This document shows positions 1 to 64,000 of a stretch of DNA of 64,000 bases, one piece after another. The DNA is from Arcobacter nitrofigilis DSM 7299 (lineage in GTDB: Bacteria > Campylobacterota > Campylobacteria > Campylobacterales > Arcobacteraceae). The position numbers were made by a program, and so were the translations under genes. The notes beneath the pieces are model-generated. The model searched no databases, was not told the DNA's origin, and worked only from the letters and a program-made list of their open reading frames with translations. The DNA lies in the NCBI RefSeq assembly GCF_000092245.1, contig NC_014166.1:2232001-2296000 (forward strand), written 5' to 3'. How positions within the stretch are numbered: the first letter of the stretch is position 1; each line of letters begins with the position of its first letter.

Positions 1-149
1 ATTTTAATCTTTTGTGTAGTACCATCATCTAAAGTAACTCTTACAGTTCTTAAGTTAGGTAAAAATCTTCTTTTTGTTCTGTTTTTAGCATGACTTACGT
101 TGTTTCCAGACATAGGTCCTTTTCCAGATATTGCACATCTTCTTGACAT
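1..149 (-). CDS. rpmB: 50S ribosomal protein L28 (partial, N-terminal part)
   Basis: The first 49 codons are in the window; the gene runs off the left edge. The protein starts [20 protein letters not shown] and continues with a basic stretch [18 protein letters not shown], which is the L28 signature. L28 is a component of the large ribosomal subunit. The CxxSG part near the start lacks the second zinc-knuckle cysteines in this N-terminal piece. The start is the ATG at 147-149 with GGAAAA-type purines upstream. It lies at the edge of the LPS cluster and is read in the same direction, but is functionally unrelated to it. Confidence 0.95.
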
Positions 150-209
150 TATTTTTCCTTCTGTTTTCAAAATATCTGCGAATTATATCTTTTTTATCTT
201 AAGTTTAAT

Positions 210-1082
210 TTAAATATTTAAAACTATATCTTTTAATCTTCGAAATTGAGCATCAAATAAAAACTCCGAACAACTCTCTTTATTAGTTTTTTTGATAGTT
301 TTTAGTTCACCTTTATTTGATAATAAAGCTTCAACTTTAAATTGCATTGATCTATCTGTTGGAGAATCCATAGTCGAAAAGATATCAATAACTTCTTTAG
401 AGGCACTATTAGCACTTACAAAAACAGCTGTTTTATAAAACATAGCTCTTAAAACATTAGATGAAAAAGCTTTTACATATGTAGGCAAAATAAAAATGTC
501 AGCAGCACTATATAATAAATCAATATTTTTATAATCATCTATGAATATAACTTTATCATCTAAATTGTACTTTGTAAATTTAAACTTTAATGAATAAATT
601 TGATTTTTGCTTCCAGCAATTATTGCTTTATAGTTATCATTACTTAAAGAAGCTAGAATATCTAGGAATTCTAAAGCACCATTTTTCAACAAATTTTTAG
701 AATGAAAAAGAATAATTTTATCTTTTTTATCAAAATTAAACTCTTGAGATACAATCTCTTTTGAATCTTTTGGTTTAAGATAAGTAGATGTAATAGTTGG
801 ATAAATAACCTCTACTTTATCATTTGTAATATCGCAAGTTTTTATTATCTCAATTTTCATAGTATAAGAGTTAACTATAATTTTTTTAGCATTTTCAATC
901 ATCTCAATAGCTTCTTCATCTAAAGGACCATTATGAAAATAAACATCAGGATAAGTTTTAGCCTTGAAAGTAAGCTTTTGAAAAATAGATTGTTTTTTAT
1001 ATAGACTTATATTTTCATCTTTTAGAAGTTCTTCAATAAGTACATTATTTAATTTATAATAAATAGATAATTTTTTATTCAT
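210..1082 (-). CDS. Degenerate GT4-like glycosyltransferase
   Basis: The 290-residue protein resembles the C-terminal half of GT4 (GT-B fold) sugar transferases and aligns by eye with the protein at 1985-3025: matching stretches are KKIIVNSYTMKIEI, VEVIYPTI, and AADIFILPT. The nucleotide-sugar-binding E(x7)E motif, EPFSNVILEA in the neighbour, reads KAFSSNVLRA here, so both glutamates are gone. The N-terminal acceptor domain is also short, about 90 residues before the linker instead of about 170. It overlaps waaF by 8 bp, so it is translated in the LPS core operon. It may be an inactive or repurposed transferase, or a gene in decay that has kept its frame. Family membership is fairly sure; activity is doubtful. 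Confidence 0.75.
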   Translation of the reverse strand: MNKKLSIYYKLNNVLIEELLKDENISLYKKQSIFQKLTFKAKTYPDVYFHNGPLDEEAIEMIENAKKIIVNSYTMKIEIIKTCDITNDKVEVIYPTITSTYLKPKDSKEIVSQEFNFDKKDKIILFHSKNLLKNGALEFLDILASLSNDNYKAIIAGSKNQIYSLKFKFTKYNLDDKVIFIDDYKNIDLLYSAADIFILPTYVKAFSSNVLRAMFYKTAVFVSANSASKEVIDIFSTMDSPTDRSMQFKVEALLSNKGELKTIKKTNKESCSEFLFDAQFRRLKDIVLNI

Positions 1083-2001
1083 TTATCACCTTTAATACAT
1101 CTTCTGCTTTGATTAGTTTCATACAATCATGATGACCTAGTGGACATACCCTTTTCATGCAAGGGGCACAATCTAAGTTTTTAGTAATAATGTGTTCATT
1201 TGGATTATTCCATTGATTTGTTTCTTTGTATCTTGTAGGTCCAAAAATACTATATGTTTGTACTTTGAAAGCTGCGGCAATATGCATAGGTCCAGAATCA
1301 TTTGTAATAAAAATATCTAATCCTGCAATTTTTTCAATTAATTCAGAAACTGTAGTTTTGCCAGCTAGATTTTGATAGTTTGATATTCCACTATTCTTTA
1401 ATAACTCTTCAATATCTCTCGCAATATCAACTTCACCAGGACCTCCAAAAATAACAATGTCATATTTTGAAGCTAAATTTATGGCTACCTTTGCAAACTC
1501 CGCAGGATACCATCTTTTTGCACTTCCATAAGTTGCACCTGGATTTATTCCTAAAGTTGGTTTTTTATATTCAAAGGGTTTATAATAAAGTTTTAAATCC
1601 CCTACTTCATTTTTTTGTTTTAGAATTTTATTTATAAAGTCATTATATTTTAAAACTTGATGCATATGCTTTTTTATTTTTTTATATCTAAATCTTTTAG
1701 GTGAGCCCACAAAAAATAAAAATAACTTTGTAGAAAAAGAACTTCGAAAGCTAACAGATATATCAAACTTACCAATCTCTTTTGATAACTTATATAATGC
1801 CACATAACGATTTTTTTTCTTCTTTGTTTCATCTATAACTATAGTATTAACTCTTGGATGGTTTTTAAAAACTGATGTAGCAACAAAAGAACCCAAAATA
1901 GTAACACTAGCCTTGGGATAATGATTTAAAAGATTTTCAATAGCAGGAGTTGCCATAATAGCATCACCAAGCCAAGTTGGTATTTCAATTAATAACTTCA
2001 T
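1075..2001 (-). CDS. waaF: ADP-heptose:LPS heptosyltransferase II (WaaF-like, GT9)
   Basis: The 308-residue GT9 protein should add the second L,D-heptose to the inner core of LPS/LOS at the cytoplasmic face. The N-terminus has the family glycine motif PTWLGDAIMATPAIENL (about residues 8-24). The ADP-heptose side carries NPGATYGSAKRWYP (about 153) and TNDSGPMHIAAAF (about 233). The C-terminal cysteine cluster CAPCMKRVCPLGHHDC is typical of WaaF. Its start overlaps the stop of the upstream GT4 gene by 17 bp. Among the six GT9 genes here this one matches WaaF best, because of the PxWLGDA motif; the specific acceptor is inferred. Confidence 0.88.
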   Translation of the reverse strand: MKLLIEIPTWLGDAIMATPAIENLLNHYPKASVTILGSFVATSVFKNHPRVNTIVIDETKKKKNRYVALYKLSKEIGKFDISVSFRSSFSTKLFLFFVGSPKRFRYKKIKKHMHQVLKYNDFINKILKQKNEVGDLKLYYKPFEYKKPTLGINPGATYGSAKRWYPAEFAKVAINLASKYDIVIFGGPGEVDIARDIEELLKNSGISNYQNLAGKTTVSELIEKIAGLDIFITNDSGPMHIAAAFKVQTYSIFGPTRYKETNQWNNPNEHIITKNLDCAPCMKRVCPLGHHDCMKLIKAEDVLKVINE

Positions 2002-3025
2002 TTATCACTTTCAAAGTTTGTTCAACATTTTTTTCAATTGAGAAGTTTTTTACTATCTCTAAATTTTGAGCTTTTATTTTATCCATTTTTTCTTGGTTTT
2101 CTAATAATTCATCTATTATTTCAACTATTGAATAGTCCTTTGAATTATTCATAATAAATTCATCTTCTAAAATTTCATGGGCACCATTTTGTTTTGTTGT
2201 AATTACTACATTTGAAAAACTCATTGCTTCAAGAATAACATTTGAAAAAGGTTCATATCTAGTTGGAAACAGAAATATATCACTTATTGTATAAAAATCA
2301 GCCACATCACTTCGTGGACCTGTGAAAATCACTTTTTCAACTATTCCCAAATCTTTCGCCAAGTTTTTGTAATAAGATATCTTTTTTTCTTTACCAACAA
2401 TAAATGCTCTAGACCTTGGATTTTGAACTTTTGAAAATATTTCAAGAAATTCTTCCACCCCTTTTCTTTTAAACCCACTTCCAACATAAAGTAAAATCTT
2501 TTCATCATTTTTTATATCAAACTCTTTTGAAAGTTTTTCATATGACTTCCCAAAATCTGGTTTTACCAAATTGATTCCATTATAAATAACTTCAATCTTT
2601 GAAGAAGAGATATTATAAGTATCAATTATCTCTTTTTTTATCATATGAGAATTTGCAATAATCTTTTTTGAATTTATAAAACATTTTTTTTCTAAAAATA
2701 AATAGACTTTATGAAGTAAATTTATTTTTGATTTTTTTTCAATAGAAAGAAAAACCTTATGAACACCATCCCCAGCCCGATAAATATCAGGACAAGAGAT
2801 TCTCTCCAATGAGAAATAAAAATCATTTTTTTTATTTTGACATACTTGATTATTAAATAAAAGTACTCTAAGCCATGAAGGCAAAAATTTTGGAATAGAA
2901 GAGTGAACTAATTCATGTTCTATATTTAAATCTTTTAAAGCAGAAGATAATCTAGAAAGATAAACTTCTGCCCCTCCAAATTTTGTTTTATTCGCACGGA
3001 TTAATATTAAATTTTTTTTTATCAA
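1985..3025 (-). CDS. Glycosyltransferase family 4 (WaaG-like)
   Basis: A 346-residue retaining GT-B transferase, probably adding a hexose to the LPS core. The N-terminal domain begins RANKTKFGGAEVYLSRLSSAL, with the GGAE motif that binds the acceptor/donor cleft. The C-terminal Glycos_transf_1 domain contains LLYVGSGFKRKGVEEFLE (about 182) and the intact E(x7)E motif in FPTRYEPFSNVILEAMSFSN (about 250-270). It overlaps the waaL-like gene upstream by 38 bp and waaF downstream by 17 bp, so the three are one translationally coupled block. The donor sugar cannot be told from sequence. Confidence 0.88.
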   Translation of the reverse strand: MIKKNLILIRANKTKFGGAEVYLSRLSSALKDLNIEHELVHSSIPKFLPSWLRVLLFNNQVCQNKKNDFYFSLERISCPDIYRAGDGVHKVFLSIEKKSKINLLHKVYLFLEKKCFINSKKIIANSHMIKKEIIDTYNISSSKIEVIYNGINLVKPDFGKSYEKLSKEFDIKNDEKILLYVGSGFKRKGVEEFLEIFSKVQNPRSRAFIVGKEKKISYYKNLAKDLGIVEKVIFTGPRSDVADFYTISDIFLFPTRYEPFSNVILEAMSFSNVVITTKQNGAHEILEDEFIMNNSKDYSIVEIIDELLENQEKMDKIKAQNLEIVKNFSIEKNVEQTLKVINEVIN

Positions 3026-4361
3026 AATACATTCCTGCTAAAGAAAGTCCAACAATAAACATAAAAGTTAGAAACATGTGATCTCTCATATTAGTATCAA
3101 CGACAGCACGTGATGCCGTACCAACCATAGTAAAGAATAAAAATATTGAGAAATAACTTTCATACTTTATAAAATACTTTATGCATAAGAATATAATATA
3201 AAAAAGAATCATTATGCACAAAATAACACCAATATATCCCATGGCTAATAACCATTCTATTAAACTACTATGTGCATGAGAATTTGCATGATTGGATCCA
3301 TAGTTGTTCTTTAAAGCTACTTCGAAACTATTTCGTTGATAACCAATTCCCATTGGATCTTTTATTGACATTAATAATCCAGCTTTAAACCAAGCAATTC
3401 TAGAATAATTTGAATCATTAACAGGCTCACCATTTTTTAATTTTGGCACTTTATATTTTAATTTATCTAACCAATAAAGATTATTATCTATATCTAAAGC
3501 TATTGGTATTGTTTCAATTAAACTATTCCATCTTTTATCATGTTGTATATTATAAGCAAAAGGTAATGATAGAAATAATAAAAGTAATATGGAAATTAAT
3601 AGCTTAATTTTTTTATTTATATTCTTTTTGTAGAAAATAAAGAATATAGATGATGTAGTTAAAAAAAGTAAAGCTACAACGCCATTTCTCATACCTTCAA
3701 ATGCAGAACTTAAAATAGTCATAACTAGAAATATTGTTAATAGAAAATTATTAATAGGTAAAATCTTATCCTTTTTCCTAAATCTATATATAACTTCTAC
3801 CATCAATAAACTCAACAAAGTATTAGTAAGCATATTAGCTCTATCTGGTCCCTCTGCTAATCCACTAATTCTTGTTACTATTGTCTTGTTATCAATAAAA
3901 TATCTAAATTCAAATAAATTTATATATATGATATGTATTAATAATGCTAATAAGATAATATAAAGTAAATCTTTTTTGTTAAAAACCTTATTATTTATAT
4001 TATGCACGCTTATAAGTAATACAAATCCCATAAAAAATGATAAAAAAGGATTTATCCACTGTCCATTTATCTCACTAAATGAATAATGAGGATTTTCACT
4101 AATAAATGCAGCGCCAAGAATAAGCCAAGTAGTTAATAAAATGTATAAATATTTAATAAATTTAAAATCCTTAGTTTTAAAAATTCCAAAAAGAAAAAAT
4201 TTATTCTTATAATATAAAAAAACACTGCTCAAAAGTAGTAAAGAAAAAAATAAATACCTTAGAGAATTTGTATGAGGTATTGGAAGAACAAATAAATAAC
4301 AAAATAAACTATAAGAAACAAAATGGTAAAATAATGTATGATTAAAAAAATTATATTTCAA
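2988..4361 (-). CDS. waaL: O-antigen ligase / WaaL-type polymerase-ligase
   Basis: A 457-residue polytopic membrane protein with about ten to twelve hydrophobic segments and one large loop (about residues 270-370) that would face the periplasm. The sequence SNHANSHAHSSLIEWLLAMG (about 360-380) matches the conserved H-x-x-L-...-G loop of the Wzy_C/WaaL family, which transfers undecaprenyl-linked glycan to lipid A-core. The start is TTG at 4359-4361 preceded by AAAGG; the spacer and the first two start bases form a run of eight T, so run length would alter RBS spacing. Only 26 bp separate it from the oppositely directed GT9 gene. Ligase versus polymerase cannot be distinguished here. Confidence 0.82.
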   Translation of the reverse strand: MKYNFFNHTLFYHFVSYSLFCYLFVLPIPHTNSLRYLFFSLLLLSSVFLYYKNKFFLFGIFKTKDFKFIKYLYILLTTWLILGAAFISENPHYSFSEINGQWINPFLSFFMGFVLLISVHNINNKVFNKKDLLYIILLALLIHIIYINLFEFRYFIDNKTIVTRISGLAEGPDRANMLTNTLLSLLMVEVIYRFRKKDKILPINNFLLTIFLVMTILSSAFEGMRNGVVALLFLTTSSIFFIFYKKNINKKIKLLISILLLLFLSLPFAYNIQHDKRWNSLIETIPIALDIDNNLYWLDKLKYKVPKLKNGEPVNDSNYSRIAWFKAGLLMSIKDPMGIGYQRNSFEVALKNNYGSNHANSHAHSSLIEWLLAMGYIGVILCIMILFYIIFLCIKYFIKYESYFSIFLFFTMVGTASRAVVDTNMRDHMFLTFMFIVGLSLAGMYFDKKKFNINPCE

Positions 4362-4387
4362 AAAAAACCTTTAGTGAATAAATTATA

Positions 4388-5476
4388 ATGTTTTATTTTA
4401 TTATATATTTACTTTTATTTCCGTTAATGTCTTTAATGTCACTTTTTAGGAAATCAGCTGTATCAAATAATCTTATTATTCAAACAGCTAAAATTGGTGA
4501 TTATGTCAATACTTCTATTATGTTTGATGCAATAAAGAATACTGATTTAATTATTGATAAAATAAATTCTTCATTTGCATTATATGACACAAGAATAAAA
4601 GATGTCTACTTTATTAACGATTATAAAAATAACTTTTTTAAAAAGTTAACACTTGCCTTTATTATTTTTAAAAATAATTACGATAATGTATATATTGTTA
4701 TGCCGAATAGCTTTAATTTGTTCTTAGGAAAAATGAGTTTTTCAAAAAACAAAGTCACATTATCTACTTATTCTAATAAGTGGTATACGAAAATCTTATC
4801 ACTTGGCATAAAAAAAATCATACATACAATTAATGATTTAACTTTAGATTCTTATTTAAAATTAATTAATCAAAATTACACGCATAAAGAGTTTAAAAAA
4901 ATAATTCAACTACCTTTATTAGAATCAAAATATAACTTAATCGGTAAAAACAAATTTAACATAGGAATAAGTTTAACAGCAGGGAATAAATTAAAAACCA
5001 TTGACATAAAAACTTGGATTAAAATATTTAATATTATAGAAAAATTAAATCATACCATTTTTATTTTTGGACTAGACTCTGAAGAAAAAGAATTAAATGA
5101 ACTTAAAAAAGCATACAATCTAGATAAATTAAATATGATTTCATTATTAGGTAAAATACCTTTAGAAGAGCTACCATCAACTATTTCAAAAATGAATCTT
5201 TATATTTCAAGTGATACAGGGAATAGTTACATTGCTGATACATTTGACATCCCTTTAATAAACTTTGCAGGTCCATGTTATATGAAAGAACAATGTCCTA
5301 TTGGTAAAAATGCATTAATTATTGAATCAAATTCTCCTTATGTACCTTATTCATTTATATTTAAAGCACCATATAGTGGAAACACAAAAGACCTATATGT
5401 CATAACTAAACAACAAGAAAGGTTAATTGAAGAATTTATAATAAAGAATTATAAAGTGACTCAATTTTTTGAGTAG
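4388..5476 (+). CDS. GT9 (heptosyltransferase-family) protein, opposite orientation
   Basis: A 362-residue GT9-family protein with a hydrophobic N-terminus (about residues 1-20) that could anchor it in the membrane. Recognisable pieces are NLIIQTAKIGDYVNTSIMFDAI (about 28), ISLTAGNKLKTIDIKTWIKIF (about 194) and SSDTGNSYIADTFDIPLINFAGPC (about 275). The usual G-P-x-H in the DTGPxHIA motif is replaced by DTGNSYIA, so the family histidine is missing. It is the only plus-strand gene in a 14-kb minus-strand cluster, and its 3' end overlaps the split GT4 gene by 41 bp. With only 26 bp upstream, its promoter must lie inside the waaL-like gene. The acceptor is unknown. Confidence 0.8.
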   Translation: MFYFIIYLLLFPLMSLMSLFRKSAVSNNLIIQTAKIGDYVNTSIMFDAIKNTDLIIDKINSSFALYDTRIKDVYFINDYKNNFFKKLTLAFIIFKNNYDNVYIVMPNSFNLFLGKMSFSKNKVTLSTYSNKWYTKILSLGIKKIIHTINDLTLDSYLKLINQNYTHKEFKKIIQLPLLESKYNLIGKNKFNIGISLTAGNKLKTIDIKTWIKIFNIIEKLNHTIFIFGLDSEEKELNELKKAYNLDKLNMISLLGKIPLEELPSTISKMNLYISSDTGNSYIADTFDIPLINFAGPCYMKEQCPIGKNALIIESNSPYVPYSFIFKAPYSGNTKDLYVITKQQERLIEEFIIKNYKVTQFFE

Positions 5477-6528
5477 TTCTTTCTATATTAAACTTTTCTA
5501 TTACTAGTTTTTTTGAATTTTCACCAAAAGCTTTTAAATCTGAATTTAAAATTTTTACTATTAATTTTGCTAATTCTTTATAATCGCCAGCATTGAATGT
5601 AAATCCATTGAATCCATCAATAACTTGTTCTTTATTTCCTCCATTAGAACTAGCTAATATTGGCTTATTGCAAATCATTGCTTCTAGTAATACTCTAGAC
5701 AAACCTTCCCAATATGCATTAAGAATAAATATTTCAGAGATTGACATAATTTCTTTTATTTTATTACTTTCACCATACAAAATAATATTTTCTTCAAGAT
5801 TATATTCTAAAATCTTATTTTTAATTTTATTTAAGTAGGTTTTATTTTCAGTCCTATCTTTACCAACAATTAAAAGTTTTAAATTATTATTTATATTTTT
5901 ATGTATTAAATAAAAACTTTCAACTAATTCTAATATCCCTTTTCTTCCCTCAATAGAAGCAATTGTAGTAATATACTTAAAGCTATTATTTAATTTTAGT
6001 ATTTTATATGAATTTTCAATATTAATATTCTCATTAAAATCAATATTTATTCCATTATGAATAGTTATTAATTTATCTTTATTTGCATAATACATATGAT
6101 TTGCAGTATCGTAAGAAACTGTTACAATTTTATTTGAATAATTATTTATATATTTTGATAACTTAACACATCTTTTTTCTTCTGGATTTTCTCGTACAAA
6201 CCAAACTACTTTTTTATTTAAAAATTTCGCTGCTAGGGCTGGATATTTATAATATGAAGTAAGTGTATTCAAATGAACAATATTAATAAATTCATTTCTT
6301 ATTATTTTAATATAATCCAAAATTAAAGGAATAGAAAGAAAACCCCTTTTTTTTTGCAACATATACTTTAAACCCTTCATATCTTGCTTGCTCAACAATT
6401 GGCCCATCTTCACCAAAAACATAAACAACATTAAACTTTTTTTTATTTATATATCTTCCAATATTTAATGCTGAAATGGGACTTCCACCTAATGCAGCAC
6501 CATGTGATACTATTAATATTTTCTTCAC
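5436..6528 (-). pseudogene. Glycosyltransferase family 4, frame broken at an A9 run (possibly phase-variable)
   Basis: Two reading frames together make one GT4 protein of about 360 residues. The first part (6307-6528) begins MKKILIVSHGAALGGSPISALNIG and has the GG(S/A) N-terminal motif; it ends prematurely just after the repeat. The second frame (from about 6350 down to 5436) continues with DYIKIIRNEFINIVHLNT, IEGRKGILELVESF and the intact E(x7)E region YWEGLSRVLLEAMICNKPIL. The junction lies at nine consecutive T at 6347-6355 (A9 in the coding strand, followed by G4). Removing one A restores a single frame. This could be an OFF state of a phase-variable gene, a target of transcriptional slippage, a true pseudogene or a sequencing error. 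Confidence 0.8.
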
Positions 6529-6552
6529 AATCTCTTTTCTTTTTATAATTAT

Positions 6553-7044
6553 TTAATATATCTTAGTAGCTTTACCATTAACTAATAACATGCCATTATC
6601 TAAATCGCTTCTTACAATTTCACCTGCTGAGACTATAGATCCTTTTCCAATTGTTACTCCTGGATAAACAACAACTCCTGCACCTATCCAAGAATTATCT
6701 TTGATTATTGTTTTCTTCCGTTTTACCTTACCACATCTTTTTTCTTTACCTATATAATGAGATGAGCTTAAAATCATTGTTCTCATTCCAATTGCAACAT
6801 TTTTTCCAATAATTAACTCAGATGATAAATCTAAAAAGCACTCTTCATTTATAAAACTATTCTCACCAATTATTAAACTACCTTTACCATAAAAAGAAAC
6901 ATTTCTTCTTATATCCACATTTTTAGAAAATTTAAGATTTGTAAATATTTTATTCAATATAGTAGCTCTTAAAGTATGATTTGAAATGAAAAAATTAATT
7001 AATTTAAAAAAAATTAAAACTATTATTTTCTCTCTAGTTTGCAA
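6553..7044 (-). CDS. Hexapeptide-repeat (left-handed beta-helix) acyltransferase
   Basis: A 163-residue protein with a hydrophobic N-terminal stretch (about residues 8-20) followed by hexapeptide repeats typical of O-acetyltransferases of the WcaF/MaaT type: LIIGENSFINEECFLD, LIIGKNVAIGMRTMI, IIKDNSWIGAGVVVYPGVTI and GSIVSAGEIV. The HYIG stretch (about residue 96) supplies the likely catalytic histidine. It probably acetylates a sugar of the surface glycan built by the neighbouring transferases. It sits between the broken GT4 gene and a GT9 gene on the same strand. The acceptor sugar is not predictable. Confidence 0.85.
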   Translation of the reverse strand: MQTREKIIVLIFFKLINFFISNHTLRATILNKIFTNLKFSKNVDIRRNVSFYGKGSLIIGENSFINEECFLDLSSELIIGKNVAIGMRTMILSSSHYIGKEKRCGKVKRKKTIIKDNSWIGAGVVVYPGVTIGKGSIVSAGEIVRSDLDNGMLLVNGKATKIY

Positions 7045-7060
7045 ATTAACCCTTTACTTT

Positions 7061-8170
7061 TTATTTTAATTTACTTAATGTGCAAACTTTATCAAACACT
7101 TCGTCAGCACTAATTTGTAACATACATTCTTGAAACTTACAATTTTTACCAACACATGGTTCACAAGTTCTATCTTTTTGAACATATAAATGAATATCTT
7201 GATCAAAGCATGGATTTGATACATACCATTTTGCAGCAGCAAAAAGAGTTACTGTTGGAACTTTTAAAGAAGCAGCAATATGCAATGGACCAGTGTCAGG
7301 CGTAATAAAAACATCTAGCATACCAATTAATGCAGCGGCACTTATTAAATTAAATTTTCCTGCTAAATTAAAAACTCGCTCATCATTTAAACTATTAAAA
7401 ACTTTTGTTGTCAATTTATTTTCAGATGGAGAGCCCGTAATAATTATTTTAACATCTTTTCCTGAATTCAATAATTTTTTACCTAATTCTATCCATCTTT
7501 CTTCAAACCACATTCTACTAATAGTTGAAGCTCCTATTTGAAAACCGATTAAAAAGTCTTTATCTTTATTAATATTATTTTTCAAAAAAAAGTCTTCTAT
7601 TTCATCATTGTTCTCTTTTTCAATATAAAGCTCCATTCTAGGATTTACATCTTTTATATTTAAATACTCTAAAACCCTAATTCTATCAAAAATACCATGT
7701 CTGTCATGATATGGACCAATTTCATCATTATTATGATAAATACTAAATTTTGATTTATTAGGGATTTTTAAAATATATTTTGAATTTGACAATAATGCCA
7801 AAGGAGTAGCCTGAGGTTCATTTGAGTGAAGTATCAAGGTTAAATCAATTCTGCCAATCTTTTTCAATTGAGACAAAGTTGAAAAAAAAGATTTCCATTT
7901 TCCATCATATAATATAATTTCATCTATATATGGATTGTTTTTAAATAATATATAATTAATTGGATTTAAAATAATAATAACTTTTTTTAAAGGATATTTT
8001 TCTTTTAATGCTTTTAAAACTGGTGTATTAAATAATGTATCTCCTATTGCCGTATTTGAATAGACTAATATATTTTCTATTTCATCAATTGGTAATTGTT
8101 TCAACTTTCTTGCTGGCTTTTTATTTTTTATTAACAAATTAACAAAAATTTCATAAAAATTAATTCTCAT
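7061..8170 (-). CDS. GT9 heptosyltransferase-family protein
   Basis: A 369-residue GT9 protein. The N-terminal motif is SNTAIGDTLFNTPVLKALKE (about 37-57), the central part has IGFQIGASTISRMWFEERWI, and the donor-binding motif is TPDTGPLHIAASLKVPTVTL (about 288). The C-terminus carries a cysteine cluster, CEPCVGKNCKFQEC, like that of WaaF/WaaQ proteins. Its start overlaps the stop of the neighbouring GT9 gene by 11 bp. It probably transfers a heptose in the outer or inner core; the linkage cannot be assigned. Confidence 0.87.
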   Translation of the reverse strand: MRINFYEIFVNLLIKNKKPARKLKQLPIDEIENILVYSNTAIGDTLFNTPVLKALKEKYPLKKVIIILNPINYILFKNNPYIDEIILYDGKWKSFFSTLSQLKKIGRIDLTLILHSNEPQATPLALLSNSKYILKIPNKSKFSIYHNNDEIGPYHDRHGIFDRIRVLEYLNIKDVNPRMELYIEKENNDEIEDFFLKNNINKDKDFLIGFQIGASTISRMWFEERWIELGKKLLNSGKDVKIIITGSPSENKLTTKVFNSLNDERVFNLAGKFNLISAAALIGMLDVFITPDTGPLHIAASLKVPTVTLFAAAKWYVSNPCFDQDIHLYVQKDRTCEPCVGKNCKFQECMLQISADEVFDKVCTLSKLK

Positions 8171-9113
8171 CTATAACCTTTACAATTCTATTCTTATGAA
8201 TATTATTAGCTATCTTACTCTCATCTTGAATTACTAAATTTTTATATCCCCAAGGATACCATTTATCCATATTTGTTTTACCACTTATTGATATTGTTTT
8301 AGTGCCAACTGCTGGACCTAAATGCATAGCTCCACCATCTAATGTAACAAATAATTTAACATTTTTAATCAATCCACCTAAATCTTGTAAAGATTTTGTT
8401 TTAATAAATTTTGCTTTAGTATTTTGTTCTAACCAAATTGCAGATTCAAAATCATCAGGTTCTGCACTTACTAAAATTTTATAACCTATAAGTTCATCAA
8501 AGACTTGTTTAAATTTCTCTTTATCATATCTATTTTCATTGATTCTTGAAGAGATATGAAATAAAATATAATCTTTATATTCTAAATATTTATTAGTTAA
8601 TTTTTCTTCAATAAAATATCTAGTTTTCTCATCCAAATAATTCACACCAAATTCTTTTAAGCAATCAAAACAAAATTCAACTTCATTTTTACTATGATCT
8701 GCTTCAATATGAATTGTAAAATTATCTTTTCCTTTTGGATTTTTTACTCCAATTTTATATTTGGCTTTTGTAATATTAGAAAAAAGTTCAGCAGACTTAG
8801 AATATCCACTTCTAAAAACAATTACTACTTCATAATTTTCTTTTTTAATATCAAGTAAGATTTTTAGTTTTCCAAGTCCAGCTTTTAATTTATCAAAAAA
8901 ACTTTTTTTATGTTTCGGTTTTGTATAACAATATATTTTATCTATAAAAGGATTATTATAAATAGCATCGAAATTATAAGAATTAACAACAATATCAATC
9001 TGATTATTTGGATATCGTTTTTTTAATGCTTCAATTGCTGGAGTTGTGCAAATTAAATCACCTACATTATCATTACGAATAAGAAGTATTTTTTTATCTT
9101 TAATATTTATCAC
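8160..9113 (-). CDS. GT9 heptosyltransferase-family protein
   Basis: A 317-residue GT9 protein with N-terminal LIRNDNVGDLICTTPAIEAL (about 11-30) and donor-site motif VTLDGGAMHLGPAVGTKTIS (about 256). The C-terminal cysteine cluster seen in three other GT9 proteins of this cluster is absent, and the usual D-T/S-G-P-x-H motif reads DGGAMH. It overlaps the deacetylase gene upstream by one base (stop/start), so it is coupled to it. It is likely a core heptosyltransferase with an unassigned position. Confidence 0.85.
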   Translation of the reverse strand: MINIKDKKILLIRNDNVGDLICTTPAIEALKKRYPNNQIDIVVNSYNFDAIYNNPFIDKIYCYTKPKHKKSFFDKLKAGLGKLKILLDIKKENYEVVIVFRSGYSKSAELFSNITKAKYKIGVKNPKGKDNFTIHIEADHSKNEVEFCFDCLKEFGVNYLDEKTRYFIEEKLTNKYLEYKDYILFHISSRINENRYDKEKFKQVFDELIGYKILVSAEPDDFESAIWLEQNTKAKFIKTKSLQDLGGLIKNVKLFVTLDGGAMHLGPAVGTKTISISGKTNMDKWYPWGYKNLVIQDESKIANNIHKNRIVKVIDEN

Positions 9114-9874
9114 TAAGGCTTAACCTTTGCATACAGATATCCTAAAAAATTATTCGAAAATATTGCTAAATTCTTTTTCAACCATTTAGCATCTTTTTTA
9201 ACAGATATTCTTTTTATTTCTGTCAAATTGTTATTAGGTAAATTTATACCTCTTTGAGTAGTAAATAGTATATCTAAATCTTTTTTAATAGCTTCTTTGA
9301 CTAATTCTTTAGTAAATTTTCCCCTAGGCCAACAAAGAAAATGTTCATCAAATCTAAAATGTTTTTTAATCATTTCTTTTGATTTAATAAATTCTTCAGT
9401 CCAGTCTATATCTGAGAAATATTTATCTCTATGTGTATGAGTGTGTGAGTGAATATCAAATACATCTTTCATGCTTTTCAATTCACTCCATGTACATAAA
9501 ACAGCTCTTGGATTTGTTAGTACAAGCTTTTTGCATTCGTTATGTTTTTTTTCTATGTATTCTGATTCAATGTCATTTGAAGATTTTTCTATCCATTGAG
9601 TAACTACAAAAAGTGTTGCCTTTAAATTATACTTTTTTAAAATTGGATAAGCATAAATAAAATTATCTCTCCATCCATCATCAAATGTTATAAGTAGAGA
9701 CTTTTTTGGAACTTTTAGTTTTCCTTGTTTATACAAATAAAATTCATTTGATGTTAATGATTTCCATCCATTTTCATTCAAATATTTCATTTGAGCATCA
9801 AAGTTCTTTACACTACTAGCTATAAAACTATCTTGTGAAAGTATATGATGATACATTAATACAGGAACACTCAT
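9113..9874 (-). CDS. Polysaccharide deacetylase (NodB homology domain)
   Basis: The 253-residue protein belongs to carbohydrate esterase family 4. It opens with VPVLMYHHIL, has the metal- and base-supplying motif LLITFDDGWRDN (about 60-71), and the zinc-binding histidines in FDIHSHTHTHRD (about 135-146), with CWPRG as the third motif. No signal peptide is visible, so it should act in the cytoplasm, removing an N-acetyl group from a sugar of the LPS core or its precursor. It overlaps the GT4 gene upstream by four bases (ATGA-type) and a GT9 gene downstream by one base. Confidence 0.88.
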   Translation of the reverse strand: MSVPVLMYHHILSQDSFIASSVKNFDAQMKYLNENGWKSLTSNEFYLYKQGKLKVPKKSLLITFDDGWRDNFIYAYPILKKYNLKATLFVVTQWIEKSSNDIESEYIEKKHNECKKLVLTNPRAVLCTWSELKSMKDVFDIHSHTHTHRDKYFSDIDWTEEFIKSKEMIKKHFRFDEHFLCWPRGKFTKELVKEAIKKDLDILFTTQRGINLPNNNLTEIKRISVKKDAKWLKKNLAIFSNNFLGYLYAKVKP

Positions 9875-10935
9875 AATTTATCCACAAGTTCTTTATACAG
9901 TTTTGTTGTATCTTCCATCATTTTCTCAACTGAAAAACATTTAAGAATAAACTCTCTTGCATTTTTAGAGAAATTCTCTCTTTTTATATTATCTTCTAAT
10001 AACTCTTTTAGTTGTTTTTCTAACATCTTAAAGTCATCAAATAAATATCCAGTTTTCCCATCTTCTAAAGCTTCTGGAATTCCACCAACATTACTTCCCA
10101 AAACAGGTACTCCACATGATTGTGCTTCAAGTAAAGAAGTACCCAAGGCTTCATGTCTAGAAGCTAAACAAAACAAATCAAAGTTTGGCAGTAGATTTTC
10201 AACATCATTTCTATGTCCCAACATAATAACTCTATTTTCTACATTATTTTCTTTAATACAGTTCTCAATTCTTTCTTTCATAGGACCTTCTCCTACAATA
10301 ACCAACTTAACATCTATATTTTTTATTTTTGAAAATGCTTTTATCAAAGCCATATGTCTTTTTGCATCTCTTAATACAGCAACAACTCCAACAAGTAAAA
10401 TACTACTTGATAAATTTAATTCTGTTCTTAAATCATAATTTTTATTTGGAGAAAATTTATTAGTATCTATTCCAGTATAAATATTAACTAATTTATTGTC
10501 ATGTACACCCATAGAAGAGAGATACTCTTTTACTTGATTACTTACTGTAACAACTTTTGTTGTTAAATTATAACTATAAGGCCCTTTTATAGGTAAAATA
10601 AGATGTCGTACTCTGATAACACTTGTATTAGTAAGTAAGCCTACAATATTTCCTATCCATGAGTCTTTCCCTGAATGCGTAGAAATAATATCTATTTTAT
10701 TTTTTTTTATAAATTTACATAAAGAATAAATTGTTTTTAAATTATAAATCTTATTTAACTTAAAAGTAAAAAATTCACCATTTACTTCTTCTCTATTTTT
10801 ATATAAAGTACTATTTTCTTCAATAGCCCAAAAAACTCTATATTCATCTTCTGGCAAATTATTGACAACTCTTACTGTCCTTTTTTCTTGTCCACCCCAA
10901 CCTTTTGAGCTTTCCATTTCTAGTATGTTAATCAT
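9871..10935 (-). CDS. Glycosyltransferase family 4
   Basis: A 354-residue GT4 protein. The N-terminus MESSKGWGGQEKRTVRVVNNLP has the GGQE acceptor-loop motif. The linker and C-terminal domain show VVAVLRDAKRHMALIKAF (about 186), KLVIVGEGPMKERIE (about 212) and the intact E(x7)E motif in SRHEALGTSLLEAQSCGVPV (about 257-277), then GGIPEALEDGKTGYLF. It is coupled at both ends: 8 bp overlap with the GT9 gene upstream and 4 bp with the deacetylase. Likely a hexosyltransferase of the LPS core. Confidence 0.9.
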   Translation of the reverse strand: MINILEMESSKGWGGQEKRTVRVVNNLPEDEYRVFWAIEENSTLYKNREEVNGEFFTFKLNKIYNLKTIYSLCKFIKKNKIDIISTHSGKDSWIGNIVGLLTNTSVIRVRHLILPIKGPYSYNLTTKVVTVSNQVKEYLSSMGVHDNKLVNIYTGIDTNKFSPNKNYDLRTELNLSSSILLVGVVAVLRDAKRHMALIKAFSKIKNIDVKLVIVGEGPMKERIENCIKENNVENRVIMLGHRNDVENLLPNFDLFCLASRHEALGTSLLEAQSCGVPVLGSNVGGIPEALEDGKTGYLFDDFKMLEKQLKELLEDNIKRENFSKNAREFILKCFSVEKMMEDTTKLYKELVDKL

Positions 10936-12034
10936 TTACCATCTCATTAATATTTTTCTTAATAAATTCAAAATCTAAATTCATCAGACAATCACTGATT
11001 TTAGTTCCATCACAGCCATCTTTTCCACATGGTTGACAATCTCTTGATTCTGCTATTACTCTATGCTTTCCCATAGTTTGAAAGCCATTTCTCTTTGTAT
11101 ATCCACTTTCCATCATGTCATTATCCCAAGGTCCCCAATGATCTGTTCCGCTTGGTCCAAAAAAAGCCAACACTGGTATATTATTTGCAGCGCTTATATG
11201 CATTATTGAAGTATCAACACCTATAAATATTTTTGCTTTTTTATTTAGACAAACAGTTTGTTTTAGTGTAAGTTTTCCAGATAAAACAATTGGTTTACTA
11301 TTACATAAAGATAATATATTATTTAATCTTTCAATCTCATGTGACACAGGAGCTGCTGTTAATATTACTTTTATAGCTAAGTGATCTTCACAATAATCAA
11401 TAATTTTAGCCATTGTGATATCATTTATACATTTAAACATCCATCTAGAAACAGCATGTATATGAATAAAGTTTTTAATTTCAATATTTTCTTTTTTTAA
11501 TATATCATCTACTTTTTCTTCATCTTCTTTTGACCAAAATATTTCTACTTTTTTCTCTTTTATATCTAGGTTAAACTCTCTTAATGTATCTAAATCCATC
11601 TCTAAAGTATGTCTAAGTTCTTGTTTAGGTAAGTAGTTTGTAAATACATTTTTAGTTAAAATATTTTTCTCACCTGAGTATCCAACTTTTATCTTTGCGC
11701 CACTTATAAGTGCTAATTGAGCTCCCCTATCACCCTTAGTTGTATTTATAACCATATCATATGATTTTTTTCTAATAGACAAGGCAAACTTTATCTCTTC
11801 AATTATTCTCTTAATTGGTGAATATTTTTTAATCTTAGCCCTATCATAAATAATTACTTCATTTATATTAGGATTTAAAGTTACCATTTCTTTGGAGCCT
11901 TTATTAACTGCAATATCAATAATAGCATCTGGAAAATTAAATCTTAGATTTTTTATTAAAGGTGTAGTAAGAAGTACATCTCCAATATTTCTAAACTTCA
12001 TTACTAAAATTCTTTTAGGATTTATTTTATTCAT
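10928..12034 (-). CDS. GT9 heptosyltransferase III-like (WaaQ/RfaQ-type)
   Basis: A 368-residue protein when started at the ATG 12032-12034 (MNKINPKRILVMKFRNIGD); a longer frame exists upstream, but this ATG overlaps the TGA of the GT2 gene in a classical ATGA junction and places the GT9 motif at the normal distance. Motifs: MKFRNIGDVLLTTPLIKNLR, FIHIHAVSRWMFKCINDI, and IGVDTSIMHISAANNIPVLA, then FFGPSGTDHWGPW, which is typical of the WaaQ branch. A C-terminal CQPCGKDGC cluster is present. It probably adds the third (side-branch) heptose of the core. Confidence 0.85.
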   Translation of the reverse strand: MNKINPKRILVMKFRNIGDVLLTTPLIKNLRFNFPDAIIDIAVNKGSKEMVTLNPNINEVIIYDRAKIKKYSPIKRIIEEIKFALSIRKKSYDMVINTTKGDRGAQLALISGAKIKVGYSGEKNILTKNVFTNYLPKQELRHTLEMDLDTLREFNLDIKEKKVEIFWSKEDEEKVDDILKKENIEIKNFIHIHAVSRWMFKCINDITMAKIIDYCEDHLAIKVILTAAPVSHEIERLNNILSLCNSKPIVLSGKLTLKQTVCLNKKAKIFIGVDTSIMHISAANNIPVLAFFGPSGTDHWGPWDNDMMESGYTKRNGFQTMGKHRVIAESRDCQPCGKDGCDGTKISDCLMNLDFEFIKKNINEMVND

Positions 12035-12744
12035 TTTATATATTTCCAAAAAGTATATTGTGCATATAGTTTTGATATTACAAACCCATGCCAACCATCT
12101 TTAAAACCTTGCTTTAAAATATAAAGTTTAAAAAATGTCCAATATGGATTTATAATTGCTTTTAAAATAGATTTTTTCTTATGATTAAGTGTAGAATATC
12201 TATTTTGTTTAGATATAAATTCATCAATATTTTCATACGCTAGATGAATCATATGATTTTTTAAATATCTTGCTTTTGTTTCTAATTGTACACTTTCATG
12301 AACAGGTACTTCATTAAACTTTCCAAATTTTTTATTAAATAGTCTAATTGAATAATCAGGATAAAGACCACAAGTTTTAATATCTTTTCCAAAAAAGTTA
12401 TTTAGCCTTGCAACAAAATATCCATTTGCACTAGGATTTTCTAAAGTTTTTATAATCTCTTTTTTTAGCTCTTCTGTGATTCTCTCGTCACTATCTAAAA
12501 CAAATACCCAATCATAAGATGCAAGTTCAACTGCTCGGTTTTTTTGAGCACCAAAACCTCTCCACTCTTCTTCAAAAACCTTAGCACCTAATTCACTTGC
12601 AATCTTGCAAGTAGTGTCATTAGAACCACTATCAAGTATTAATACTTCATCTGCAAATAAAGATGACTTTATAGCATCACCTATAAATTTCTCTTCATTT
12701 TTTGTAATTATTACTATTGAAAGTTTATTTATAGATGTGTTCAT
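12031..12744 (-). CDS. WaaE-like GT2 LPS core glycosyltransferase
   Basis: A 237-residue GT-A (family 2) transferase of the WaaE/KdtX type. The start chosen is the ATG at 12742-12744 (MNTSINKLSIVIITKNEE), preceded by GGAAGA at the right distance; this overlaps the acyltransferase gene by 20 bp. Motifs: LSIVIITKNEEKFI at the N-terminus, LILDSGSNDTT, and the DxD metal site in WVFVLDSDERI (about residue 83), followed by the family-typical region IRLFNKKFGKFNEVPVHE. In other bacteria WaaE adds a beta-glucose to heptose I. The WaaC and acyltransferase neighbours support a role in the inner core. Confidence 0.88.
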   Translation of the reverse strand: MNTSINKLSIVIITKNEEKFIGDAIKSSLFADEVLILDSGSNDTTCKIASELGAKVFEEEWRGFGAQKNRAVELASYDWVFVLDSDERITEELKKEIIKTLENPSANGYFVARLNNFFGKDIKTCGLYPDYSIRLFNKKFGKFNEVPVHESVQLETKARYLKNHMIHLAYENIDEFISKQNRYSTLNHKKKSILKAIINPYWTFFKLYILKQGFKDGWHGFVISKLYAQYTFWKYIK

Positions 12745-13615
12745 ACTGATTCTTCCATCTTTTATGTAACCAAAACCATTCATTTGGTTTGCTTTTTATT
12801 ACTTCTTCTGTAATATCTGCTTGCTTTTGAACACACTCTAAAATATCTTTTTCTTTATCTTCACTATTTGCTACTTCAAATGATTCATAAAACTCTATTT
12901 CATAATTTTCATTATCCATAGATTTTATAAATGCAGGAATAATAACCGCATCAAATTTTTTTGCTAAAACTGCAGCACTTGGAGTGTGTCTTGCTTTTTT
13001 ACCAAAAAAATCTATTAAAATACCCTCTTCATCTTTTGTATTTTGATCAACTAAAATCCCAACTGGTCTATTTTTTTTTAAAGCTTGTAACATTCCTTTC
13101 ATAGCACCACTTTTACTTAATAATTCAACATCAAACTGTTCTCTATTTTTAGTTAAGATTTTATTCATCACATCACTTTCTAAATCCCTACCTACTATTG
13201 ATAGAGGAGTAAGTTTTTCAGCAATTGCTAGTGATAAAAGTTCCCAATTACCATAGTGAGCAGTCATAATAATAATTTTTCTATTCTGATTAATAAGATT
13301 TGTTAGTAAGTCTTCATTTTTAAAAGTTACTTTGTTAAGTATTTCATCTTTTGTTGCACCTTGATTTCTTATAAAATCAGCAAGTGTGTAAACCAAGTTT
13401 TTATAACACCCTTTTATAATATCAATTTTTTCATCTTCACTAATTTTATCTTCATAAGCAAGGTCTAAATTTGCTTTAGCGATTTTTTTATGTTTTTTAT
13501 CTATACAAAAAAGTATATAACTCAAAAAATCTAAAATAGAATATAAAATTACATGGGGAGTATAGATTATGAGAAATCGAAAGCTAGTAAAAAGAAATAA
13601 ATACACATTATCCAT
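12725..13615 (-). CDS. htrB: Lipid A biosynthesis late acyltransferase (HtrB/LpxL family)
   Basis: A 296-residue membrane-associated acyltransferase that should attach a secondary fatty acid to Kdo2-lipid IVA. It has an N-terminal hydrophobic segment (about 8-38). The catalytic H(x4)E/D motif is TAHYGNWELLSLA (histidine about residue 118). Other family features are VGRDLESDVMNKIL, PVGILVDQNTKDEEGILIDFFG and the C-terminal PNEWFWLHKRWK. It overlaps waaC upstream by 8 bp. The waaC-htrB pair matches known gene order in Campylobacter. Confidence 0.92.
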   Translation of the reverse strand: MDNVYLFLFTSFRFLIIYTPHVILYSILDFLSYILFCIDKKHKKIAKANLDLAYEDKISEDEKIDIIKGCYKNLVYTLADFIRNQGATKDEILNKVTFKNEDLLTNLINQNRKIIIMTAHYGNWELLSLAIAEKLTPLSIVGRDLESDVMNKILTKNREQFDVELLSKSGAMKGMLQALKKNRPVGILVDQNTKDEEGILIDFFGKKARHTPSAAVLAKKFDAVIIPAFIKSMDNENYEIEFYESFEVANSEDKEKDILECVQKQADITEEVIKSKPNEWFWLHKRWKNQYEHIYK

Positions 13616-14618
13616 ATAATAAACTCTTTGCCTCTTTAATAATTATCTTTTCATCAATCTTCGTAATTGAAAAATCATTTTTATCAAGTTTATAATGATT
13701 TACTTTACTATTAGATTTTACTATTTTATTTATTGAAGTTTGATAAATTCTATTAATAGGAGTTGGTCCAAAAATTGTTATAGATGGAATATTCAAAGCC
13801 CACGCCATGTGTGTAGGTCCCGTATCATTCCCTATTAATAAATCTGATTTAGAAATAAAGGCCTTTAAACTATTTAAATCAATTTTTGGTAAAGCCTTTA
13901 TAAACTCAGAATTGCTTTCAAGCCAAAAAGCTTTCTCTTTTTCATTTTCGCTACCCCAAACTACAACACAATTCTCTTTTAACTCATTAGCTATTTTTAA
14001 AAACTTTTCTTTAGGATAATTTCTACTTTCCCATGTTGAGCCAATCACAAAAACTATATTCTTTTTATCTTTATCTAAATAATCGTAAATAATAGAATTT
14101 TCATCTTTATAAAATAAAAAAGGCTCTTTTTCTAAGATCATTTTTGAAGTAATTTCAAAATCTAAAGGAGAAGATAATACTTTTACATTTCTATCAATCG
14201 TATTTTCATCATATGGTATTGATACTTTTTTATTGTAAAAAAGTGAAGCACTCTTTTCTCTTATTGAGTTTTTGTCAAAACCTGCAACACTATTTCCTAG
14301 AAGTCTTGATACAATTGCTGATTTTATTAAACCCTGAGCATCAATTACTAAGTCATAATTGTTTTTTGAATAGTTTTTTATTAGTTTTATTTGATTAAAA
14401 ATTTCTAATTTATTCTTTTTTATTGATTTTAAATTTATGCTATAAATATTATTTATGTGAGGATTATTTTGTAAAACTTGTGAGAAGCTCTCTTCTACAA
14501 ACCAATCAATTGAAATATTTGGATAATTCTTTTTTATATATTGTAAAGCAACCATGGCATGAATAATATCACCCATTGCAGATAGCTTTACAATTGCAAG
14601 CTTCTTAATTTGATTCAT
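13608..14618 (-). CDS. waaC: Lipopolysaccharide heptosyltransferase I (WaaC)
   Basis: A 336-residue GT9 protein expected to add the first heptose to Kdo. N-terminal motif LAIVKLSAMGDIIHAMVALQ (about 7-26) is the WaaC form (KxSxxGDxxH). The DAQGLIKSAI segment (about 92) and FVIGSTWESRNYPKEKF (about 189) follow, and the donor site is LIGNDTGPTHMAWALNIPSI (about 260). It is the first gene of the LPS operon after ppx; only three bases separate it from ppx, so co-transcription with ppx is possible. Confidence 0.92.
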   Translation of the reverse strand: MNQIKKLAIVKLSAMGDIIHAMVALQYIKKNYPNISIDWFVEESFSQVLQNNPHINNIYSINLKSIKKNKLEIFNQIKLIKNYSKNNYDLVIDAQGLIKSAIVSRLLGNSVAGFDKNSIREKSASLFYNKKVSIPYDENTIDRNVKVLSSPLDFEITSKMILEKEPFLFYKDENSIIYDYLDKDKKNIVFVIGSTWESRNYPKEKFLKIANELKENCVVVWGSENEKEKAFWLESNSEFIKALPKIDLNSLKAFISKSDLLIGNDTGPTHMAWALNIPSITIFGPTPINRIYQTSINKIVKSNSKVNHYKLDKNDFSITKIDEKIIIKEAKSLLYG

Positions 14619-14621
14619 AAA

Positions 14622-16091
14622 CTACTTTATTTTAATTTTTATGCCCTTTGGCATTTGTAATTTATCTATTTCACTTTTGACTAGATAAATATCACTTTCC
14701 ATATCAATACATAGTTTACTATCTTTTAAGTTATACTCTACTTTTGGTGCTGATAGGTCGTTATTAATTAGAAGATTCAAAGATATCATAAAAGATAGCC
14801 ATTGCATGGTTTCCAAAGGAGGTAGAAGCATTTTATGTCTGATTATGTCTCTTTGCATTGGTAATGATTTTTTTGAGAATTTTATAATATGAGCAACTGT
14901 AACTCTAGAACTATGTAGAAAATCATAATTCAAGCCATTTAATATAAATTCAGCTGTACTATCATTCCCTTTATAAAAATTCAGACTATTTCCAATAGAG
15001 TGCAGTTTTGAGGCTATTACTAATAGAGTTCTATATTTATCATCTAATTGATGAATTGGTTTTAATACATCAAATATTTTTCTTGCATTTGAGCCAAAAT
15101 AAGCACTTGTTTTTTCATCGACTTGGTATCTATCAAGTAAACTTCGAACACTTACATTAAAATTATTTGGAAATTTACAATTTGAGTTTCTTAATAAATC
15201 AGTTAAATAAACACCCTCACGCACACCAGCACCTGATGTTACAACTTCTTGTATATTTAACTCATTTAAAATAGTAGCAAAAATAAAAGTTCCCTCTTTT
15301 ATTGTGTCAAACCTATCTTTTTTTACGCCTAAGAGTTTCAAAGTATTGTTGTTTTTTGAGTTATATATTGCTTCAAATAATTGTATATTTGAATTTACAT
15401 TATATTTAAAACCATGAAGAACATCTAATGGATAGTAGTTTTTTTTCATAATTACTCTACTCAAAGCTCTTATACTTCCACCAATACCAATTACAGTACT
15501 TGGTATATCATATCCACAGGACTTAAGCTCTTCAAGCTTATTTAAAATATATTTTTTAGCACCGTCCATATCTCCTTTAGAAAAAAACAGTTCCGCTAAC
15601 CTAACTGTTCCAATATCTAAAGATAAAACATGCTCTATATTTTTGTTTCTAACTATTGCAAATTCGGTCGATCCCCCACCAATATCTACAGTTACAAAAT
15701 CATCAGCTTTTATTAAATTAAGAGCAGCTATTCCACCAAAATATGCTTCTTTTGTACCATCAATTACTTTAATATCTAAGCCTAATTCATTTTTTACTCT
15801 ATTTACAAATATTTTTGAATTTGGGGCATCTCTCATAGCAGAAGTTGCTACACAAAAGATTTTTCTAGATTTTAAAGATTTTGAGATATTTAAGAAGGAT
15901 TTTAAAGAGTTAAATGCTCTTTCCATGGGAACTTCTTGCAAGTTCCCAGCATTTTCATAAGAGCCTTCTGAGATTTTAACTCTGGCTTTGGTTTCATTTA
16001 GAAGATGAAAAGCAAAACGGCTACTTTTTTGCATCACAACCATGCGCATTGAGTTAGACCCAATGTCTATAACAGTTGTAATCTTAGCCAT
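14622..16091 (-). CDS. ppx: Ppx/GppA-family phosphatase
   Basis: A 489-residue ASKHA-fold protein of the exopolyphosphatase / guanosine pentaphosphatase family. Phosphate-binding motifs are visible: VIDIGSNSMRMVVM (about 8-21), the catalytic glutamate region, FVTVDIGGGSTEFAIV (about 134-149) and VIGIGGSIRALSRVI (about 204). The C-terminal third contains an HD-like helical region with LHSIG and RHKMLLPP. It would degrade polyphosphate or pppGpp in the cytoplasm. It is followed by waaC and preceded by a ferredoxin gene four bases away; the fdx-ppx pairing is known from Campylobacter. Confidence 0.88.
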   Translation of the reverse strand: MAKITTVIDIGSNSMRMVVMQKSSRFAFHLLNETKARVKISEGSYENAGNLQEVPMERAFNSLKSFLNISKSLKSRKIFCVATSAMRDAPNSKIFVNRVKNELGLDIKVIDGTKEAYFGGIAALNLIKADDFVTVDIGGGSTEFAIVRNKNIEHVLSLDIGTVRLAELFFSKGDMDGAKKYILNKLEELKSCGYDIPSTVIGIGGSIRALSRVIMKKNYYPLDVLHGFKYNVNSNIQLFEAIYNSKNNNTLKLLGVKKDRFDTIKEGTFIFATILNELNIQEVVTSGAGVREGVYLTDLLRNSNCKFPNNFNVSVRSLLDRYQVDEKTSAYFGSNARKIFDVLKPIHQLDDKYRTLLVIASKLHSIGNSLNFYKGNDSTAEFILNGLNYDFLHSSRVTVAHIIKFSKKSLPMQRDIIRHKMLLPPLETMQWLSFMISLNLLINNDLSAPKVEYNLKDSKLCIDMESDIYLVKSEIDKLQMPKGIKIKIK

Positions 16092-16094
16092 TTA

Positions 16095-16385
<291 letters not shown>

Positions 16386-16496
16386 TTATAACCTAATATT
16401 TATTAAAAATTTCTTTAATTAGAACAATATTTATAACAGTTTTGTTAAAAATAAGAAATTTAAGAATAATTTTAAAAATTAAAAGTTTATTAGATT

Positions 16497-16526
16497 AAAA
16501 AGAAGAGTAAAAATACTCCTCTTTTT
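16497..16526 (-). terminator. Intrinsic terminator of the gltBD operon
   Basis: A 13-bp stem (16497-16509 with 16514-16526) with a 4-base loop. On the minus strand the single non-Watson-Crick position is a G-T wobble, and the stem runs into a T-rich tail, so it works for leftward transcription. It overlaps the last bases of the gltD stop codon. The remaining 16350-16496 region upstream of fdxB is AT-rich and shows no gene. Confidence 0.75.
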
Positions 16527-17898
16527 ATATAAGTTTAGAAAGAATTATTTTTGCTGCTTCTCTTCCATCAAGTGAGGCAGTTACAGCTAAGTGAGCTCCT
16601 CTTTGACAATCTCCACCTGCATAAACTTTTTTATTAGAAGTGGCATAGTTATTTGTTTCAACGCCACCCCATGAATTAGTTTTTACATTTAATTCTTTTA
16701 GAAATGCTGGAACTTCTGGTTTGAATCCTAAAGCTAAAATTATAACATCAGCCTCTTCAAAATATTCACTTCCCTCATTTATTACAACTTTTTGTCTTCC
16801 TGATTCATCTGGTTCGCTCATAGAAGTAGTTAATACTTCAATTTTAACAGCTTTTCCATCTTCCACAACAAAAGATTTGGGAGAAGCATTAAATACATAT
16901 TCAACTCCTTCTTCTTTTGCATTTACCACTTCTTTTTTAGATCCAGGCATATTTGCTTCATCTCTTCTATAAAGACATTTTACAGTTCTTGCACCTTCTC
17001 TTACGGATGTTCTCACACAGTCCATAGCAGTATCTCCACCACCAATTACAACTACATTTTGTCCACTTACATCAATAAAATCTTCTGTTTCATTTCCAAA
17101 ATTTCTTTTTTGAACTCCAGTTAAAAATTCCATTGCTAAATGAACATTTGAAGATTTTTCACCTTCAATACCAGTATAATTACCCAAAGTTGAACCAATA
17201 CCAAGATAAATTGCGTCAAATTCTTCTTCTAATTCTTTTACAGATTTATCTTTTCCTATTTCACAATTTAAATGTAACTTCATACCAGCTTTTACTAACC
17301 ATTCAACTCTTCGTTGAACTACAGTTTTATCAAGTTTAAATCCTGGAATTCCATAAGTTAAAAGACCACCTGCTCTATCAGATCTTTCAAAAAGCTCTAC
17401 TTGAATACCTCGTCTTAGTAAAAAAGTAGCTGCTGATAATCCACTTGGTCCTGAACCAATGATTGCAACTTTTTTATTACTAGTTATTCCTGGATATTTT
17501 GGTTCCATTCCCTTTTCAAAAGCTTTTTCACTAATATGAGTTTCAATAGCACCAATTGAAATAGCTCCATGCCCAGTATTTAAAGAACAGGCACCTTCAC
17601 ATAAAACATCTTGTGGACAAATTCTTCCTAAGATTTCAGGGAAAGGAGATGTCTCATTAGATAAAGCAAATGCTAAATCTAAATTTTTATTTGCTGTTTG
17701 TTTCAACCATGCAGGAATATAGTTTCCTAAAGGGCATCCTGTATGACAATATGGGTCACCACATTGCATACATCTATCAGATTGCTCTTTTGCTCTTCCA
17801 TTACTAAAAACTTCATATATTTCACCAAAATCTTTTAATCTTTGTAGAACATCTCTTTTTTCAGGACTGATTCTTTCAAATTTAGTAAAGTTTAACAT
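16525..17898 (-). CDS. gltD: Glutamate synthase (NADPH) small subunit
   Basis: A 457-residue FAD/NAD(P)H oxidoreductase that supplies electrons to GltB for making glutamate from glutamine and 2-oxoglutarate. N-terminal cysteines for the [4Fe-4S] clusters: CMQCGDPYCHTGCPLGN (about 42-58) and CPQDVLCEGAC (about 93-103). The FAD-binding motif is VAIIGSGPSGLSAATFLLRRG (about 144), the NADPH-binding motif VVVIGGGDTAMDCVRT (about 284), and the end has YAGGDCQRGAHLAVTA. It follows gltB with one base between them. The operon ends with the terminator at 16497-16526. Confidence 0.96.
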   Translation of the reverse strand: MLNFTKFERISPEKRDVLQRLKDFGEIYEVFSNGRAKEQSDRCMQCGDPYCHTGCPLGNYIPAWLKQTANKNLDLAFALSNETSPFPEILGRICPQDVLCEGACSLNTGHGAISIGAIETHISEKAFEKGMEPKYPGITSNKKVAIIGSGPSGLSAATFLLRRGIQVELFERSDRAGGLLTYGIPGFKLDKTVVQRRVEWLVKAGMKLHLNCEIGKDKSVKELEEEFDAIYLGIGSTLGNYTGIEGEKSSNVHLAMEFLTGVQKRNFGNETEDFIDVSGQNVVVIGGGDTAMDCVRTSVREGARTVKCLYRRDEANMPGSKKEVVNAKEEGVEYVFNASPKSFVVEDGKAVKIEVLTTSMSEPDESGRQKVVINEGSEYFEEADVIILALGFKPEVPAFLKELNVKTNSWGGVETNNYATSNKKVYAGGDCQRGAHLAVTASLDGREAAKIILSKLI

Positions 17899-17899
17899 C

Positions 17900-20800
17900 T
17901 TAATCTCCCTTATCCGGATCTAATGGTAGAACTGTCATATTTTTTGGTTTTACCATCCAAAAATTTCTTATTTGTGGTCTAAAATTATCTAATATTAAAG
18001 CTGCTCTTTCTGATTCAGTTTCATTGAAATAATCCATTAATAATCTTTTTAAATACAATCTTTCTCTCTCAGTATCATCTGTATCAATTCTAACTGCATC
18101 AATTAATTCTTGATTCATTTTATCAATAAAAGATTTCTCAGGGTCATAAATAAAAGATAATCCACCAGTCATACCAGCACCAAAGTTGATACCAGTATCA
18201 CCTAAAATTACAACAATACCGCCTGTCATATACTCACAGGCATTATCTCCTGTTCCTTCAACAACTGCTATTGCACCTGAGTTTCTAACAGCAAATCGTT
18301 CCCCTACTGCTGCTCGTACATAAAGTTTTCCACCGGTTGCTCCATATAAACATGTATTACCAGCACCTGCGAATTCTGGACCTTGGTGAGGAGTATTTAT
18401 AATGATTTTACCACCATTCATACCTTTACCCACATAATCATTTGCTGCACCATAAAGGTTAATATTCATACCTTTTGATAATAACGCTCCTAAAGATTGT
18501 CCAGCAATTCCATTTAACTCAAAAGTTATAGAATTATCAGGTAAACCTTTGTCACCATAATATTTTGCAATTTCACCAGAAATTAAAGTACCAAATGATC
18601 TATTTAAGTTACAAATAGTCTCTTTAATTTTAATTGGCATTTTAGGGTTTTCTATTGTTCTATGCACTTTTTTTAATAATGCTTTTTCAAACTCATTTTT
18701 ATCATAAGGTTCATTTCTTGGTTTTTGACAAGTATCAATTCCATCTATTCTTCTTAAAACATTTTGGAAATCAAATTTTTGTGCAAATTCATCATCAATT
18801 ACTTTTAATAAATCACTTCTTCCAACAATTTCTTCAATAGTTTTATACCCCAATGATGCAAGTATTTTTCTAACATCTTCACCAATAAATGTAAAATAAG
18901 AAATAAGTCTATCAACTGTACCTGTAAAAAATGCTCTTAAATCTTCATCTTGAGTAGCAACTCCCACAGAACACTTATTTGTATGACAGATTCTCAAAAT
19001 CTTACAACCTAAAAGTGTAAGTGCTGCTGTTCCAAAAGCATAAGACTCAGCCCCAAGCATTGCGGCTTTTACAACATCAAGTCCTGTTTTAAGTCCACCA
19101 TCTGTTTGAAGATGAACAGATTCTCTTAAACTATTTGCTTTTAAGGCATTATGAGCTTCTGAAAGACCCATTTCCCAAGGATTACCTGTGTGTTTAATAG
19201 ATGTTAAAGGAGCAGCTCCCGTACCACCATCACTTCCTGAGATAACAATTCTATCTGCATATGCTTTTGCAACACCTGCTGCAATTGTTCCAACTCCAAT
19301 AGTTGATACTAATTTAACTGTGATTTTAGCTTCTGGATTGATTTGTTTTAAGTCAAAAATCAACTGAGCTAAATCTTCAATAGAATAAATATCATGATGT
19401 GGTGGTGGAGAGATAAGAGTAACACCTTCAACTGTATGTCGTAAACTTGCAATCAATGGAGTAACTTTATGACCTGGTAATTGTCCACCTTCACCTGGTT
19501 TTGCACCTTGTGCAACTTTGATTTGAATCTCTTGGGCACTTCTTAAATATCCAGGTGTTACCCCAAATCTTCCAGATGCAACTTGTTTTATTTTAGAGTT
19601 TTTTATTGTTCCAAATCTTTTTTGGTCTTCTCCACCTTCACCTGAGTTACTCATACCACCAATTGTATTCATAGCTGTAGCCATTGCTTCATGAGCTTCA
19701 GGAGAAATAGAACCTAAAGACATAGCAGCTGTTGCAAATCTTTTGAAGATATCTTCTAAAGACTCTACTTCACTAATATCTATTGCTTTCTTATCTGAAT
19801 TAAACTCAAAGAAATCTCTAATAAATTTTTTATCTCTATTATTTACAAGTTCTCTTAAAGTATCAAAATCAGTAATTTCTTCTTTATCTTTTGCTTTTTT
19901 ATTATGCATAGCATTAGTAGTAGCTGGACCATAATCATGATATTCCCCACCATTTATATATTTATAAAATCCACCTAAATTTAAAGGGAACATATAAGTA
20001 TCATCACAGTATGCATTAAAATGAATTTTTTCTATTCTCTCTTCAATGTCAGCATAACCAAGACCTGCTAAATCAGAATGACTCCCATGAAAACAATCAT
20101 TAATAATCTCATCACTTAATCCAATTACATCAAATAGTGTTGAATTTCTATATGAAGCTACTGTACAAATACCCATTTTAGACATGATTTTTAATAATCC
20201 TGCATTTATTGATTTTAGAGTATTTTTAAGCAGTTCTTGCATCTCATATTTAGAGATTTCGTTTCTTCCAAATAAAGAGACAACTGAACCATACATCATA
20301 TATGGATAAATAGCTGTAACTCCATAAGCTAAAAGAACAGCTGCCATATGTGCATCATAAACTTCACCAGTTACTGCTACTAATGATACTTGATGTCGAA
20401 TACCAACTTCTAGAAGTCTTTTATTTAGGTATCCAACAACCATAGCTGCAGGCATAATTTTATTATCTTTAGAACCTTTTCTATCATCTAAAATTATTAC
20501 TGTAATATTATCTTCATTAACTGATTTTATAACTTTTTGAGATAAAACTTCCAATGAAGCTTTTAAATCTGTTTTAAAAGTAGTTGAGAAAATTTTATTT
20601 TTATATTGAGAATTGTATCTTGGATTTGTACTATCTCCAAAAGATCTTAAAACATCATATTTCTCTTTCATCAAAATAGGACTTACAACTTTTAATCTTT
20701 TTGCATATTCAGGTTTTTCATCTAAAATATTATAAATAGGTCCAAACCCTGTCTCTAAAGACATTACAACTTTTTCTCTATATGGATCAATTGGTGGATT

Positions 20801-22336
20801 TGTTACTTGTGCAAATTTTTGTCTAAAATAATCAGTAAAATTTCTATTTACCTTCGAAAAACATGCCATAGGAGTATCATCACCCATAGATCCAACTGGT
20901 TCTTTACCCTCTTTTGCCATAGGCTCAATAACTTGATCTAGTACTTCGTATGTGATATTAAAATATTTTTGTTTTGTTTCAATATCTTTAACTTTATAAT
21001 CACTAGTATCTAAAAAAGATTCATCAATATACTCTTGTAAGTACTCCATATCTTTTGTTAACCATTGAACATAATTTTGTGAAGATTTTAAATAATCATT
21101 AATATCTTCTTCTTTTAAAATTTTTCCATGGTTAAGGTCTAGTCCAATCATTTGACCTGATTGTAATCTACCTCGCTCTAAGATATTGTTTTCATCAATT
21201 TCTAGTGTACCATACTCTGATGTAATATACATCTTGTGATTTTTGGTAATTACATATTTAGCTGGTCTTAATCCATTTCTATCAATCAAACAACCAATAT
21301 GTCTACCATCTGTTAAAGATACTGCAGCTGGACCATCCCAAGCTTCCATTGAAGTAGATCTATATTCATAAAATGCTCTTAAGTCAGAATCCATTTGTGG
21401 TGCATTTTGCCAAGGTGCAGGAACTAAACTTCTAGCTGCTTTGAAAAAATCTACTCCATTAGCAATCAAAAACTCAAACATATTGTCTAAAGATGCAGAG
21501 TCAGATGAACCTGTTTGTAAAATAGGTAAAATTCTTTTTATCTCTTCATCACTAAATATTTCTGATTTTACTAATTCTGATTTTACTTCAACATTAAATC
21601 TATTTGCTTCTACAGAGTTAATTTCACCATTATGCGCTATTGCTCTAAATGGTTGAGCTAACTTCCATTTTGGAAGAGTATTAGTTGAAAATCTTTGGTG
21701 AAATAAAGCAAATGAAATTTGAAAATCTTCATCTCTTAAATCAATATAAAAATGCTTAATATGCGTAGGCATAATAAGCCCTTTATAAGCAATCACTTTT
21801 GATGAGAATGTTGGAATATAAAAATCTTTATTATCTTTTAATTTGTGCTCACACTCTTTTCTAGTAAGATATAACATTGCCTCAAATCTTTTTGATGACA
21901 TTAAACTATTTGGTCTAACAAATACTTGTACAATATTTGGCAAACTCTCCAATGCTTGTTTTCCAAGGGCTTCTGTGTCAACTGGAACTGTTCTTGTTAA
22001 TAATACTTTTAAGTCATTTTTCTCACAAAATTCTATAAATACTTCTAATTCCGAATCTTCACTTGTAAATATCATAGCTACAGCATATGTTTCAGGTAAA
22101 TCTATTCCCTCATGAAAAGCAATTTTTCTCATAAATTTATCAGGCATTGATAATAATAAACCAGAACCATCTCCAGTTTTACCATCAGCTGCCACTGCAC
22201 CTCTGTGCATCATTCGCTCTAGTGAATGAATAGCATCTTCTAAGTTGCTATGACTTGGTCTCTTTTTTAAATCCGCTAGTAAACCAAAGCCACAGTTATC
22301 TTTAAAAGATGTAAGTAAATCTAAATTACAACCCAT
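17900..22336 (-). CDS. gltB: Glutamate synthase large subunit
   Basis: A 1478-residue GOGAT alpha subunit. The catalytic N-terminal cysteine of the glutaminase domain is Cys15 in DNCGFGLLADL, implying removal of a 14-residue propeptide. Next come the central domain, the FMN-binding synthase domain (SNSGEGGEDQKRFG, AQGAKPGEGGQLPGHKV, ISGSDGGTGAAPLTSIKHTG) and the 3Fe-4S cysteines in CKILRICHTNKCSVGVATQ (about 1105-1125), then the C-terminal beta-helix with glycine-rich G-x-x-G-x-x-x-G repeats (NDYVGKGMNGGKIII). Length and domain order are normal. It is the first gene of the gltBD operon. Confidence 0.97.
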   Translation of the reverse strand: MGCNLDLLTSFKDNCGFGLLADLKKRPSHSNLEDAIHSLERMMHRGAVAADGKTGDGSGLLLSMPDKFMRKIAFHEGIDLPETYAVAMIFTSEDSELEVFIEFCEKNDLKVLLTRTVPVDTEALGKQALESLPNIVQVFVRPNSLMSSKRFEAMLYLTRKECEHKLKDNKDFYIPTFSSKVIAYKGLIMPTHIKHFYIDLRDEDFQISFALFHQRFSTNTLPKWKLAQPFRAIAHNGEINSVEANRFNVEVKSELVKSEIFSDEEIKRILPILQTGSSDSASLDNMFEFLIANGVDFFKAARSLVPAPWQNAPQMDSDLRAFYEYRSTSMEAWDGPAAVSLTDGRHIGCLIDRNGLRPAKYVITKNHKMYITSEYGTLEIDENNILERGRLQSGQMIGLDLNHGKILKEEDINDYLKSSQNYVQWLTKDMEYLQEYIDESFLDTSDYKVKDIETKQKYFNITYEVLDQVIEPMAKEGKEPVGSMGDDTPMACFSKVNRNFTDYFRQKFAQVTNPPIDPYREKVVMSLETGFGPIYNILDEKPEYAKRLKVVSPILMKEKYDVLRSFGDSTNPRYNSQYKNKIFSTTFKTDLKASLEVLSQKVIKSVNEDNITVIILDDRKGSKDNKIMPAAMVVGYLNKRLLEVGIRHQVSLVAVTGEVYDAHMAAVLLAYGVTAIYPYMMYGSVVSLFGRNEISKYEMQELLKNTLKSINAGLLKIMSKMGICTVASYRNSTLFDVIGLSDEIINDCFHGSHSDLAGLGYADIEERIEKIHFNAYCDDTYMFPLNLGGFYKYINGGEYHDYGPATTNAMHNKKAKDKEEITDFDTLRELVNNRDKKFIRDFFEFNSDKKAIDISEVESLEDIFKRFATAAMSLGSISPEAHEAMATAMNTIGGMSNSGEGGEDQKRFGTIKNSKIKQVASGRFGVTPGYLRSAQEIQIKVAQGAKPGEGGQLPGHKVTPLIASLRHTVEGVTLISPPPHHDIYSIEDLAQLIFDLKQINPEAKITVKLVSTIGVGTIAAGVAKAYADRIVISGSDGGTGAAPLTSIKHTGNPWEMGLSEAHNALKANSLRESVHLQTDGGLKTGLDVVKAAMLGAESYAFGTAALTLLGCKILRICHTNKCSVGVATQDEDLRAFFTGTVDRLISYFTFIGEDVRKILASLGYKTIEEIVGRSDLLKVIDDEFAQKFDFQNVLRRIDGIDTCQKPRNEPYDKNEFEKALLKKVHRTIENPKMPIKIKETICNLNRSFGTLISGEIAKYYGDKGLPDNSITFELNGIAGQSLGALLSKGMNINLYGAANDYVGKGMNGGKIIINTPHQGPEFAGAGNTCLYGATGGKLYVRAAVGERFAVRNSGAIAVVEGTGDNACEYMTGGIVVILGDTGINFGAGMTGGLSFIYDPEKSFIDKMNQELIDAVRIDTDDTERERLYLKRLLMDYFNETESERAALILDNFRPQIRNFWMVKPKNMTVLPLDPDKGD

Positions 22337-22383
22337 TAACTGTCCTTTTAAAATTTTTTATTTATATTCCATAAAAGAGAGGG

Positions 22384-22389
22384 AGTATA
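22384..22389 (-). promoter_or_regulatory. Probable -10 element of the gltBD promoter
   Basis: TATACT on the minus strand, about 48 bases upstream of the gltB ATG, with a T/A-rich region upstream but no clear -35, as is usual in Campylobacterota. AAAAGGACAG directly before the gltB start gives the ribosome binding site. Assigned by eye only. Confidence 0.45.
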
Positions 22390-22532
22390 CCTTGTTTTTA
22401 TTTAAAAAAGGGTTAATATTTTACCTTGTTTTTAGCACTACTTATGGTAGTACAAATTAGATATTAAAAATTATCCACAATTTTTTAAATGCTATTTTAA
22501 TGCTACGCAAACTTAAAATTTGATTAATTTAT

Positions 22533-22573
22533 ACATAAAAATACATAACTTTGACATAATATTTAATTATACT
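22533..22573 (+). promoter_or_regulatory. dctP1 promoter with three CATAA direct repeats
   Basis: Three copies of ACATAA lie at 22533-22538, 22543-22548 and 22554-22559, spaced 10 and 11 bases, so they sit on one face of the helix. A -10-like TATACT follows at 22568-22573, nine bases after the last repeat. The dctP2 promoter has the same repeats with the same spacing. Tandem direct repeats in phase with the helix overlapping the -35 region are what OmpR-family activators bind; the regulator encoded at 28448-29131 is the natural candidate (inference). The rest of 22337-22601 shows no gene. Confidence 0.6.
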
Positions 22574-22601
22574 TTTTTTATCACATAACTAAGGAGATAA
22601 A

Positions 22602-23627
22602 ATGATAAAAAGCAATGGAATCCTGTTTACAGGTAAAAAATTTGTAATGGGTGCAGTAGTTAGTGCTTTATTGGCTACTTCTGGTATTGCAGCAGACTAT
22701 ACACTTAAATTTTCACATGTTGTAAGTCCAAATACACCAAAAGGAAAAGCAGCAGACTTTTTTGCAAAAAGATTAGAAGAACTTTCTGGTGGTAAAATTG
22801 ATGTTCAAGTTTATCCATCTTCTCAATTGTATAATGACAGTGCTGTACTTAAAGCTTTAAGATTAGACTCTGTTCAAATGGCAGCACCATCTTTTTCTAA
22901 ATTTGGTAAAATTGTTCCTCAATTAGCTCTATTTAATTTACCATTTTTATTTAAAGATATTGACCAGTTACATAGAGTTCAAGATGGTCCTGTTGGAGAA
23001 AAACTTAAAAGTTTAGTAACTGCTAAAGGTTTTGTAGCATTAAACTTCTGGGATAATGGATTCAAACAACTATCTTCATCAAAAGAGCCATTATTAATGC
23101 CAAAAGATGCAGAAGGTCAAAAATTTAGAATCATGTCTTCAAAAGTGTTAGAAGCACAATTTAAAGCTGTTGGTGCAAATCCACAAATGATGCCTTTCTC
23201 TGAAGTTTATTCTGGTTTACAACAAGGTGTTATTGATGCAGCTGAAAATCCATTTTCAAACATCTATACTAAAAAATTCTATGAAGTTCAAAAGTATTTA
23301 ACTGTTTCTAATCATGGTTACCTTGGTTACTTAGTTGTTATGTCTAAAAAATTCTGGAATTCATTACCAAAAGATTTACAAAAAGATGTTGTACAAGCTA
23401 TGAATGAAGCTACACAAAAAGAAAGAGAATATGCTCAAGAATTAAATGATTCTCAATTTCAAAAAATCAAAGATTATGCAAAAGAAACTGGAAAACTTAA
23501 AATTTATGTGTTAACTCCTGAGCAAAGAGCTGCTTGGAAAAAAGCTGTTAGCAAAATCTATCCTCAATTTTATAATAAAAATTTAATTGGTAAAGATTTA
23601 ATTGAAGGTGCCCTTAATACTAAATAA
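22602..23627 (+). CDS. dctP: TRAP transporter periplasmic solute-binding protein (DctP), copy 1
   Basis: A 341-residue DctP-family binding protein. A Sec signal peptide (about residues 1-29) ends ATSGIAADYTLKF with probable cleavage after GIA. The mature part has the family motifs FSHVVSPNTPKGKAADFFA, FRIMSSKVLEAQFKAVGANP with the arginine that salt-bridges the substrate carboxylate, and YSGLQQGVIDAAENPFSN. It would deliver C4-dicarboxylates or a related organic acid to DctQM. RBS AAGGAG lies before the ATG. The second copy follows after 163 bp, and a 240-bp stretch of the two genes differs at a single base. Confidence 0.93.
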   Translation: MIKSNGILFTGKKFVMGAVVSALLATSGIAADYTLKFSHVVSPNTPKGKAADFFAKRLEELSGGKIDVQVYPSSQLYNDSAVLKALRLDSVQMAAPSFSKFGKIVPQLALFNLPFLFKDIDQLHRVQDGPVGEKLKSLVTAKGFVALNFWDNGFKQLSSSKEPLLMPKDAEGQKFRIMSSKVLEAQFKAVGANPQMMPFSEVYSGLQQGVIDAAENPFSNIYTKKFYEVQKYLTVSNHGYLGYLVVMSKKFWNSLPKDLQKDVVQAMNEATQKEREYAQELNDSQFQKIKDYAKETGKLKIYVLTPEQRAAWKKAVSKIYPQFYNKNLIGKDLIEGALNTK

Positions 23628-23648
23628 TATTTATCTTCAAAAACTTTT

Positions 23649-23675
23649 TATATCGTCGGTAATACCGACGATATA
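23649..23675 (+). other. Perfect 12-bp stem-loop between the two dctP genes
   Basis: Arms 23649-23660 and 23664-23675 are perfect complements with a three-base loop. No T run follows, so it is not a classic intrinsic terminator. It lies 22 bases after the dctP1 stop and before the dctP2 promoter. It may shield the 3' end of a dctP1 transcript from decay, slow polymerase, or bind a protein. Confidence 0.7.
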
Positions 23676-23722
23676 AGCACCTCAAAAAATCAAAAAAATA
23701 TTCAAAAAGTTTATAAATTTCT

Positions 23723-23763
23723 GCATAAAAAGACATAAGATATACATAATATTTTATTATAAT
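23723..23763 (+). promoter_or_regulatory. dctP2 promoter with three CATAA direct repeats
   Basis: GCATAA at 23723-23728 and ACATAA at 23733-23738 and 23744-23749, spaced 10 and 11 bases exactly as upstream of dctP1, followed after eight bases by TATAAT at 23758-23763. The distance from the last repeat to the ATG is 41 bases here and 42 bases for dctP1. The sequence around the repeats has diverged more than the repeats, which suggests selection on them. Confidence 0.6.
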
Positions 23764-23790
23764 TAATTATAATTACAAAAGGAGAAATAA

Positions 23791-24846
23791 ATGAAAATCA
23801 CTATGAAAAGTTTTATAATTAGTGCAACTCTTGGTTCACTATTATTTACTGGTTGTGGAGATACAAAAGTAGAGGATAAAAAACCTACTTCAAAGAGTGA
23901 AAATGCAGGACCTGAATATACACTTAAATTTTCGCATGTTGTAAGTCCAAATACACCAAAAGGAAAAGCAGCAGACTTTTTTGAAAAAAGATTAGAAGAA
24001 CTTTCTGGTGGTAAAATTGATGTTCAAGTTTATCCATCTTCTCAACTTTACACTGATAATGCAGTACTTAAAGCCTTGACTTTAGACTCTGTTCAAATGG
24101 CAGCACCATCTTTTTCTAAATTTGGTAAAATTGTTCCTCAATTAGCTCTATTTGATTTACCATTTTTATTTAAAGATATTGACCAGTTACATAGAGTTCA
24201 AGATGGGGTTGTAGGTCAAAAATTAAAACAAATGATTGATGATAAAGGTTATATAGCATTAAACTTTTGGGATAATGGATTTAAACAATTATCTTCATCT
24301 AAAAAACCAATTCTAATGCCTGCAGATGCTGAGGGACAAAAATTTAGAATCATGTCTTCAAAAGTATTAGAAGCACAATTTAAAGCTGTTGGTGCAAATC
24401 CACAAATGATGCCTTTCTCTGAAGTTTATTCTGGTTTACAACAAGGTGTTATTGATGCAGCTGAAAATCCATTTTCAAACATCTATACTAAAAAATTCTA
24501 TGAAGTTCAAAAGTATTTAACTGTTTCTAATCATGGTTACCTTGGTTACTTAGTTGTTATGTCTAAAAAATTCTGGGAATCATTACCTGAAGATTTACAA
24601 AAAGATGTTGTACAAGCTATGAATGAAGCTACCGTTAAAGAAAGAGAGTATGCTCAAGAATTAAATAATTCTCAATTTGAAAAAATCAAAGAGTATGCAA
24701 AAACAACTGGAAAACTTGAAATATTCGAGTTAACTCCTGAACAAAGAGCTGCTTGGAAAAAAGCTGTTAGTAAAATCTATCCTGAATTTTATGATAAAGA
24801 TTTAATAGGTAAAGATTTAATTAATGATGCTCTTAATACAAAATAA
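23791..24846 (+). CDS. dctP: TRAP transporter solute-binding protein (DctP), copy 2, predicted lipoprotein
   Basis: A 351-residue paralogue of the preceding gene. The N-terminus differs: it has a lipobox, SLLFTGCGDTK, with Cys22 as the lipidation site, then a charged linker of about 20 residues before EYTLKFSHVVSPNTPKGKAA. The mature domain is almost the same as in copy 1, with the substrate arginine in FRIMSSKVLEAQF. It is therefore probably tethered to a membrane instead of free in the periplasm. It lies 11 bases before dctQ, so it is the copy directly co-transcribed with the permease. RBS AAAAGGAG precedes the ATG. Confidence 0.92.
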   Translation: MKITMKSFIISATLGSLLFTGCGDTKVEDKKPTSKSENAGPEYTLKFSHVVSPNTPKGKAADFFEKRLEELSGGKIDVQVYPSSQLYTDNAVLKALTLDSVQMAAPSFSKFGKIVPQLALFDLPFLFKDIDQLHRVQDGVVGQKLKQMIDDKGYIALNFWDNGFKQLSSSKKPILMPADAEGQKFRIMSSKVLEAQFKAVGANPQMMPFSEVYSGLQQGVIDAAENPFSNIYTKKFYEVQKYLTVSNHGYLGYLVVMSKKFWESLPEDLQKDVVQAMNEATVKEREYAQELNNSQFEKIKEYAKTTGKLEIFELTPEQRAAWKKAVSKIYPEFYDKDLIGKDLINDALNTK

Positions 24847-24857
24847 TTGGAGATCTT

Positions 24858-25484
24858 ATGATAATAAAACTTCTAAGTAAAGCAATAGGTCACATTAATC
24901 AAAAGATAGCAGCTTTTGGTATGGCTATTGGTGTTTCTATTGCATTTGTTAATGTTATAGCTAGATATGTCTTTGATGCCTCACTAACATGGGCAACAGA
25001 ATTAAGCATTGACTTATTATTATGGAGTGCCTTTTTTGGAGCAGCTTATTGTTTCAAAAAAGATGCACATATTGCAGTTACTATTCTTTTAGATAGTATG
25101 CCATCAAGAGTTGCAAAAGGTATGTTAATCATTTCTCATACAGTAACATTAGTTTTCTTACTTGCAGTTTCATACTATGGACTTCAATACATAACTCAAG
25201 TAGTTTATCCATTGGATGAGAGATCAATTGATTTATGGAATATGCCTATGTGGGTAGTTTATTTAGTTATTCCTATTTCATTTCTTTTTGGAGCATTTAG
25301 AGTTGCAGAGAGAATACACGCAATTTTATCGACAAATCACGATAGAATTTTAAAAGAGAGTGAAGCTGAACAAGTTTTAGCAGGTATGGGAATGGGTGCA
25401 AAAGAGCATAAAGAGAATGAAAATATAAAACACCTAAATGAAATGGTTAAAGAAGTTGAAAAGAAAACAGGAGGAATGCTATGA
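24858..25484 (+). CDS. dctQ: TRAP transporter small permease (DctQ)
   Basis: A 208-residue membrane protein with four hydrophobic segments (about 16-36, 50-66, 85-107, 126-146), the DctQ layout. Family-typical pieces are VNVIARYVFDASLTWATELS and AAYCFKKDAHIAVTILLD. After the last segment there is a charged cytoplasmic tail of about 55 residues rich in E and K, longer than in many DctQ proteins. Its stop overlaps the dctM start by four bases (ATGA), so the two are coupled. It forms the membrane complex with DctM. Confidence 0.93.
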   Translation: MIIKLLSKAIGHINQKIAAFGMAIGVSIAFVNVIARYVFDASLTWATELSIDLLLWSAFFGAAYCFKKDAHIAVTILLDSMPSRVAKGMLIISHTVTLVFLLAVSYYGLQYITQVVYPLDERSIDLWNMPMWVVYLVIPISFLFGAFRVAERIHAILSTNHDRILKESEAEQVLAGMGMGAKEHKENENIKHLNEMVKEVEKKTGGML

Positions 25485-26764
25485 GTATAGCTGTATTATT
25501 TGGGATATTTTTCTTTTTAGTACTTATTGGAGCACCTATTGCTATTTGTTTAGGAGCTGCTACATTTACTACAATGATGTTATTTACTCCTATATCACCT
25601 ATTGAAGTATCTTCAATGTTATTTGAAAAAGTTGACCATTATTCACTTATGGCAATCCCTATGTTCATTTTAGCAGGAAACTTACTGAGTAAGGGAAGCG
25701 CCGCGCAGAGGATTATCGAATTTGCTAAATCTTTAGTTGGACACTTACCAGGTGGATTACCTATCTCAGCTATTTTTGCATCTATTATTTTTGCTGCTGT
25801 TTCTGGTTCTTCTCCTGCAACTGTTGTTGCTATTGGTTCTATTATGTTTGGTGCCATTATGCAAGCTGGTTACCCTAAAAAATATGCTGTTGGTACTATT
25901 GCAACTGCTGGTTCATTAGGAATATTAATTCCACCTTCAATTGTATTAATCGTATATGGAGTTACTGCTGAAGTTTCAATTGGTAGACTTTTTATGGCAG
26001 GTGTTGTTCCAGGTGTATTATTAGGAATCATGCTTATGGTTGTTACATATGTGGGAGCTGTTAGATTAGGATTTAAAAAAGCTGAACCTCAGCCTTTTAA
26101 AGAAAGACTTAAAAAGATGAAAGATGCATCATGGGGTCTTATGACAATTGTTATTGTAATAGGTGGTATCTATGGTGGTATCTTTACTCCAACTGAAGCT
26201 GCTGCGGTTGCTGCTGTTTGGGCATTTTTTATATCTGTATTTATTTATAAAGATATTAAATTAACAGAATTTTATACAACAACATTAGAATCAGCAAAAA
26301 CAACAGCAATGATTATGTTTATTATTGCAAATGCAATGTTATTTGCACACTTCTTAACTATTGAAAATATTCCACAAATGATTACTCATGCATTAGTTGA
26401 AGCAAATGTTGATAAATATATGTTCTTACTTATGGTGAATGTACTTTTAATTATTGCTGGATCATTTATGGAACCTAGTGCAATTATTATGATTATGGTA
26501 CCTTTATTACTTCCTGTTGCTGTTGCACTTGGAATTGACCCAATTCACTTTGGTATTGTTATTACTATCAATATGGAGCTAGGAATGGTATCCCCTCCTG
26601 TTGGTCTAAACTTATTTGTTACTTCAGGACTTACAGGAATGTCAATAAAAGATGTTATCGTCGCAACTTTACCTTGGACCTTAACTATCTTTGTAGGACT
26701 TATGCTGGTTACTTATATCCCAGAAATTGCCCTATTCTTACCAAACTTAATGTATGGTGGATGA
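25481..26764 (+). CDS. dctM: TRAP transporter large permease (DctM)
   Basis: A 427-residue polytopic protein with about twelve hydrophobic segments; DctM is the sodium-driven transport subunit. Family motifs: IPMFILAGNLLSKGSAAQRI (about 58), VSGSSPATVVAIGSIM, and AGSLGILIPPSIVLIVYGV, then the second-repeat motif near MELGMVSPPVGLNLFVTSG. Length is normal. It is the last gene of the dct operon and is followed by a strong bidirectional terminator. Confidence 0.95.
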   Translation: MSIAVLFGIFFFLVLIGAPIAICLGAATFTTMMLFTPISPIEVSSMLFEKVDHYSLMAIPMFILAGNLLSKGSAAQRIIEFAKSLVGHLPGGLPISAIFASIIFAAVSGSSPATVVAIGSIMFGAIMQAGYPKKYAVGTIATAGSLGILIPPSIVLIVYGVTAEVSIGRLFMAGVVPGVLLGIMLMVVTYVGAVRLGFKKAEPQPFKERLKKMKDASWGLMTIVIVIGGIYGGIFTPTEAAAVAAVWAFFISVFIYKDIKLTEFYTTTLESAKTTAMIMFIIANAMLFAHFLTIENIPQMITHALVEANVDKYMFLLMVNVLLIIAGSFMEPSAIIMIMVPLLLPVAVALGIDPIHFGIVITINMELGMVSPPVGLNLFVTSGLTGMSIKDVIVATLPWTLTIFVGLMLVTYIPEIALFLPNLMYGG

Positions 26765-26780
26765 TAAGTAAGTTATTTTA

Positions 26781-26818
26781 AAAAAAAGGCGAATAGAAAA
26801 TTCTATTCGCCTTTTTTT
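26781..26818. terminator. Bidirectional intrinsic terminator
   Basis: An 18-bp perfect stem (26781-26798 with 26801-26818) with a two-base loop; A7 at one end and T7 at the other make it work in both directions. It separates dctM (plus) from the kinase gene (minus), which converge here. Confidence 0.93.
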
Positions 26819-26836
26819 ATGTGGATAGTTTCTTAA

Positions 26837-28390
26837 TTATTTAGGCACAGTAATCACAAATTTTGCCCCATCTTTTGTATTACGAACTCTTAATTTACCT
26901 TTCATATTTTTGTCAATAATTATCTTAGACATATATAAACCAATACCTGTTCCATCACTATCACTTTTAGTTGTAAAATATGGTTCAAATATTTTACTCT
27001 TTGGATTTACTTTTACACCTTCTCCATTATCTTCTATAGATAAAAGAATATAATTTCCTTGCTCTTCAGCATAGATTTTAATAATTGGATTTTCAATCTT
27101 ATTTTGAATCAAAACATCTTTTGCATTTGAGATTATGTTTAATAATACTTGTTCATATTCGTTGAGAAATGTATTTAGTTTCAGGTCATCTCCTACTTCT
27201 ATTTCTACATTTATATTGTTGTATTTTAAAGCTGATGATACTATAGTCATAACAGAGTTGATTGCATCTTTTAAATAAAACTCTTCTTTATCTTTTGTTG
27301 GCATAAAGAAATTTCTAAAGTCATCAATAGTATGAGACATATAGTTTAATACTACTTCTGCTTCTTTGGATTTTTTATCCATTGTTTCTTTATCTAATTT
27401 GTTCATACCGTGTTTAAATTTTATATTCATAAATATTGAAGAGAGTTCAGATAATGGTTGTCTCCATTGATGTGCAATATTTGATATCATCTCCCCTAAG
27501 GCAATAAACTTTGATTTTTGCACAAGTAATTGTTCATGTTCTCTATTTTTTTCTAACTCATCAGAGACTCTTTTTTCCAAAGTCTCATTTAACTCAATTA
27601 GTGCATCAGATTTTGCTTTTACTTTTTCCCTATACTCTTTGAAAAAGTCATCAATTCTTTCACTTAACAATATCGTTAAAACAATACCAATAGATAAAAA
27701 TAGTATAAATAAAAGTACATTTTGTATTATTTGAGTTTTAACCTTACTTCTTAAATCTTCTTTTTTCTTAGCAATATCTTTTTCAATATCATCTGTATAG
27801 ACCCCAACAGCTATAACCCAATTCCAAGTTGGATAAAGTTTAAAATAGGTAATTTTTTGTCTTACTTGATCAGAAGAGAACTTTTTATATACATATTGAG
27901 TAAAAGACTCCCCTTTTGCTTTTATATCATTTAAAAAATCTTGTCTGAATTTCTTCCCATTTGCATCTTTGTAATTAGATGAAATAACTTTTCCAACAAT
28001 ATCCAATCTATTTGGATTGACTAATAGTCTTGCAAACTTATCTCCACCATTAAAATCTAAAATTTCATATACAAATATATAATTACTTCTTTCCCTTTCA
28101 AAGGATATATTATTTAAAAGTCTTATTGTCTCTTCTTTTAATTCTTTTTCACTGCTACCACTTTTTGTGGCATTATAATTTATAATATCAATTACAACAT
28201 TTATCTCTTTTTTGAGAAGAGCTTTTTGGTGTGAATAATAATCATTTACAAGCTTATTTAGCTCAATATCAAAGTCAGCGTAAGTATTTTTTACGTAAAA
28301 ATATGATATAAGAGTTATCATAGTTGTCATAATAACTATAAAAATATATATGATTATTCTGGATATGTTTTTTTCGGTAACGAAACGCAA
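26837..28390 (-). CDS. Cache-domain sensor histidine kinase (probable DctS-type)
   Basis: A 517-residue membrane kinase. A TM segment (about 11-32), a periplasmic single-Cache domain (about 35-220, with FNGGDKFARLLVNPNRLD and WNWVIAVGVYTDDIEKDI) and a second TM (about 222-243) are followed by a coiled-coil linker. The phosphoacceptor box is MISNIAHQWRQPLSEL (His about 311), and the ATPase part has NIISNAKDVLI, DNGEGV and DGTGIGLYMSKIII. Cache domains of this type bind small carboxylates, fitting a sensor for the TRAP substrate next door. The start is TTG with GGAG upstream. It is divergent from the regulator gene, 57 bp apart. Confidence 0.9.
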   Translation of the reverse strand: MRFVTEKNISRIIIYIFIVIMTTMITLISYFYVKNTYADFDIELNKLVNDYYSHQKALLKKEINVVIDIINYNATKSGSSEKELKEETIRLLNNISFERERSNYIFVYEILDFNGGDKFARLLVNPNRLDIVGKVISSNYKDANGKKFRQDFLNDIKAKGESFTQYVYKKFSSDQVRQKITYFKLYPTWNWVIAVGVYTDDIEKDIAKKKEDLRSKVKTQIIQNVLLFILFLSIGIVLTILLSERIDDFFKEYREKVKAKSDALIELNETLEKRVSDELEKNREHEQLLVQKSKFIALGEMISNIAHQWRQPLSELSSIFMNIKFKHGMNKLDKETMDKKSKEAEVVLNYMSHTIDDFRNFFMPTKDKEEFYLKDAINSVMTIVSSALKYNNINVEIEVGDDLKLNTFLNEYEQVLLNIISNAKDVLIQNKIENPIIKIYAEEQGNYILLSIEDNGEGVKVNPKSKIFEPYFTTKSDSDGTGIGLYMSKIIIDKNMKGKLRVRNTKDGAKFVITVPK

Positions 28391-28447
28391 ATTTACTCCA
28401 TTTTTTTAATTATATATTTTAACATATCTTTTATTACAAGGTATCCT

Positions 28448-29131
28448 ATGGATTATAATTTAGTTAACCAACTAAGAAGTTTTACTTTACTCTATGCAGA
28501 AGATGAGATTGGTATTCAAAATAATATTTTTGAAATTCTTGATTGCATGTTTAAAAACATATATCTAGCAAAAGATGGAGAAGAAGCCTATAAACTCTAC
28601 CTAGAAAAAAAACCTGATTTAATAATTACAGATATTAAAATGCCAAAAATGAGTGGTTTAGAGCTAGTCAAAAAAATAAGAGAATCTAATCCAAAGGTTC
28701 GAGTAATAATTACTTCAGCTCATACTGATTTAGAGTATCTTTTAGACGCAACAGAGCTTCATTTGGTAAAATATATTGTAAAACCAATAACAGAAGAGAA
28801 ACTAAGCCTTGCTCTAAAAGCTTTTATAGATAGTTTTGAAAATAGCACTATTTTTAATCTTATACCTTTATGGGTTTATGATGAGAGTAAAGCATTAGTA
28901 AAAGGACCTAGAGAAGAGTTTATACTTACTAAAAAAGAGAATATATTTTTAAAAATGCTTTTAGTAAAGGGAAGAATCATCACTTACCATGAGATTGAAA
29001 ATATTCTTTGGGAAGAGACTTCTATTATGACACAAAATGCCCTAAGGCTATTTATCAAAAATTTACGAAAAAAACTTCCAAAAAATATACTTAAAAATAT
29101 ACAAGGAACTGGATATAGACTAAATATCTAA
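28448..29131 (+). CDS. OmpR-family response regulator (probable DctR-type)
   Basis: A 227-residue regulator. The receiver domain (about 1-120) has acidic EDE at 18-20, the phosphorylated Asp in LIITDIKMPKMSGLELV (about 59), and the lysine of KYIVKPITEEKL. The C-terminal winged-helix domain (about 140-227) ends in LFIKNLRKKLPKNILKNIQGTGYRLN, the Trans_reg_C recognition helix and wing. It probably works with the divergent Cache kinase to switch on the dctP promoters, whose tandem CATAA repeats suit an OmpR-type dimer. Its end overlaps the converging membrane-protein gene by 12 bp. Confidence 0.9.
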   Translation: MDYNLVNQLRSFTLLYAEDEIGIQNNIFEILDCMFKNIYLAKDGEEAYKLYLEKKPDLIITDIKMPKMSGLELVKKIRESNPKVRVIITSAHTDLEYLLDATELHLVKYIVKPITEEKLSLALKAFIDSFENSTIFNLIPLWVYDESKALVKGPREEFILTKKENIFLKMLLVKGRIITYHEIENILWEETSIMTQNALRLFIKNLRKKLPKNILKNIQGTGYRLNI

Positions 29132-29905
29132 TCCAGGTTTTCTTATTTTATTTAACTCCACAAAATATCCATTTGATAAATATACTATAAAAAATACAGC
29201 AGAAAAAAGTGCTATAAAAGGTATCATTGACATAAAATATAATAATAAAGTTCTAAATCTAAATAGATTTTTTTTACTAGTATATATCTCAAAATACTCT
29301 CTAGAACTTAACATTGTAGATGTTACATCAAAATTTAAAAGCTTGTGAAAAAAGTAGAAAATAGGTAAATTAAAAGCAATAATATTTACTAAAGGTATAA
29401 AATAAAAAGGAATAAAAAGAATAAATAATAACATCATCACAATTACACTTTTAAATGCCACCCAAAGTGGAGAGACTAATGAACCATGACCTTTTAATAC
29501 CAAATCAGGATAATGTCTTTTTCGCAAAGTCTCTATAATCATAGGAGTTAAAAATCCAATAATAATCAAAGTTGTAAAAATAGAAAAAAACAATATAAAA
29601 AATGTACCTACTGTAAAAAGTAAAAATCCAGCTAACCAAGCAGTTATAGAATAGTGTAAAAGAAAAGTCAAAACATTGACTGCCCAAACATAATAAAATG
29701 GAGCATTTGGATCAACTGTAAACTCTTCTCCATTTTGTACTTGAATAATCACTTGATCTAAAGAAGATAAACTATAATCAGCAAAACCCATAAATATAAT
29801 AACCATAACTACAACGGTTACTAAAAGAGGTACAATCGCGATTTTTAATATTTGTGGTGTGAAAAAATCTTTCAAACTTTTCTTTATCAAATCTACTTCA
29901 TTCAA
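29120..29905 (-). CDS. EI24/CysZ-family membrane protein
   Basis: A 261-residue membrane protein with about four to five hydrophobic segments (about 20-40, 78-95, 98-125, 155-185, 232-252). The pattern, including KSLKDFFTPQILKIAIVPLL at the start and LPIFYFFHKLLNFDVTSTML, fits the EI24 domain family that includes the sulfate permease CysZ. The start is TTG at 29903-29905 with AAGGA upstream. It lies nine bases after the radical SAM gene, so the two are probably co-transcribed. Sulfate transport is possible, but no sulfur-assimilation gene lies nearby, so the substrate is open. Confidence 0.72.
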   Translation of the reverse strand: MNEVDLIKKSLKDFFTPQILKIAIVPLLVTVVVMVIIFMGFADYSLSSLDQVIIQVQNGEEFTVDPNAPFYYVWAVNVLTFLLHYSITAWLAGFLLFTVGTFFILFFSIFTTLIIIGFLTPMIIETLRKRHYPDLVLKGHGSLVSPLWVAFKSVIVMMLLFILFIPFYFIPLVNIIAFNLPIFYFFHKLLNFDVTSTMLSSREYFEIYTSKKNLFRFRTLLLYFMSMIPFIALFSAVFFIVYLSNGYFVELNKIRKPGLDI

Positions 29906-29914
29906 TATTAATCC

Positions 29915-30790
29915 TTATTTGTCAAATCTTGTTCTGTAAGAACATTTTTGGCAAAGTTCTTCAACTACAATGCCTTTTTTAAATCCATCTTTTATATCAT
30001 TTACTCTTTTTGAAGTTAATATATTTTGTAAACCATCTTCAAAAACATTTCCTAGGTTAACACAGGCATCCTTATCCAAACAACAAGGAACAGCTGTTCC
30101 ATTTGCTAATATACCAAAATGAGAATCTAAACCATAACAAAAACCTTTGTCTGATACAAATTCATTTTCCAAACTTGGCCACTCAAAATAATCATCAAAA
30201 TTGAAAAATATCTTTCTTGCAACTCTTATATTTTTGGGTTTTGCCACATAAAACTGTTCAATGTCTAAAGTCAAATCAAAGTATTCATAAGCTTTTTCAA
30301 AAACTTTTTTATTAAACTCTTTTGCACTTTTTTCTTCATCAAAATTCCAAATTCTCAAATTTATGAAAAATTCAACTTCTTTTTCCAAAGCATATTTACA
30401 AAAATCAAAAATAGGAGTCAAATATTCATCTAAACTTTTTTTATGAGAATTCCCATTATATGAATTAATTGAAAAGTTTATTTGTTTTATTGCACTATTA
30501 CACAAAGATTCAAATTGTTCTTCTTTTAAGTTATATCCAGTAGTTGTAAGATTAACTTTTAAACCATGATTTTTACTTATGTCTAAATATTGATTTAAAT
30601 TTGACACAACCAAGGGATCACCAACTACATGATATGCTAACTCTTTTGTAACACTTGAGAGTTCACTATTTATCTTTTCAAACTTATCTAAACTCATTGT
30701 AGCATTTGGTAAGTTTTTTGGAGGACAAAAGGAACATTTTAAGTTACAGATATTGGTTATTTCGATATGTACTTTTTTAAAATTTTTAAT
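29915..30790 (-). CDS. Radical SAM/SPASM protein with an apparent ATT start codon
   Basis: A 291-residue protein when read from ATT at 30788-30790. The frame is open only back to a TAA three bases before AGC-ATT, and contains no ATG, GTG or TTG until codon 32 (ATG at 30695-30697), which lies after the catalytic CNLKCSFC motif (CxxxCxxC, the SAM-binding [4Fe-4S] site, from about residue 16). AAGG lies six bases before the ATT, ideal for initiation there. The C-terminal SPASM-like cysteines are CYGLDSHFG, PCCLDKDAC and ELCQKCSYRTR. The substrate is unknown. The gene precedes the CysZ-like gene and is divergent from the helicase gene. Confidence 0.8.
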   Translation of the reverse strand: MKNFKKVHIEITNICNLKCSFCPPKNLPNATMSLDKFEKINSELSSVTKELAYHVVGDPLVVSNLNQYLDISKNHGLKVNLTTTGYNLKEEQFESLCNSAIKQINFSINSYNGNSHKKSLDEYLTPIFDFCKYALEKEVEFFINLRIWNFDEEKSAKEFNKKVFEKAYEYFDLTLDIEQFYVAKPKNIRVARKIFFNFDDYFEWPSLENEFVSDKGFCYGLDSHFGILANGTAVPCCLDKDACVNLGNVFEDGLQNILTSKRVNDIKDGFKKGIVVEELCQKCSYRTRFDK

Positions 30791-30851
30791 GCTTTACCTT
30801 TAAAATAATTTTGGGAAGAGGAATAAAATTGAGATATTATACACTATTTGA

Positions 30852-30857
30852 TATAAT
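30852..30857 (+). promoter_or_regulatory. Probable -10 of the helicase promoter
   Basis: TATAAT in the 102-bp divergent spacer, 35 bases before the ATC initiation triplet. A purine-rich AAAAGGA ribosome binding site at 30880-30886 lies six bases before that triplet. The spacer must also hold the promoter of the radical SAM gene on the other strand. Confidence 0.5.
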
Positions 30858-30892
30858 CACTCTTTTAAAATACAAAACTAAAAGGAATAGTT

Positions 30893-32197
30893 ATCAAAAC
30901 TTTCAATAATATAAAACTTTGTTCAGAAATTTTAAAAGCTCTTGAAGAAGAAGGTTATGAAAAACCAACTGAAGTTCAAGAAAAAGTAATACCTGTATTA
31001 CTTAAAAATAGTGATGTAATTGCAACTGCACAAAGTGGTACAGGTAAAACTGCTGCCTTTGTACTTCCTATTTTACAAAAACTTTTTGAAACACAAGATA
31101 ATGATTCTACAAATAAAAGAGTTCTTAGAAGTTTGATTTTAGTTCCTACAAGAGAATTAGCAAAACAAATAGAAAAAAGCATCTCACACTATGGAAGATA
31201 TTTAGATATTAAACAGACTATTGTTGTGGGAGGATTAAGTCATAAAGAGCAAATTAGAAAAATAAATGCTGGGATTGATGTACTTGTTGCAACACCTGGA
31301 AGACTAATTGACCATATAAAAACAAAATCAGTAAACTTATCAAGTATAAATAATATAGTTCTTGATGAAGCTGATACTATGCTTGAAATGGGATTTTTAA
31401 AAGATATTGAACTTATCTTTTCCCAATGTGCAAAAACAAGACATATTGGAATGTTCTCTGCAACTATCAATCAAAATATTAAAAAACTTGCAAAAGAGTT
31501 TTTACACAAACCAGTTGTAATTGAAGTTTCATCACAACGTTCAGCTGTAGATATAATTGAGCAACAAATATATTTAATGGATGAAGATAAAAAAATAGAG
31601 TTTTTATCATATCTAATTGGTTCAGAAAATTGGGAACAAGTTTTAGTATTTGTTAATACTAAAGCAAAAGCAGATGAGATAACAGAACAGTTCAATTTAG
31701 ATGGACTAAAAACAGCTTGTATTCATGGAGATATAAAACAACCAGTTCGAGCAAGAGCACTGGAAGGCTTTAAATCAAAGTCATTAAGAGTACTTGTTGC
31801 AACTGATATCGCAGCAAGGGGAATAGATATAGAACTATTGCCAAATGTAGTTAATTTTGAATTACCTGAGACAACAGTTGATTATACACATAGAATAGGA
31901 AGAACAGGACGGGCTGGAAACCCAGGAGTTGCTACAACACTATTATGTGTAAAAGAGTATGTACAAATGGCTGAAATAGAAAAAGAGCTAATAATCAATA
32001 TACCAAGACTTACACATGATGAATATGAACTAAATGAAAAACAACCAAGAGTTGCAAGATTTAAAACACAATCACTTAGTCAGAAAAAAGGTTTAAGAGA
32101 TAAAAATAAAAAACCAAAAGATAAGGCTCAACTGCCTAAGAAAACAAAAAAGAAAAAAACAACAAAAAGAGATTCAAACAGAAGTTTTGGGAGATAA
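30893..32197 (+). CDS. DEAD-box RNA helicase (RhlE-like) with an apparent ATC start codon
   Basis: A 434-residue protein when started at ATC 30893-30895. The frame is closed upstream by TAA, and the first canonical start codon is a TTG at 31133, after the Q motif and Walker A, so starting there would remove essential parts. Motifs in order: Q motif EKPTEVQEKVIP, motif I AQSGTGKT, Ia PTRELA, II VLDEADTML, III FSATINQ, V ATDIAARGIDI, VI HRIGRTGRAG, then a lysine-rich tail of about 45 residues. AAAAGGA is correctly placed before the ATC. It would unwind RNA in ribosome assembly or mRNA decay. A small unknown gene follows three bases later. Confidence 0.88.
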   Translation: MKTFNNIKLCSEILKALEEEGYEKPTEVQEKVIPVLLKNSDVIATAQSGTGKTAAFVLPILQKLFETQDNDSTNKRVLRSLILVPTRELAKQIEKSISHYGRYLDIKQTIVVGGLSHKEQIRKINAGIDVLVATPGRLIDHIKTKSVNLSSINNIVLDEADTMLEMGFLKDIELIFSQCAKTRHIGMFSATINQNIKKLAKEFLHKPVVIEVSSQRSAVDIIEQQIYLMDEDKKIEFLSYLIGSENWEQVLVFVNTKAKADEITEQFNLDGLKTACIHGDIKQPVRARALEGFKSKSLRVLVATDIAARGIDIELLPNVVNFELPETTVDYTHRIGRTGRAGNPGVATTLLCVKEYVQMAEIEKELIINIPRLTHDEYELNEKQPRVARFKTQSLSQKKGLRDKNKKPKDKAQLPKKTKKKKTTKRDSNRSFGR

Positions 32198-32200
32198 GAT

Positions 32201-32530
32201 ATGATGGATATGATTTTAAATGAAAATGACTTAGTAGTAGGTGCAAGTTTTGAAAATGGAACAATTCAAGATTATGTTGATGAAACAAACACCTATGGAC
32301 TAATAAGAATAGAAGATACTACGGTAAATTGGTTTTTGCATAACCAAGATGATGCAAGTGAAGAGATGCAAAAATTATATGAAAAAGTAACTGCTAGTGA
32401 AAATCATTACATTAAAAATGATTTTGGTGAAGAGGTTGTACTTTTTGATAAAAAAGGAACTGTTTCATTTGAAGATTTTATTGAAAAGATAGATGAATAC
32501 TTGGATGTTGAATTAGTAAATGCTTTATAG
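32201..32530 (+). CDS. Small acidic protein of unknown function
   Basis: A 109-residue acidic protein not recognised. It reads MMDMILNENDLVVGASFENG at the start and contains GLIRIEDTTVNWFLHN and GEEVVLFDKKGTVSFEDFIE; no signal peptide, membrane segment or cysteine motif is seen. The predicted fold is mixed alpha/beta. GGGAGA, part of the helicase stop region, is the ribosome binding site, so its translation is tied to the helicase. It may be a partner of the helicase, but nothing shows this directly. Confidence 0.7.
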   Translation: MMDMILNENDLVVGASFENGTIQDYVDETNTYGLIRIEDTTVNWFLHNQDDASEEMQKLYEKVTASENHYIKNDFGEEVVLFDKKGTVSFEDFIEKIDEYLDVELVNAL

Positions 32531-32537
32531 CAATTTA

Positions 32538-33059
32538 CTAATTTAATTTCATTCTTTTTAATATCTCAAAAGTTTTACTAACATCATATGTAGCACTATG
32601 ATGCTTATTCTCATCAAACTCAATACCATAATAAAAACACACTTCATCTAAAGTCGGGTTTTTAATCTTAGCATTTTTATTCAAAGCTTTTACAATATGT
32701 TTATTCTCTTTCATCGTACAAATATGATTTTTAAAATTTACAATTTGTCTTAAATGACGAAGTTCAAAACTAATATTATGAGCAACTAAAGTTTCTACCC
32801 CACTACAAAACTCTACAAAATCCTCATCTTCTTTAAAATAAGAGGCATAAGATGAGTTTTGTCTTATTTTTAATATGGCTTCGGGAGTTAGCTTATGAAC
32901 TTCATATGAATAGGGATTTACAGGATAACGAGAGAGATAATACCTATGAAACTTATCACAAACTACATATTCTCCATTTACTAATTCTAACTTTACAGCT
33001 GCTGCTTCTATAACATCATGTTCATTATGGCTATTTGTTTCAAAGTCTAAAATTATCAT
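32538..33059 (-). CDS. DEDDh 3'-5' exonuclease (DnaQ/RNase T-like)
   Basis: A 173-residue single-domain exonuclease. ExoI is MIILDFETNSHNEHDVIEAA (catalytic D5 and E7), ExoII is LVAHNISFELRHLRQ (about 90-104), and ExoIII is HHSATYDVSKTFEILK (His about 157 and Asp about 162). It should degrade single-stranded DNA or RNA ends from the 3' side. It overlaps the GGDEF-EAL gene by four bases and is the last gene of that operon. It is not a polymerase proofreading subunit by context; the role is unclear. Confidence 0.85.
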   Translation of the reverse strand: MIILDFETNSHNEHDVIEAAAVKLELVNGEYVVCDKFHRYYLSRYPVNPYSYEVHKLTPEAILKIRQNSSYASYFKEDEDFVEFCSGVETLVAHNISFELRHLRQIVNFKNHICTMKENKHIVKALNKNAKIKNPTLDEVCFYYGIEFDENKHHSATYDVSKTFEILKRMKLN

Positions 33060-34981
33060 CTAACAACTAAATCTTTTGTTTCAAAAGGAGTGGGAATAGA
33101 GAAATAAAATCCTTGAGAATATTCAATTCCTAAAGACTCTATTTTATCAAAAATCTCTTTACTACTTACATACTCAACTATTACTTTTATATTTGCCTCT
33201 TTTGCAAAGGCAACAATACTTTTCACTAATAAAAATGAGACATCATCTTCGAGTATTCGTTTTATAATATTTCCATCAATTTTTATATAATCAGTTTTTA
33301 TTTCAGTTAGATAAATAAAATTTGAATATCCACTTCCAAAATCATCTATAAAAATCTTATAGCCTAAGTCTTTTAGCATTGATAAATTTTCTTTTGCATC
33401 AAGACAAGTCATAATATCTTCATTTTCAACCAACTCTAAACCTAAGCGACTTGATATACTTCTATCTTCCGCATAAGTTGTTAAAATACTTAAAATAGAA
33501 TCATTTATTATATCTTGGGGATTTAAATTAACATTGATTTTAATATTTTCATCTTCTAAAAGTCTTTTATAACAGATATCTAAAACATATTTTGTAATAT
33601 TTCGTAAAATAAAAGTACCACGAATGGCAGGTAAAATTTTATCAGGAGTAATAATTGTTCCATCTTTATCTACTATTCGTAAAAGTGCCTCATAGTGTGA
33701 TATTTTTTTTGTATTTGTATCAACAATTCCTTGATAAAAACAAATTACCCTATTCTCATCCATTGCCTCATTTATTTCACTAATAGATAGACAATTAGTA
33801 ATTTGTTCCTCATTTTCATCGTAAATTTCAATAGTATTTCTACCTTTATTTTTTGCGTTATATAAAGCGATATCTGCTAATTTAAAAGCTTCTGAAAAAG
33901 TTTTTGATTTAAAAGGTACAAGATTAACTCCAATAGAAACAGTAATATTAATATAATTTTCATTATTTATATAAAACTTGTTATTTTTAATATTTTTGTA
34001 AATTCTCTCTATTATATTTAAAGCACTTGAATGATCATTTCTTGCAGTTTTCGTTAAAATAACAAACTCTTCCCCTCCATACCTAATAACAATATCATCC
34101 TTATTTCTTGTAGATTTTAAAATTATTCTTGCAACATCTTTTAGTATTTTATCACCAACATCATGTCCATAAGTATCATTAACCCTTTTAAAAAAATCTA
34201 TATCAAGGGTAGCTAAAATATAGTCATTTAAATTTATAAAATCTTCTGATTCTTGTAAATAGTTTCTATTAAAAACATTTGTTAGTTTATCAATATAAAC
34301 TACTTTTTTCATAACACTATATTTAAATGTTTGAATAATTAAAATTATTAAAAAAATAAAAGTAATAAAAACAATTCCAATAATTACATTTTTAATTATA
34401 GTAATCATATTTTCGATATCTTCTATTTTATTAATTGAAAAATCTATTGCTAAAATAAGCTTCACTTCCCCATTTTGTATAATTGGGACAAGATAAGTTA
34501 TTGATAACTCATGTAAAAGTTTATGTGTTATTAGTTGGGGCTTTTTAGTTTTATATATATTAAACCACTTTTCACTTTCCACATCAAACTTTTGATTTAA
34601 AGCAGCTTTTTCTTTTGGCTTTGAAGCATCAACCAAAAACCTAAATATACCTTTTTTATCCCTATACAAAATATATGAGTATTTTATATTTTTTGTTAAT
34701 AATATTTTTAAATGGCGCTCTATTCGCTTTTGTAAAGTGTAATCTTCTTCTAGATAGCTAATATAATCTCTATTTTTACCCTCATCTAAAATTTCTTTTA
34801 TTGAAATAGCATTATTTTTTGCAATAGATATAACATCAAAAATAGAGATCTTAATCATTTTTTTTTCAACTTTATTTTCTAATTGAGTAACTCCATATAA
34901 AAGCAAAAGTAAAAGAAAAGAGATAAATGCAGTTAAAAATATAATTCGTAAAGGATTTCTTATAAATATTTTATCTTTCAT
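33056..34981 (-). CDS. Membrane GGDEF-EAL protein (c-di-GMP synthase/phosphodiesterase)
   Basis: A 641-residue protein from the ATG at 34979-34981, chosen because GGAAG lies seven bases before it; a TTG five codons upstream lacks a site. Layout: TM (about 10-30), periplasmic sensor region (about 35-185), TM (about 190-215), GGDEF (about 225-390) and EAL (about 400-641). The GGDEF site is IRYGGEEFVIL. The EAL site is SHYEALLRIV, with LELVENE, IDDFGSGYSN and YIKIDGNIIK, so both domains look active. It is co-transcribed with a TonB receptor and a periplasmic protein, which suggests an envelope-to-c-di-GMP pathway. Confidence 0.9.
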   Translation of the reverse strand: MKDKIFIRNPLRIIFLTAFISFLLLLLLYGVTQLENKVEKKMIKISIFDVISIAKNNAISIKEILDEGKNRDYISYLEEDYTLQKRIERHLKILLTKNIKYSYILYRDKKGIFRFLVDASKPKEKAALNQKFDVESEKWFNIYKTKKPQLITHKLLHELSITYLVPIIQNGEVKLILAIDFSINKIEDIENMITIIKNVIIGIVFITFIFLIILIIQTFKYSVMKKVVYIDKLTNVFNRNYLQESEDFINLNDYILATLDIDFFKRVNDTYGHDVGDKILKDVARIILKSTRNKDDIVIRYGGEEFVILTKTARNDHSSALNIIERIYKNIKNNKFYINNENYINITVSIGVNLVPFKSKTFSEAFKLADIALYNAKNKGRNTIEIYDENEEQITNCLSISEINEAMDENRVICFYQGIVDTNTKKISHYEALLRIVDKDGTIITPDKILPAIRGTFILRNITKYVLDICYKRLLEDENIKINVNLNPQDIINDSILSILTTYAEDRSISSRLGLELVENEDIMTCLDAKENLSMLKDLGYKIFIDDFGSGYSNFIYLTEIKTDYIKIDGNIIKRILEDDVSFLLVKSIVAFAKEANIKVIVEYVSSKEIFDKIESLGIEYSQGFYFSIPTPFETKDLVVR

Positions 34982-35438
34982 CAAAATCTTCCACAAATTG
35001 ATCGTACTCTTTTGGTAATTTTATGTGATCTTTGCTTAATCTTGTTTTTATAAAAACAATATTTGGTCTACTTTTATTCCAAAAAAATGCTCCAAAAAAT
35101 CTTTTATTAGAAAGTAGTTTTCTATAATTATTAGTGAAAAATAGTTTATTTTCTGCAGGGCACTTAGTAATATTTTTCATATTATTTTTAACAAAAACAA
35201 AATTTGATTTTTCACAACTATTACTCAAAGTAAAGTACTTAGAATAAACTCTTTTTTCAAGAGTAGTTATATTTGGAATAAAAAGTTTAATATTCTCTTT
35301 TAAAGAACCTCTTGCTATTTTTGCAATAATTTTTGCTTCTAAGTCTATCTCTTTATCATATTTATTCACTAAAAAAGTATATTGTGAAGAAGAGAATGCA
35401 AATGATATTATTGTAAGTATTATTATAAAAGTTTTCAT
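34971..35438 (-). CDS. Secreted periplasmic protein (possibly YfiR/DUF4154-like)
   Basis: A 155-residue protein from the ATG at 35436-35438, which overlaps the TonB receptor stop (TAATG). A signal peptide (residues 1-16, MKTFIIILTIISFAFSSS) is clear. The rest is basic with two cysteines (SNSCEKSN and ITKCPAEN) that could form a disulfide. The end, FFGAFFWNKSRPNIVFIKTRLSKDHIKLPKEY split over two strands, vaguely recalls the C-terminus of YfiR/DUF4154 proteins, which often sit between TonB receptors and GGDEF proteins. That assignment is a guess. Its stop overlaps the GGDEF-EAL gene by 11 bp. Confidence 0.7.
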   Translation of the reverse strand: MKTFIIILTIISFAFSSSQYTFLVNKYDKEIDLEAKIIAKIARGSLKENIKLFIPNITTLEKRVYSKYFTLSNSCEKSNFVFVKNNMKNITKCPAENKLFFTNNYRKLLSNKRFFGAFFWNKSRPNIVFIKTRLSKDHIKLPKEYDQFVEDFDER

Positions 35439-37333
35439 TAAAATACCCACTTCAATGTCATAGTAACACTTCTACCATAATCTTTAAGTGCAAAATCTTT
35501 TTTTGTACTAGCATCATAAAAAAGAGATTGAGTTGATTTATTAAATATATTTTCACCCTTTAGGCTTACACTTAAATTTTTAGTTACATTATATGTACTA
35601 CCAATACTTACATCATAGGCACTAGGAACATGAATATCTTTATAATCATATGCACTTTTATAGTTTAATAAAGTAAAATACTCAAACTTCTCATACTCTC
35701 CCATGTATTTGATATATCCACCACTTTGTGAATTATTTGCAATCTCACTTAAACTTGTTAGATAATAATTAAGTTTTACCTTATTTTGGTTTTCAAAATT
35801 ATACTCATAATCAAACATCCAACCATCAGTCGTAATTTTATGATCAACATTAACAAAACCAACAGATGAAAGATATATAAAATCTTTTATAGTAACATGA
35901 TCATAAGTTATTCCAAATTTTGAGTTATCAGTAGTAAAAACACCTTCAAGAGTGTAAAATCTATACTTTTGTTCCTTTAACTCTTTTTTTACAGGCAAAG
36001 CAAAATCAACACTATAAAAATCTTGGGGTACAGTTGTTATTGTATAAAAACTTTTTAGCCCAAAATTTTTATAAGGTGTATAAATAGTTCCTACCCTATA
36101 ATTACTGTTTGAAGAATCATTTAAAAAACCCTTTCTTTTATATTTATCATATTTTGCATTTCCTATAAGTATTAAATCATCTCTAATTTTATAATCATCT
36201 TGAAATAAAAGTGAATAAACACTCTCTTCATTAAAGTCATTAAAAGCCCCCACATCAATAATAGTATTTGAATTAACAATAGTTCTATTATTTACTTTAT
36301 ACTTTTTATTTTCCATGCTTAGAGCAGCTAAAAAATTATTATACTTATAATTAAATGTTTTTGATAAATATGCATTTGTCTTTGTTAAATCCAAATCTTC
36401 ATCATATTTTGTAATATTTTGTTTTGAAGTAAAAAGATAAGGAATAATTGTAATTCTTTCATTATTCTCTTCTTTGTACTTTCTATTATTTTTTCCAAAT
36501 GCAAAATTTAATTTTATTGATTTATCATCTAAAAAATACTTCGTTACATCAAAAAAATAGTCTTTAGAATATATTTCACCACTATTGGGCGTTACATCTT
36601 TTGAGAAGCCCATATAGTTGTCTTTTGTTAAATCACTATATCCGACATTGATACTTGTAGTTTCATTTTGTAAATCCAAATAAAGATATCTTCTATGAGA
36701 ATCATTAAAAAGTTTTCTTCCATTGTAATCAGCGTCATCTCTTATTTTTGTATTATTTAAATATATTAAATATGACCAGTCAGTACCCAATTGAGATGAA
36801 TAAGTAAATCCATTTGAATTTGTATGATTATTTGAAATTCGAGAAGTGATTTCAGCACCATTCTCTTTTTTAGGGTCTTTTGTATAAAGTCTTATAAAAT
36901 ATATTCCACTATCATTTCCAAGTGAGAAAGAGCTTTGCCCATAATATATCTCAACATGGTCAATAAAATCTAAAGGTAAATCACCCCAATTGATAAATGG
37001 CGATTTTGTTTGAGCTGAACTTATTTCATGGTCATTAATGAAAAATCTAAAAAATCCACTAACACTTGTCTTACTACCAGCAAGTGAGGGATTAGCTACT
37101 CCAAATCTATTTCTATTTAGTGTAAATAATGGAAGCTCTTTTAAAATGTCACTTAACTTATGATATTGCATAAGTTTTATCTCTTTTTGTGAATAAATAC
37201 GAACGTGTCCCATCTTTTCATCCACTGTTTCTAATGAGTTTTCAGTAGTTTTTTTATATTCATCAAGTAAAGACTCTAAGCTAGCTGAAAATAGTGTGGA
37301 AAGAAATAAGAAAAGTAAAAATAATATTTTCAT
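35438..37333 (-). CDS. TonB-dependent outer membrane receptor
   Basis: A 631-residue outer membrane protein. Signal peptide about 1-17 (LLFLFLSTLFSA). A plug domain follows (about 40-160: VRIYSQKEIKLMQYHKLSDI, LPLDFIDHVEIYYGQSSF), then a 22-strand-type barrel rich in aromatic beta-strands, ending DYGRSVTMTLKWVF with a terminal Phe for BAM recognition. No clear TonB box before the plug is visible. Context (periplasmic protein and GGDEF-EAL gene) argues for a sensing role in addition to, or instead of, nutrient uptake. The ligand is unknown; no iron genes lie nearby. Confidence 0.88.
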   Translation of the reverse strand: MKILFLLFLFLSTLFSASLESLLDEYKKTTENSLETVDEKMGHVRIYSQKEIKLMQYHKLSDILKELPLFTLNRNRFGVANPSLAGSKTSVSGFFRFFINDHEISSAQTKSPFINWGDLPLDFIDHVEIYYGQSSFSLGNDSGIYFIRLYTKDPKKENGAEITSRISNNHTNSNGFTYSSQLGTDWSYLIYLNNTKIRDDADYNGRKLFNDSHRRYLYLDLQNETTSINVGYSDLTKDNYMGFSKDVTPNSGEIYSKDYFFDVTKYFLDDKSIKLNFAFGKNNRKYKEENNERITIIPYLFTSKQNITKYDEDLDLTKTNAYLSKTFNYKYNNFLAALSMENKKYKVNNRTIVNSNTIIDVGAFNDFNEESVYSLLFQDDYKIRDDLILIGNAKYDKYKRKGFLNDSSNSNYRVGTIYTPYKNFGLKSFYTITTVPQDFYSVDFALPVKKELKEQKYRFYTLEGVFTTDNSKFGITYDHVTIKDFIYLSSVGFVNVDHKITTDGWMFDYEYNFENQNKVKLNYYLTSLSEIANNSQSGGYIKYMGEYEKFEYFTLLNYKSAYDYKDIHVPSAYDVSIGSTYNVTKNLSVSLKGENIFNKSTQSLFYDASTKKDFALKDYGRSVTMTLKWVF

Positions 37334-37517
37334 CTAATACCTAGTTTTGTAATCAAAAATCCATAATAAAGGCAGATTTTACCTAAAATAAATTTAATTG
37401 TCATTTAAGAATAAATTGTGTTGCATAATATGAAACTAGAAAGAATTAATTTCATTTTAAATTATAAATTAAAACTTTATGCTATATGATTTATTACTAA
37501 TAAAAAGGAGAAATATT

Positions 37518-38081
37518 ATGTCAAAAAAAATATTAATTATTGCTGGTGATTTTGTTGAAGATTACGAATTAATGGTGCCTTTTCAAGCCCTTTTGATGGT
37601 AGGACACACTGTTGATGTTATTTGTCCAGATAAAAAAGCAGGTGATCAAATAAAAACTGCAATTCATGATTTCGAAGGTGATCAAACTTATACAGAAAAA
37701 CCGGGTCATAAGTTTACATTAAATGCCTCTTTTGATGAAATAGATGAAAATAACTATGATGCACTTCTAATTCCAGGTGGAAGAGCTCCTGAATATATAA
37801 GATTGTATCCTAGAGTTTTAGAAATAGTTCAAAACTTTAACTCAAAGAATAAACCAATTGCTTCAGTTTGTCATGGTATTCAAGTATTAGTTGCTGCTGG
37901 GATAGTCAAAGATAGGACTTGTTCTTGTTATCCAGCTTGTGCACCTGACCTTACTACAAATGGAGGAACATGGGCAGATATTGGATTTGAAGATGCTATT
38001 GTTGAAGGTAACTTAGTAACAGCTGCTGCTTGGCCTGCTCATCCAAAATGGCTTGCAAAATTTAATGAACTTCTAGCTTAA
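37518..38081 (+). CDS. DJ-1/PfpI-family protein
   Basis: A 187-residue protein from the ATG at 37518, which has AAAAGGAG seven bases upstream; a longer frame upstream has no site. It begins [20 protein letters not shown] and carries the nucleophile elbow [16 protein letters not shown] (Cys about 117) with the glutamate of FVEDYE and the family region [12 protein letters not shown]. Members are glyoxalases, chaperones or amidases. The [16 protein letters not shown] segment with three cysteines is typical of the larger-loop subgroup. It is monocistronic with a terminator after it. Confidence 0.9.
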
Positions 38082-38086
38082 ATTTA

Positions 38087-38120
38087 AAATAACAGAACTA
38101 CTAAAATAGTTCTGTTATTT
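38087..38120 (+). terminator. Intrinsic terminator after the DJ-1 gene
   Basis: A 14-bp perfect stem (38087-38100 with 38107-38120) with a six-base loop and a short T run at its 3' end. It lies five bases after the stop codon. Confidence 0.8.
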
Positions 38121-38122
38121 GA

Positions 38123-38128
38123 TATAAT
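38123..38128 (+). promoter_or_regulatory. Probable -10 of the IclR-type gene
   Basis: TATAAT 18 bases before the ATG of the regulator gene, directly after the terminator of the preceding gene. AAAAAGAG just before the ATG acts as ribosome binding site. The short leader would be about 10 bases. Confidence 0.45.
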
Positions 38129-38146
38129 AAACAAAAAGAGTTTATT

Positions 38147-38878
38147 ATGTCAACTAACAAATCTTTTACAAAGGGTTTACAAGTTTATAAAGAAATTCTA
38201 AACTACGATAAACCTATTTTAGCAAAACAATTATGCAAAAAATTAAACATAGAAAAAAGCACTATGTCAAGACTTCTTAAAACCCTTGAAGAAGAGGGTT
38301 TTATTACCCACTTAGAAAAATCAAATGAAATCATAGCTACTGATATAACAAAACAGACAAACTCAAAAACAAGAATAGAACTTATTGTAAAAAAAACAAA
38401 CTCTCTCTTAGAAGAGATATATTCAAGTACAAAGGAATGTGCATATTTGGGAATTTTTGATAACTACAAAGTTTTGTATTTAAATCAATTTGATAAATCA
38501 AATAGGATAATTAAAACAAGAAATAAAATAGGATTACAAGCTCCTTTACATACAAATGCTTTAGGTAAATCAATCTTAGCTTTTGGGAACTTTGATTTGG
38601 AAAAAGTAAAGTTAAACTCATATACTCACAATACTATTACAAGTCTAAAGAGTCTAGAAGATACTTTAAAGGAAGTTAGGGAAAATGGTTATTCTATTGA
38701 TGACAAAGAGTATCAAGATGGTATGAGGTGTGTTGGTGTTCCTTTATTTAATCATGAGAATATTTTGATTGCTTCTGTTGGTATTTCTGGTACTAAGGAT
38801 AGATTGACTTTAGATAAGTCCCATGAATATGGGAAGATGATTTTGGATATTGTTAGTAGGTATTCTATTGTTTTGTAA
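38147..38878 (+). CDS. IclR-family transcriptional regulator
   Basis: A 243-residue regulator. The N-terminal winged helix (about 8-65) reads SFTKGLQVYKEILNYDKPIL and STMSRLLKTLEEEGFI. The effector domain (about 75-240) has GLQAPLHTNALGKSILAFG, EVRENGYSIDDKEYQDGMRC and VGVPLFNHENILIASVGISG, all standard IclR features. It probably controls catabolism of a small organic acid, but no target operon adjoins it; the nearest gene on the other side is the DJ-1 protein. It is followed by a large non-coding element. Confidence 0.92.
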   Translation: MSTNKSFTKGLQVYKEILNYDKPILAKQLCKKLNIEKSTMSRLLKTLEEEGFITHLEKSNEIIATDITKQTNSKTRIELIVKKTNSLLEEIYSSTKECAYLGIFDNYKVLYLNQFDKSNRIIKTRNKIGLQAPLHTNALGKSILAFGNFDLEKVKLNSYTHNTITSLKSLEDTLKEVRENGYSIDDKEYQDGMRCVGVPLFNHENILIASVGISGTKDRLTLDKSHEYGKMILDIVSRYSIVL

Positions 38879-38912
38879 AACTAATAAACTCTCTTGAAGA
38901 CTTAGCAGTCTC

Positions 38913-39380
38913 CGCTTTCTTACTTTTGTATTGACGAAAAGTAAGCAAAAACAACTACGGCTGCGAAGCCAAAGGTTCCCTCACTTATTATTTTTATCTT
39001 TTCTGATTGGTAAAACTCGCTTATTAAAACTTGCGTTTAGCAACTTTTAAACACTCAGACAGTTACCAATCTTGCTTAGAAAAGAGAAAAATAAACGCTC
39101 GGCTTCTGTAGATGTAGTAATATATTTGGTGTCTAGATATTACTTTATAAACTAGCAGTTAAAACCATAGTCATTTCTTTCTGCCTTTGATGAAGCTGGA
39201 AGTTAGATATTTATTTTCGGTAAAGCCCGAAACTGTTTGAACGTTAAGAAATGACCTAAATGGTCATTTTAGTGAGTTTTGCAGGGCAGGAAATAAATAT
39301 ATAACTGGAAGGTAGCTTGCCTTCATCAATTCGGCAGTCTTTTTTGCTTACTTTTTCGAGATCAAAAAGTAAGAAGAGCG
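38913..39380. repeat. 468-bp structured non-coding element with terminal inverted repeats (MITE-like candidate)
   Basis: The ends are inverted copies of each other and each is itself a palindrome. Left: CTTACTTTT (38919-38927) pairs with AAAAGTAAG (38937-38945), followed by CAAAAA. Right: TTTTTG, then CTTACTTTTT (39347-39356) pairing with AAAAAGTAAG (39364-39373). Outer bases CGCTTT and AAGAGCG also correspond. Inside are two long imperfect stem-loops (38988-39013 with 39063-39094; 39181-39216 with 39291-39337) and a perfect 8-bp hairpin (39249-39256 with 39262-39269). Base composition is less AT-rich than the neighbours. No protein of reasonable length is encoded. It may be a non-autonomous mobile repeat or the gene of a structured RNA. 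Confidence 0.7.
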
Positions 39381-39474
39381 AATACCTTTAGGTGTTCATG
39401 AGAAAGCATTTTATATGTCTTATCCATTTTCATAAATTTATTAAATATTTATGGATCTTATCATGGATTTTATA

Positions 39475-39702
39475 CTACAACAACAAATACTTAAATGGTT
39501 TTTTAGATTTATTTCTTTCTACTACTTTCAAAATAATCGTTTTTGAATATTTACCTGATGCACTTTCAGTTTCAGAGCAATAATCTGAGAAAGAACCATA
39601 TTTATTTGCATTTAACCCTAAAGTAGAAGCTTTAAAAGGGTCAGTATATGGATTAATCCCAACTTTTTTACTAGCATTTAAAATATCTTCTTTAATTCCC
39701 AT
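39475..39702 (-). CDS. Small hypothetical protein
   Basis: A 75-residue basic protein, not recognised: MGIKEDILNASKKVGINPYT begins it and SFSDYCSETESASGKYSKTI lies in the middle. There is one cysteine and no membrane segment. TAGGAG seven bases before the ATG is a good ribosome binding site, which supports it as real over the antisense frame. It lies between the structured element and the Nudix gene. The body of the protein looks like a soluble alpha-helical domain; function unknown. Confidence 0.6.
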   Translation of the reverse strand: MGIKEDILNASKKVGINPYTDPFKASTLGLNANKYGSFSDYCSETESASGKYSKTIILKVVERNKSKKPFKYLLL

Positions 39703-39826
39703 TTAGGACTCCTACTGTCATAACAATTTTTTAAATATCCATTATTATATACAAGATAGTCTAACATATATTATAAATTGACACAGTATAAAGTATGTAT
39801 CTCTTAATAGTTTATCCAACTTTTGA

Positions 39827-39832
39827 TATACT
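39827..39832 (+). promoter_or_regulatory. Probable -10 of the Nudix gene
   Basis: TATACT 26 bases before the ATG of the Nudix gene, in the 156-bp divergent spacer. AGAAAG lies before the ATG. No other signal is obvious in the spacer. Confidence 0.4.
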
Positions 39833-39858
39833 AGAAAAAATATTATAGAAAGAAAACA

Positions 39859-40269
39859 ATGATAAAAACACCCTATTTGACAGTTGATGGCATCATAAAA
39901 CTATATGATGAAAAAGAAAACTTTAGAGGAATCGTTTTGATTGAAAGATTAAATAGACCACTTGGAATGGCTATTCCTGGTGGCTTTGTTGATATTGGTG
40001 AAACAGTTGAAAATGCAGTAATAAGAGAGATGAAAGAGGAGACCTCACTTGATGTTACAATTGAATCACTTCTTGGAGTATATTCAGACCCAAAAAGAGA
40101 TGAAAGATTTCATACAGTATCACTAGCTTATGTTTGTAAAGCCTATGGAGAGCCAATTGCCCAAGATGATGCGAAAGAAGTATTTATATATGAAAAAGAC
40201 AAAATACCACTTGATAAATTGGTCTTTGACCATAAGAAAATTATTAGTGACTTTTTAAAGGCACAATAA
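39859..40269 (+). CDS. Nudix hydrolase
   Basis: A 136-residue single-domain Nudix protein. The Nudix box is complete: GGFVDIGETVENAVIREMKEE followed by TSLDV (about residues 45-70), with the metal-binding REMKEE. The start TVDGIIKLYDEKENFRGIVL and the central LIERLNRPLGMAIPGG resemble ADP-ribose or nucleoside diphosphate hydrolases. It would cleave a nucleoside diphosphate linked to another moiety; the substrate is not determined. It is followed after 39 bases by the cation exporter. Confidence 0.9.
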   Translation: MIKTPYLTVDGIIKLYDEKENFRGIVLIERLNRPLGMAIPGGFVDIGETVENAVIREMKEETSLDVTIESLLGVYSDPKRDERFHTVSLAYVCKAYGEPIAQDDAKEVFIYEKDKIPLDKLVFDHKKIISDFLKAQ

Positions 40270-40308
40270 TTGTAAACAAATTTAATATTAACTCAAAGGT
40301 TTTATAAA

Positions 40309-41241
40309 ATGCACCCACATGATAAATGGAGACACTCACACAAATATAATTCAAATAACAATAGAGCTCAAAAAAATACTTACTATGTTTTAATCCTAAC
40401 TGCTATTACAATGGTTGTAGAAATTACTGCTGGAACTATGTATGGTTCTATGGCACTACTTGCAGATGGGTGGCATATGGGTACCCATGTTACAGCTTTC
40501 ATGATAACCATTTTTGCATATTCATATGCAAAAAAATATGAAAATACTAACAAATATTCTTTTGGGACAGGAAAAGTAAATGTCCTTGCTGGATTTACAA
40601 GTGCAATTGCACTTGGAATAGTCGCTCTACTAATGGTAGCAGAATCAATTGCTAGATTCTTTGAACCACAAATCATACATTTCAATGAAGCAATTCTTGT
40701 AGCTATAATTGGACTTGTTGTAAATGTAGCTAGTATGTTTATCCTTCATGATAATCACGAGCATCATCACCATGGGGAAGAACATAGTCATGAACATCAC
40801 AAAGATCATAATATAAAAGCTGCATATTTTCATGTTTTAGCAGATGCTTTAACATCTTTATTTGCTATTTTTGCACTTCTTCTTGGTAAATATTATGGAT
40901 GGAATTGGGTAGATCCTATTATGGGTATTGTAGGTGGTATTATTATTACTAAGTGGGCAATTGGATTAGTAAAAGAGACCAGCCCTATTTTATTGGATGA
41001 AAATATAAAAAAAGAGTATCAAAATAAAATCATTGAAAAGATACAAAAAGATGAAGACAATATTGTAAGTGACATTCATATATGGAAAATTAGTGCCAAT
41101 CATTATTCATGCATACTATCAATAATAACGCATAATCCTAAAACCGTAGAGCATTATAAAAAGTTGTTAAAAGATTTTCATAAAATATCTCATATAAGTA
41201 TAGAAATAAATGAATGTTTAAATGAAAATTGCAACAAATAA
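40309..41241 (+). CDS. Cation diffusion facilitator (DmeF-like)
   Basis: A 310-residue CDF transporter exporting divalent metals (Co, Ni, Zn or Cd) in exchange for protons. Six hydrophobic segments lie at about 25-230. Metal-site residues are ALLADGWHMGTHVTAF (Asp and His in TM2) and HVLADALTSLFAIFAL (His and Asp in TM5). A histidine-rich cytoplasmic loop at about 148-167 (NHEHHHHGEEHSHEHHKDHN) and the N-terminal MHPHDKWRHSH recall the DmeF branch. The C-terminal domain follows (about 230-310). No metal-responsive regulator adjoins it. Confidence 0.92.
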   Translation: MHPHDKWRHSHKYNSNNNRAQKNTYYVLILTAITMVVEITAGTMYGSMALLADGWHMGTHVTAFMITIFAYSYAKKYENTNKYSFGTGKVNVLAGFTSAIALGIVALLMVAESIARFFEPQIIHFNEAILVAIIGLVVNVASMFILHDNHEHHHHGEEHSHEHHKDHNIKAAYFHVLADALTSLFAIFALLLGKYYGWNWVDPIMGIVGGIIITKWAIGLVKETSPILLDENIKKEYQNKIIEKIQKDEDNIVSDIHIWKISANHYSCILSIITHNPKTVEHYKKLLKDFHKISHISIEINECLNENCNK

Positions 41242-41268
41242 ATAATTAAAAAAATTATATATACTCTT

Positions 41269-41291
41269 TTTATAATCAAATTGATTATAAA
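41269..41291. promoter_or_regulatory. Perfect 23-bp palindrome, candidate operator
   Basis: Arms 41269-41279 and 41281-41291 are perfect complements around a single central base, reading TTTATAATCAA on each strand. It lies 100 bases before the HD-GYP gene and 27 bases after dmeF. The spacing suits a dimeric repressor of the Fur/PerR kind, whose sites contain TATAAT-N-ATTATA-like halves. It is not GC-rich and lacks a T tail, so a terminator is unlikely. The rest of 41242-41390 has no gene. Confidence 0.5.
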
Positions 41292-41390
41292 ATAATATAT
41301 AATAAAATTATTTCTTAATATAGATTTTATTTTTTTTAGACTACTATTGATAAATTAATACCATAATTACTAAGTGAGCTTAAAATAAAA

Positions 41391-42356
41391 ATGAATGAAT
41401 ACATAGTAAATAAAGAAAGATATTATCTTATCAATAAAGAAATTATAAATGAAGGTGTTGAATTTTTCTTTGATTTGTATGGCAAAAATACAAAAGAAGA
41501 AAATGTTTCTTTAGTCTCTACAAAAAGTAGAAAACTTATTGCTCATGATATTGAAAACCTTTCAGATTATAAATATCTCTATGTTCACGAAAGTGAAAAA
41601 AAGTTTTATGAGAATTATTACAAAAACTTTATGACTACAAAACTCATACCTAAAAATATGAAAAACTTTTATGAAGAAGTTGGAAATACTGTAAATAATA
41701 TATTTGAAAATCCAACAACAATGAAAAATGTAAAAGAAGTAGAATCTATAGTAAATGATATGGTATCTACAATTTTGCATAATGATTTTTCTGTAAGTTC
41801 ATTCATAACAATACTTGCTAGTGATTATCTCACTCATACCCACTCACTTAATGTAAGTGTTTATTCTTTATGTCTTGGTAAACATATGGGCATGAATAAA
41901 AAAGATTTAGAAAACTTAGGAGTATCTGCCCTACTCCACGATTTAGGAAAAACACAAATTAGTGATAAAATCATAAATAAAGAAGGTATTTTAACTGAAC
42001 ATGAGTTCAATGAAGTTAAAAAGCACCCAATGTATGGATGGGCAATGGCAAGACAATTGGGAGTTACGAATAAAGAGATATTATCAGGGATTAGAAATCA
42101 TCATGAAAGAGTTGATGGTACAGGATATCCAGATAAACAAAAAGATGAACATATCAGTATATTTGCAAAAATAATTGCAGTATGTGATGTTTTTGATGCC
42201 CTAACTACCAATAAAAGTTACAAAAATTCTACAGGTACATTTAATACTCTTGTTATGATGAAAAAAGAGATGTCAAAACATCTAGATGGTGATGTTGTAA
42301 ATCATTTCATTGGAGTATTTAAAGAAGAAATGAGCAAAATACAACAAAATAAATAG
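41391..42356 (+). CDS. HD-GYP domain phosphodiesterase
   Basis: A 321-residue cytoplasmic protein likely to hydrolyse c-di-GMP. The N-terminal 100 residues hold no known domain by eye. The HD-GYP domain (about 130-310) has LLHDLGKTQISDKII (HD at about 183), HPMYGWAMARQ, and the signature HHERVDGTGYPD (about 240-251), then CDVFDALTTNKSYK. All metal ligands visible are kept. No receiver domain precedes it, so the input signal must come through the N-terminal domain. It stands alone. Confidence 0.92.
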   Translation: MNEYIVNKERYYLINKEIINEGVEFFFDLYGKNTKEENVSLVSTKSRKLIAHDIENLSDYKYLYVHESEKKFYENYYKNFMTTKLIPKNMKNFYEEVGNTVNNIFENPTTMKNVKEVESIVNDMVSTILHNDFSVSSFITILASDYLTHTHSLNVSVYSLCLGKHMGMNKKDLENLGVSALLHDLGKTQISDKIINKEGILTEHEFNEVKKHPMYGWAMARQLGVTNKEILSGIRNHHERVDGTGYPDKQKDEHISIFAKIIAVCDVFDALTTNKSYKNSTGTFNTLVMMKKEMSKHLDGDVVNHFIGVFKEEMSKIQQNK

Positions 42357-42375
42357 CTAAAGTAATATCCATATT

Positions 42376-42711
42376 TTAAGAGAATAATTTTGTACTTTTA
42401 GGGGAATTATTTTTCTTACATGTAACACATATATTATGAAACTCTGATTCATCTTCTTCACAAATAACACAAGGGTAAGTTAAAGATGGAGAATCTTTAA
42501 ATGTTATCTTTTTTATTGCAAATTTGTTTGCCATATATGCTACATTTAAAATAGGGTCATTTTGTAGTTTTTTTAAAGTTTTTTGAGTAGTATGAGGATT
42601 TCTAGAGACTGCTCTTCTAACTTTATAATGAGAAGATTTTGAAAGTTTTTTTAGCTCTTTTGAATCTGTACTTTTTTTTGCTTGGATAGCCTCTTCGATA
42701 GATCTTTTCAT
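42376..42711 (-). CDS. Small protein with LRV/HEAT-like repeats and a zinc ribbon
   Basis: A 111-residue protein. Residues about 18-68 contain two or three short helical repeats (LKKLSKSSHYKVRRAVSRNP and LKKLQNDPILNVAYMANK), which match the leucine-rich variant repeat pattern. The C-terminus has CVICEEDESEFHNICVTC, a CxxC...CxxC zinc or iron site. The family function is unknown; LRV repeats usually mediate protein binding. Possibly an adaptor. The ribosome binding site is AAGGAG-like before the ATG. It converges with the HD-GYP gene. Confidence 0.75.
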   Translation of the reverse strand: MKRSIEEAIQAKKSTDSKELKKLSKSSHYKVRRAVSRNPHTTQKTLKKLQNDPILNVAYMANKFAIKKITFKDSPSLTYPCVICEEDESEFHNICVTCKKNNSPKSTKLFS

Positions 42712-42805
42712 TTTATTTCTCCATCATTTTTATTAAGGAGAAGAATTCTACTTTAAAATGATTTCAATACAGCGACAAAAAAGAACTTAAAAAATTTTAG
42801 AAGAT

Positions 42806-42832
42806 GATAAAAGGAGAAAATCTCCTTTTATC
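42806..42832 (-). terminator. Intrinsic terminator of uraA
   Basis: A 12-bp perfect stem (42806-42817 with 42821-42832) with a three-base loop, immediately after the uraA stop codon in the leftward direction. On the minus strand it is followed by a short mixed tail, so termination may be weak. Confidence 0.6.
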
Positions 42833-44082
42833 TAAAGTATATGGTCGTCTTTTCTCGGTTGTGGTAATATAAGGTTTAAGAATATACCAGTAATAGCACC
42901 AAGTCCAATTCCTGAAAATGAAACTCCACCAAAATTAAATGTCATTCCTCCAATAGCAAAAACTAAAATCATAGAAACAATAACTAAATTTCTAGGACAA
43001 TTAAAATCAACATTGGCTCTTACTAAAGTAGAGATACCAACACTTGCAATAATTCCAAAAAGTAATAACATTACTCCACCCATAACAGGAACTGGAATAG
43101 TAGCTAATATTCCACCTAATTTCCCAACAAATGCTAAAACAATAGCAGCAATAGCAGCCCAAGTCATGATTGCTGGGTTAAATGCTTTTGTTACTGTAAC
43201 TGCTCCTGTAACTTCTGAATATGTAGTATTTGGTGGACCACCAAACATTGATGCAACAGAAGTTGCTAAACCATCTCCTAAAAGCGTATTTTTCAATCCT
43301 GGCTTTTTAAGATAATCCATTTTTGTAACATTTGAAATAGCCAACATATCACCAATATGCTCAATAGCAGGTGCAATTGCAATTGGTAAAATAAAAATAA
43401 TTGCTTGCCAATTAAACTCAGGTGCCGTAAAGTTTGGCATAGAAAACCAAGAAGCTTTTGCTACAATTGAGAAATCAACTACTCCAAAAAATATTGAAAC
43501 AAAATAACCCACTAAAATAGCACCTAAAATAGGAATAAGTTTAAAAATGCCTTTTCCCAAAAGTGAAATAAATACCATAGTAAAAAGTGAAACCATAGAG
43601 ATAATAATAGCTGTATCAAAAGGAATTAAAACAATTGCTCCATCGCCTGTTTTACCCATAGCCATATTTACTGCAACTGGTGATAAAATAAGTCCAATAG
43701 AAATAATCACAGGTCCCACAACAACAGCTGGTAACAATTTATGAATAAAATTATCACCTTTTAATCTAATAATAAAACTAAGCACAACATAAAATAATCC
43801 AGAAGCAACAAGTCCTGACATAGTTGCAGCTATTCCCCAAGTTTTTACCCCATAAGAAATAGGAGCAATAAAGGCAAAAGATGAAGCTAAAAAGATAGGG
43901 GGAACTGTTTTTCTATTTATAAGTTGAAATACTAAAGTACCAAGCCCTGCAGTAAAAAGTGCAACATTTGGATCAAGTCCTGTTAAGATTGGTACAAGTA
44001 CAAGCGCACCAAAAGCAACAAACAAAAATTGTATACCAAGAATGGAATCCTTAAGTCTAAAGTTATAATCTGTAGGTTTCAT
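42832..44082 (-). CDS. uraA: Uracil/xanthine permease (UraA-type)
   Basis: A 416-residue NCS2-family transporter with about fourteen membrane spans. Motifs: FVAFGALVLVPILTGLDPNV near the start, IAPAIEHIGDMLAISNVT with the substrate-binding glutamate (about residue 238), and GGPPNTTYSEVTGAVTVTKA (about 280) with the second carboxylate. These are the UraA signatures. It probably imports uracil with protons, fitting the divergently read upp gene 133 bp away. Confidence 0.93.
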   Translation of the reverse strand: MKPTDYNFRLKDSILGIQFLFVAFGALVLVPILTGLDPNVALFTAGLGTLVFQLINRKTVPPIFLASSFAFIAPISYGVKTWGIAATMSGLVASGLFYVVLSFIIRLKGDNFIHKLLPAVVVGPVIISIGLILSPVAVNMAMGKTGDGAIVLIPFDTAIIISMVSLFTMVFISLLGKGIFKLIPILGAILVGYFVSIFFGVVDFSIVAKASWFSMPNFTAPEFNWQAIIFILPIAIAPAIEHIGDMLAISNVTKMDYLKKPGLKNTLLGDGLATSVASMFGGPPNTTYSEVTGAVTVTKAFNPAIMTWAAIAAIVLAFVGKLGGILATIPVPVMGGVMLLLFGIIASVGISTLVRANVDFNCPRNLVIVSMILVFAIGGMTFNFGGVSFSGIGLGAITGIFLNLILPQPRKDDHIL

Positions 44083-44174
44083 TTATCCTCTTTATTTAAA
44101 ATAATTTTGTTATGGTAACCAAATAATGGTTAATATTATGTAAACCGTTGTTTAGTATATAAGCAATTTTGCGA

Positions 44175-44180
44175 TATAAT
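44175..44180 (+). promoter_or_regulatory. Probable -10 of upp
   Basis: TATAAT 35 bases before the upp ATG, in the divergent uraA-upp spacer. The uraA side of the spacer contains two near copies of TGGTTA/ATGGTAAC, possibly a shared regulatory site. AGGATAAAAAAATG gives the upp ribosome binding site. Confidence 0.5.
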
Positions 44181-44215
44181 CAAGCCCAAATAATAAAATA
44201 AAATAGGATAAAAAA

Positions 44216-44839
44216 ATGTATAAAGAAAGTACTAATATACTTGTAAAACATCTAATAAATAGATTAAGAGATGTAAGAACTGCATCAAATGAATTTAGAC
44301 TTACAATTGAAGAAATTTCAAGAATAATTGCGGCTGAAGCCTTAGCAGATTTTAATACAATTACACAAAATATAAACACTTGGCAAGGTCCTTTAGATGT
44401 TCAAATGATAGAAGTACAAAAACTAGTATTAGTACCAATCTTAAGAGCTGGTGAGCCTATGCTTACAGGTATTCTAAGAACTTTACCATATGCAAGAAGT
44501 GGTTTTTTAGCTATGAAAAGAGATGAAGAAACTGCCTTATCAAAACTTTTTTATGAAAATATTCCAGAACTTGAAGATAAAACTGTTCTTTTATTAGATC
44601 CAATGGTAGCAACTGGTGGTTCACTTATAGATGGAATTGCTTATTTAAAAAGTAAAGGTGCCAAAAGAATCATCTCTTTAAATATTTTAGGAGCACCTGA
44701 AGGTATAAAAGCCGTTCAAGAAGCACATCCTGATGTGGATATATTTATAGCACAAATAGATGAAAGACTTGATGATAATAAATATATAAGACCAGGTCTT
44801 GGAGATGCAGGAGATAGAGCATTTTATACTCATGAATAA
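44216..44839 (+). CDS. upp: Uracil phosphoribosyltransferase
   Basis: A 207-residue enzyme that makes UMP from uracil and PRPP. The PRPP-binding loop is LLLDPMVATGGSLIDGIAYL (about 121-140), the uracil-binding C-terminal region IRPGLGDAGDRAFY (about 190-205), and PILRAGEPMLTGI (about 76) is the other conserved segment. Length is normal. It forms the pyrimidine salvage pair with uraA. Confidence 0.97.
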   Translation: MYKESTNILVKHLINRLRDVRTASNEFRLTIEEISRIIAAEALADFNTITQNINTWQGPLDVQMIEVQKLVLVPILRAGEPMLTGILRTLPYARSGFLAMKRDEETALSKLFYENIPELEDKTVLLLDPMVATGGSLIDGIAYLKSKGAKRIISLNILGAPEGIKAVQEAHPDVDIFIAQIDERLDDNKYIRPGLGDAGDRAFYTHE

Positions 44840-44880
44840 AATTTACTTTTTTAAAAATAATTTTAAAACAAAGGCTAATA

Positions 44881-45741
44881 ATGGCTTCAGGTATATTTGC
44901 GCTCTTAGATGATATTGCTGTTTTAGCGGATGATGTAGCAGTTACAACTAAAATTGCTACTCAAAAAACTGCTGGAATTTTGGGTGATGACTTGGCAGTA
45001 AATGCCCAAAAAGCAATGGGATTTAGTCAAGAAAGAGAACTAAAAGTAATTTGGGCAATCATAAAAGGCTCACTAAGAAATAAAGCTATAATACTTCCAA
45101 TAGCCTTTTTATTAAGTGCTTTTGCAGCTTTTATTATCCCTTATATTCTCATTTTTGGTGGATTATACCTTCTTTATGAAGGTGCTGAAAAGATAGAAGA
45201 ATATTTTCATAATAAACTACATAATCATCAAAAAAAAGAGATTATTGAATCTACAAGTGATAATATTCTAAAAATTGAAAAAGAAAAAATAAAGTCAGCA
45301 ATATTCACTGACTTTATTCTTTCTATAGAAATTGTTATCATCTCTTTAGGGACTGTATTAAGAGAAACCTTACCCTTACAGATATTTGTAACCACTTTTG
45401 TTGCTATAGTTGCTACTTTTGGAGTATATGGAATAGTAGCACTTATTATTAGAATGGATAATATTGGTTTTTGGTTAATCAAAAAAAATAGACTTTCATT
45501 AGGAAATTTTATAATTGAACTTATGCCAAAAGTAATTAAGTTTTTAGCAGTTGTTGGAACTTTTGCAATGATTTTAGTGGGAGGAGGAATTCTTTCACAT
45601 AATATTCATCCAATAGAAGAACTTTTTTTTGAAAATATTCCTCTTATTTTAAATCATCTACTAGTAGGATTTATTGTAAGTTTTTTTCTTTTAATTATTA
45701 TCAACATATTAAAAAAAGTTTTTAAAAGAGCTAAAAATTAA
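44881..45741 (+). CDS. DUF808 (YedI-family) inner membrane protein
   Basis: A 286-residue membrane protein. The family start MASGIFALLDDIAVLADDVA is unmistakable, followed by GDDLAVNAQKAMGF and four to six hydrophobic segments (about 70-100, 145-165, 175-195, 215-238, 255-275). The family is widespread, and its function is unknown. It follows upp after 41 bases and may be co-transcribed. A terminator overlaps its 3' end. Confidence 0.9.
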   Translation: MASGIFALLDDIAVLADDVAVTTKIATQKTAGILGDDLAVNAQKAMGFSQERELKVIWAIIKGSLRNKAIILPIAFLLSAFAAFIIPYILIFGGLYLLYEGAEKIEEYFHNKLHNHQKKEIIESTSDNILKIEKEKIKSAIFTDFILSIEIVIISLGTVLRETLPLQIFVTTFVAIVATFGVYGIVALIIRMDNIGFWLIKKNRLSLGNFIIELMPKVIKFLAVVGTFAMILVGGGILSHNIHPIEELFFENIPLILNHLLVGFIVSFFLLIIINILKKVFKRAKN

Positions 45742-45758
45742 ATACATTTAGCTCTTTT
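45724..45758. terminator. Bidirectional intrinsic terminator
   Basis: A 12-bp perfect stem (45724-45735 with 45747-45758) with A-rich and T-rich ends, overlapping the last codons of the DUF808 gene and lying six bases before the stop of the converging EmrB-type gene. Confidence 0.85.
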
Positions 45759-45764
45759 CTTTAT

Positions 45765-47315
45765 CTAGTGACCGCCAGTTGTTTTTGGTATTTTCACTGG
45801 TTTTGGAGCTCCCCAAATCATAAGTGCTGCAAAAACAAATACAACAGAAAGTGTAATCATAACTTGATTTGTTGCTAGCATTACACTTTGTTTATTTATC
45901 ATCATATTTATTGTTTGATTAATCAAATCCGTACTCATTCCTGTATGCTCCATTGCTATTCGTACACTATTATCACTATCAGTAATAGCTACCAAATTGG
46001 CATGATTTTCAATTGCTTTATTACTCCAGGCAGTTGCTACAAATGATGTTGAAAAAGCACCTGAAAGTGTACGAACAAAATTTAATAATCCAGCTGCTGA
46101 ATCAACTTCATTTTTTTCTACACTTGAAAGAGATAATCCCATTGCAGGAATAAAAAAGAAAGGTAAACCAAATCCCATAAATAATAATGGCAACATAACA
46201 TCAATAAATGCCATATCTGTATTTGCAATACCTCTCCAAAAAGTCATAAGACCAAGCCATAGTACACCTACAAAAACCAACTTTCTAGCATCCGTAGTAG
46301 TTGCAGCTTTTGCCACAAATGGAGCTACAGTTAATCCAGCAATTCCTGTCCAACAAGCTGCAAGCCCAGCTTGAGTTCCGGTGTATCCCATCAAAGTTTG
46401 AAGCCAAAGAGGAGTTAAAACATTAGCACCAAAATATGCCCCAAAAGCTAAACTAACAGTCATTACACTAATGGTAAATCCTCTATGTCTAAAAATTTTT
46501 AAGTCCACAACAGGATGTTCTTCATAAAATTCCCAGATTATAAAACTTACAAAACATATAAAGGAGATTATAGATAATATTACAATTTTATCAGAAGAAA
46601 ACCAATCAAGGTCTTTACCCTCATCTAATACCAATTGTAAACATACAACCCAAATAATTAGCAAAAATAATCCAATAACATCAATAGGTTTTTTAATCAA
46701 AGGCTCAACATAATCTTTCAATAATTGCCAAGCAAAAAAACCACAAATAATTACAATAGGTGAATTTAAGAAAAAGACCCAAGGCCAGCTGTATTCATCA
46801 CAAACATATCCTCCTACAATAGGACCTAGAACAGGAGCTACAAGTGTTGTCATAGACCACATTCCAATAGCAACCCCTGCTTTTTCTTTTGGAAAAAGTC
46901 GTAAAAGTAATGTCTGGGAAAGAGGCATCAAAGGTCCACCAGAAAATCCTTGAAATATTCTTGCAACAACAAGTAAACCTAAAGAATCAGAAAGACCACA
47001 AACTATAGAAAATAAGCCAAACATTACCATAGATACAACAAATACTTTTACTGCTCCAAACCTAGCTGCAAACCAACCAGTTAGTGGTACAGTGATTGCT
47101 TCACCAATGGCATAAGCTGTGATTACCCAAGTACCTTGGGATGCAGTTGCTCCTAAATTTCCAGCAATATGAGGAACTGATACATTTGCAATAGTCATAT
47201 TTAAAACAGCAATAAAATTTGCAGTTGTAAGCATAAGCGCTGCAACCCAAAACATTGTTGGTGATAATTTAAATTCTCCTATAAGCTCTTCAGAAGAAGT
47301 TTTATCATTTTGCAT
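45765..47315 (-). CDS. emrB: DHA2-family MFS multidrug exporter (EmrB-type)
   Basis: A 516-residue transporter with fourteen predicted spans. Motifs: NFIAVLNMTIANVSVPHIAG at the first span (motif D1 form of the 14-span family), WVITAYAIGEAITVPLTGWFA, RIFQGFSGGPLMPLSQTLLL and GPIVGGYVCDEYSWPWVFFLN (motif C). It would pump drugs across the inner membrane using protons, coupled to the adaptor and outer-membrane lipoprotein encoded upstream. The gap to emrA is 14 bp. Confidence 0.94.
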   Translation of the reverse strand: MQNDKTSSEELIGEFKLSPTMFWVAALMLTTANFIAVLNMTIANVSVPHIAGNLGATASQGTWVITAYAIGEAITVPLTGWFAARFGAVKVFVVSMVMFGLFSIVCGLSDSLGLLVVARIFQGFSGGPLMPLSQTLLLRLFPKEKAGVAIGMWSMTTLVAPVLGPIVGGYVCDEYSWPWVFFLNSPIVIICGFFAWQLLKDYVEPLIKKPIDVIGLFLLIIWVVCLQLVLDEGKDLDWFSSDKIVILSIISFICFVSFIIWEFYEEHPVVDLKIFRHRGFTISVMTVSLAFGAYFGANVLTPLWLQTLMGYTGTQAGLAACWTGIAGLTVAPFVAKAATTTDARKLVFVGVLWLGLMTFWRGIANTDMAFIDVMLPLLFMGFGLPFFFIPAMGLSLSSVEKNEVDSAAGLLNFVRTLSGAFSTSFVATAWSNKAIENHANLVAITDSDNSVRIAMEHTGMSTDLINQTINMMINKQSVMLATNQVMITLSVVFVFAALMIWGAPKPVKIPKTTGGH

Positions 47316-47329
47316 AATAAACTCTCATT

Positions 47330-48463
47330 TTATTTTTGGTTAAAAGTATTTATTTCTACATCCATTGAAAGACCTACTTTTAAAGGATGAGCTTTTAACT
47401 CTTCAGGAAGTAGTTTTATACGAACTGGCACTCTTTGAACAACTTTAATCCAGTTTCCTGTAGCATTTTGTGCAGGAATTAAAGAAAAAGCAGCTCCTGT
47501 TCCACCAGAAAAACCTTCTACTTTACCATGATATGTAACATCATCGCCATATATATCTGCATGAACAATTACATCTTGACCAACTTTAACTTTTCCTAAT
47601 TTAACCTCTTTAAAATTCGCATTTACATATATGTTTTGTGTAGGAACAATTGATAATAATGGAGTTCCTGCTTGAACTCTTTGCCCAAGTTCCACTTGTC
47701 TTTTTGCAATTATTCCACCTATTGGTGCTTTTATAATCGTACGATTAAGATTTACAATTGCTTGGTCTAATCTAGCTTTTGCTAAAAGAACTTCTGGATT
47801 GTTTTCTACACTTACATTATCAATTCTTGTTGCATTTTGATTTCTTGAACCAATTGCAGAAACAATATTTGATTTTGATTGTTTTACCTCAGCTATTGTT
47901 TCATCTAAGTTTGATTTTGCATTTTCATAGGCATTTTTTGCTTTTGTTAATTCATCTGCTGAAATTGCACCAGATAAGATTAATTTTTCACGTCTTTTTA
48001 AATCAATTTGTGCCTTTTGAAAGTCAGCTTTTGCAGAACTTAGTTTTGCATTCATTCTCATTTCATCTGCTTTTCTTGCTTCTATTAAAGCATTTAATCC
48101 ATTATTATTTGCCATATAACCTTTTACACGACGAATTGCTAAACTTAAATTTGCTTTTGCTTCTTCTACTGCTAAAGAAGTATCTGTTTGATCTATTTTT
48201 ACTAAAATATCACCTTTTTTTACAACTTGAGTATTTGAAACAAGAACATCACTAATTGTACCGCCAACAGAAGGGGTAACTTGTGCTATTTCAACATCTG
48301 TATATGCATTATCAGTTGAAACATAATGTGAAGCATAAAAATACCAATACAAGCCAAAAGATGCTCCTACTAAAATAATCAATACTAAGAAAATCAAAAG
48401 TACTTTTTTTCTTTTACTTTGATTTTTCTTTACTTTTTCAGTGCTTTTTTTATTATTTTCCAT
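47330..48463 (-). CDS. emrA: EmrA-type membrane fusion protein
   Basis: A 377-residue HlyD-family adaptor from the ATG at 48461-48463, chosen because AAGGA lies seven bases upstream; an earlier ATG six codons before it has a worse site. One TM segment (about 22-43), then the lipoyl half-motif QVTPSVGGTISDVLVSNTQV, a long alpha-helical hairpin (about 95-210) rich in A, K and E, the second lipoyl half IIKAPIGGIIAKRQVELGQR, and a beta-barrel. It bridges EmrB and the outer-membrane channel. It overlaps the channel gene by 11 bp. Confidence 0.93.
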   Translation of the reverse strand: MENNKKSTEKVKKNQSKRKKVLLIFLVLIILVGASFGLYWYFYASHYVSTDNAYTDVEIAQVTPSVGGTISDVLVSNTQVVKKGDILVKIDQTDTSLAVEEAKANLSLAIRRVKGYMANNNGLNALIEARKADEMRMNAKLSSAKADFQKAQIDLKRREKLILSGAISADELTKAKNAYENAKSNLDETIAEVKQSKSNIVSAIGSRNQNATRIDNVSVENNPEVLLAKARLDQAIVNLNRTIIKAPIGGIIAKRQVELGQRVQAGTPLLSIVPTQNIYVNANFKEVKLGKVKVGQDVIVHADIYGDDVTYHGKVEGFSGGTGAAFSLIPAQNATGNWIKVVQRVPVRIKLLPEELKAHPLKVGLSMDVEINTFNQK

Positions 48464-49940
48464 TATTGTTTCCTTTTTCATTCATAGGCAATTTTTGATT
48501 ATATCCGCCCCCAAGTGCATACTTAAGTGCTATATCTAAAGTAAGTGCTCTACTTTTTTGATTTATAAAATTTCTTTTTGCATTTATAAGATTTTCTTGT
48601 GAATATAAAACTTCTAAATAATTACTAAGTCCACCTTCATAACGCTTTGTTTTTATCTCATAAGCTTCTTTTGAAGAGTTTAGTGCTTCCAAAGACCTAA
48701 AAATCTGTTTTGCCAATGATTTTTGACTAGTCCCAGCATCTGCAACCTCTTTTAAAGCTTGAGTTATAGTTTGATTATAGTTTGCAACTGCTTGCTCATA
48801 TATACTTTTATTTCTACGCAAATCACCTTTTAATCTTCCTGCTGAGAAAATAGGTAAGGAGATAGCAGGACCTACTGAACCCATATAAGAATCTTTTTCA
48901 TGAAGTAAATTCAATCCTAAAGATTGTAATCCAATAAAAGCAGAAAGATTTATATTAGGATAAAACTCAGCTTTTTTCTCTTTTATTAAATACTCTTTTG
49001 ATTCTACTTGCATCCTAGCAGCCATTATGTCTGGTCGTCTTCCCAACAAATTAACTGCTAAGTCATCGGGTAAACCAAATTTAATTTTGTAAAAATCAAT
49101 TGTTGGACGAGTTATTTTAAGACCTCTATCAGGTCCTGCACCCATTAGCGCTGCTATTTTATTTTTTTGTAAAGAGATTTGTTCATCCAATGATAAAACA
49201 TCTCCTTGTGCATTTGCTAATAAACTTTTTGCATCATCGACTGTTGATTTATTTTCAAGTCCATTTTCATATCTTTGATTTAACAATGTCAATAATTTAT
49301 TTTGGACTATTAAATACTCTTTTAATTCATCCATATTGGCATAAAGCCGTGCCAATTGGGCATAATTACTTGCTATTGCACTAGAAAGGGTTAATCTTGT
49401 TTGTGCAAGTTCCGCTTTCATAGCCTCTACATTTGAGATACTAGCAGCTATAGTTGCACGATTTTTACCCCAAAAATCTAACTCCCAAGAAAAATTCAAA
49501 GTGGCTTGTCCATAATCATTCCAACCCTTTGGAGTAACAGACCGTGGGGTAATATAGTTATAACTACGTTTCTCTTTTGTTACTTGGGCATTTGCACTTA
49601 TTTGTGGTAGATTTGTTGATTTTGTGACTTGAGTATAAGCATCTGCTTCATTTAACCTTGCCATTGCAGAAATCATATTTGGTGAATCTTTTAATGCTTC
49701 ACTTATCAACTCATTTAGTTGCTTATCACCATAAACTTTCCACCATGACTCTTTTGGCCATTGTGTTTTTATTTTATTATCAAAGGACTCTTTTGACTTA
49801 TATTTTGATATTGTATTTGGTTTGATTAGTTCTTTTTCACCAGGAAGTAATGCACATCCATTTATCATTATACTAAGTGTAGTTATTGTCATTATTGTTT
49901 TTAAATATTTTGATAATAAATTAGTATTTTTATCGTTCAT
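48453..49940 (-). CDS. Outer membrane efflux lipoprotein (NodT/TolC family)
   Basis: A 495-residue RND-type outer membrane factor. The signal peptide ends in the lipobox LSIMINGCALLPGE, with Cys29 as the lipidation site. Two tandem OEP repeats follow (about 70-275 and 285-470): WWKVYGDKQLNELISEAL, LNFSWELDFWGKNRATIAAS, LAVNLLGRRPDIMAARMQVE and VGPAISLPIFSAGRLKGDLR are NodT hallmarks. It provides the exit duct for EmrAB. It is the first gene of the operon, 107 bp from the divergent TetR gene. Confidence 0.93.
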   Translation of the reverse strand: MNDKNTNLLSKYLKTIMTITTLSIMINGCALLPGEKELIKPNTISKYKSKESFDNKIKTQWPKESWWKVYGDKQLNELISEALKDSPNMISAMARLNEADAYTQVTKSTNLPQISANAQVTKEKRSYNYITPRSVTPKGWNDYGQATLNFSWELDFWGKNRATIAASISNVEAMKAELAQTRLTLSSAIASNYAQLARLYANMDELKEYLIVQNKLLTLLNQRYENGLENKSTVDDAKSLLANAQGDVLSLDEQISLQKNKIAALMGAGPDRGLKITRPTIDFYKIKFGLPDDLAVNLLGRRPDIMAARMQVESKEYLIKEKKAEFYPNINLSAFIGLQSLGLNLLHEKDSYMGSVGPAISLPIFSAGRLKGDLRRNKSIYEQAVANYNQTITQALKEVADAGTSQKSLAKQIFRSLEALNSSKEAYEIKTKRYEGGLSNYLEVLYSQENLINAKRNFINQKSRALTLDIALKYALGGGYNQKLPMNEKGNNNGK

Positions 49941-49958
49941 TTGTACCCTTTTTTTAAA

Positions 49959-50017
49959 ATTGTACTGTACTGTATTGTTTAGTTAAGAGAATATTATCTT
50001 TTTAGATGTTAAGATAA
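49959..50017. promoter_or_regulatory. Operator region between the efflux operon and its TetR regulator
   Basis: Two signals. TGTAC-TGTAC-TGTAT at 49961-49975 is a tandem repeat that overlaps a TACAAT -10 on the minus strand (49959-49964), so a bound repressor would block the efflux promoter. An inverted repeat TTATCTT (49994-50000) / AAGATAA (50011-50017), ten bases apart, lies 30 bases before the regulator ATG. Either may be the binding site of the TetR protein. Confidence 0.5.
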
Positions 50018-50047
50018 CTTTAAAAAATCTATCTAAAAGAAATATTA

Positions 50048-50656
50048 ATGAGAAAAAAAACAGAAACCAAAAGACAAGCTATTATTCAAGCTGCAACAGA
50101 GGTTTTCAAAGAATTTGGATTTGAAAGAGCTTCTATGTCAAAGATTTGTGCACAAGTTGGCGGTTCTAAAACAACACTTTATAACTATTTTTCTTCTAAA
50201 GAAGAGTTATTTTTTGAAGTAATTTCTATATCAAATGAAGAGGAATTTCAATTTGTATATGAAACAATCTCTGAATCTGTTAAAATAGAAGATGAACATG
50301 AACAATTATGTGAATTTGGGAAAAGACTCCTAGCTTTTTTATATTCACCAAAACTAAGAGAATTAAGAAGACTAACAATAAGCCAATCAGGAATAACAGA
50401 CTTAGGAAAAATTGCTTACAACAATAGAGTATTAAAAGGTCAAAATATTATTTCTAACTTTCTAGAAAAAACTATACAGTTAAATAAAATTAAAAGAATA
50501 GATACAACTATTGCAGCAAAGCACTTATGGGGACTAATAGAATCAGAATTAATCTATCCATTTCTTTTAAATATTGACATAGAATATTCAAAAAAAGAGA
50601 TGGATGAAATGGCAATAAGAGCTGTTAATGTATTTATGGATGCTCACAAGGCATAA
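50048..50656 (+). CDS. TetR/AcrR-family transcriptional repressor
   Basis: A 202-residue regulator. The N-terminal helix-turn-helix (about 8-55) reads RQAIIQAATEVFKEFGFERA and ICAQVGGSKTTLYNYFSSKE, with the family KxTLYxYFxSKE recognition helix. The C-terminal ligand domain (about 60-200) resembles AcrR_C-type regulators (LRELRRLTISQSGITDLG). It should repress the divergent efflux operon and itself until a drug binds. The start ATG has AAAAGAAATATTA upstream, a weak site, consistent with low expression. Confidence 0.92.
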   Translation: MRKKTETKRQAIIQAATEVFKEFGFERASMSKICAQVGGSKTTLYNYFSSKEELFFEVISISNEEEFQFVYETISESVKIEDEHEQLCEFGKRLLAFLYSPKLRELRRLTISQSGITDLGKIAYNNRVLKGQNIISNFLEKTIQLNKIKRIDTTIAAKHLWGLIESELIYPFLLNIDIEYSKKEMDEMAIRAVNVFMDAHKA

Positions 50657-50677
50657 TATTAATACACAAGAAAATAT

Positions 50678-51415
50678 TTAAATTTCAAATAATACATCAG
50701 TTCTTATAATATATTTAATTCCAGAGAAAATAGTATTTGAACTATGTAAACAATGCAATGGATGAAGACCATGAGGGAAACATAATACCCCACCTTTAGG
50801 TGTTCGTACATTTACTAACTCTTTTATACCATTATTATTTACAATAAATTGTGTTTCTCCACCTTCAAAATCTTCACTTAAAAGAATTAAAAAGGTCATT
50901 TGACTATATCTATCATTATAGAAATTTGTTATGAGTTCTTTATTTACTACTCGACTTCCCGGCCAAGAACCATCTGTATGCACTTTGAAAAAGTCACCTT
51001 CTGAATATTTATAAAATCTAAATCGTTTATTTATTCCTAAAGCTTTTTTCCCTAAAAAAGTATCCTTATTATCATACATAAAATCTTTACATCTATTCCA
51101 AATGATATCATGTGTTAAATCATCAACAACCCAGGTTAGGTTATCATTATGTCTAACTGTTCTAGGCAAAGAAACAGCTGCATCTTCTAAATATCCTACC
51201 TCTTCTGTTATTTTAATAAAATTATTACATTCTTCTTCTGTAAAAACATTTAATAATTGAAAAGCACCTGGTACATTATCTAAATCTATTCTTTCTATTT
51301 TAGGGGTAAGACTTTCATCTAAATTTATCTCATTTTCAATGCCATTTGCCCATGTAGGCAAAGATGGATTTTCTGCACCTGGTTCTTTTGCTACTATATA
51401 TAAACTATTATCCAC
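50678..51415 (-). CDS. 2OG-Fe(II) oxygenase (prolyl 4-hydroxylase-like)
   Basis: A 245-residue dioxygenase. The double-stranded beta-helix has the iron ligands HTD in FFKVHTDGSWPGSR (about residues 150-163) and a distal histidine in GGVLCFPHGLHPLHC (about 217-231), followed by IKYIIRTDVLF with the arginine that binds 2-oxoglutarate. The protein lacks a signal peptide, so it works in the cytoplasm, hydroxylating a protein or a small molecule. It stands alone next to the tRNA genes. Confidence 0.85.
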   Translation of the reverse strand: MDNSLYIVAKEPGAENPSLPTWANGIENEINLDESLTPKIERIDLDNVPGAFQLLNVFTEEECNNFIKITEEVGYLEDAAVSLPRTVRHNDNLTWVVDDLTHDIIWNRCKDFMYDNKDTFLGKKALGINKRFRFYKYSEGDFFKVHTDGSWPGSRVVNKELITNFYNDRYSQMTFLILLSEDFEGGETQFIVNNNGIKELVNVRTPKGGVLCFPHGLHPLHCLHSSNTIFSGIKYIIRTDVLFEI

Positions 51416-51791
51416 ATTATACTCCTTGTGTAAATTGTCTATGAATATTCACTAAAAGAGGATAACTAAAGCAATATTGCTTTTGAAATAGTCTCTTCAC
51501 TTATATCAAAAAGACAAATACTCAAAATATTTAAAAATTTATTTTATTTAAAATTATTATATCCATATTTTGTTATGCAAAAATAATATAAAGGAGCTAA
51601 TTTACTTATTTAATAATCTTAATTTTATAAATAAAAAAATCAACACCAATCTATTCAATAGACTGATATCTTCAAAAGATTGAAGAGGAAGGAATTAGTA
51701 AAAAACTGAAAACTACTAAAATCTTAGACCATAAGTAAACCTAAGGTTCTCTATTAAATACTGTTAAAATGTTTTCAAGAAATTATAAAAA
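51416..51791. other. Gene-free spacer
   Basis: No gene is supported here. Frames are short and stop-rich. One 23-codon open stretch on the plus strand near 51670-51745 (IEEEGISKKLKTTKILDHK before a stop) could be the tail of a decayed gene, but it has no start and no recognisable family. A few weak hairpins such as TCTATT-c-AATAGA lie at about 51650. Confidence 0.5.
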
Positions 51792-51880
51792 TGGCAGATA
51801 GGATGGGATTTGAACCCATGGTAGATATTATCTACATATGCCTTCCAAGCATACTCTTTAAACCGCTCAGACACCTATCT
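51792..51880 (-). tRNA. tRNA-Ser (anticodon GGA)
   Basis: The acceptor stem AGATAGG pairs with CCTATCT, and CCA is encoded. The anticodon loop is CTTGGAAGG with GGA in the middle. The long variable arm (GTAGATAATATCTAC) and the TpsiC loop GGTTCAAATCC confirm tRNA-Ser. It is separated from the other three tRNA genes by a terminator, so it must have its own promoter in the region around the terminator. Confidence 0.96.
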
Positions 51881-51904
51881 ATAAAAGTATTCATAAATTT
51901 TTGG

Positions 51905-51960
51905 CAAAAAAAAAGCTAAGATATAAAACTTCAAAGAAACTTTATATCTTAGCTTTTTTT
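51905..51960. terminator. Strong terminator between tRNA-Ser(GGA) and tRNA-Gly
   Basis: A 20-bp perfect stem made of A7-GCTAAGATATAAA and its complement, with a 13-base loop, T7/A7 at the ends. It works in both directions and should end the transcript of the three upstream tRNA genes. Confidence 0.9.
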
Positions 51961-51961
51961 A

Positions 51962-52038
51962 TGGAGCGGGAGACGAGACTCGAACTCGCGACAATCTGCT
52001 TGGAAGGCAGAAGCTCTAGCCAACTGAGCTACTCCCGC
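51962..52038 (-). tRNA. tRNA-Gly (anticodon TCC)
   Basis: Acceptor GCGGGAG pairs with CTCCCGC and CCA is encoded. The D-loop is AGCTCAGTTGGCTAGAGCT, the anticodon loop CTTCCAA with TCC, and the TpsiC arm GAGTTCGAGTCTC. All arms fold normally. Confidence 0.96.
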
Positions 52039-52077
52039 ATATAAAACTTCTAAACACCATAAGATGGTACTTAGAAG

Positions 52078-52154
52078 TGGTGGGTCTACTGTGACTCGAA
52101 CACAGGACCACTCGGTTATGAGCCGAGTGCTCTAACCAACTGAGCTATAGACCC
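52078..52154 (-). tRNA. tRNA with CAT anticodon (Ile2 or elongator Met)
   Basis: Acceptor GGGTCTA pairs with TAGACCC and CCA is encoded; the anticodon loop is CTCATAA with CAT. The anticodon stem CTCGG/CCGAG and the following TGGTCC resemble tRNA-Ile2, in which the C34 is changed to lysidine. A classical initiator is excluded, because the first base pair is G-C and the three-G stem is not present. Ile2 versus elongator Met cannot be settled by eye. Confidence 0.93.
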
Positions 52155-52169
52155 TCACTAATTCAATAG

Positions 52170-52259
52170 TGGCGGACAGTGAGAGATTCGAACTCTCGGT
52201 ACCGTTGCCAGTACGCATCCTTAGCAGGGATGTGGTTTCAGCCACTCACCCAACTGTCC
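52170..52259 (-). tRNA. tRNA-Ser (anticodon GCT)
   Basis: Acceptor GGACAGT pairs with ACTGTCC and CCA is encoded. Anticodon loop CTGCTAA carries GCT, and the variable arm (GCGTACTGGCAACGGTACC) is long, as in all tRNA-Ser. TpsiC arm GAGTTCGAATCTC. It is the first gene of the three-tRNA transcript. A possible -10 TAAAAT lies at 52280-52285 on the minus strand. Confidence 0.96.
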
Positions 52260-52288
52260 TTCTTTGAATTAGGACTGTGATTTTAGAC

Positions 52289-52315
52289 AAATTAAGTTAA
52301 AAAATCGCTTAATTT
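52289..52315 (-). terminator. Possible terminator of the kdsA-ribH-nusB-pyrF operon
   Basis: An 8-bp stem (52289-52296 with 52308-52315) with an 11-base loop downstream of pyrF. It is weak and has no strong T tail on the minus strand; it may instead be an upstream element of the tRNA promoter. Confidence 0.3.
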
Positions 52316-52361
52316 TTGATGATTTTATATTAACTTTTGAAATTTTATTACTAAAAAGCTT

Positions 52362-53048
52362 TTAGATATTTTCTAAAATCTTTTTAACTACTTCTTTTGG
52401 ATTTTTATCTTTATAAATTGGTCTCCCAACTACAATAAAATCCACCAAATTTTCTTTTGCAAATGGAATATCTGCAACTCTTTTTTGATCTCCAGCATCT
52501 TCACCAAAAGGTCTAATACCTGGGCAAAGAGTTATAAAATTATTAGAAGTATTCTTTTTAATATCAATACTTTCAAAAGCAGAACAAACTACTCCATCAA
52601 TACCAGCATTAAAAGTATCTTTTGCAAACTGTGTTGCTTTTGTTGTTATGTATTCATTATAAATAGATCTAAAACTCTCATTATCAAAAGAAGTTAAAGC
52701 TGTAACAGCTAAAACTAAAGGTCTATTTGGAATATCCTTTATTCTATCCATTACCTCTTTCATAGCATCTATTCCAGCACTTGCATGTACATTAAACATA
52801 TCTACAAGCCCTAGGTCTGATATCTCTTCAGCAGCATCAGCCATAGTATTTGGTATATCATAAAGTTTCAAATCTAAGAAAATCTTAAAATTTGGATTTA
52901 TCTCTTTTATCTCTTCTAAAAAATATTTTCCATCTCTAATATATGTCCTAAATCCCACTTTTAACCAAACATCAAAATCTTTTACTTTTTTTACTAATTC
53001 AAGATTTTCCTCTGCACTTGCTAAATCCAATGAAATACATAGTTTCAT
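52362..53048 (-). CDS. pyrF: Orotidine 5'-phosphate decarboxylase
   Basis: A 228-residue TIM-barrel enzyme making UMP from OMP. The catalytic motif FLDLKLYDIPNTMADA (about residues 56-71) has the D-K-D triad residues, followed by NVHASAG and ending with GIRPFGEDAGDQKRVADI and FIVVGRPIY, which bind the phosphate. It overlaps nusB by a single base (TAATG). The kdsA-ribH-nusB-pyrF order is the same as in Campylobacter jejuni. Confidence 0.97.
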   Translation of the reverse strand: MKLCISLDLASAEENLELVKKVKDFDVWLKVGFRTYIRDGKYFLEEIKEINPNFKIFLDLKLYDIPNTMADAAEEISDLGLVDMFNVHASAGIDAMKEVMDRIKDIPNRPLVLAVTALTSFDNESFRSIYNEYITTKATQFAKDTFNAGIDGVVCSAFESIDIKKNTSNNFITLCPGIRPFGEDAGDQKRVADIPFAKENLVDFIVVGRPIYKDKNPKEVVKKILENI

Positions 53049-53446
53049 TAAGCTTCCTTAGTAATTTTATCCAACACACCATTTATGAATTTTGGTGCAC
53101 CATCACTTGCTAATCTTTTTGATAATTCAATTGCTTCATTTATAATAATAGCTCTATCAAGTGTTTCAAATAATATTTCATAAATAGCAAGTCTTAAAAT
53201 TGATTTTTCTACAGAACCTATATCTTTTATAGTTCCTTGTTTAAGATGCAAAGCGATATGTTCATTTATTAGAGCATAATTATTTACTACTCCATTAAAT
53301 AAATTCAAGGCAAACTCTTTTTGCTTATTTCTGATTTTTTTATCTTCTAAAATCTCATCTACAAACTTTACAATTCCCTCATTACCTAAGTCGTATGCAT
53401 AAAGAAGTCCTATTACCGACTCTCTAGCTTGTGTTCTAGTTGCCAA
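53048..53446 (-). CDS. nusB: Transcription antitermination factor NusB
   Basis: A 132-residue all-helical protein that binds boxA RNA with NusE during rRNA transcription. Typical features are MATRTQARESVIGLLYAYDL at the N-terminus, LRLAIYEILF (about 83-92) and AIIINEAIELSKRLASDGAP followed by FINGVLDKI. Length is normal. It lies one base after ribH and overlaps pyrF. Confidence 0.95.
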   Translation of the reverse strand: MATRTQARESVIGLLYAYDLGNEGIVKFVDEILEDKKIRNKQKEFALNLFNGVVNNYALINEHIALHLKQGTIKDIGSVEKSILRLAIYEILFETLDRAIIINEAIELSKRLASDGAPKFINGVLDKITKEA

Positions 53447-53447
53447 T

Positions 53448-53918
53448 CTATTTTCCCATCTCTTTATATAAATCTAACATCTCAATGATAGTAATCATAG
53501 CTTCTGAACCTTTATTTCCAACTTTACTTCCAGCTCTCTCAATTGCTTGCTCAATAGTATCAGTTGTTAAAACACCATTTGCTACAGGTTTACCTGATTT
53601 AATTCCAACAGTTGCAATACCTTTAGTAGCCTCAGCAGAAATATAATCAAAATGAGGAGTTGCTCCTCTAATAACTGCACCAACACAACATACAGCATCA
53701 TATTTATCTGAAGCCAATGCTTTATCTAAAGCAAAAGGAATTTCAAATGCACCTGGAACTAATACTAAATCTAAATTTGCTTCATTTCCACCATGTCTAA
53801 TAAAGGCATCTTTTGCACCTTCAACTAATCTATCAGTAATAATATGATTAAATCTACCATTTATAATAAGAACTTTTTCGCTTCCGTCAAGTCTTAGTTT
53901 ACCTTCAATAATATTCAT
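53448..53918 (-). CDS. ribH: 6,7-dimethyl-8-ribityllumazine synthase
   Basis: A 156-residue enzyme of riboflavin synthesis. Substrate motifs: [15 protein letters not shown] (about 54-68), [21 protein letters not shown] (about 80-100, with the catalytic histidine) and [20 protein letters not shown]. Assembles into a hollow capsid-like 60-mer or a pentamer. It precedes nusB with one base between; the other riboflavin genes are not in this window. Confidence 0.97.
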
Positions 53919-53949
53919 TTAAATTTCTCCGAAAATTTTATATAAGGGG

Positions 53950-54750
53950 TTAATTATATCCTAAAGCCCCTTGGATTGCAAAAATCTCATTTATAGTCTT
54001 ATATAAGTCTTCGATTTTTAACATATTTGGACCATCACTTTTAGCAACACTTGGGTCTATATGCGTTTCAAAAAAGAAACCATCCACACCAACAGCAGCT
54101 GCTGCTTTTGCCATAGATGGAACAAAAGCAGAGTTACCACCTGTTGTTCCACCAGTACTTGGTATTTGAACAGAGTGAGTTGCATCAAAAATAACTGGGG
54201 CATACTCTTTCATAAGAAGTAAATTTCTCATATCAACTACAAGTGCTCCATATCCAAAAGTATTACCTCTTTCACAAAGCCAGACATTATTATCAAGTGA
54301 GTTTTGATAACTAACCTCATCAACTCCTCTTGTTTTAAGTATCTTATCAATTGGATGTTTCATAGCATCAGCTGCTAAGAACTGACCTTTTTTTACATTT
54401 ATAATACATGATGTTTTTGCAGCAGCCACAAGTAAATCTGTCTGTCTACACAAAAATGCAGGTATTTGTAAGATATCCATAACTTCCGCAGCAGGTGCTG
54501 CTTGGTGTGACTCATGAATATCTGTTATAAGTTTATATCCAAACTCTTTTTTTATCTCTTCAAAAAGTTTCAATCCATTATCAAGTCCAGGTCCTCTGTA
54601 TGAATCCAAACTTGTTCTATTTGCTTTATCAAATGAAGCTTTAAAATAAAAGTCAATTCTTTTATCTTCACTTAAAGGCTTCAATTTTTCAGCTATTCTA
54701 AATACTGTATCTCTATCTTCTAAAACACAAGGTCCAGCTAAAACTTTCAT
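53950..54750 (-). CDS. kdsA: 3-deoxy-8-phosphooctulonate synthase (KDO-8-P synthase)
   Basis: A 266-residue DAHP-synthase-type barrel that condenses PEP with arabinose 5-phosphate to make the precursor of Kdo. Features: LAGPCVLEDRDTVFRIAEKL, FYFKASFDKANRTSLDSYRG, LITDIHESHQ and VIFDATHSVQIPS, then GFFFETHIDPSVAKSDGPNM. It supplies the Kdo to which the LPS core built by the first cluster is attached. Its start overlaps the potassium channel gene by four bases (ATGA). Confidence 0.97.
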   Translation of the reverse strand: MKVLAGPCVLEDRDTVFRIAEKLKPLSEDKRIDFYFKASFDKANRTSLDSYRGPGLDNGLKLFEEIKKEFGYKLITDIHESHQAAPAAEVMDILQIPAFLCRQTDLLVAAAKTSCIINVKKGQFLAADAMKHPIDKILKTRGVDEVSYQNSLDNNVWLCERGNTFGYGALVVDMRNLLLMKEYAPVIFDATHSVQIPSTGGTTGGNSAFVPSMAKAAAAVGVDGFFFETHIDPSVAKSDGPNMLKIEDLYKTINEIFAIQGALGYN

Positions 54751-56438
54751 TTTAATATCCTTCTTAAAATTGTTCTTTTTTCTTTTCCACTATAGGCATA
54801 ATAAAATTCATAAATATTTTGTGCAATATGTTGCATATCATCTCTTGCGTATTTATCACAGGCAAAAAGTATTTTATCATTTTTTTCTAAGGGCATATCC
54901 CAATCAGGGATTAAATATTTTTCATCGCCTCTTATTAAAGCTAAGGGTACTACATTATTATTTAACTCTCGATTATGTAAAGATGTTCTAAATATCTTTA
55001 ATTTTAATTCTTCACCATTATCTAAATGCTTATAAATCTCTGGCGCATCATAATTATCTATCTCAATTGATTCTAATAAAGGACTTTCATCTATTGTTTG
55101 AGTTAATCTTTTTACTAAACTTGAAGCCCAAGCTTCATCTTTAGTTATCATTTCTTGAATAAACATGTCTGATAAGGGATTTATTAAAGCATTTGTTGTT
55201 TTATTTATCAGAATATTTGCAGGTAAAAAAACATGGTCAATTCTAGAATTCTGAAACATTGAAATATAACCTAGTTCATTCTCTCTTGCTATTGTTATTA
55301 TTTTTGGATTCAATTTTTTTGCACTACTTAAAATAGATAAATTAGTTGTATCATCATTTGTTGCAGCTATTATTGCCACGCTTTCAAGAATTCCAGCTTT
55401 AGTAAGTATTTTTTTATCATCGGCATCACCAATAATTATTTTTGAGACACTGTCTTCTTTGTAATTTACTAATTTTTTTTCATCAATTTCAATAAAAACC
55501 AATTCTATATTATTATCACTTAACCGATTATGTAAATAATTTCCCATACGACCAAAACCACAAATAATGTATCTTCCAATAGGGAAATTAGGAGTATGAG
55601 CATTTAAATTATCTAATTTATAAATCCACTTTTCAAGTTTTAAAATATTTGGTGCTTTAAATGCAACATCAATCTCTTTTGAAATAATTGAAAAAGGATT
55701 TGCTACAATATCAACTCCGATATCTTCTAGATTTTCTCCTTGATTCATAGTTGTTGCTTTTACTACAAGTTTTATATTTCTATTTAGAAGTTTAGCCATA
55801 ACTGCAATTTTTAAATTTAGTTTGTCATCATTAAATAAACATACCAAACCCTTGCAATTACTTTTTTCTATTCCTGCTTCTTCTAAAACTTTTGGTGAAC
55901 TTACATCTGAGAGCAACACAGGAACATAAGGAGTAAAGTTTTCCAAAAGTAGATCATTTACCCTACTTTCATCTGATTCTATTACTACGGTTTTTATATC
56001 ATAACTTAGAGCTTTTTTTATGATTTCTGAAGTAATATTATTATATCCCAAAACTATAATAAAACTTTGTCTTATATCTTTTACATTTCTTCTAAATTTA
56101 TTTCTTCTAAGTTCTTCCAATAAAACCTTATCTTGCAACAAAGATACAAGAGTTCCTATACCATAGAACCAACCTAATACTGTAAGATAAATTGAGAAGC
56201 TAACCCACATTCTTTGAGGATAAGTAAAAGCATATGGTGTTTCACCAAAACCAATAGTAGTGGCAGTATAAGTGATAAAATAATATGCATCAAAAATTGA
56301 CATATGATAAACATTGCCTTTATCATCTACCCCATCAATTAATAAAAGCCCAGTTATTGCAATAGTGTATGTTACAATTATCACAATAAAAGGCATTCTC
56401 ATTCTAAGAAGAACTATCCATAATGTACTATTTGACAA
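54747..56438 (-). CDS. Two-TM potassium channel with two RCK (TrkA-N/TrkA-C) domains
   Basis: A 563-residue protein. TM segments lie at about 14-35 and 78-100 with the pore loop between them; the filter reads TATTIGFGE (about 60-68), a variant of TVGYG. The first RCK domain (about 125-240) has FIIVLGYNNITSEIIKKALS, and the second (about 285-400) has GRYIICGFGRMGNYLHNRLS, both nucleotide-binding Rossmann motifs, then TrkA-C-like regions. It probably gates potassium flow in response to a nucleotide or ion. It is the first gene of the kdsA operon, overlapping kdsA by four bases. Confidence 0.88.
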   Translation of the reverse strand: MSNSTLWIVLLRMRMPFIVIIVTYTIAITGLLLIDGVDDKGNVYHMSIFDAYYFITYTATTIGFGETPYAFTYPQRMWVSFSIYLTVLGWFYGIGTLVSLLQDKVLLEELRRNKFRRNVKDIRQSFIIVLGYNNITSEIIKKALSYDIKTVVIESDESRVNDLLLENFTPYVPVLLSDVSSPKVLEEAGIEKSNCKGLVCLFNDDKLNLKIAVMAKLLNRNIKLVVKATTMNQGENLEDIGVDIVANPFSIISKEIDVAFKAPNILKLEKWIYKLDNLNAHTPNFPIGRYIICGFGRMGNYLHNRLSDNNIELVFIEIDEKKLVNYKEDSVSKIIIGDADDKKILTKAGILESVAIIAATNDDTTNLSILSSAKKLNPKIITIARENELGYISMFQNSRIDHVFLPANILINKTTNALINPLSDMFIQEMITKDEAWASSLVKRLTQTIDESPLLESIEIDNYDAPEIYKHLDNGEELKLKIFRTSLHNRELNNNVVPLALIRGDEKYLIPDWDMPLEKNDKILFACDKYARDDMQHIAQNIYEFYYAYSGKEKRTILRRILK

Positions 56439-56464
56439 AATTTAACCTATCGTTTTCGAGGAAA

Positions 56465-56842
56465 CTATCGTTTTGATTTTAATGTGTCTCCAACATAAAG
56501 CAGCACAGAAACAAAATTTGCTAACAATGCTCCAGCTGAAAGAGAGACAATAGTTGTGCTAACTTCAGAAGTAACTACACTTGCATATGTAGCTATTGTC
56601 CAAACAGAAGCTGCAGTTATTAATTGTATATCAGCAACAAGTGAAGTTGCTAAAAGCACGGAACCAACTTGAGTTCTATCACCTAGTTTAAGAACTGTTG
56701 CAATCACATTGATAATAATTGCAGCAAAAAGTTCATATTTGCTATGGTGAGTCATAGTATCTAAGTCACCATAAACAAATCCAAAGTTTACAGTCATCGC
56801 TAAAATTATAAAAAATCCAGAAATAACTTTATCCATGTTCAT
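56465..56842 (-). CDS. DUF6394 membrane protein
   Basis: A 125-residue membrane protein from the ATG at 56840-56842, which has AGGGG nine bases upstream; an ATG three codons earlier sits directly on that site. Three to four hydrophobic segments. The core FIILAMTVNFGFVYGDLDT and AAIIINVIATVLKLGDRTQV with LLATSLVADIQLI match the DUF6394 family known in Campylobacterota. Function unknown. It overlaps the upstream FMN protein gene by 14 bp and precedes the potassium channel gene by 26 bp, so all may be co-expressed. Confidence 0.82.
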   Translation of the reverse strand: MNMDKVISGFFIILAMTVNFGFVYGDLDTMTHHSKYELFAAIIINVIATVLKLGDRTQVGSVLLATSLVADIQLITAASVWTIATYASVVTSEVSTTIVSLSAGALLANFVSVLLYVGDTLKSKR

Positions 56843-58571
56843 GATAATCATCCCCTAAATCTCTACCGATTTTTAGTTTTCTTTTAAATACATCATCCAT
56901 ATTATCATAAACTTTTGCATCTTTATCTATAAACATAATTCTATGTTTATTTAACTGGTCAACTCGTTTAAGTCCCATAATTGCCAACATACCTTTTACA
57001 CTTTTTAATAAGTTTTTATGATAATTTGCTACTTTTCTAGCTTGTTTGTGTACGAAATATTTTTTTCTTTTTGATTTATTTTGAGTAGCAAGTCCAACTG
57101 GACAATCATGTCCTGTCGTACCTGAACAATATCTAGCTCGAATACACCCAGCACTCATCATAAATCCTCTTGCAATTTGAATAAAATCAGCACCTAAAGA
57201 CATGATAATAATAACATCATCAGGAGTTAAAACCTTTCCACTAGCTACTAGTTTAACTTTATCTCTAACACCATACTCACTTAATACTTTGTCAACTAAA
57301 TAAATAGAATCTTTAATATCAAGACCTACTCTTTCCATAGTTTCAATTGGAGCAGTAGCACTTCCACCACTTCCTCCATCAATTGCTATATAATCAGGGT
57401 AAGAATCTTTTCCTTGATCTATTCTTTTTTTAATCTCTTTAGCATAAGGTTCAATATTATCTAAATCAGAAATAACAATTTTTACCCCAACTGGTTTTTC
57501 AGAGATTTGTTGTAATTGTCCAATGAAATCAAAAAGTTCTTCAATACTATTTGCATAAGGAAATCTATTTGGAGAAAAAACATCTTTATATGCTTCAACA
57601 CCTCTATAATAAGCAATAGCTGGAGTTACTTTATGACCAGCTAGTTTTCCACCTGTTTGTTTAGCACCTTGTGCCATTTTTATCTCTGTCATACGACAAA
57701 ATCTCATTACTTTTTCATATCTTACTGGGTCAAATTTTCCATTTTTATCCCTAGCTCCATATAAACCAGAACTTATTTGAAATGTAATATCAGGTAAATC
57801 CGTAGGAACTTCTTTGGGAAAAGATTCTAAAGGAGCATCCCAATTTATTCTATGAAACAAAGATGATTGTAAATCAAATATATAAGTTTCTGCTTCAGGA
57901 TCTTTTCCAAATACTAGTTTTCTATAAACATCAGCAGCAACTGCCCCATTAAAGAAAAACTGAACTACATCTTTTATTCTTTTTTCAAATTTTGTACCAT
58001 GTACAACTTTCATATAATCAGCTTTATAGTTTTGATGTGTAACAAAAAAGTTTGAAGTTACACTACCCTCACCTGTATTTATAGGAAATTTTCCCTCTAA
58101 AGCACCCTTTGCAAAAGCTCTTGTTCCCTCAGGAGAAATAGAACCATCACTCATAGCTGATCTACCAATTATAGATTTAGAAATAAAAGGTTTTTTTCTT
58201 CTTGGACCAAAAGTTACTTCAAAGCCACCTTCTACTTCATCTTCATTTAAAACTATATTTGCATGTCTTATCATAAATTTAGGATAAGGCAAAGGCTGAC
58301 TTGGAGAAAATGAAGCATAATTTGGTAAATCTCGACATGCTTTATTGAGCCAATCTAATTTATCTTTTGATTCATAAAACTTTTCATCACCAAAATATTG
58401 TCTAAAAGGCTCCCTTACTTCTTCTAAAAGAAATCTCAATCTTCCTATAATTGGATAGTTTACCAATAATTGATGCTTTCTTTGTACATATTTATCATGT
58501 ATATACCAGGCGAATATAACGACTGCAATAATACTCCACTCTATAATAGAAAATTCCCAATCAAAACTCAC
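56829..58571 (-). CDS. Membrane-anchored FMN-binding glutamate synthase-like protein
   Basis: A 580-residue protein with one N-terminal TM segment (about 11-25) and a GltB-type FMN-binding domain (about 80-510). Motifs shared with GOGAT: AMSDGSISPEGTRAFAKGAL, INTGEGSVTSNF, AQGAKQTGGKLAGHKVTPAI, AIDGGSGGSATAPIETMERV and CIRARYCSGTTGHDCPVGLA with the 3Fe-4S-type cysteines. It lacks the glutaminase domain and the C-terminal beta-helix, so it is not a normal glutamate synthase. It may be an archaeal-type GOGAT or act on another substrate at the membrane. Coupled to DUF6394. Confidence 0.88.
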   Translation of the reverse strand: MSFDWEFSIIEWSIIAVVIFAWYIHDKYVQRKHQLLVNYPIIGRLRFLLEEVREPFRQYFGDEKFYESKDKLDWLNKACRDLPNYASFSPSQPLPYPKFMIRHANIVLNEDEVEGGFEVTFGPRRKKPFISKSIIGRSAMSDGSISPEGTRAFAKGALEGKFPINTGEGSVTSNFFVTHQNYKADYMKVVHGTKFEKRIKDVVQFFFNGAVAADVYRKLVFGKDPEAETYIFDLQSSLFHRINWDAPLESFPKEVPTDLPDITFQISSGLYGARDKNGKFDPVRYEKVMRFCRMTEIKMAQGAKQTGGKLAGHKVTPAIAYYRGVEAYKDVFSPNRFPYANSIEELFDFIGQLQQISEKPVGVKIVISDLDNIEPYAKEIKKRIDQGKDSYPDYIAIDGGSGGSATAPIETMERVGLDIKDSIYLVDKVLSEYGVRDKVKLVASGKVLTPDDVIIIMSLGADFIQIARGFMMSAGCIRARYCSGTTGHDCPVGLATQNKSKRKKYFVHKQARKVANYHKNLLKSVKGMLAIMGLKRVDQLNKHRIMFIDKDAKVYDNMDDVFKRKLKIGRDLGDDYHEHG

Positions 58572-58580
58572 TTTATCCCC

Positions 58581-59462
58581 TTATTTTTTACTTGAAGCTA
58601 AAACTCCACTAATAATAATTAAAATTATACCTAATGATATCCAAATATCTGGAAAATTGTCACCTAATATTACCCCTAGTATTATTGCAAAAATCAAATT
58701 ACTATATGAAATTGTTCCTATTATTCCAGCTTTTGCAACTCCATAGGCTTTTGTCATATATATTTGAGCAAATGTTGCAGTTGTACCCATAAGAGTTATA
58801 TATAATAAATCATTTAGATTTGGCATTGTAAATTTTCCAAACATAAAATCAAAAGTTGCATTTGAATAAAAATTTGCGATTATCATTAATATAATTGGAC
58901 CTATTGTTCCTATTGTCATAAAAGATAAAACAATAACCCTAGTATCATAAAAAGTTCGTAATTCTCTAACTGAAGTATATGCTAAAGCAGCACCTACTCC
59001 TGAAAAAATACCAAGCCAATCTGTTTTATCTAAAGTACTACCATCAAACTTTGTAATAAAAAGTATTCCAATAAATCCAACAAAAACACCTATCCAGCCT
59101 TTTAAACCTAATTTTTCTTTTATAAAAACATATGCAAAAATAGCTGTAAATATTGTAGAAGTTTTAGAAAAAGTCATAGCCTCTGCAAGTGAAATATTTG
59201 AGATATTATAAAAAAATGTAAGTAAGGCTAAAAAACCAACAAAACCTCTGAAAAATAGTAATAAAGGTTTTCCACCTATTTGTTTAACTGGTTTTTTGTA
59301 TAAAGAAATAGCAATTAACACTACTCCAAATACATTTCTAAAAAAAACAACTTCAATTGAACTCATTGAAGAACTTAATTCTTTGGCAAAAGCTCCCATA
59401 AAAGCAAATAAAAGTGATGCAAAAAGCATAAACTTTATGCCTTGTATTGTTTGAGTGTCCAT
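58581..59462 (-). CDS. EamA-family (DMT) transporter
   Basis: A 293-residue transporter with ten spans as two EamA repeats (about 8-138 and 150-290). Typical pieces are FAKELSSSMSSIEVVFFRNV, FYNISNISLAEAMTFSKTST with IFAYVFIKEKLGLKGWIGVF, and AYGVAKAGIIGTISYSNLIF. Exports or imports a small metabolite, which cannot be named. Monocistronic or weakly linked with the FMN protein gene nine bases downstream. Confidence 0.92.
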   Translation of the reverse strand: MDTQTIQGIKFMLFASLLFAFMGAFAKELSSSMSSIEVVFFRNVFGVVLIAISLYKKPVKQIGGKPLLLFFRGFVGFLALLTFFYNISNISLAEAMTFSKTSTIFTAIFAYVFIKEKLGLKGWIGVFVGFIGILFITKFDGSTLDKTDWLGIFSGVGAALAYTSVRELRTFYDTRVIVLSFMTIGTIGPIILMIIANFYSNATFDFMFGKFTMPNLNDLLYITLMGTTATFAQIYMTKAYGVAKAGIIGTISYSNLIFAIILGVILGDNFPDIWISLGIILIIISGVLASSKK

Positions 59463-59584
59463 TGTAATCCTAGGATGTAAAAACCGAATTTTAATTAATC
59501 TTTTGTTAAAATCCGGTTATTCTCAATAAGTAATAAATAGTTTTAATACATTTAATACCACAGAACTAAACCAATAGGAACAAA

Positions 59585-60850
59585 ATGAAATATCTAAAAA
59601 TACAATCTTCTAAAAATCTACAAGGTGAAATAAAAATATCAGGGGCTAAAAATGCCACTTTGCCTCTACTTGCATCAACTATACTATCAAATAATCAAAT
59701 CAATATTGGAAATCTTCCAGATGTAGTTGACATAAATACAATGCTAAAGTTACTAGAAATGTTAGGGGCTGATTATTCAAAAGATAAAAATAAAATAAAA
59801 ATCTCAACACAAAATCTAAAAGAGACAAAAGCAACTTACGATATTGTAAAAACGATGAGAGCATCTATTTTAGTATTAGGACCACTTCTATCTAGATTTG
59901 GTCATTGTGAAGTTTCTCTTCCAGGTGGTTGTGCCATTGGACAAAGACCTGTTGATTTACACTTAAAAGCTATGGAAGCCTTAGGTGCAAAAATAGAGAT
60001 CAAAGCTGGATATATAAAAGCAACTGCACCAAATGGTTTAAAGGGTGCAAAAATTGTTTTTGACAAAGTAACCGTGGGTGGAACAGAAAATGCAATTATG
60101 GCAGCAGCACTAGCTGATGGGAAAACACATATTATCAATTGTGCAAAAGAGCCTGAAATAGTACAATTATGTGAAGTTTTGAAAAATGCAGGATTAGATA
60201 TAAGCGGAATTGGAAGTTCTGATATTACAATTATTGGTACAAATAAAAAACTTTTGGAATTTAAAGATTTTGATATAATACCTGATAGAATTGAAGCTGG
60301 AACATATTTATGTGCAGGAGCAATTACAAATTCTAAATTAACAATTACAAATGTAGAACCTTTGCATTTAGAAGCTGTAATTTCAAAATTAGAAGAGATG
60401 AATTTTAAAATTGAAACAGAACAAAATAAAATCACTATTTTTCCAAGTGATAATATAAAAGCTGTAAATATAATAACAACAGAATACCCAGGTTTTCCAA
60501 CTGATATGCAAGCTCAATTTATGGCTCTTGCAACCCAAGCAAATGGGACAAGTACTATTGATGAAAGATTGTTTGAAAACAGATATATGCATGTGAGTGA
60601 GCTTTTAAGAATGGGTGCAGATATTCATCTTAATGGAAATATAGCAAGTATAACTGGTACTCCAAATAAACTAAACGGTACAGATGTTATGGCTACAGAT
60701 TTAAGAGCTAGTTCTGCTTTAGTTTTAGCAGCACTTGTTTCAGAGGGTGAAACAAATATTCATAGAATTTATCATTTAGATAGAGGATATGAAGATTTAG
60801 AGGGGAAATTAGTAAAAATAGGTGTTAATATCAAAAGTTTTAATGAATAA
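59585..60850 (+). CDS. murA: UDP-N-acetylglucosamine 1-carboxyvinyltransferase (MurA)
   Basis: A 421-residue enzyme for the first step of peptidoglycan synthesis. It has [20 protein letters not shown] with the catalytic Lys (about 22), [20 protein letters not shown] with the fosfomycin-target Cys (about 117), and [20 protein letters not shown] (about 371), the PEP-binding region. Length is normal. The start ATG has TAGGAAC upstream. A conserved Campylobacterota gene of unknown function follows. Confidence 0.97.
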
Positions 60851-60928
60851 TTATTATTTTTAATTAATAATTATTATTTTCTAAGAGATATTTAACTAAA
60901 ATAGACTTGAAAATATTAAGGTATGATT

Positions 60929-62050
60929 ATGAAACTTGAAATTTCTTTATTTAGATTTGATTGCAAATCAGACTATTTACCATATTACACAAAACATTTT
61001 TTAAATGTTGAAGAAAATAACACACTTTTAACTGTATTAAATAAACTTAATAGTGAAGCTGAATTTTCTTTTGAAAACACTCAAAATAGTTACTTTGTTG
61101 TAAATGGTATTTACATAAATGTAATGACTACTTGTAAACAAATAAAAGATAACTTTGGTAGTGATATAAAAATAGAACCTCTAAGTATAAGAAGAGCAAA
61201 TAAAGATTTTATAATCAATGAAGATGATTTTACTTCTAAACTTTCAATATTAAATAAATTTATTACTACAGATTTACTAGCTACTCATATTAATAAAGAA
61301 ATAGAAAAACTGTATTTGTCTTATAAATTATATTTTTATGCTTCAAATACTTTAAATGTGGAACATAACTATATAGGAGATGCTATTCTTTTATTAGCTT
61401 CTGATTTAATAGAAAGATTTCCAGAAAAAGAAAATGAAATACTATATACAATCAAAGAGTGTGAATACGGGATAGAGTTTCATACAAGTCTAAAAAACAG
61501 AATTTTAAACTTCGACCAAAGTATTGAAGATAAAATTGTAAATTTGAGAAATAAGCTAAATATCTCAAAAACCGTTGATAAACAAAACTTCAAATCTTCT
61601 ATAGCAAAAACAATCAATTTTGGTACATTTAAAAAAGCACAAGATATAAAATATGACTTCAAAGATTTTAATTTGGCTTATTTAAAAACAGAAGATACAC
61701 TAGATAAATCAAACTTGATTTCCAAACTTAAAGCAAAAATACTTAACTTACCATCTTTAAATCAAGATTTAGCAAGAGATACTTTTCACTTAAATCCAGA
61801 ATTAACTTACAAATTAACTTCAACTTTAATGCTTGATGCTTATGATAGTGGAGCTGATTTTATTGTCGTTGATAATGACCAAGATTTTTATTTATTAGAT
61901 TTTAATAGAAAAAATATGGAAAGTGTAATAGGAAGAGAGATTAATCTTCCTGTTTTACATATAAATGAGCTTGAGAACTTGGCTATGGGGGAACATGATT
62001 TAGCAAAAACAACTTTAAAAAATCATACTCTAGACCCTAAAATAATTTAA
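60929..62050 (+). CDS. Cysteine-depleted SdhB/SdhE-like protein (DUF5644-type)
   Basis: A 373-residue protein from the ATG at 60929 with AAGG seven bases upstream. The N-terminus (KLEISLFRFDCKSDYLPYYT and LTVLNKLNSEAEF) looks like the beta-grasp ferredoxin domain of succinate dehydrogenase/fumarate reductase B subunits. The C-terminus (YDSGADFIVVDNDQDFYLLD, LPVLHINELENLAMG) looks like the CCG domain of HdrB/SdhE, in which the cysteines of V-x-C-P-x-C are replaced by V-D-N-D-Q-D. Only three cysteines remain in the whole protein, so no clusters can form. It follows murA after 78 bases, a linkage known in Campylobacterota. Function unknown. Confidence 0.78.
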   Translation: MKLEISLFRFDCKSDYLPYYTKHFLNVEENNTLLTVLNKLNSEAEFSFENTQNSYFVVNGIYINVMTTCKQIKDNFGSDIKIEPLSIRRANKDFIINEDDFTSKLSILNKFITTDLLATHINKEIEKLYLSYKLYFYASNTLNVEHNYIGDAILLLASDLIERFPEKENEILYTIKECEYGIEFHTSLKNRILNFDQSIEDKIVNLRNKLNISKTVDKQNFKSSIAKTINFGTFKKAQDIKYDFKDFNLAYLKTEDTLDKSNLISKLKAKILNLPSLNQDLARDTFHLNPELTYKLTSTLMLDAYDSGADFIVVDNDQDFYLLDFNRKNMESVIGREINLPVLHINELENLAMGEHDLAKTTLKNHTLDPKII

Positions 62051-62060
62051 TTATAAAATT

Positions 62061-62675
62061 ATGATTCTTGGTTTAGATTATATAATCTCATCAGCAATCA
62101 TAATTGCTTTTATACTACCTTTTTATATCTATAGAAAAAAAATATTCAAAAAATATTATGTTAAAAATAATATTTCTTATTTTGTACATGAAGTTACTAT
62201 TTATTTAAAAGACAAATACCCAAAAGTAAATTTTGATTTTTCAAGAATTAATTCAATAATTAGAACAAACTCTTATGATCAAGCAAGAATATTGATTTTA
62301 GAAGAGATGACCAAACAATTTATAGAATTAGCATTTGAAAAAAGAACTCAAAAGAATATACCAAAAGAGCTATTATGGGCAAGTTATGAAAAAGAATCTA
62401 TCCCAAAAAATAGTACACCAAATAACCTTTTAAGAAGAAAAAACTTTGTTATAAAAAGAGATAATTATAAATGTAATAGATGTGGTAAAAGTATTAAGAT
62501 AGATACTTCAATGTTATTATTAATAAAAGATTTAGATCAAGGGGGAACCTATCATTTTGAAAACTTGAGTATTTTATGTAATGATTGTAATAAAATAATA
62601 AACTCACAAGCCCCAGAAAAACTAATAAAAGATTTGAATATTTTTAATTCAATGATGAGAAGATATATAAAATAA
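62061..62675 (+). CDS. Membrane-anchored HNH-like zinc protein
   Basis: A 204-residue protein with an N-terminal TM segment (about 8-24), a basic linker and a C-terminal HNH-like fold. The four zinc cysteines are present, in YKCNRCGKS and LSILCNDCNK (about 136-175). The segment between, MLLLIKDLDQGGTYHFENLS, aligns with the D-H-I-x-P...GG-x-H-x-x-x-N-L of HNH nucleases, but the first catalytic histidine and the His before the Asn are missing or changed. So it may bind but not cut DNA. It lies 10 bp after the SdhB-like gene and ends directly against the AraC gene. Confidence 0.78.
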   Translation: MILGLDYIISSAIIIAFILPFYIYRKKIFKKYYVKNNISYFVHEVTIYLKDKYPKVNFDFSRINSIIRTNSYDQARILILEEMTKQFIELAFEKRTQKNIPKELLWASYEKESIPKNSTPNNLLRRKNFVIKRDNYKCNRCGKSIKIDTSMLLLIKDLDQGGTYHFENLSILCNDCNKIINSQAPEKLIKDLNIFNSMMRRYIK

Positions 62676-63548
62676 TCAATAATTTATAGATACATAAAAA
62701 CTCAAATCAAACTCATTTTCTTCATTTAAAAAGTTATTCTTTCTATATATGACATATGAGGGTTTGGTTGTTGTTTCATACTCACTTTTAGGAAGCCATT
62801 CATGATAAACCCAATGTATAAATTTAAGAATATCACCCCTTTTACCTACTAAATCAAATTTAGCATAAACTCCCTCTGATATTTTAAAATTTGGCAATCT
62901 ATCACTTTTTATATTCTTATCATCTGTTACAATACAAGCAATATATTGACACTCATTTAAAGGTGTAATAGTTGGATTATCGTGGAATAGTGCTATTTGT
63001 TGATAATCTTTTATATCATTTGATAAAATCCAAGTTTGAAGCTTCTGCCAAGTCTCTTTTATATTTGCATTATAACCATTATTTCTAATATAAAAACTCT
63101 CAAAAAAAGGCATTTTTACGATAGTTGGTGTCATATCACTAAAATTTGCAGTAGACTCCATCGCCTTTTGAGATTGTTGTAAAATCTTATGTGAGTAATC
63201 TTTATACCCCGTACTTCTCCACTCTTTGGGAGTCATATCAAATCTCTCTTTAAAGCTTTTTATAAAAGATGATTGTGAAGAGTATCCACACTGGTTTGCG
63301 ATATTTGAAATAGTAGAATACTTATTTGTCAGGAGTAGATTTGAGGCTTTTTGAAGTCTTATTGACTTAATACTTTCATAAATGTTTTTCCCAAAAGCAT
63401 CTTTAAAGATTCTGTGCATATGAAACTTACTAACATTTAGATCAATACTTAACTCTTCTATATCAATATGTGTATCAATATGAGTATAAATATAATACAT
63501 AATATCGTTTGCTATTTTTGTTCTTTTTTGTAAGGTATCTTTTTTCAT
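62676..63548 (-). CDS. AraC-family regulator with GyrI-like effector domain
   Basis: A 290-residue regulator. The N-terminal AraC DNA-binding domain (about 15-115) has two helix-turn-helix units: IEELSIDLNVSKFHMHRIFK and ISNIANQCGYSSQSSFIKSF, followed by FDMTPKEWRS. The C-terminal part (about 125-290) is a GyrI/BmrR-like small-molecule domain (VKMPFFESFYIRNNG, GVYAKFDLVGKRGDI, YHEWLPKSEY). Such proteins sense drugs or stress molecules. Its target is not evident; the adjoining genes read toward it or away from it. Confidence 0.92.
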   Translation of the reverse strand: MKKDTLQKRTKIANDIMYYIYTHIDTHIDIEELSIDLNVSKFHMHRIFKDAFGKNIYESIKSIRLQKASNLLLTNKYSTISNIANQCGYSSQSSFIKSFKERFDMTPKEWRSTGYKDYSHKILQQSQKAMESTANFSDMTPTIVKMPFFESFYIRNNGYNANIKETWQKLQTWILSNDIKDYQQIALFHDNPTITPLNECQYIACIVTDDKNIKSDRLPNFKISEGVYAKFDLVGKRGDILKFIHWVYHEWLPKSEYETTTKPSYVIYRKNNFLNEENEFDLSFYVSINY

Positions 63549-63670
63549 AAAATATTATAGCACCTTTTAACTATAAAATTAGCACAAAATGATTATAAAT
63601 GAAGCACAAAAAAAGAAGAAGTATTATATTTTTTTTCCTAAAATAGATGAATCTAAAAATTAGGGTGTTT

Positions 63671-64000
63671 ATGGATAAGAATAATCAGTTAAAATTAGTC
63701 TCAAAGTATTGTAACTCTTTTAATTTAAAAAAAATAAAAGTTGATACTTTATTATTGATAATTCATATGCTTTTAAGTGATTATGAAAAAATTGAAATAA
63801 AAGATAATGTTTTAAATAAAAATCTATTAATAGATGCCCAAGAGATTGATTTTATAAATAAAAGTGTTCATGATTTGAAAAACTATTTAGAATCAAATAT
63901 TGTCATAAGTGAGACTTTGCTTTATATATTTAGAAATAAAAGCCTATCACCTACATTTTTAAAGGTTTCAAAAAATCTTGAACCAATGCGAGTTTATTAT
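63671..64000 (+). CDS. Unknown protein (partial, N-terminal part)
   Basis: The first 110 codons are in the window; the gene runs off the right edge. Start ATG at 63671, preceded by the purine-poor TTAGGGTGTTT, in which AGGG serves as ribosome binding site. The protein begins MDKNNQLKLVSKYCNSFNLK and contains LLLIIHMLLSDYEKIEIKDN and LKNYLESNIVISETLLYIFR; it is helical and soluble-looking. I do not recognise the family from this part. Confidence 0.75.
   Translation, partial: MDKNNQLKLVSKYCNSFNLKKIKVDTLLLIIHMLLSDYEKIEIKDNVLNKNLLIDAQEIDFINKSVHDLKNYLESNIVISETLLYIFRNKSLSPTFLKVSKNLEPMRVYY

Follow-up and report, generated by a model that had tools for sequence, protein, structure and literature searches.

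Conserved AUA, AUU and AUC codons as probable start codons of a radical SAM gene and of further genes in Arcobacteraceae

Known bacterial genes that begin with AUA, AUU or AUC (AUH hereafter) are few, and mostly they are single genes. The start of infC, the gene of initiation factor IF3, is AUU in E. coli, AUC in Streptomyces and AUA in Staphylococcus aureus; there too an AUH codon is combined with a good Shine-Dalgarno (SD) motif and conserved within a lineage, as in the radical SAM gene described here (PMC5472188, PMC13009471). In S. aureus, ccpN (AUA) and cvfC1 (AUU) likewise carry a conserved AUH codon and a strong SD; their initiation was mapped, and AUA and AUU were weaker than AUG in reporters (PMC13009471). 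A truncated annotation of Borrelia burgdorferi pncA, which starts at AUU, would drop an N-terminal catalytic residue (PMC13398362). Streptomyces sigR keeps the non-canonical GTC in 32 of 34 species, with GTT in the other two, and is repressed by IF3 (PMC5472188). In vitro work on IF3 found that nothing but Watson-Crick pairs is tolerated at the first two codon bases, with partial tolerance of weaker pairs at the third (PMC10158994); a set of starts that includes AUH and no codons with other first or second bases fits this finding.

The Arcobacteraceae case resembles each of these systems and differs from all of them. infC is autoregulated since its product reads start codons, whereas Arcobacter infC starts at TTG and the AUH genes encode a radical SAM protein, a helicase and metabolic proteins. 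The starts of ccpN and cvfC1 were tested by experiment, and these are other genes in another phylum. pncA is a single gene, while here several genes are concerned, family-wide; sigR differs in the first codon base, the non-canonical starts seen here being AUH only. The first-pass annotation of this DNA had compared the ATT codon with the starts of infC and pcnB, a comparison that is apt in kind. To find ORFs, the Arcobacter butzleri genome paper took ATG, GTG and TTG as the only starts (PMC2147049). We found no report of AUA, AUU or AUC starts in Arcobacter in the PubMed Central literature, a scope outside which many subscription papers lie.

The window, that is, the whole stretch of 64,000 nucleotides that was analysed, comes from a 3.19-Mb genome in a single contig with 28.7% GC. 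Its nearest named loci are those of Arcobacter and Aliarcobacter MAGs. The features around the radical SAM gene are as follows.

29915..30790, minus strand: radical SAM/SPASM gene read from ATT, 292 codons with the stop; Pfam Radical_SAM and SPASM above cut-offs
30788..30790, minus strand: proposed ATT start codon of the radical SAM gene; ATA, ATT or ATC in 74 of 77 readable clade genomes
30794..30796, minus strand: TAA in the radical SAM frame, one codon (AGC) before ATT
30797..30800, minus strand: AAGG, Shine-Dalgarno motif of the radical SAM gene, ending 6 nt before ATT
30836..30841, minus strand: TATAAT, likely -10 element of the radical SAM gene by consensus match only
30725..30748, minus strand: CNLKCSFC (CxxxCxxC motif), codons 15-22, upstream of the first canonical start
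29942..30139, minus strand: SPASM domain of the radical SAM protein (Pfam)
29120..29905, minus strand: gene of an EI24/CysZ-like membrane protein, directly downstream of the radical SAM gene; in the family, a member of this protein family usually follows (64 genomes)

Along the minus strand, the start region reads AAGG (30800-30797), TAAAGC and ATT (30790-30788), and the frame is closed by a TAA at 29917-29915; on re-reading, the coordinates and the description of this region in the first-pass annotation were correct. The frame holds no ATG, GTG or TTG before the ATG at 30697-30695, which is codon 32 if ATT is codon 1. From this ATG a canonical-start ORF lister gives a product of 260 aa, without the cluster motif. 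The earlier warning that gene finders would truncate the gene is thus borne out for one program, that lister.

The family (code f1) is represented by 104 genomes, 93 of which encode the radical SAM protein at E 1e-40; in the phylum the protein is widespread (250 of 397 genomes at E 1e-30). The start region was read in 92 of the 93 family genomes, leaving out G101, where a contig end cuts the gene. In a tree built from the first cysteine onward, most genera and the deeper genus g20 form a clade of 78 rows (SH-aLRT 95); one of them, G026, is masked at the start, which leaves 77 readable. Their start codons are ATA in 51 genomes, ATT in 20 and ATC in 3, or AUH in 74 of 77. Among them, the genomes of three species of the genus from which the window comes have ATT, ATA and ATC. 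The exceptions are two genomes of genus g6, whose ATG is the codon just before the column, and G064, with TTG. Among 14 genomes of the sister genera g7, g8, g11 and g12, 12 have ATG, one has GTG and one is unassigned, and the loci sampled from other families carry ATG, GTG or TTG in place (40/40). Assignments were made by eye for G034, G064, G040, G041, G100 and G102 and for the sister genera. Changes between AUH and canonical codons on the tree total three, which we read from the sampled sequences as one switch from canonical to AUH at the origin of the main Arcobacter clade and two returns to canonical.

The first-pass annotation had named this comparison as a check, in which a conserved ATT would support its reading. 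The orthologous start regions do favour ATT as the start, as relatives have ATA, ATT or ATC and not ATG; however, the conserved feature is AUH, and its commonest form is ATA. In 50 of the 74 AUH genomes no ATG, GTG or TTG precedes the cysteine motif, and in the genome of the window a stop lies one codon upstream; there, the complete conserved protein cannot be had from a canonical start.

The position of the coding boundary can be read from substitutions. Changes were counted by parsimony over 70 genomes, a set without g20, g3 and one genome that has masked bases; the start column changed 0, 0 and 11 times at its first, second and third base. Codons 2-30 show 3.0, 2.3 and 11.2 changes per position, and the eight codons upstream of the start column 15.0, 16.6 and 14.5, with no third-base excess. 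As the substitution pattern changes there, coding begins exactly at the AUH codon.

The GG of an SD-like motif stands 6, 7 or 8 nt before AUH in 10, 41 and 23 of the 74 members, respectively. No such motif occurs within 18 nt of the start in any of the 16 canonical-start family members of the radical SAM gene; of the long genes of the genome, 320 out of 551 have one at 3-13 nt. The median duplex energy with a typed anti-SD is -5.1 kcal/mol for AUH members and about 0.5 for sister ATG members; for 49 control genes of the window the energy is -3.7 kcal/mol. AUH is thus paired with a strong SD, whereas ATG lacks one, as though the two compensated for each other in initiation strength; this correlation extends over few lineages. 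Most genomes that do not belong to genus g9 have a TATAAT-like box, recognized by consensus match only, about 28-42 nt before the codon, and its position implies a short leader there; in g9, 6-12 nt separate the AUH codon from the end of an upstream gene. Taken together, the forced position, the SD spacing, the abrupt coding boundary and the AUH codon in 74 of 77 genomes support the original proposal that ATT is the start.

That proposal treated one gene; the adjoining helicase and further genes also appear to start at AUH. Their features are listed below, the first three in the window and the others elsewhere in the genome.

30893..32197, plus strand: RhlE-type DEAD-box helicase gene read from ATC, divergent neighbour of the radical SAM gene; no canonical start until TTG 31133, which comes after the Walker A motif
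30893..30895, plus strand: proposed ATC start codon of the helicase gene; ATA, ATT or ATC in 33 of 33 family loci read
30880..30886, plus strand: AAAAGGA, Shine-Dalgarno motif of the helicase gene
L214:4974, plus strand: HI0933-like flavoprotein gene, putative ATA start kept in family relatives
L199:8141, minus strand: UbiB-like kinase gene, putative ATA start kept in family relatives
L196:14155, plus strand: ProV-like ATPase gene, probable ATT start kept in family relatives

The helicase has a match in 96 of the 104 family genomes. Its start was read at 33 family loci (30 + 3), and all of them have AUH with an SD spacing of 7; canonical-start ORF calling cuts the protein past its Walker A motif. 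One sister-genus locus has ATG. Among 17 loci of other families with a comparable N-terminus, 16 are canonical and one, in G111, is ATC-like; eight f2 loci belong to a longer paralog with canonical starts upstream.

The HI0933-like flavoprotein, which scores above the TIGR00275 cut-off, has AUH in 32 of 33 family loci; G034 has ATG, and in G088 a GTG stands alongside. Outside the family a canonical codon is in place in 25 of 26 loci, and the start in G157 looks like ATA. The UbiB-like kinase has AUH in all 30 family loci, two of them with a TTG nearby. For the ATPase of the ProV type (betaine ABC), AUH stands at SD distance in 27 of 29 family loci; this case is less certain because 8 of the 29 have an in-frame ATG or TTG within about four codons upstream, and we regard the gene as probably AUH-started. 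The alignments with the curated profiles RhlE, TIGR00275 and ProV begin at profile positions 1-4, just after the AUH codon.

We scanned 864 kb of the same genome (G000; 800 kb plus the window) for codons that stand at SD distance within N-terminal extensions of coding-like character. AUH codons qualified in 9 of 105 cases and the remaining codons in 8 of 688 (Fisher 9e-5), and with a looser coding threshold, which admits the radical SAM gene, in 12 of 127 versus 10 of 843 (3e-6). The same scan of 400 kb of a control genome, G403, gave 1 of 22 for AUH and 2 of 204 for the others, a sample too small for a contrast with G000. On inspection a few hits are false; we regard as false or unsure the candidate at 426733 (plus strand), which has a true ATG start within, as well as 703959 of the reversed strand, the Aat-like 376791 and the AEC-like 128619. 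AUH candidates come to about 1% of genes; of the first canonical starts in the 800 kb, 419 of 551 are ATG. Candidate AUH starts on contig C1 of G000 lie at about 151120, 387353 and 128619 (plus strand) and 376791 (minus strand), in histidine-kinase-like, membrane sensor, AEC transporter-like and Aat-like genes, respectively.

AUH initiation thus has the appearance of a conserved multi-gene habit of Arcobacteraceae. It is probably not exclusive to them: single AUH-looking starts in G403, G111 and G157 suggest sporadic use elsewhere in the phylum, where the habit may have an earlier origin or have arisen repeatedly. These outside cases are in the first 400 kb of G403 (reversed strand, about 285139), at L438 and L380 in G111, and at L425 in G157.

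The initiation machinery of the genome looks ordinary. The initiator tRNA copies that were read are of the ordinary kind, with a CAU anticodon, a mismatch C1:A72 and the three characteristic G-C pairs. As for a special initiator tRNA with another anticodon, only ordinary CAU tRNA-Met genes were seen, with ARAGORN covering 48 of the 55 tRNA genes. IF3 is present, aligns along its length with solved IF3 proteins and is unremarkable in sequence. Its gene (L195:10022-10549, minus strand) starts at TTG and is joined to thrS by an overlapping start; TTG is the infC start in G000 and in all of the 15 infC loci, out of 30, at which the start region was read. infC therefore failed as a positive control for AUH, and the autoregulatory sign of an AUH codon on the genome's own infC is absent.

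We consider it highly probable that the radical SAM gene starts at ATT 30788-30790, that the main Arcobacter clade has retained an AUH codon there from its beginning, and that AUH initiation is shared with other genes. The ordinary initiator tRNA (CAU) would pair with A and U and tolerate the third-base mismatch, while the SD would keep the 30S subunit in position at the AUH codon. IF3 would disfavour the resulting complex, so that little protein would be made, in an amount depending on the fidelity of initiation. Such a start would also serve the adjoining DEAD-box helicase, the HI0933-like flavoprotein, the UbiB-like kinase and probably the ProV ATPase. By analogy with other bacteria, low and IF3-sensitive expression of the AUH genes is likely. 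As a tentative extension, AUA, AUU and AUC would belong to the working start codons of Arcobacteraceae and serve about 1% of genes, with a core (the radical SAM enzyme, the RhlE-type helicase, the HI0933-like flavoprotein, the UbiB-like kinase and the betaine ABC ATPase) held at AUH family-wide as a fidelity-sensitive set, whose outputs would move together with the supply of IF3 or initiator tRNA.

It is rather unlikely, though conceivable, that AUH is instead near-neutral here, through a relaxed initiation fidelity (an altered IF3 or ribosome) and with no regulatory meaning. AUH is common to genes of unrelated function, and the third base, always A, T or C, drifts at almost the rate of 4-fold sites. 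Changes among these three bases number 12 for the radical SAM gene and 17 for the other four AUH genes together; ATG arose once, and one codon away from the column, where 4-fold sites would predict about 4-5 changes to G. Selection against ATG at the third base does not reach significance in the radical SAM gene by itself and is weak in the pooled genes, so that avoidance of ATG at these starts is weakly supported. However, ATG prevails among the first canonical starts and AUH makes up only about 1%, while neutral AUH starts would be expected to be common at such a GC content; and neither IF3 nor the initiator tRNA departs from the ordinary in sequence. The rarity of AUH genome-wide argues for a normal preference for AUG, and the absence of AUG from these genes throughout the history of the family suggests a weak start that is selected.

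We think it very improbable that the AUH codon is an internal isoleucine, with translation starting upstream via a frameshift or readthrough. AUA, AUU and AUC are the three isoleucine codons, and they swap freely at the third base as a synonymous site would. Nevertheless, an in-frame stop lies one codon upstream in 8 of the 74 AUH genomes and within three codons in 24, the upstream codons have no coding pattern, and the -10-like box in most genomes outside g9 leaves no room for an upstream frame in a short leader. The SD stands 6-8 nt from the AUH codon in 74 of 74, and in the two g6 genomes the ATG is the codon immediately preceding the column. A canonical start further upstream is likewise rejected: 58 of the 74 genomes have no in-frame ATG, GTG or TTG there, and the other 16 have one, in no case at SD distance.

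A start at ATG 30697 (codon 32), with the upstream part untranslated, is scarcely credible. This methionine is nearly invariant and is where the canonical-start lister begins, but the CxxxCxxC motif would be lost, codons 2-30 are under strong amino-acid constraint, and outgroup proteins with ATG starts have the same N-terminal stretch. A base-calling error or a private mutation of ATG, from which ATT is one base away, has practically no chance, being refuted by the relatives (AUH in 74 of 77 clade members; ATT, ATA and ATC among genus-mates), and by their sequences the observation is neither a sequencing error nor a fresh mutation.

The product read from ATT matches Pfam Radical_SAM at 42.7 bits (cut-off 29.5), with the CxxxCxxC motif present, and SPASM in its C-terminal part at 44.8 bits (cut-off 21.5). 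Cysteines 217, 235, 236, 279 and 282 are invariant in 23 aligned radical SAM sequences. No named NCBIfam equivalog was found: 38 families match at E 0.01, and the best 25 of these 38 are all below their curated cut-offs, the best match among those listed being TIGR04317 (63.5 bits versus a cut-off of 380). The nearest solved relative by sequence is BtrN (E 5e-17), and the top Foldseek matches are MoaA and BtrN. The AlphaFold2 model, made with 4 sequences, is weak (mean pLDDT 59.7, pTM 0.66); it puts residues 5-9, which precede the cysteines of CxxxCxxC, in a strand. A role as a dehydrogenase or maturase, suggested by these resemblances, is only a guess, and the EI24/CysZ-like gene downstream points to no clear pathway.

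A family that keeps AUH in several core genes would offer a natural system for asking why a weak start persists and whether fidelity acts as a shared control. Start and pseudogene calls in Arcobacteraceae, a family with species found in animals and in humans, should be revisited: read from canonical starts, the enzyme loses its iron-sulphur motif and the helicase its ATP-binding motif.

In 29 other genomes of the family, the small gene that follows the helicase at 32201-32530 (plus strand) directly adjoins the radical SAM gene; the helicase therefore intervenes only in some genera.

Follow-up and report, generated by a model that had tools for sequence, protein, structure and literature searches.

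Two divergently oriented genes of Arcobacter nitrofigilis DSM 7299, one encoding an RhlE-like DEAD-box RNA helicase and the other a radical SAM/SPASM protein, begin with ATC and ATT, respectively. Comparison with relatives suggests that these are probably true start codons, and that both genes belong to a set held across the family Arcobacteraceae (which includes Arcobacter, Aliarcobacter and Poseidonibacter) on weak starts behind strong Shine-Dalgarno sites, a set whose translation IF3 probably limits. The pair lies in a stretch of 64,000 nucleotides (NC_014166.1, positions 2,232,001 to 2,296,000; hereafter the window) of a 3.19 Mb genome assembled as one contig. ATH denotes ATT, ATC or ATA, and canonical denotes ATG, GTG or TTG. 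Features of the locus are given in Table 1.

Table 1. Features of the divergent helicase and radical SAM locus, in window coordinates.
Feature	Position	Strand	Details
RhlE-like DEAD-box RNA helicase gene	30893..32197	+	434 codons, ATC start
Helicase ATC start codon	30893..30895	+	Read directly; homologous position ATH in 98/98 distinct orthologues
Helicase Shine-Dalgarno AAAAGGA, 6 nt ahead of ATC	30880..30886	+	Read directly
Radical SAM/SPASM protein gene	29915..30790	-	291 codons, ATT start
Radical SAM ATT start codon	30788..30790 (30790-30788)	-	Read directly; supported by relatives
Radical SAM Shine-Dalgarno AAAGG, 6 nt ahead of ATT	30797..30801	-	Read directly
Sigma-70-like helicase promoter TTGAGA-17-TATAAT, TG before -10	30829..30857	+	11/12 consensus bases; kept in two sister species
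TATAAT -10-like element of a divergent radical SAM promoter, within the helicase promoter	30836..30841	-	Read directly; kept in sister species

The initial annotation described both genes as lacking canonical starts while having ribosome binding sites and intact frames, and direct reading of the DNA bore this out. The helicase start reads AAAAGGA-ATAGTT-ATC-AAA-ACT-TTC on the plus strand, with an in-frame TAA nine codons upstream, and the radical SAM start reads TTTAAAGG-TAAAGC-ATT-AAA-AAT-TTT on the minus strand, with an in-frame TAA two codons upstream. The stop-to-stop frames of both genes are unbroken, and the 102 bp spacer described between them occupies positions 30791-30892. An open reading frame list restricted to ATG, GTG and TTG truncates both genes, moving the first start of the radical SAM gene to 30697 and that of the helicase to 31133. 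The statement that no other complete gene in the window needs an unusual start also held: start callers flagged only these two and one weak minus-strand candidate at 4157, upstream of which lies a TTG with AAAGG. The helicase matched PF00270 (157 bits) and PF00271 (106 bits) above cut-off. Its best NCBIfam match, RhlE PRK10590, scored 448.6 bits and missed the equivalog cut-off of 743; we therefore refer to it as RhlE-like rather than RhlE. The radical SAM protein matched PF04055 and PF13186 above cut-off and contains the CxxxCxxC motif; no NCBIfam equivalog passed its cut-off for this protein.

Searches for the helicase in 104 family genomes yielded 81 places with E ≤2.4e-121, all of which were read. 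The start was ATH in every one (81/81). Weaker matches sampled in the family were paralogues, and the paralogues sampled in Arcobacteraceae start with ATG (9/9). A further 17 distinct helicase genes from other Campylobacterota, mostly Sulfurovum-like, also start with ATH, giving 98/98 distinct orthologues; the underlying table has 99 rows, one of them a duplicate (L244, identical to G052) that was dropped from the 98. With the duplicate included, the codons were 51 ATC, 27 ATA and 21 ATT, and a Shine-Dalgarno run of 5-6 bases was found at 5-7 nt in 99/99 rows, the spacing being 6 nt in 87/99. The full-length helicase tree required at least five third-base changes, none of them to ATG. Among distant RhlE-like genes of other phyla, many have an ATG immediately ahead of the aligned region. 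In one paralogous helicase from another Campylobacterota family (L234, genome G118) ATG is missing, and the start may be ATT or ATC.

For the radical SAM gene, 70 of the 93 Arcobacteraceae places with E below 1e-70 were taken. ATH was found in 59/69 readable rows, a canonical codon in 9, and one row had no clear start. Within the window's genus, each of the three species has a different start for this gene, namely ATT, ATA and ATC. Canonical family rows read ATG in genera g6, g7, g8 and g12 and TTG in one g9 genome (G064), indicating that these lineages may lack the trait or have lost it. Within or beside the ATH clade, loci L186 (G064) and L197 and L203 (both g6) have TTG, or ATG one codon upstream, and represent natural exceptions. 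In other families the radical SAM start was canonical in 17/17 rows. Four loci without the search motif were left out of these counts; one was masked, and the other three, from other families, read GTG, ATG and GTG. The radical SAM tree (86 rows) required at least 12 third-base changes among ATT, ATC and ATA, none of them to ATG, and 4 changes between ATH and canonical codons. A Shine-Dalgarno run of at least 4 bases preceded 57/59 ATH starts, and runs were stronger in ATH than in canonical rows (Mann-Whitney P = 9e-11, kinship ignored). This agrees with the compensation described by Belinky and co-workers, who, in the portions of the paper available, report that weaker starts accompany stronger Shine-Dalgarno sites in prokaryotes; their survey concerns GUG and UUG, with AUU nearly absent (1 of 61,358 ancestral AUG codons changed to AUU) (PMC5622118).

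The trait extends beyond the window. Forty stretches of 20 kb together with the window (864 kb, 27% of the genome, 800 gene-like ORFs) were screened with a caller that seeks ATH starts; it returned 23 rows, from which candidates were chosen by eye where the Shine-Dalgarno site was strong and the conserved N-terminus began at the ATH codon. Besides the window pair, these were an N-acetylmuramoyl-L-alanine amidase (ATT), an HI0933-like flavoprotein (ATA) and a TatD-family protein (ATA), and for each the best 30 loci of the search were read. Among these best loci, the amidase had ATT in 28/30, a count that omits one ATT row without a Shine-Dalgarno site (L390); the flavoprotein had ATH in 28/30, with one ATG and one GTG or ATT; and TatD had ATH in 30/30 family loci (28 ATA, 2 ATT). 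At the homologous TatD position in other families, the start was canonical in 20/20 genomes (14 ATG, 6 TTG). TatD is the cleanest case, canonical in every other sampled family of the order and ATH in all family loci read. The amidase ATT (L350:9224, minus strand; L365-L394) directly follows the stop codon of the preceding gene (GGAGAATAAAATT) and may be translated by re-initiation; no change to ATC or ATA was seen across its 28 clear loci. Further candidates in the sample were a response regulator (ATA; L399:11743, plus strand), a PF05618 protein (ATC; L396:6717, minus strand) and an FtsK-like translocase (ATA; L410:5491, minus strand).

The initiation machinery of the genome is ordinary. There were 55 tRNA matches, and the stretches examined with Aragorn gave 32 distinct sequences, three with the anticodon CAU. 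Marks of an initiator tRNA are the C1-A72 mismatch and an anticodon stem with three GC pairs; one of the three CAU tRNAs looks to be of this type, the only initiator-type sequence among them. The IF3 gene is present with an ordinary sequence that aligns with known IF3 over its length. As both components are ordinary, the likely mechanism is the known one, namely fMet-tRNA with a third-base mismatch, opposed by IF3. In Escherichia coli, infC and pcnB both start with AUU; the AUH start limits translation, IF3 acts as the discriminator, and infC is autoregulatory. The Arcobacteraceae set appears from its sequence to share the AUH start, and a limit on translation with IF3 as discriminator would be a second likeness. 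Unlike E. coli infC, however, the Arcobacteraceae infC gene starts with TTG in 20/20 readable family loci (30 examined, L315-L344), and the ATH genes do not encode translation factors. The TTG start rules out infC as an ATH gene and infC-type autoregulation; the usual partner of IF3 feedback is thus absent, and AUH does not serve autoregulation in the classic way here. Elsewhere, AUU, AUC or AUA has been reported for infC, in contrast to the TTG of this family.

We propose that the strong Shine-Dalgarno site would position the 30S subunit at the AUH codon, where the ordinary CAU initiator tRNA would pair with the first and second bases and mismatch at the third. IF3 would then reject most such complexes, leading to low protein output, and scarce IF3 or lax initiation should increase the output of AUH genes. 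In Arcobacteraceae the set would comprise the helicase, the radical SAM protein, the amidase, the HI0933-like flavoprotein, TatD and probably others. The drift of the third base among A, C and T, with ATG almost never returning, suggests that weak initiation itself is what has been retained. The analysis shows the sequences, the homology of the start positions, their conservation, the linkage, the strong Shine-Dalgarno sites and a normal initiator tRNA; initiation with fMet at the ATH codons, low output, dependence on IF3 and a benefit to the cell are the parts of this proposal that we infer.

The main rival to a set held on weak starts is weakly selected tolerance. On this account the ATH codons are genuine starts but relics of lax start choice in lowly expressed genes, where a strong Shine-Dalgarno site makes the codon nearly neutral and no regulation is involved. 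The five ATH genes have no common function linking them and are scattered over the genome, both of which fit such relics, and G is rare at neutral third positions, so that a return to ATG would be slow. The rarity of G bears on the opposing case as well: avoidance of G at the third base was discarded as proof of selection, being weak against fourfold-degenerate controls, in which 7/46 and 6/33 columns lack G, and 0/7 in the N-terminal helicase set. Against tolerance, canonical starts were called for 415/423 gene-like ORFs, so ATH is not neutral in general, and the same few genes hold ATH family-wide with the third base turning over and no ATG. Selection for weak starts is supported by this turnover, by persistence through many genera and by the near absence of return to ATG. 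We regard tolerated relics as rather unlikely.

A second alternative, raised by the initial annotation, is that the divergent helicase and radical SAM genes are jointly controlled as a pair through weak initiation. Linkage was judged from the listed match coordinates of both genes. Only in the window's genus are the two direct neighbours, with 90-102 bp between them in 3/3 genomes, and there both ATH starts are kept along with a divergent promoter region that overlaps; the same coordinates place the genes divergently, no more than 6 kb apart, in 11 genomes. Distances elsewhere were 0.76 kb in two g18 genomes, 2.3 kb in g3 and 5.7 kb in five g15 genomes, and in the remaining genomes the genes are distant or on different contigs. 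Both retain ATH where they are unlinked, and the trait is shared by three unlinked genes. In addition, Sulfurovum-like genomes keep the helicase ATH, but the four radical SAM genes read there start with ATG or GTG. Control specific to the pair is therefore improbable. Weak initiation remains the likeliest function of these starts, but a special status of the pair is not supported, the two genes adjoining in a single genus while at least three unlinked genes carry ATH; the pair probably represents two members of the ATH set that ended up adjacent in one genus. Within 30829-30857 the divergent -10-like elements overlap closely and the genes may compete for RNA polymerase. The minus-strand element is kept in the three species of the genus, has no good -35 and was not called by promoter scoring.

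Initiation at some other codon, or a special initiator tRNA or recoding that makes AUH a strong start, is very improbable. Two or three ATH codons lie side by side in some TatD and flavoprotein genes, which makes the exact start ambiguous and leaves some room for starts elsewhere. In neither window gene, however, does a canonical codon occur from the upstream in-frame stop down to the conserved N-terminus, and the same applies to the relatives with few exceptions; for TatD, other families have a canonical codon at the homologous position. The helicase promoter ends at 30857 and leaves a leader of only about 28 nt, which has no room for an upstream start or a large riboswitch. An Rfam search of 30400-31300 (E up to 1) gave no match, so no riboswitch or structured leader was found there. 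Among the fully read CAU and GAU tRNAs, none combines an initiator body with another anticodon, which leaves the single CAU initiator sequence, and AUC and AUU are beyond the reach of A-to-I editing. Sequencing error or a specific alteration of the window locus can be dismissed, as ATH stands at the same positions in dozens of other genomes and in the two sister species (ATC for the helicase, ATA and ATC for the radical SAM gene, with ATG at neither site, so that the refuting condition set in the initial annotation fails); the argument that two independent errors so close together are unlikely was sound, and the suggestion of a specifically altered locus was not.

Set on weak starts as we propose, the Arcobacteraceae genes resemble systems described in other bacteria. 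According to the available text of PMC13009471, Staphylococcus aureus cvfC1, ccpN and infC start with AUU, AUA and AUA, and cvfC1 and ccpN combine these codons with extended Shine-Dalgarno sites and low initiation in reporters. What these genes have in common with the Arcobacteraceae set is an AUH codon, a strong Shine-Dalgarno site and retention within one group of bacteria. The Arcobacteraceae set involves other genes in another phylum, at least five of them in roughly a quarter of one genome; its third base turns over, and infC does not belong to it. In Streptomyces, the passages available of PMC5472188 describe sigR as starting with GTC (GTT in two species), conserved in 34/34 species, with repression by IF3 established by experiment. 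A non-canonical start, a strong ribosome site and third-base variation are common to sigR and the ATH set, and experimental IF3 repression belongs to sigR alone; unlike the ATH set, sigR is a GTY start in one gene of one genus (PMC5472188). Searches of an open-access literature collection listed no report of such starts in Arcobacteraceae, Campylobacter or helicase genes. The accessible portions of a Campylobacter jejuni Ribo-seq paper contained nothing on them (PMC11955535), and those of an E. coli N-terminomics paper contained only distantly related passages (PMC13245402). An Epsilonproteobacteria transcriptome paper mentions only ATG, GTG and TTG in its available sections (PMC3847290), and ORF prediction for the Arcobacter butzleri genome, as described in the text available, used these three codons alone (PMC2147049).

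Taken together, the Arcobacteraceae case adds a new example, and an unusually broad one, to a known kind of translational control; its function is predicted. Gene callers limited to ATG, GTG and TTG truncate proteins that start at ATH. Only a few bacterial genes are known to have conserved AUH starts, and one family with at least five such genes across many genera offers a natural test of selection for weak starts. Tentatively, about 20-30 genes (some 1% of the genome) may start with AUH, their canonical codons having been replaced in or near the family ancestor and the weak starts held since; IF3 level or activity acting on them jointly would make a translational regulon with infC outside the loop. 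Should the set respond to IF3, a translational regulon could here be recognized from the DNA alone.

Follow-up and report, generated by a model that had tools for sequence, protein, structure and literature searches.

An RhlE-like DEAD-box RNA helicase gene of Arcobacter nitrofigilis DSM 7299 almost certainly starts with the codon ATC, at which translation in the cell would begin. AUH codons (ATC, ATT or ATA in the DNA) occupy this position throughout the family Arcobacteraceae, and the unusual start type is shared with a set of genes predicted to begin likewise, among them a radical-SAM/SPASM gene, a histidine kinase, a ProV-like ATPase and an AEC transporter. The explanation favored here, which is fairly probable as a whole, is that purifying selection maintains the AUH start of the helicase across the family and that the helicase belongs to a small group of genes whose output would be kept low and set by the translation factor IF3. 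The gene lies in a 64,000-nucleotide stretch of the forward strand (the window; contig NC_014166.1, positions 2,232,001 to 2,296,000), taken from a genome of 3.19 Mb that forms a single contig. Features are collected in Table 1.

The helicase frame is opened by an in-frame TAA (30866-30868, + strand) and closed by the stop codon at 32195-32197, and all helicase motifs, identified by reading and including the Q motif and Walker A, are found in this one frame. The TAA is followed by AAT ACA AAA CTA AAA GGA ATA GTT ATC AAA ACT TTC. As the initial annotation had stated, the frame contains no ATG, GTG or TTG until the TTG at 31133, which is codon 81 and lies beyond Walker A (AQSGTGKT, codons 46-53). 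A helicase started at 31133 would have neither Walker A nor the Q motif, and no canonical codon is usable as the start of the full protein. Translation from the ATC at 30893 yields (M)KTFNNIKLCSEILKALEEEGYEKPTEVQ, which includes both the Q motif and the Phe expected to precede it; this conserved Phe4 is present in the product only if the AUH codon is used. The normally spaced Shine-Dalgarno sequence, initially given as AAAAGGA, is borne out by an AAGGA at 30882-30886 with a gap of 6 nt to the ATC. Boxes similar to the probable -10 element of the helicase promoter are located mostly 33-42 nt ahead of the start in many orthologues; their positions vary, and they are absent in 10 of 81.

A comparison with orthologues in related genomes, which had been proposed as a check on the ATC start, was carried out on 81 helicase orthologues from 15 genera of Arcobacteraceae. 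The aligned start is ATC in 36, ATA in 26 and ATT in 19 of them, and ATG, GTG or TTG in none. An AAGGA or AAAGGA is positioned 5-7 nt upstream in all 81, so that the non-canonical codon is kept together with a normally spaced Shine-Dalgarno sequence and the view of ATC as the only plausible start is upheld. Three of the 81 starts were moved by hand, by one to three codons, onto the codon spaced to the Shine-Dalgarno sequence, and four loci carry a canonical in-frame codon 5-15 codons upstream that is not conserved. In several species of genus g19, about 9-12 nt separate the end of an upstream gene from the helicase start, and the AUH codon is still kept. Searches of genera g2, g5, g8, g12 and g17 did not find an orthologue of the AUH-helicase clade.

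In a tree built from 33 representatives of the 81 orthologues, the AUH helicases take one side of a branch that separates them from ATG-started paralogues (support 100/99). This tree requires at least ten changes among ATC, ATT and ATA, and no change to ATG. Because every family orthologue read has an AUH start, the start is old. Initiation at ATC is thus strongly supported by conservation, whereas the initial picture of a single gene with a changed third base of ATG proved too small: the feature is family wide, and several other genes are alike.

The nearest paralogue in the genome, which is also RhlE-like, served as a control, for which the same 60 genomes were searched and the starts were aligned by the same procedure. 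It begins with ATG in 29 of 30 loci, all Arcobacteraceae loci included. The AUH starts are therefore not created by the alignment method, and a close RhlE-like relative keeps ATG in the same cells as the AUH helicase.

The helicase matches the Pfam families DEAD and Helicase_C, which together with its Q motif and Walker A place it among the DEAD-box RNA helicases. RhlE is its best NCBIfam model, at 448.6 bits, below the equivalog cut-off of 743; the protein is RhlE-like only and not a member of the RhlE equivalog. Core helicase domains are shared with RhlE-type enzymes, from which it differs in forming a clade separate from the ATG-started RhlE paralogue. CshA is the top-scoring solved structure. 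A 109-aa protein without a family match is encoded after the helicase (32201-32530, + strand). In genus g19, a similar C-terminus (IEKIDAYLDDE) ends just ahead of the helicase, which suggests that the two genes may stay together with their order swapped.

Table 1. Features of the helicase region and candidate AUH starts elsewhere in the genome (window positions unless a locus is named).
Feature	Position	Strand	Basis
Probable -10 box TATAAT, helicase promoter	30852..30857	+	Direct reading; leader roughly 25-30 nt; suggestive only
In-frame TAA stop upstream of helicase start	30866..30868	+	Direct reading
Shine-Dalgarno AAGGA, 6 nt ahead of start codon	30882..30886	+	Direct reading; orthologues
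ATC start codon of helicase	30893..30895	+	AUH in 81/81 orthologues
RhlE-like DEAD-box RNA helicase, 434 aa, basic C-terminal tail	30893..32197	+	Pfam, NCBIfam
TTG, first canonical in-frame codon, past Walker A, implausible start	31133..31135	+	Position varies among orthologues
AAAGG Shine-Dalgarno, 6 nt ahead of ATT	30797..30801	-	Direct reading; survey
ATT start codon of radical-SAM gene	30788..30790	-	AUH in family orthologues; in-frame TAA two codons upstream
Radical SAM/SPASM protein, 291 aa, divergent from helicase	29915..30790	-	Pfam SPASM and weak Radical_SAM, ATG-truncated protein
Histidine kinase, candidate AUH start	L164:11120-12265	+	Orthologue starts
ProV-like ABC ATPase, candidate AUH start	L172:14155-15357	+	Orthologue starts
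AEC transporter, candidate AUH start	L163:8619-9533	+	Orthologue starts
AarF-like kinase, candidate AUH start	L175:6609-8141	-	AUH in several relatives, variable

The radical-SAM gene is the divergent neighbor of the helicase. Its cluster-binding CNLKCSFC (CxxxCxxC) precedes the first ATG (30697), so standard gene calling would truncate the protein. AUH starts are found in 20 of the 26 Arcobacteraceae orthologues read, with ATG in genus g4, and the more distant homologues read begin mostly with ATG and in some cases with GTG or TTG.

A survey that relied on coding potential and the Shine-Dalgarno sequence covered 864 kb, roughly a quarter of the A. nitrofigilis genome, and gave further candidates. 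In its refined form, it gave about 12 AUH candidates among 809 genes, and in a genome of another genus (G035) it gave two of 356, which are the same histidine kinase and AEC transporter. Genomes of two other families yielded none among 192 genes and one marginal case among 184, and in an E. coli control of 155 genes infC was the one clear match. The survey scores the radical-SAM gene below zero and misses E. coli pcnB owing to an in-frame TTG upstream, and thus undercounts; the AUH fraction of roughly 1% is a rough figure because of small numbers and missed cases.

The starts of the candidate genes are conserved to different degrees. In the histidine kinase, AUH is present in 22/22 Arcobacteraceae loci and ATG in loci of other families (L234-L236); an in-frame TTG abuts the Shine-Dalgarno sequence in some loci. 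In the ProV-like ATPase, all 11 loci have AUH at the aligned site or a few codons off. In the AEC transporter, 29 Arcobacteraceae loci divide into 23 with AUH, two with ATG, one with GTG and three with TTG, and both ATG and ATA are seen among sister species (L366, L367). The exchange of AUH and ATG is therefore not always prohibited, which counts against the favored explanation.

Several other loci were also noted. A TPR protein (L186:9116-11131, - strand) looks AUH-started, as does a ShlB-like fragment (L161:15127-16041, - strand) that may be a broken gene. In rnpA (L180:9350-9682, - strand), the start is ATT in 29 of 30 relatives and ATC in one; since this codon overlaps the 3′ end of rpmH in a different frame, it was set aside as evidence of start selection. 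An integrase-like frame that follows an in-frame TAA and lacks a start codon (L183:12250-13204; G000:C1:2428250-2429204, + strand) is likely an interrupted gene.

The initiator tRNA is normal, with a GGG:CCC stem and a CAU anticodon, and an altered initiator tRNA was rejected as the cause. The 16S rRNA 3′ end carries the normal CCTCC anti-Shine-Dalgarno sequence. RsmI, whose absence is said to influence initiation at non-AUG codons, is present, and its loss was likewise dismissed. The infC gene begins with TTG in 30/30 relatives of the order read (infC loci L057-L086, L083), so the classic infC loop is absent in that form. IF3 is full length; throughout the order it lacks the E. coli residues Arg99, Arg112 and Arg116, which are nearly always replaced by Ser, Lys and Glu, and its discrimination could therefore differ from that in E. 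coli. Both the infC start and the missing arginines count against the favored explanation. An IF3 change specific to Arcobacteraceae was rejected, because the substitutions are common to the whole order.

In the favored explanation, the strong Shine-Dalgarno sequence would place the ribosome on the AUC codon of the helicase, and the weak AUH start would hold synthesis low, at a level set by initiation fidelity. IF3 would reject the AUH codon, and output would go up at a low ratio of IF3 to free 30S subunits; such sensitivity to IF3 is probable. The helicase, judged by its family, perhaps takes part in ribosome assembly, which could create a feedback from ribosome supply. With AUH helicase starts in all 81 related species examined and other genes of the same kind, the lineage appears to keep weak starts so that the amounts of certain proteins stay small or open to adjustment.

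A narrower form of this explanation is that the AUH start fixes a constant low dose that is independent of any signal and of IF3. Histidine kinases, one of which is in the set, are usually scarcer than their regulators, which agrees with a fixed dose. E. coli pcnB offers a precedent, cited as translationally limited by its AUU start (PMC13009471). By sequence alone, a constant dose looks the same as IF3-responsive control, and it is a plausible, if not quite probable, reading. It is unlikely, by comparison, that the ribosomes of Arcobacteraceae simply take AUH nearly like AUG behind a strong Shine-Dalgarno sequence, so that AT-rich drift would have produced these starts without regulation. The greater frequency of AUH genes in Arcobacteraceae than in the control genomes, the swaps of ATG, ATA, GTG and TTG in the AEC gene and the substituted residues in IF3 of the order would all suit such a relaxation. 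Drift would, however, spread AUH over many genes and often revert it to ATG, whereas the helicase has AUH in 81/81 orthologues and its paralogue in those genomes has kept ATG. ATC also makes up 44% of helicase starts but 10.5% of internal Ile codons, a comparison that ignores shared ancestry, and the IF3 substitutions occur as well in families where the survey gave no such starts.

That the true start is elsewhere, either upstream and reached by a frameshift or downstream with a shorter protein, is very improbable. An ATG is present at codon 7 in some species. The upstream in-frame stops, however, are mostly 1-30 codons away at positions that vary across orthologues, which counters the frameshifted start that had been named as a possible refutation; no canonical codon is conserved ahead of Walker A, and the Shine-Dalgarno sequence keeps its tight spacing to the AUH codon. 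A sequencing error, also raised initially, or a damaged gene can practically be discounted: nothing was found in favor of either, the same AUH feature recurs in 81 independent assemblies, and the helicase frame is intact.

The infC gene itself starts with AUU in E. coli, AUC in Streptomyces and AUA in Staphylococcus aureus. To our knowledge, only a handful of bacterial genes are documented with conserved non-canonical starts (infC, pcnB, sigR, ccpN and cvfC1), and a search of the open-access literature found no paper linking Arcobacter to such starts. The helicase resembles infC in its conserved AUH start and strong Shine-Dalgarno sequence, and E. coli infC was recovered by the same survey. 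It differs in that infC codes for the discriminating factor; in these bacteria infC begins with TTG, and the AUH starts belong to different genes. All start codons except AUG, GUG and UUG are subject to repression by IF3, as shown for infC and for sigR of Streptomyces, which has a GTC start conserved among 32 of 34 species (PMC5472188). Like the helicase, sigR is a gene other than infC with a lineage-conserved non-canonical start and a strong ribosome-binding site. Unlike it, sigR uses GTC or GTT and is one regulator in one genus with demonstrated IF3 control; in Arcobacteraceae, AUH codons occur in several unrelated genes across a whole family, and IF3 control would be expected by analogy.

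Reporters in S. aureus gave about 10% of AUG output when an AUA or AUU start was combined with an extended Shine-Dalgarno sequence, and up to 30% for ccpN in rich medium (PMC13009471). S. aureus ccpN (AUA) and cvfC1 (AUU) and E. coli pcnB (AUU, cited as limiting translation) are comparable to the helicase as output-cutting AUH starts, with the extended Shine-Dalgarno sequence as a further likeness in S. aureus (PMC13009471). They are other genes in other lineages, with fewer reported cases per genome.

The AUH helicase and its companions thus represent an already known phenomenon on an unusual scale, with about ten candidates from about a quarter of one genome, of which four, not counting the helicase, have support in more than one genus. 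Gene finders restricted to ATG, GTG and TTG would truncate such proteins, and the Walker A of the helicase and the cluster-binding cysteines of the radical-SAM protein would be lost. As a tentative proposal, the family may possess tens of AUH-start genes, uncoupled from infC, that would respond together to IF3 relative to 30S subunits and form a regulon defined by its start codon. If the set is IF3-responsive, it would provide a direct test of initiation fidelity as a regulatory signal beyond infC.
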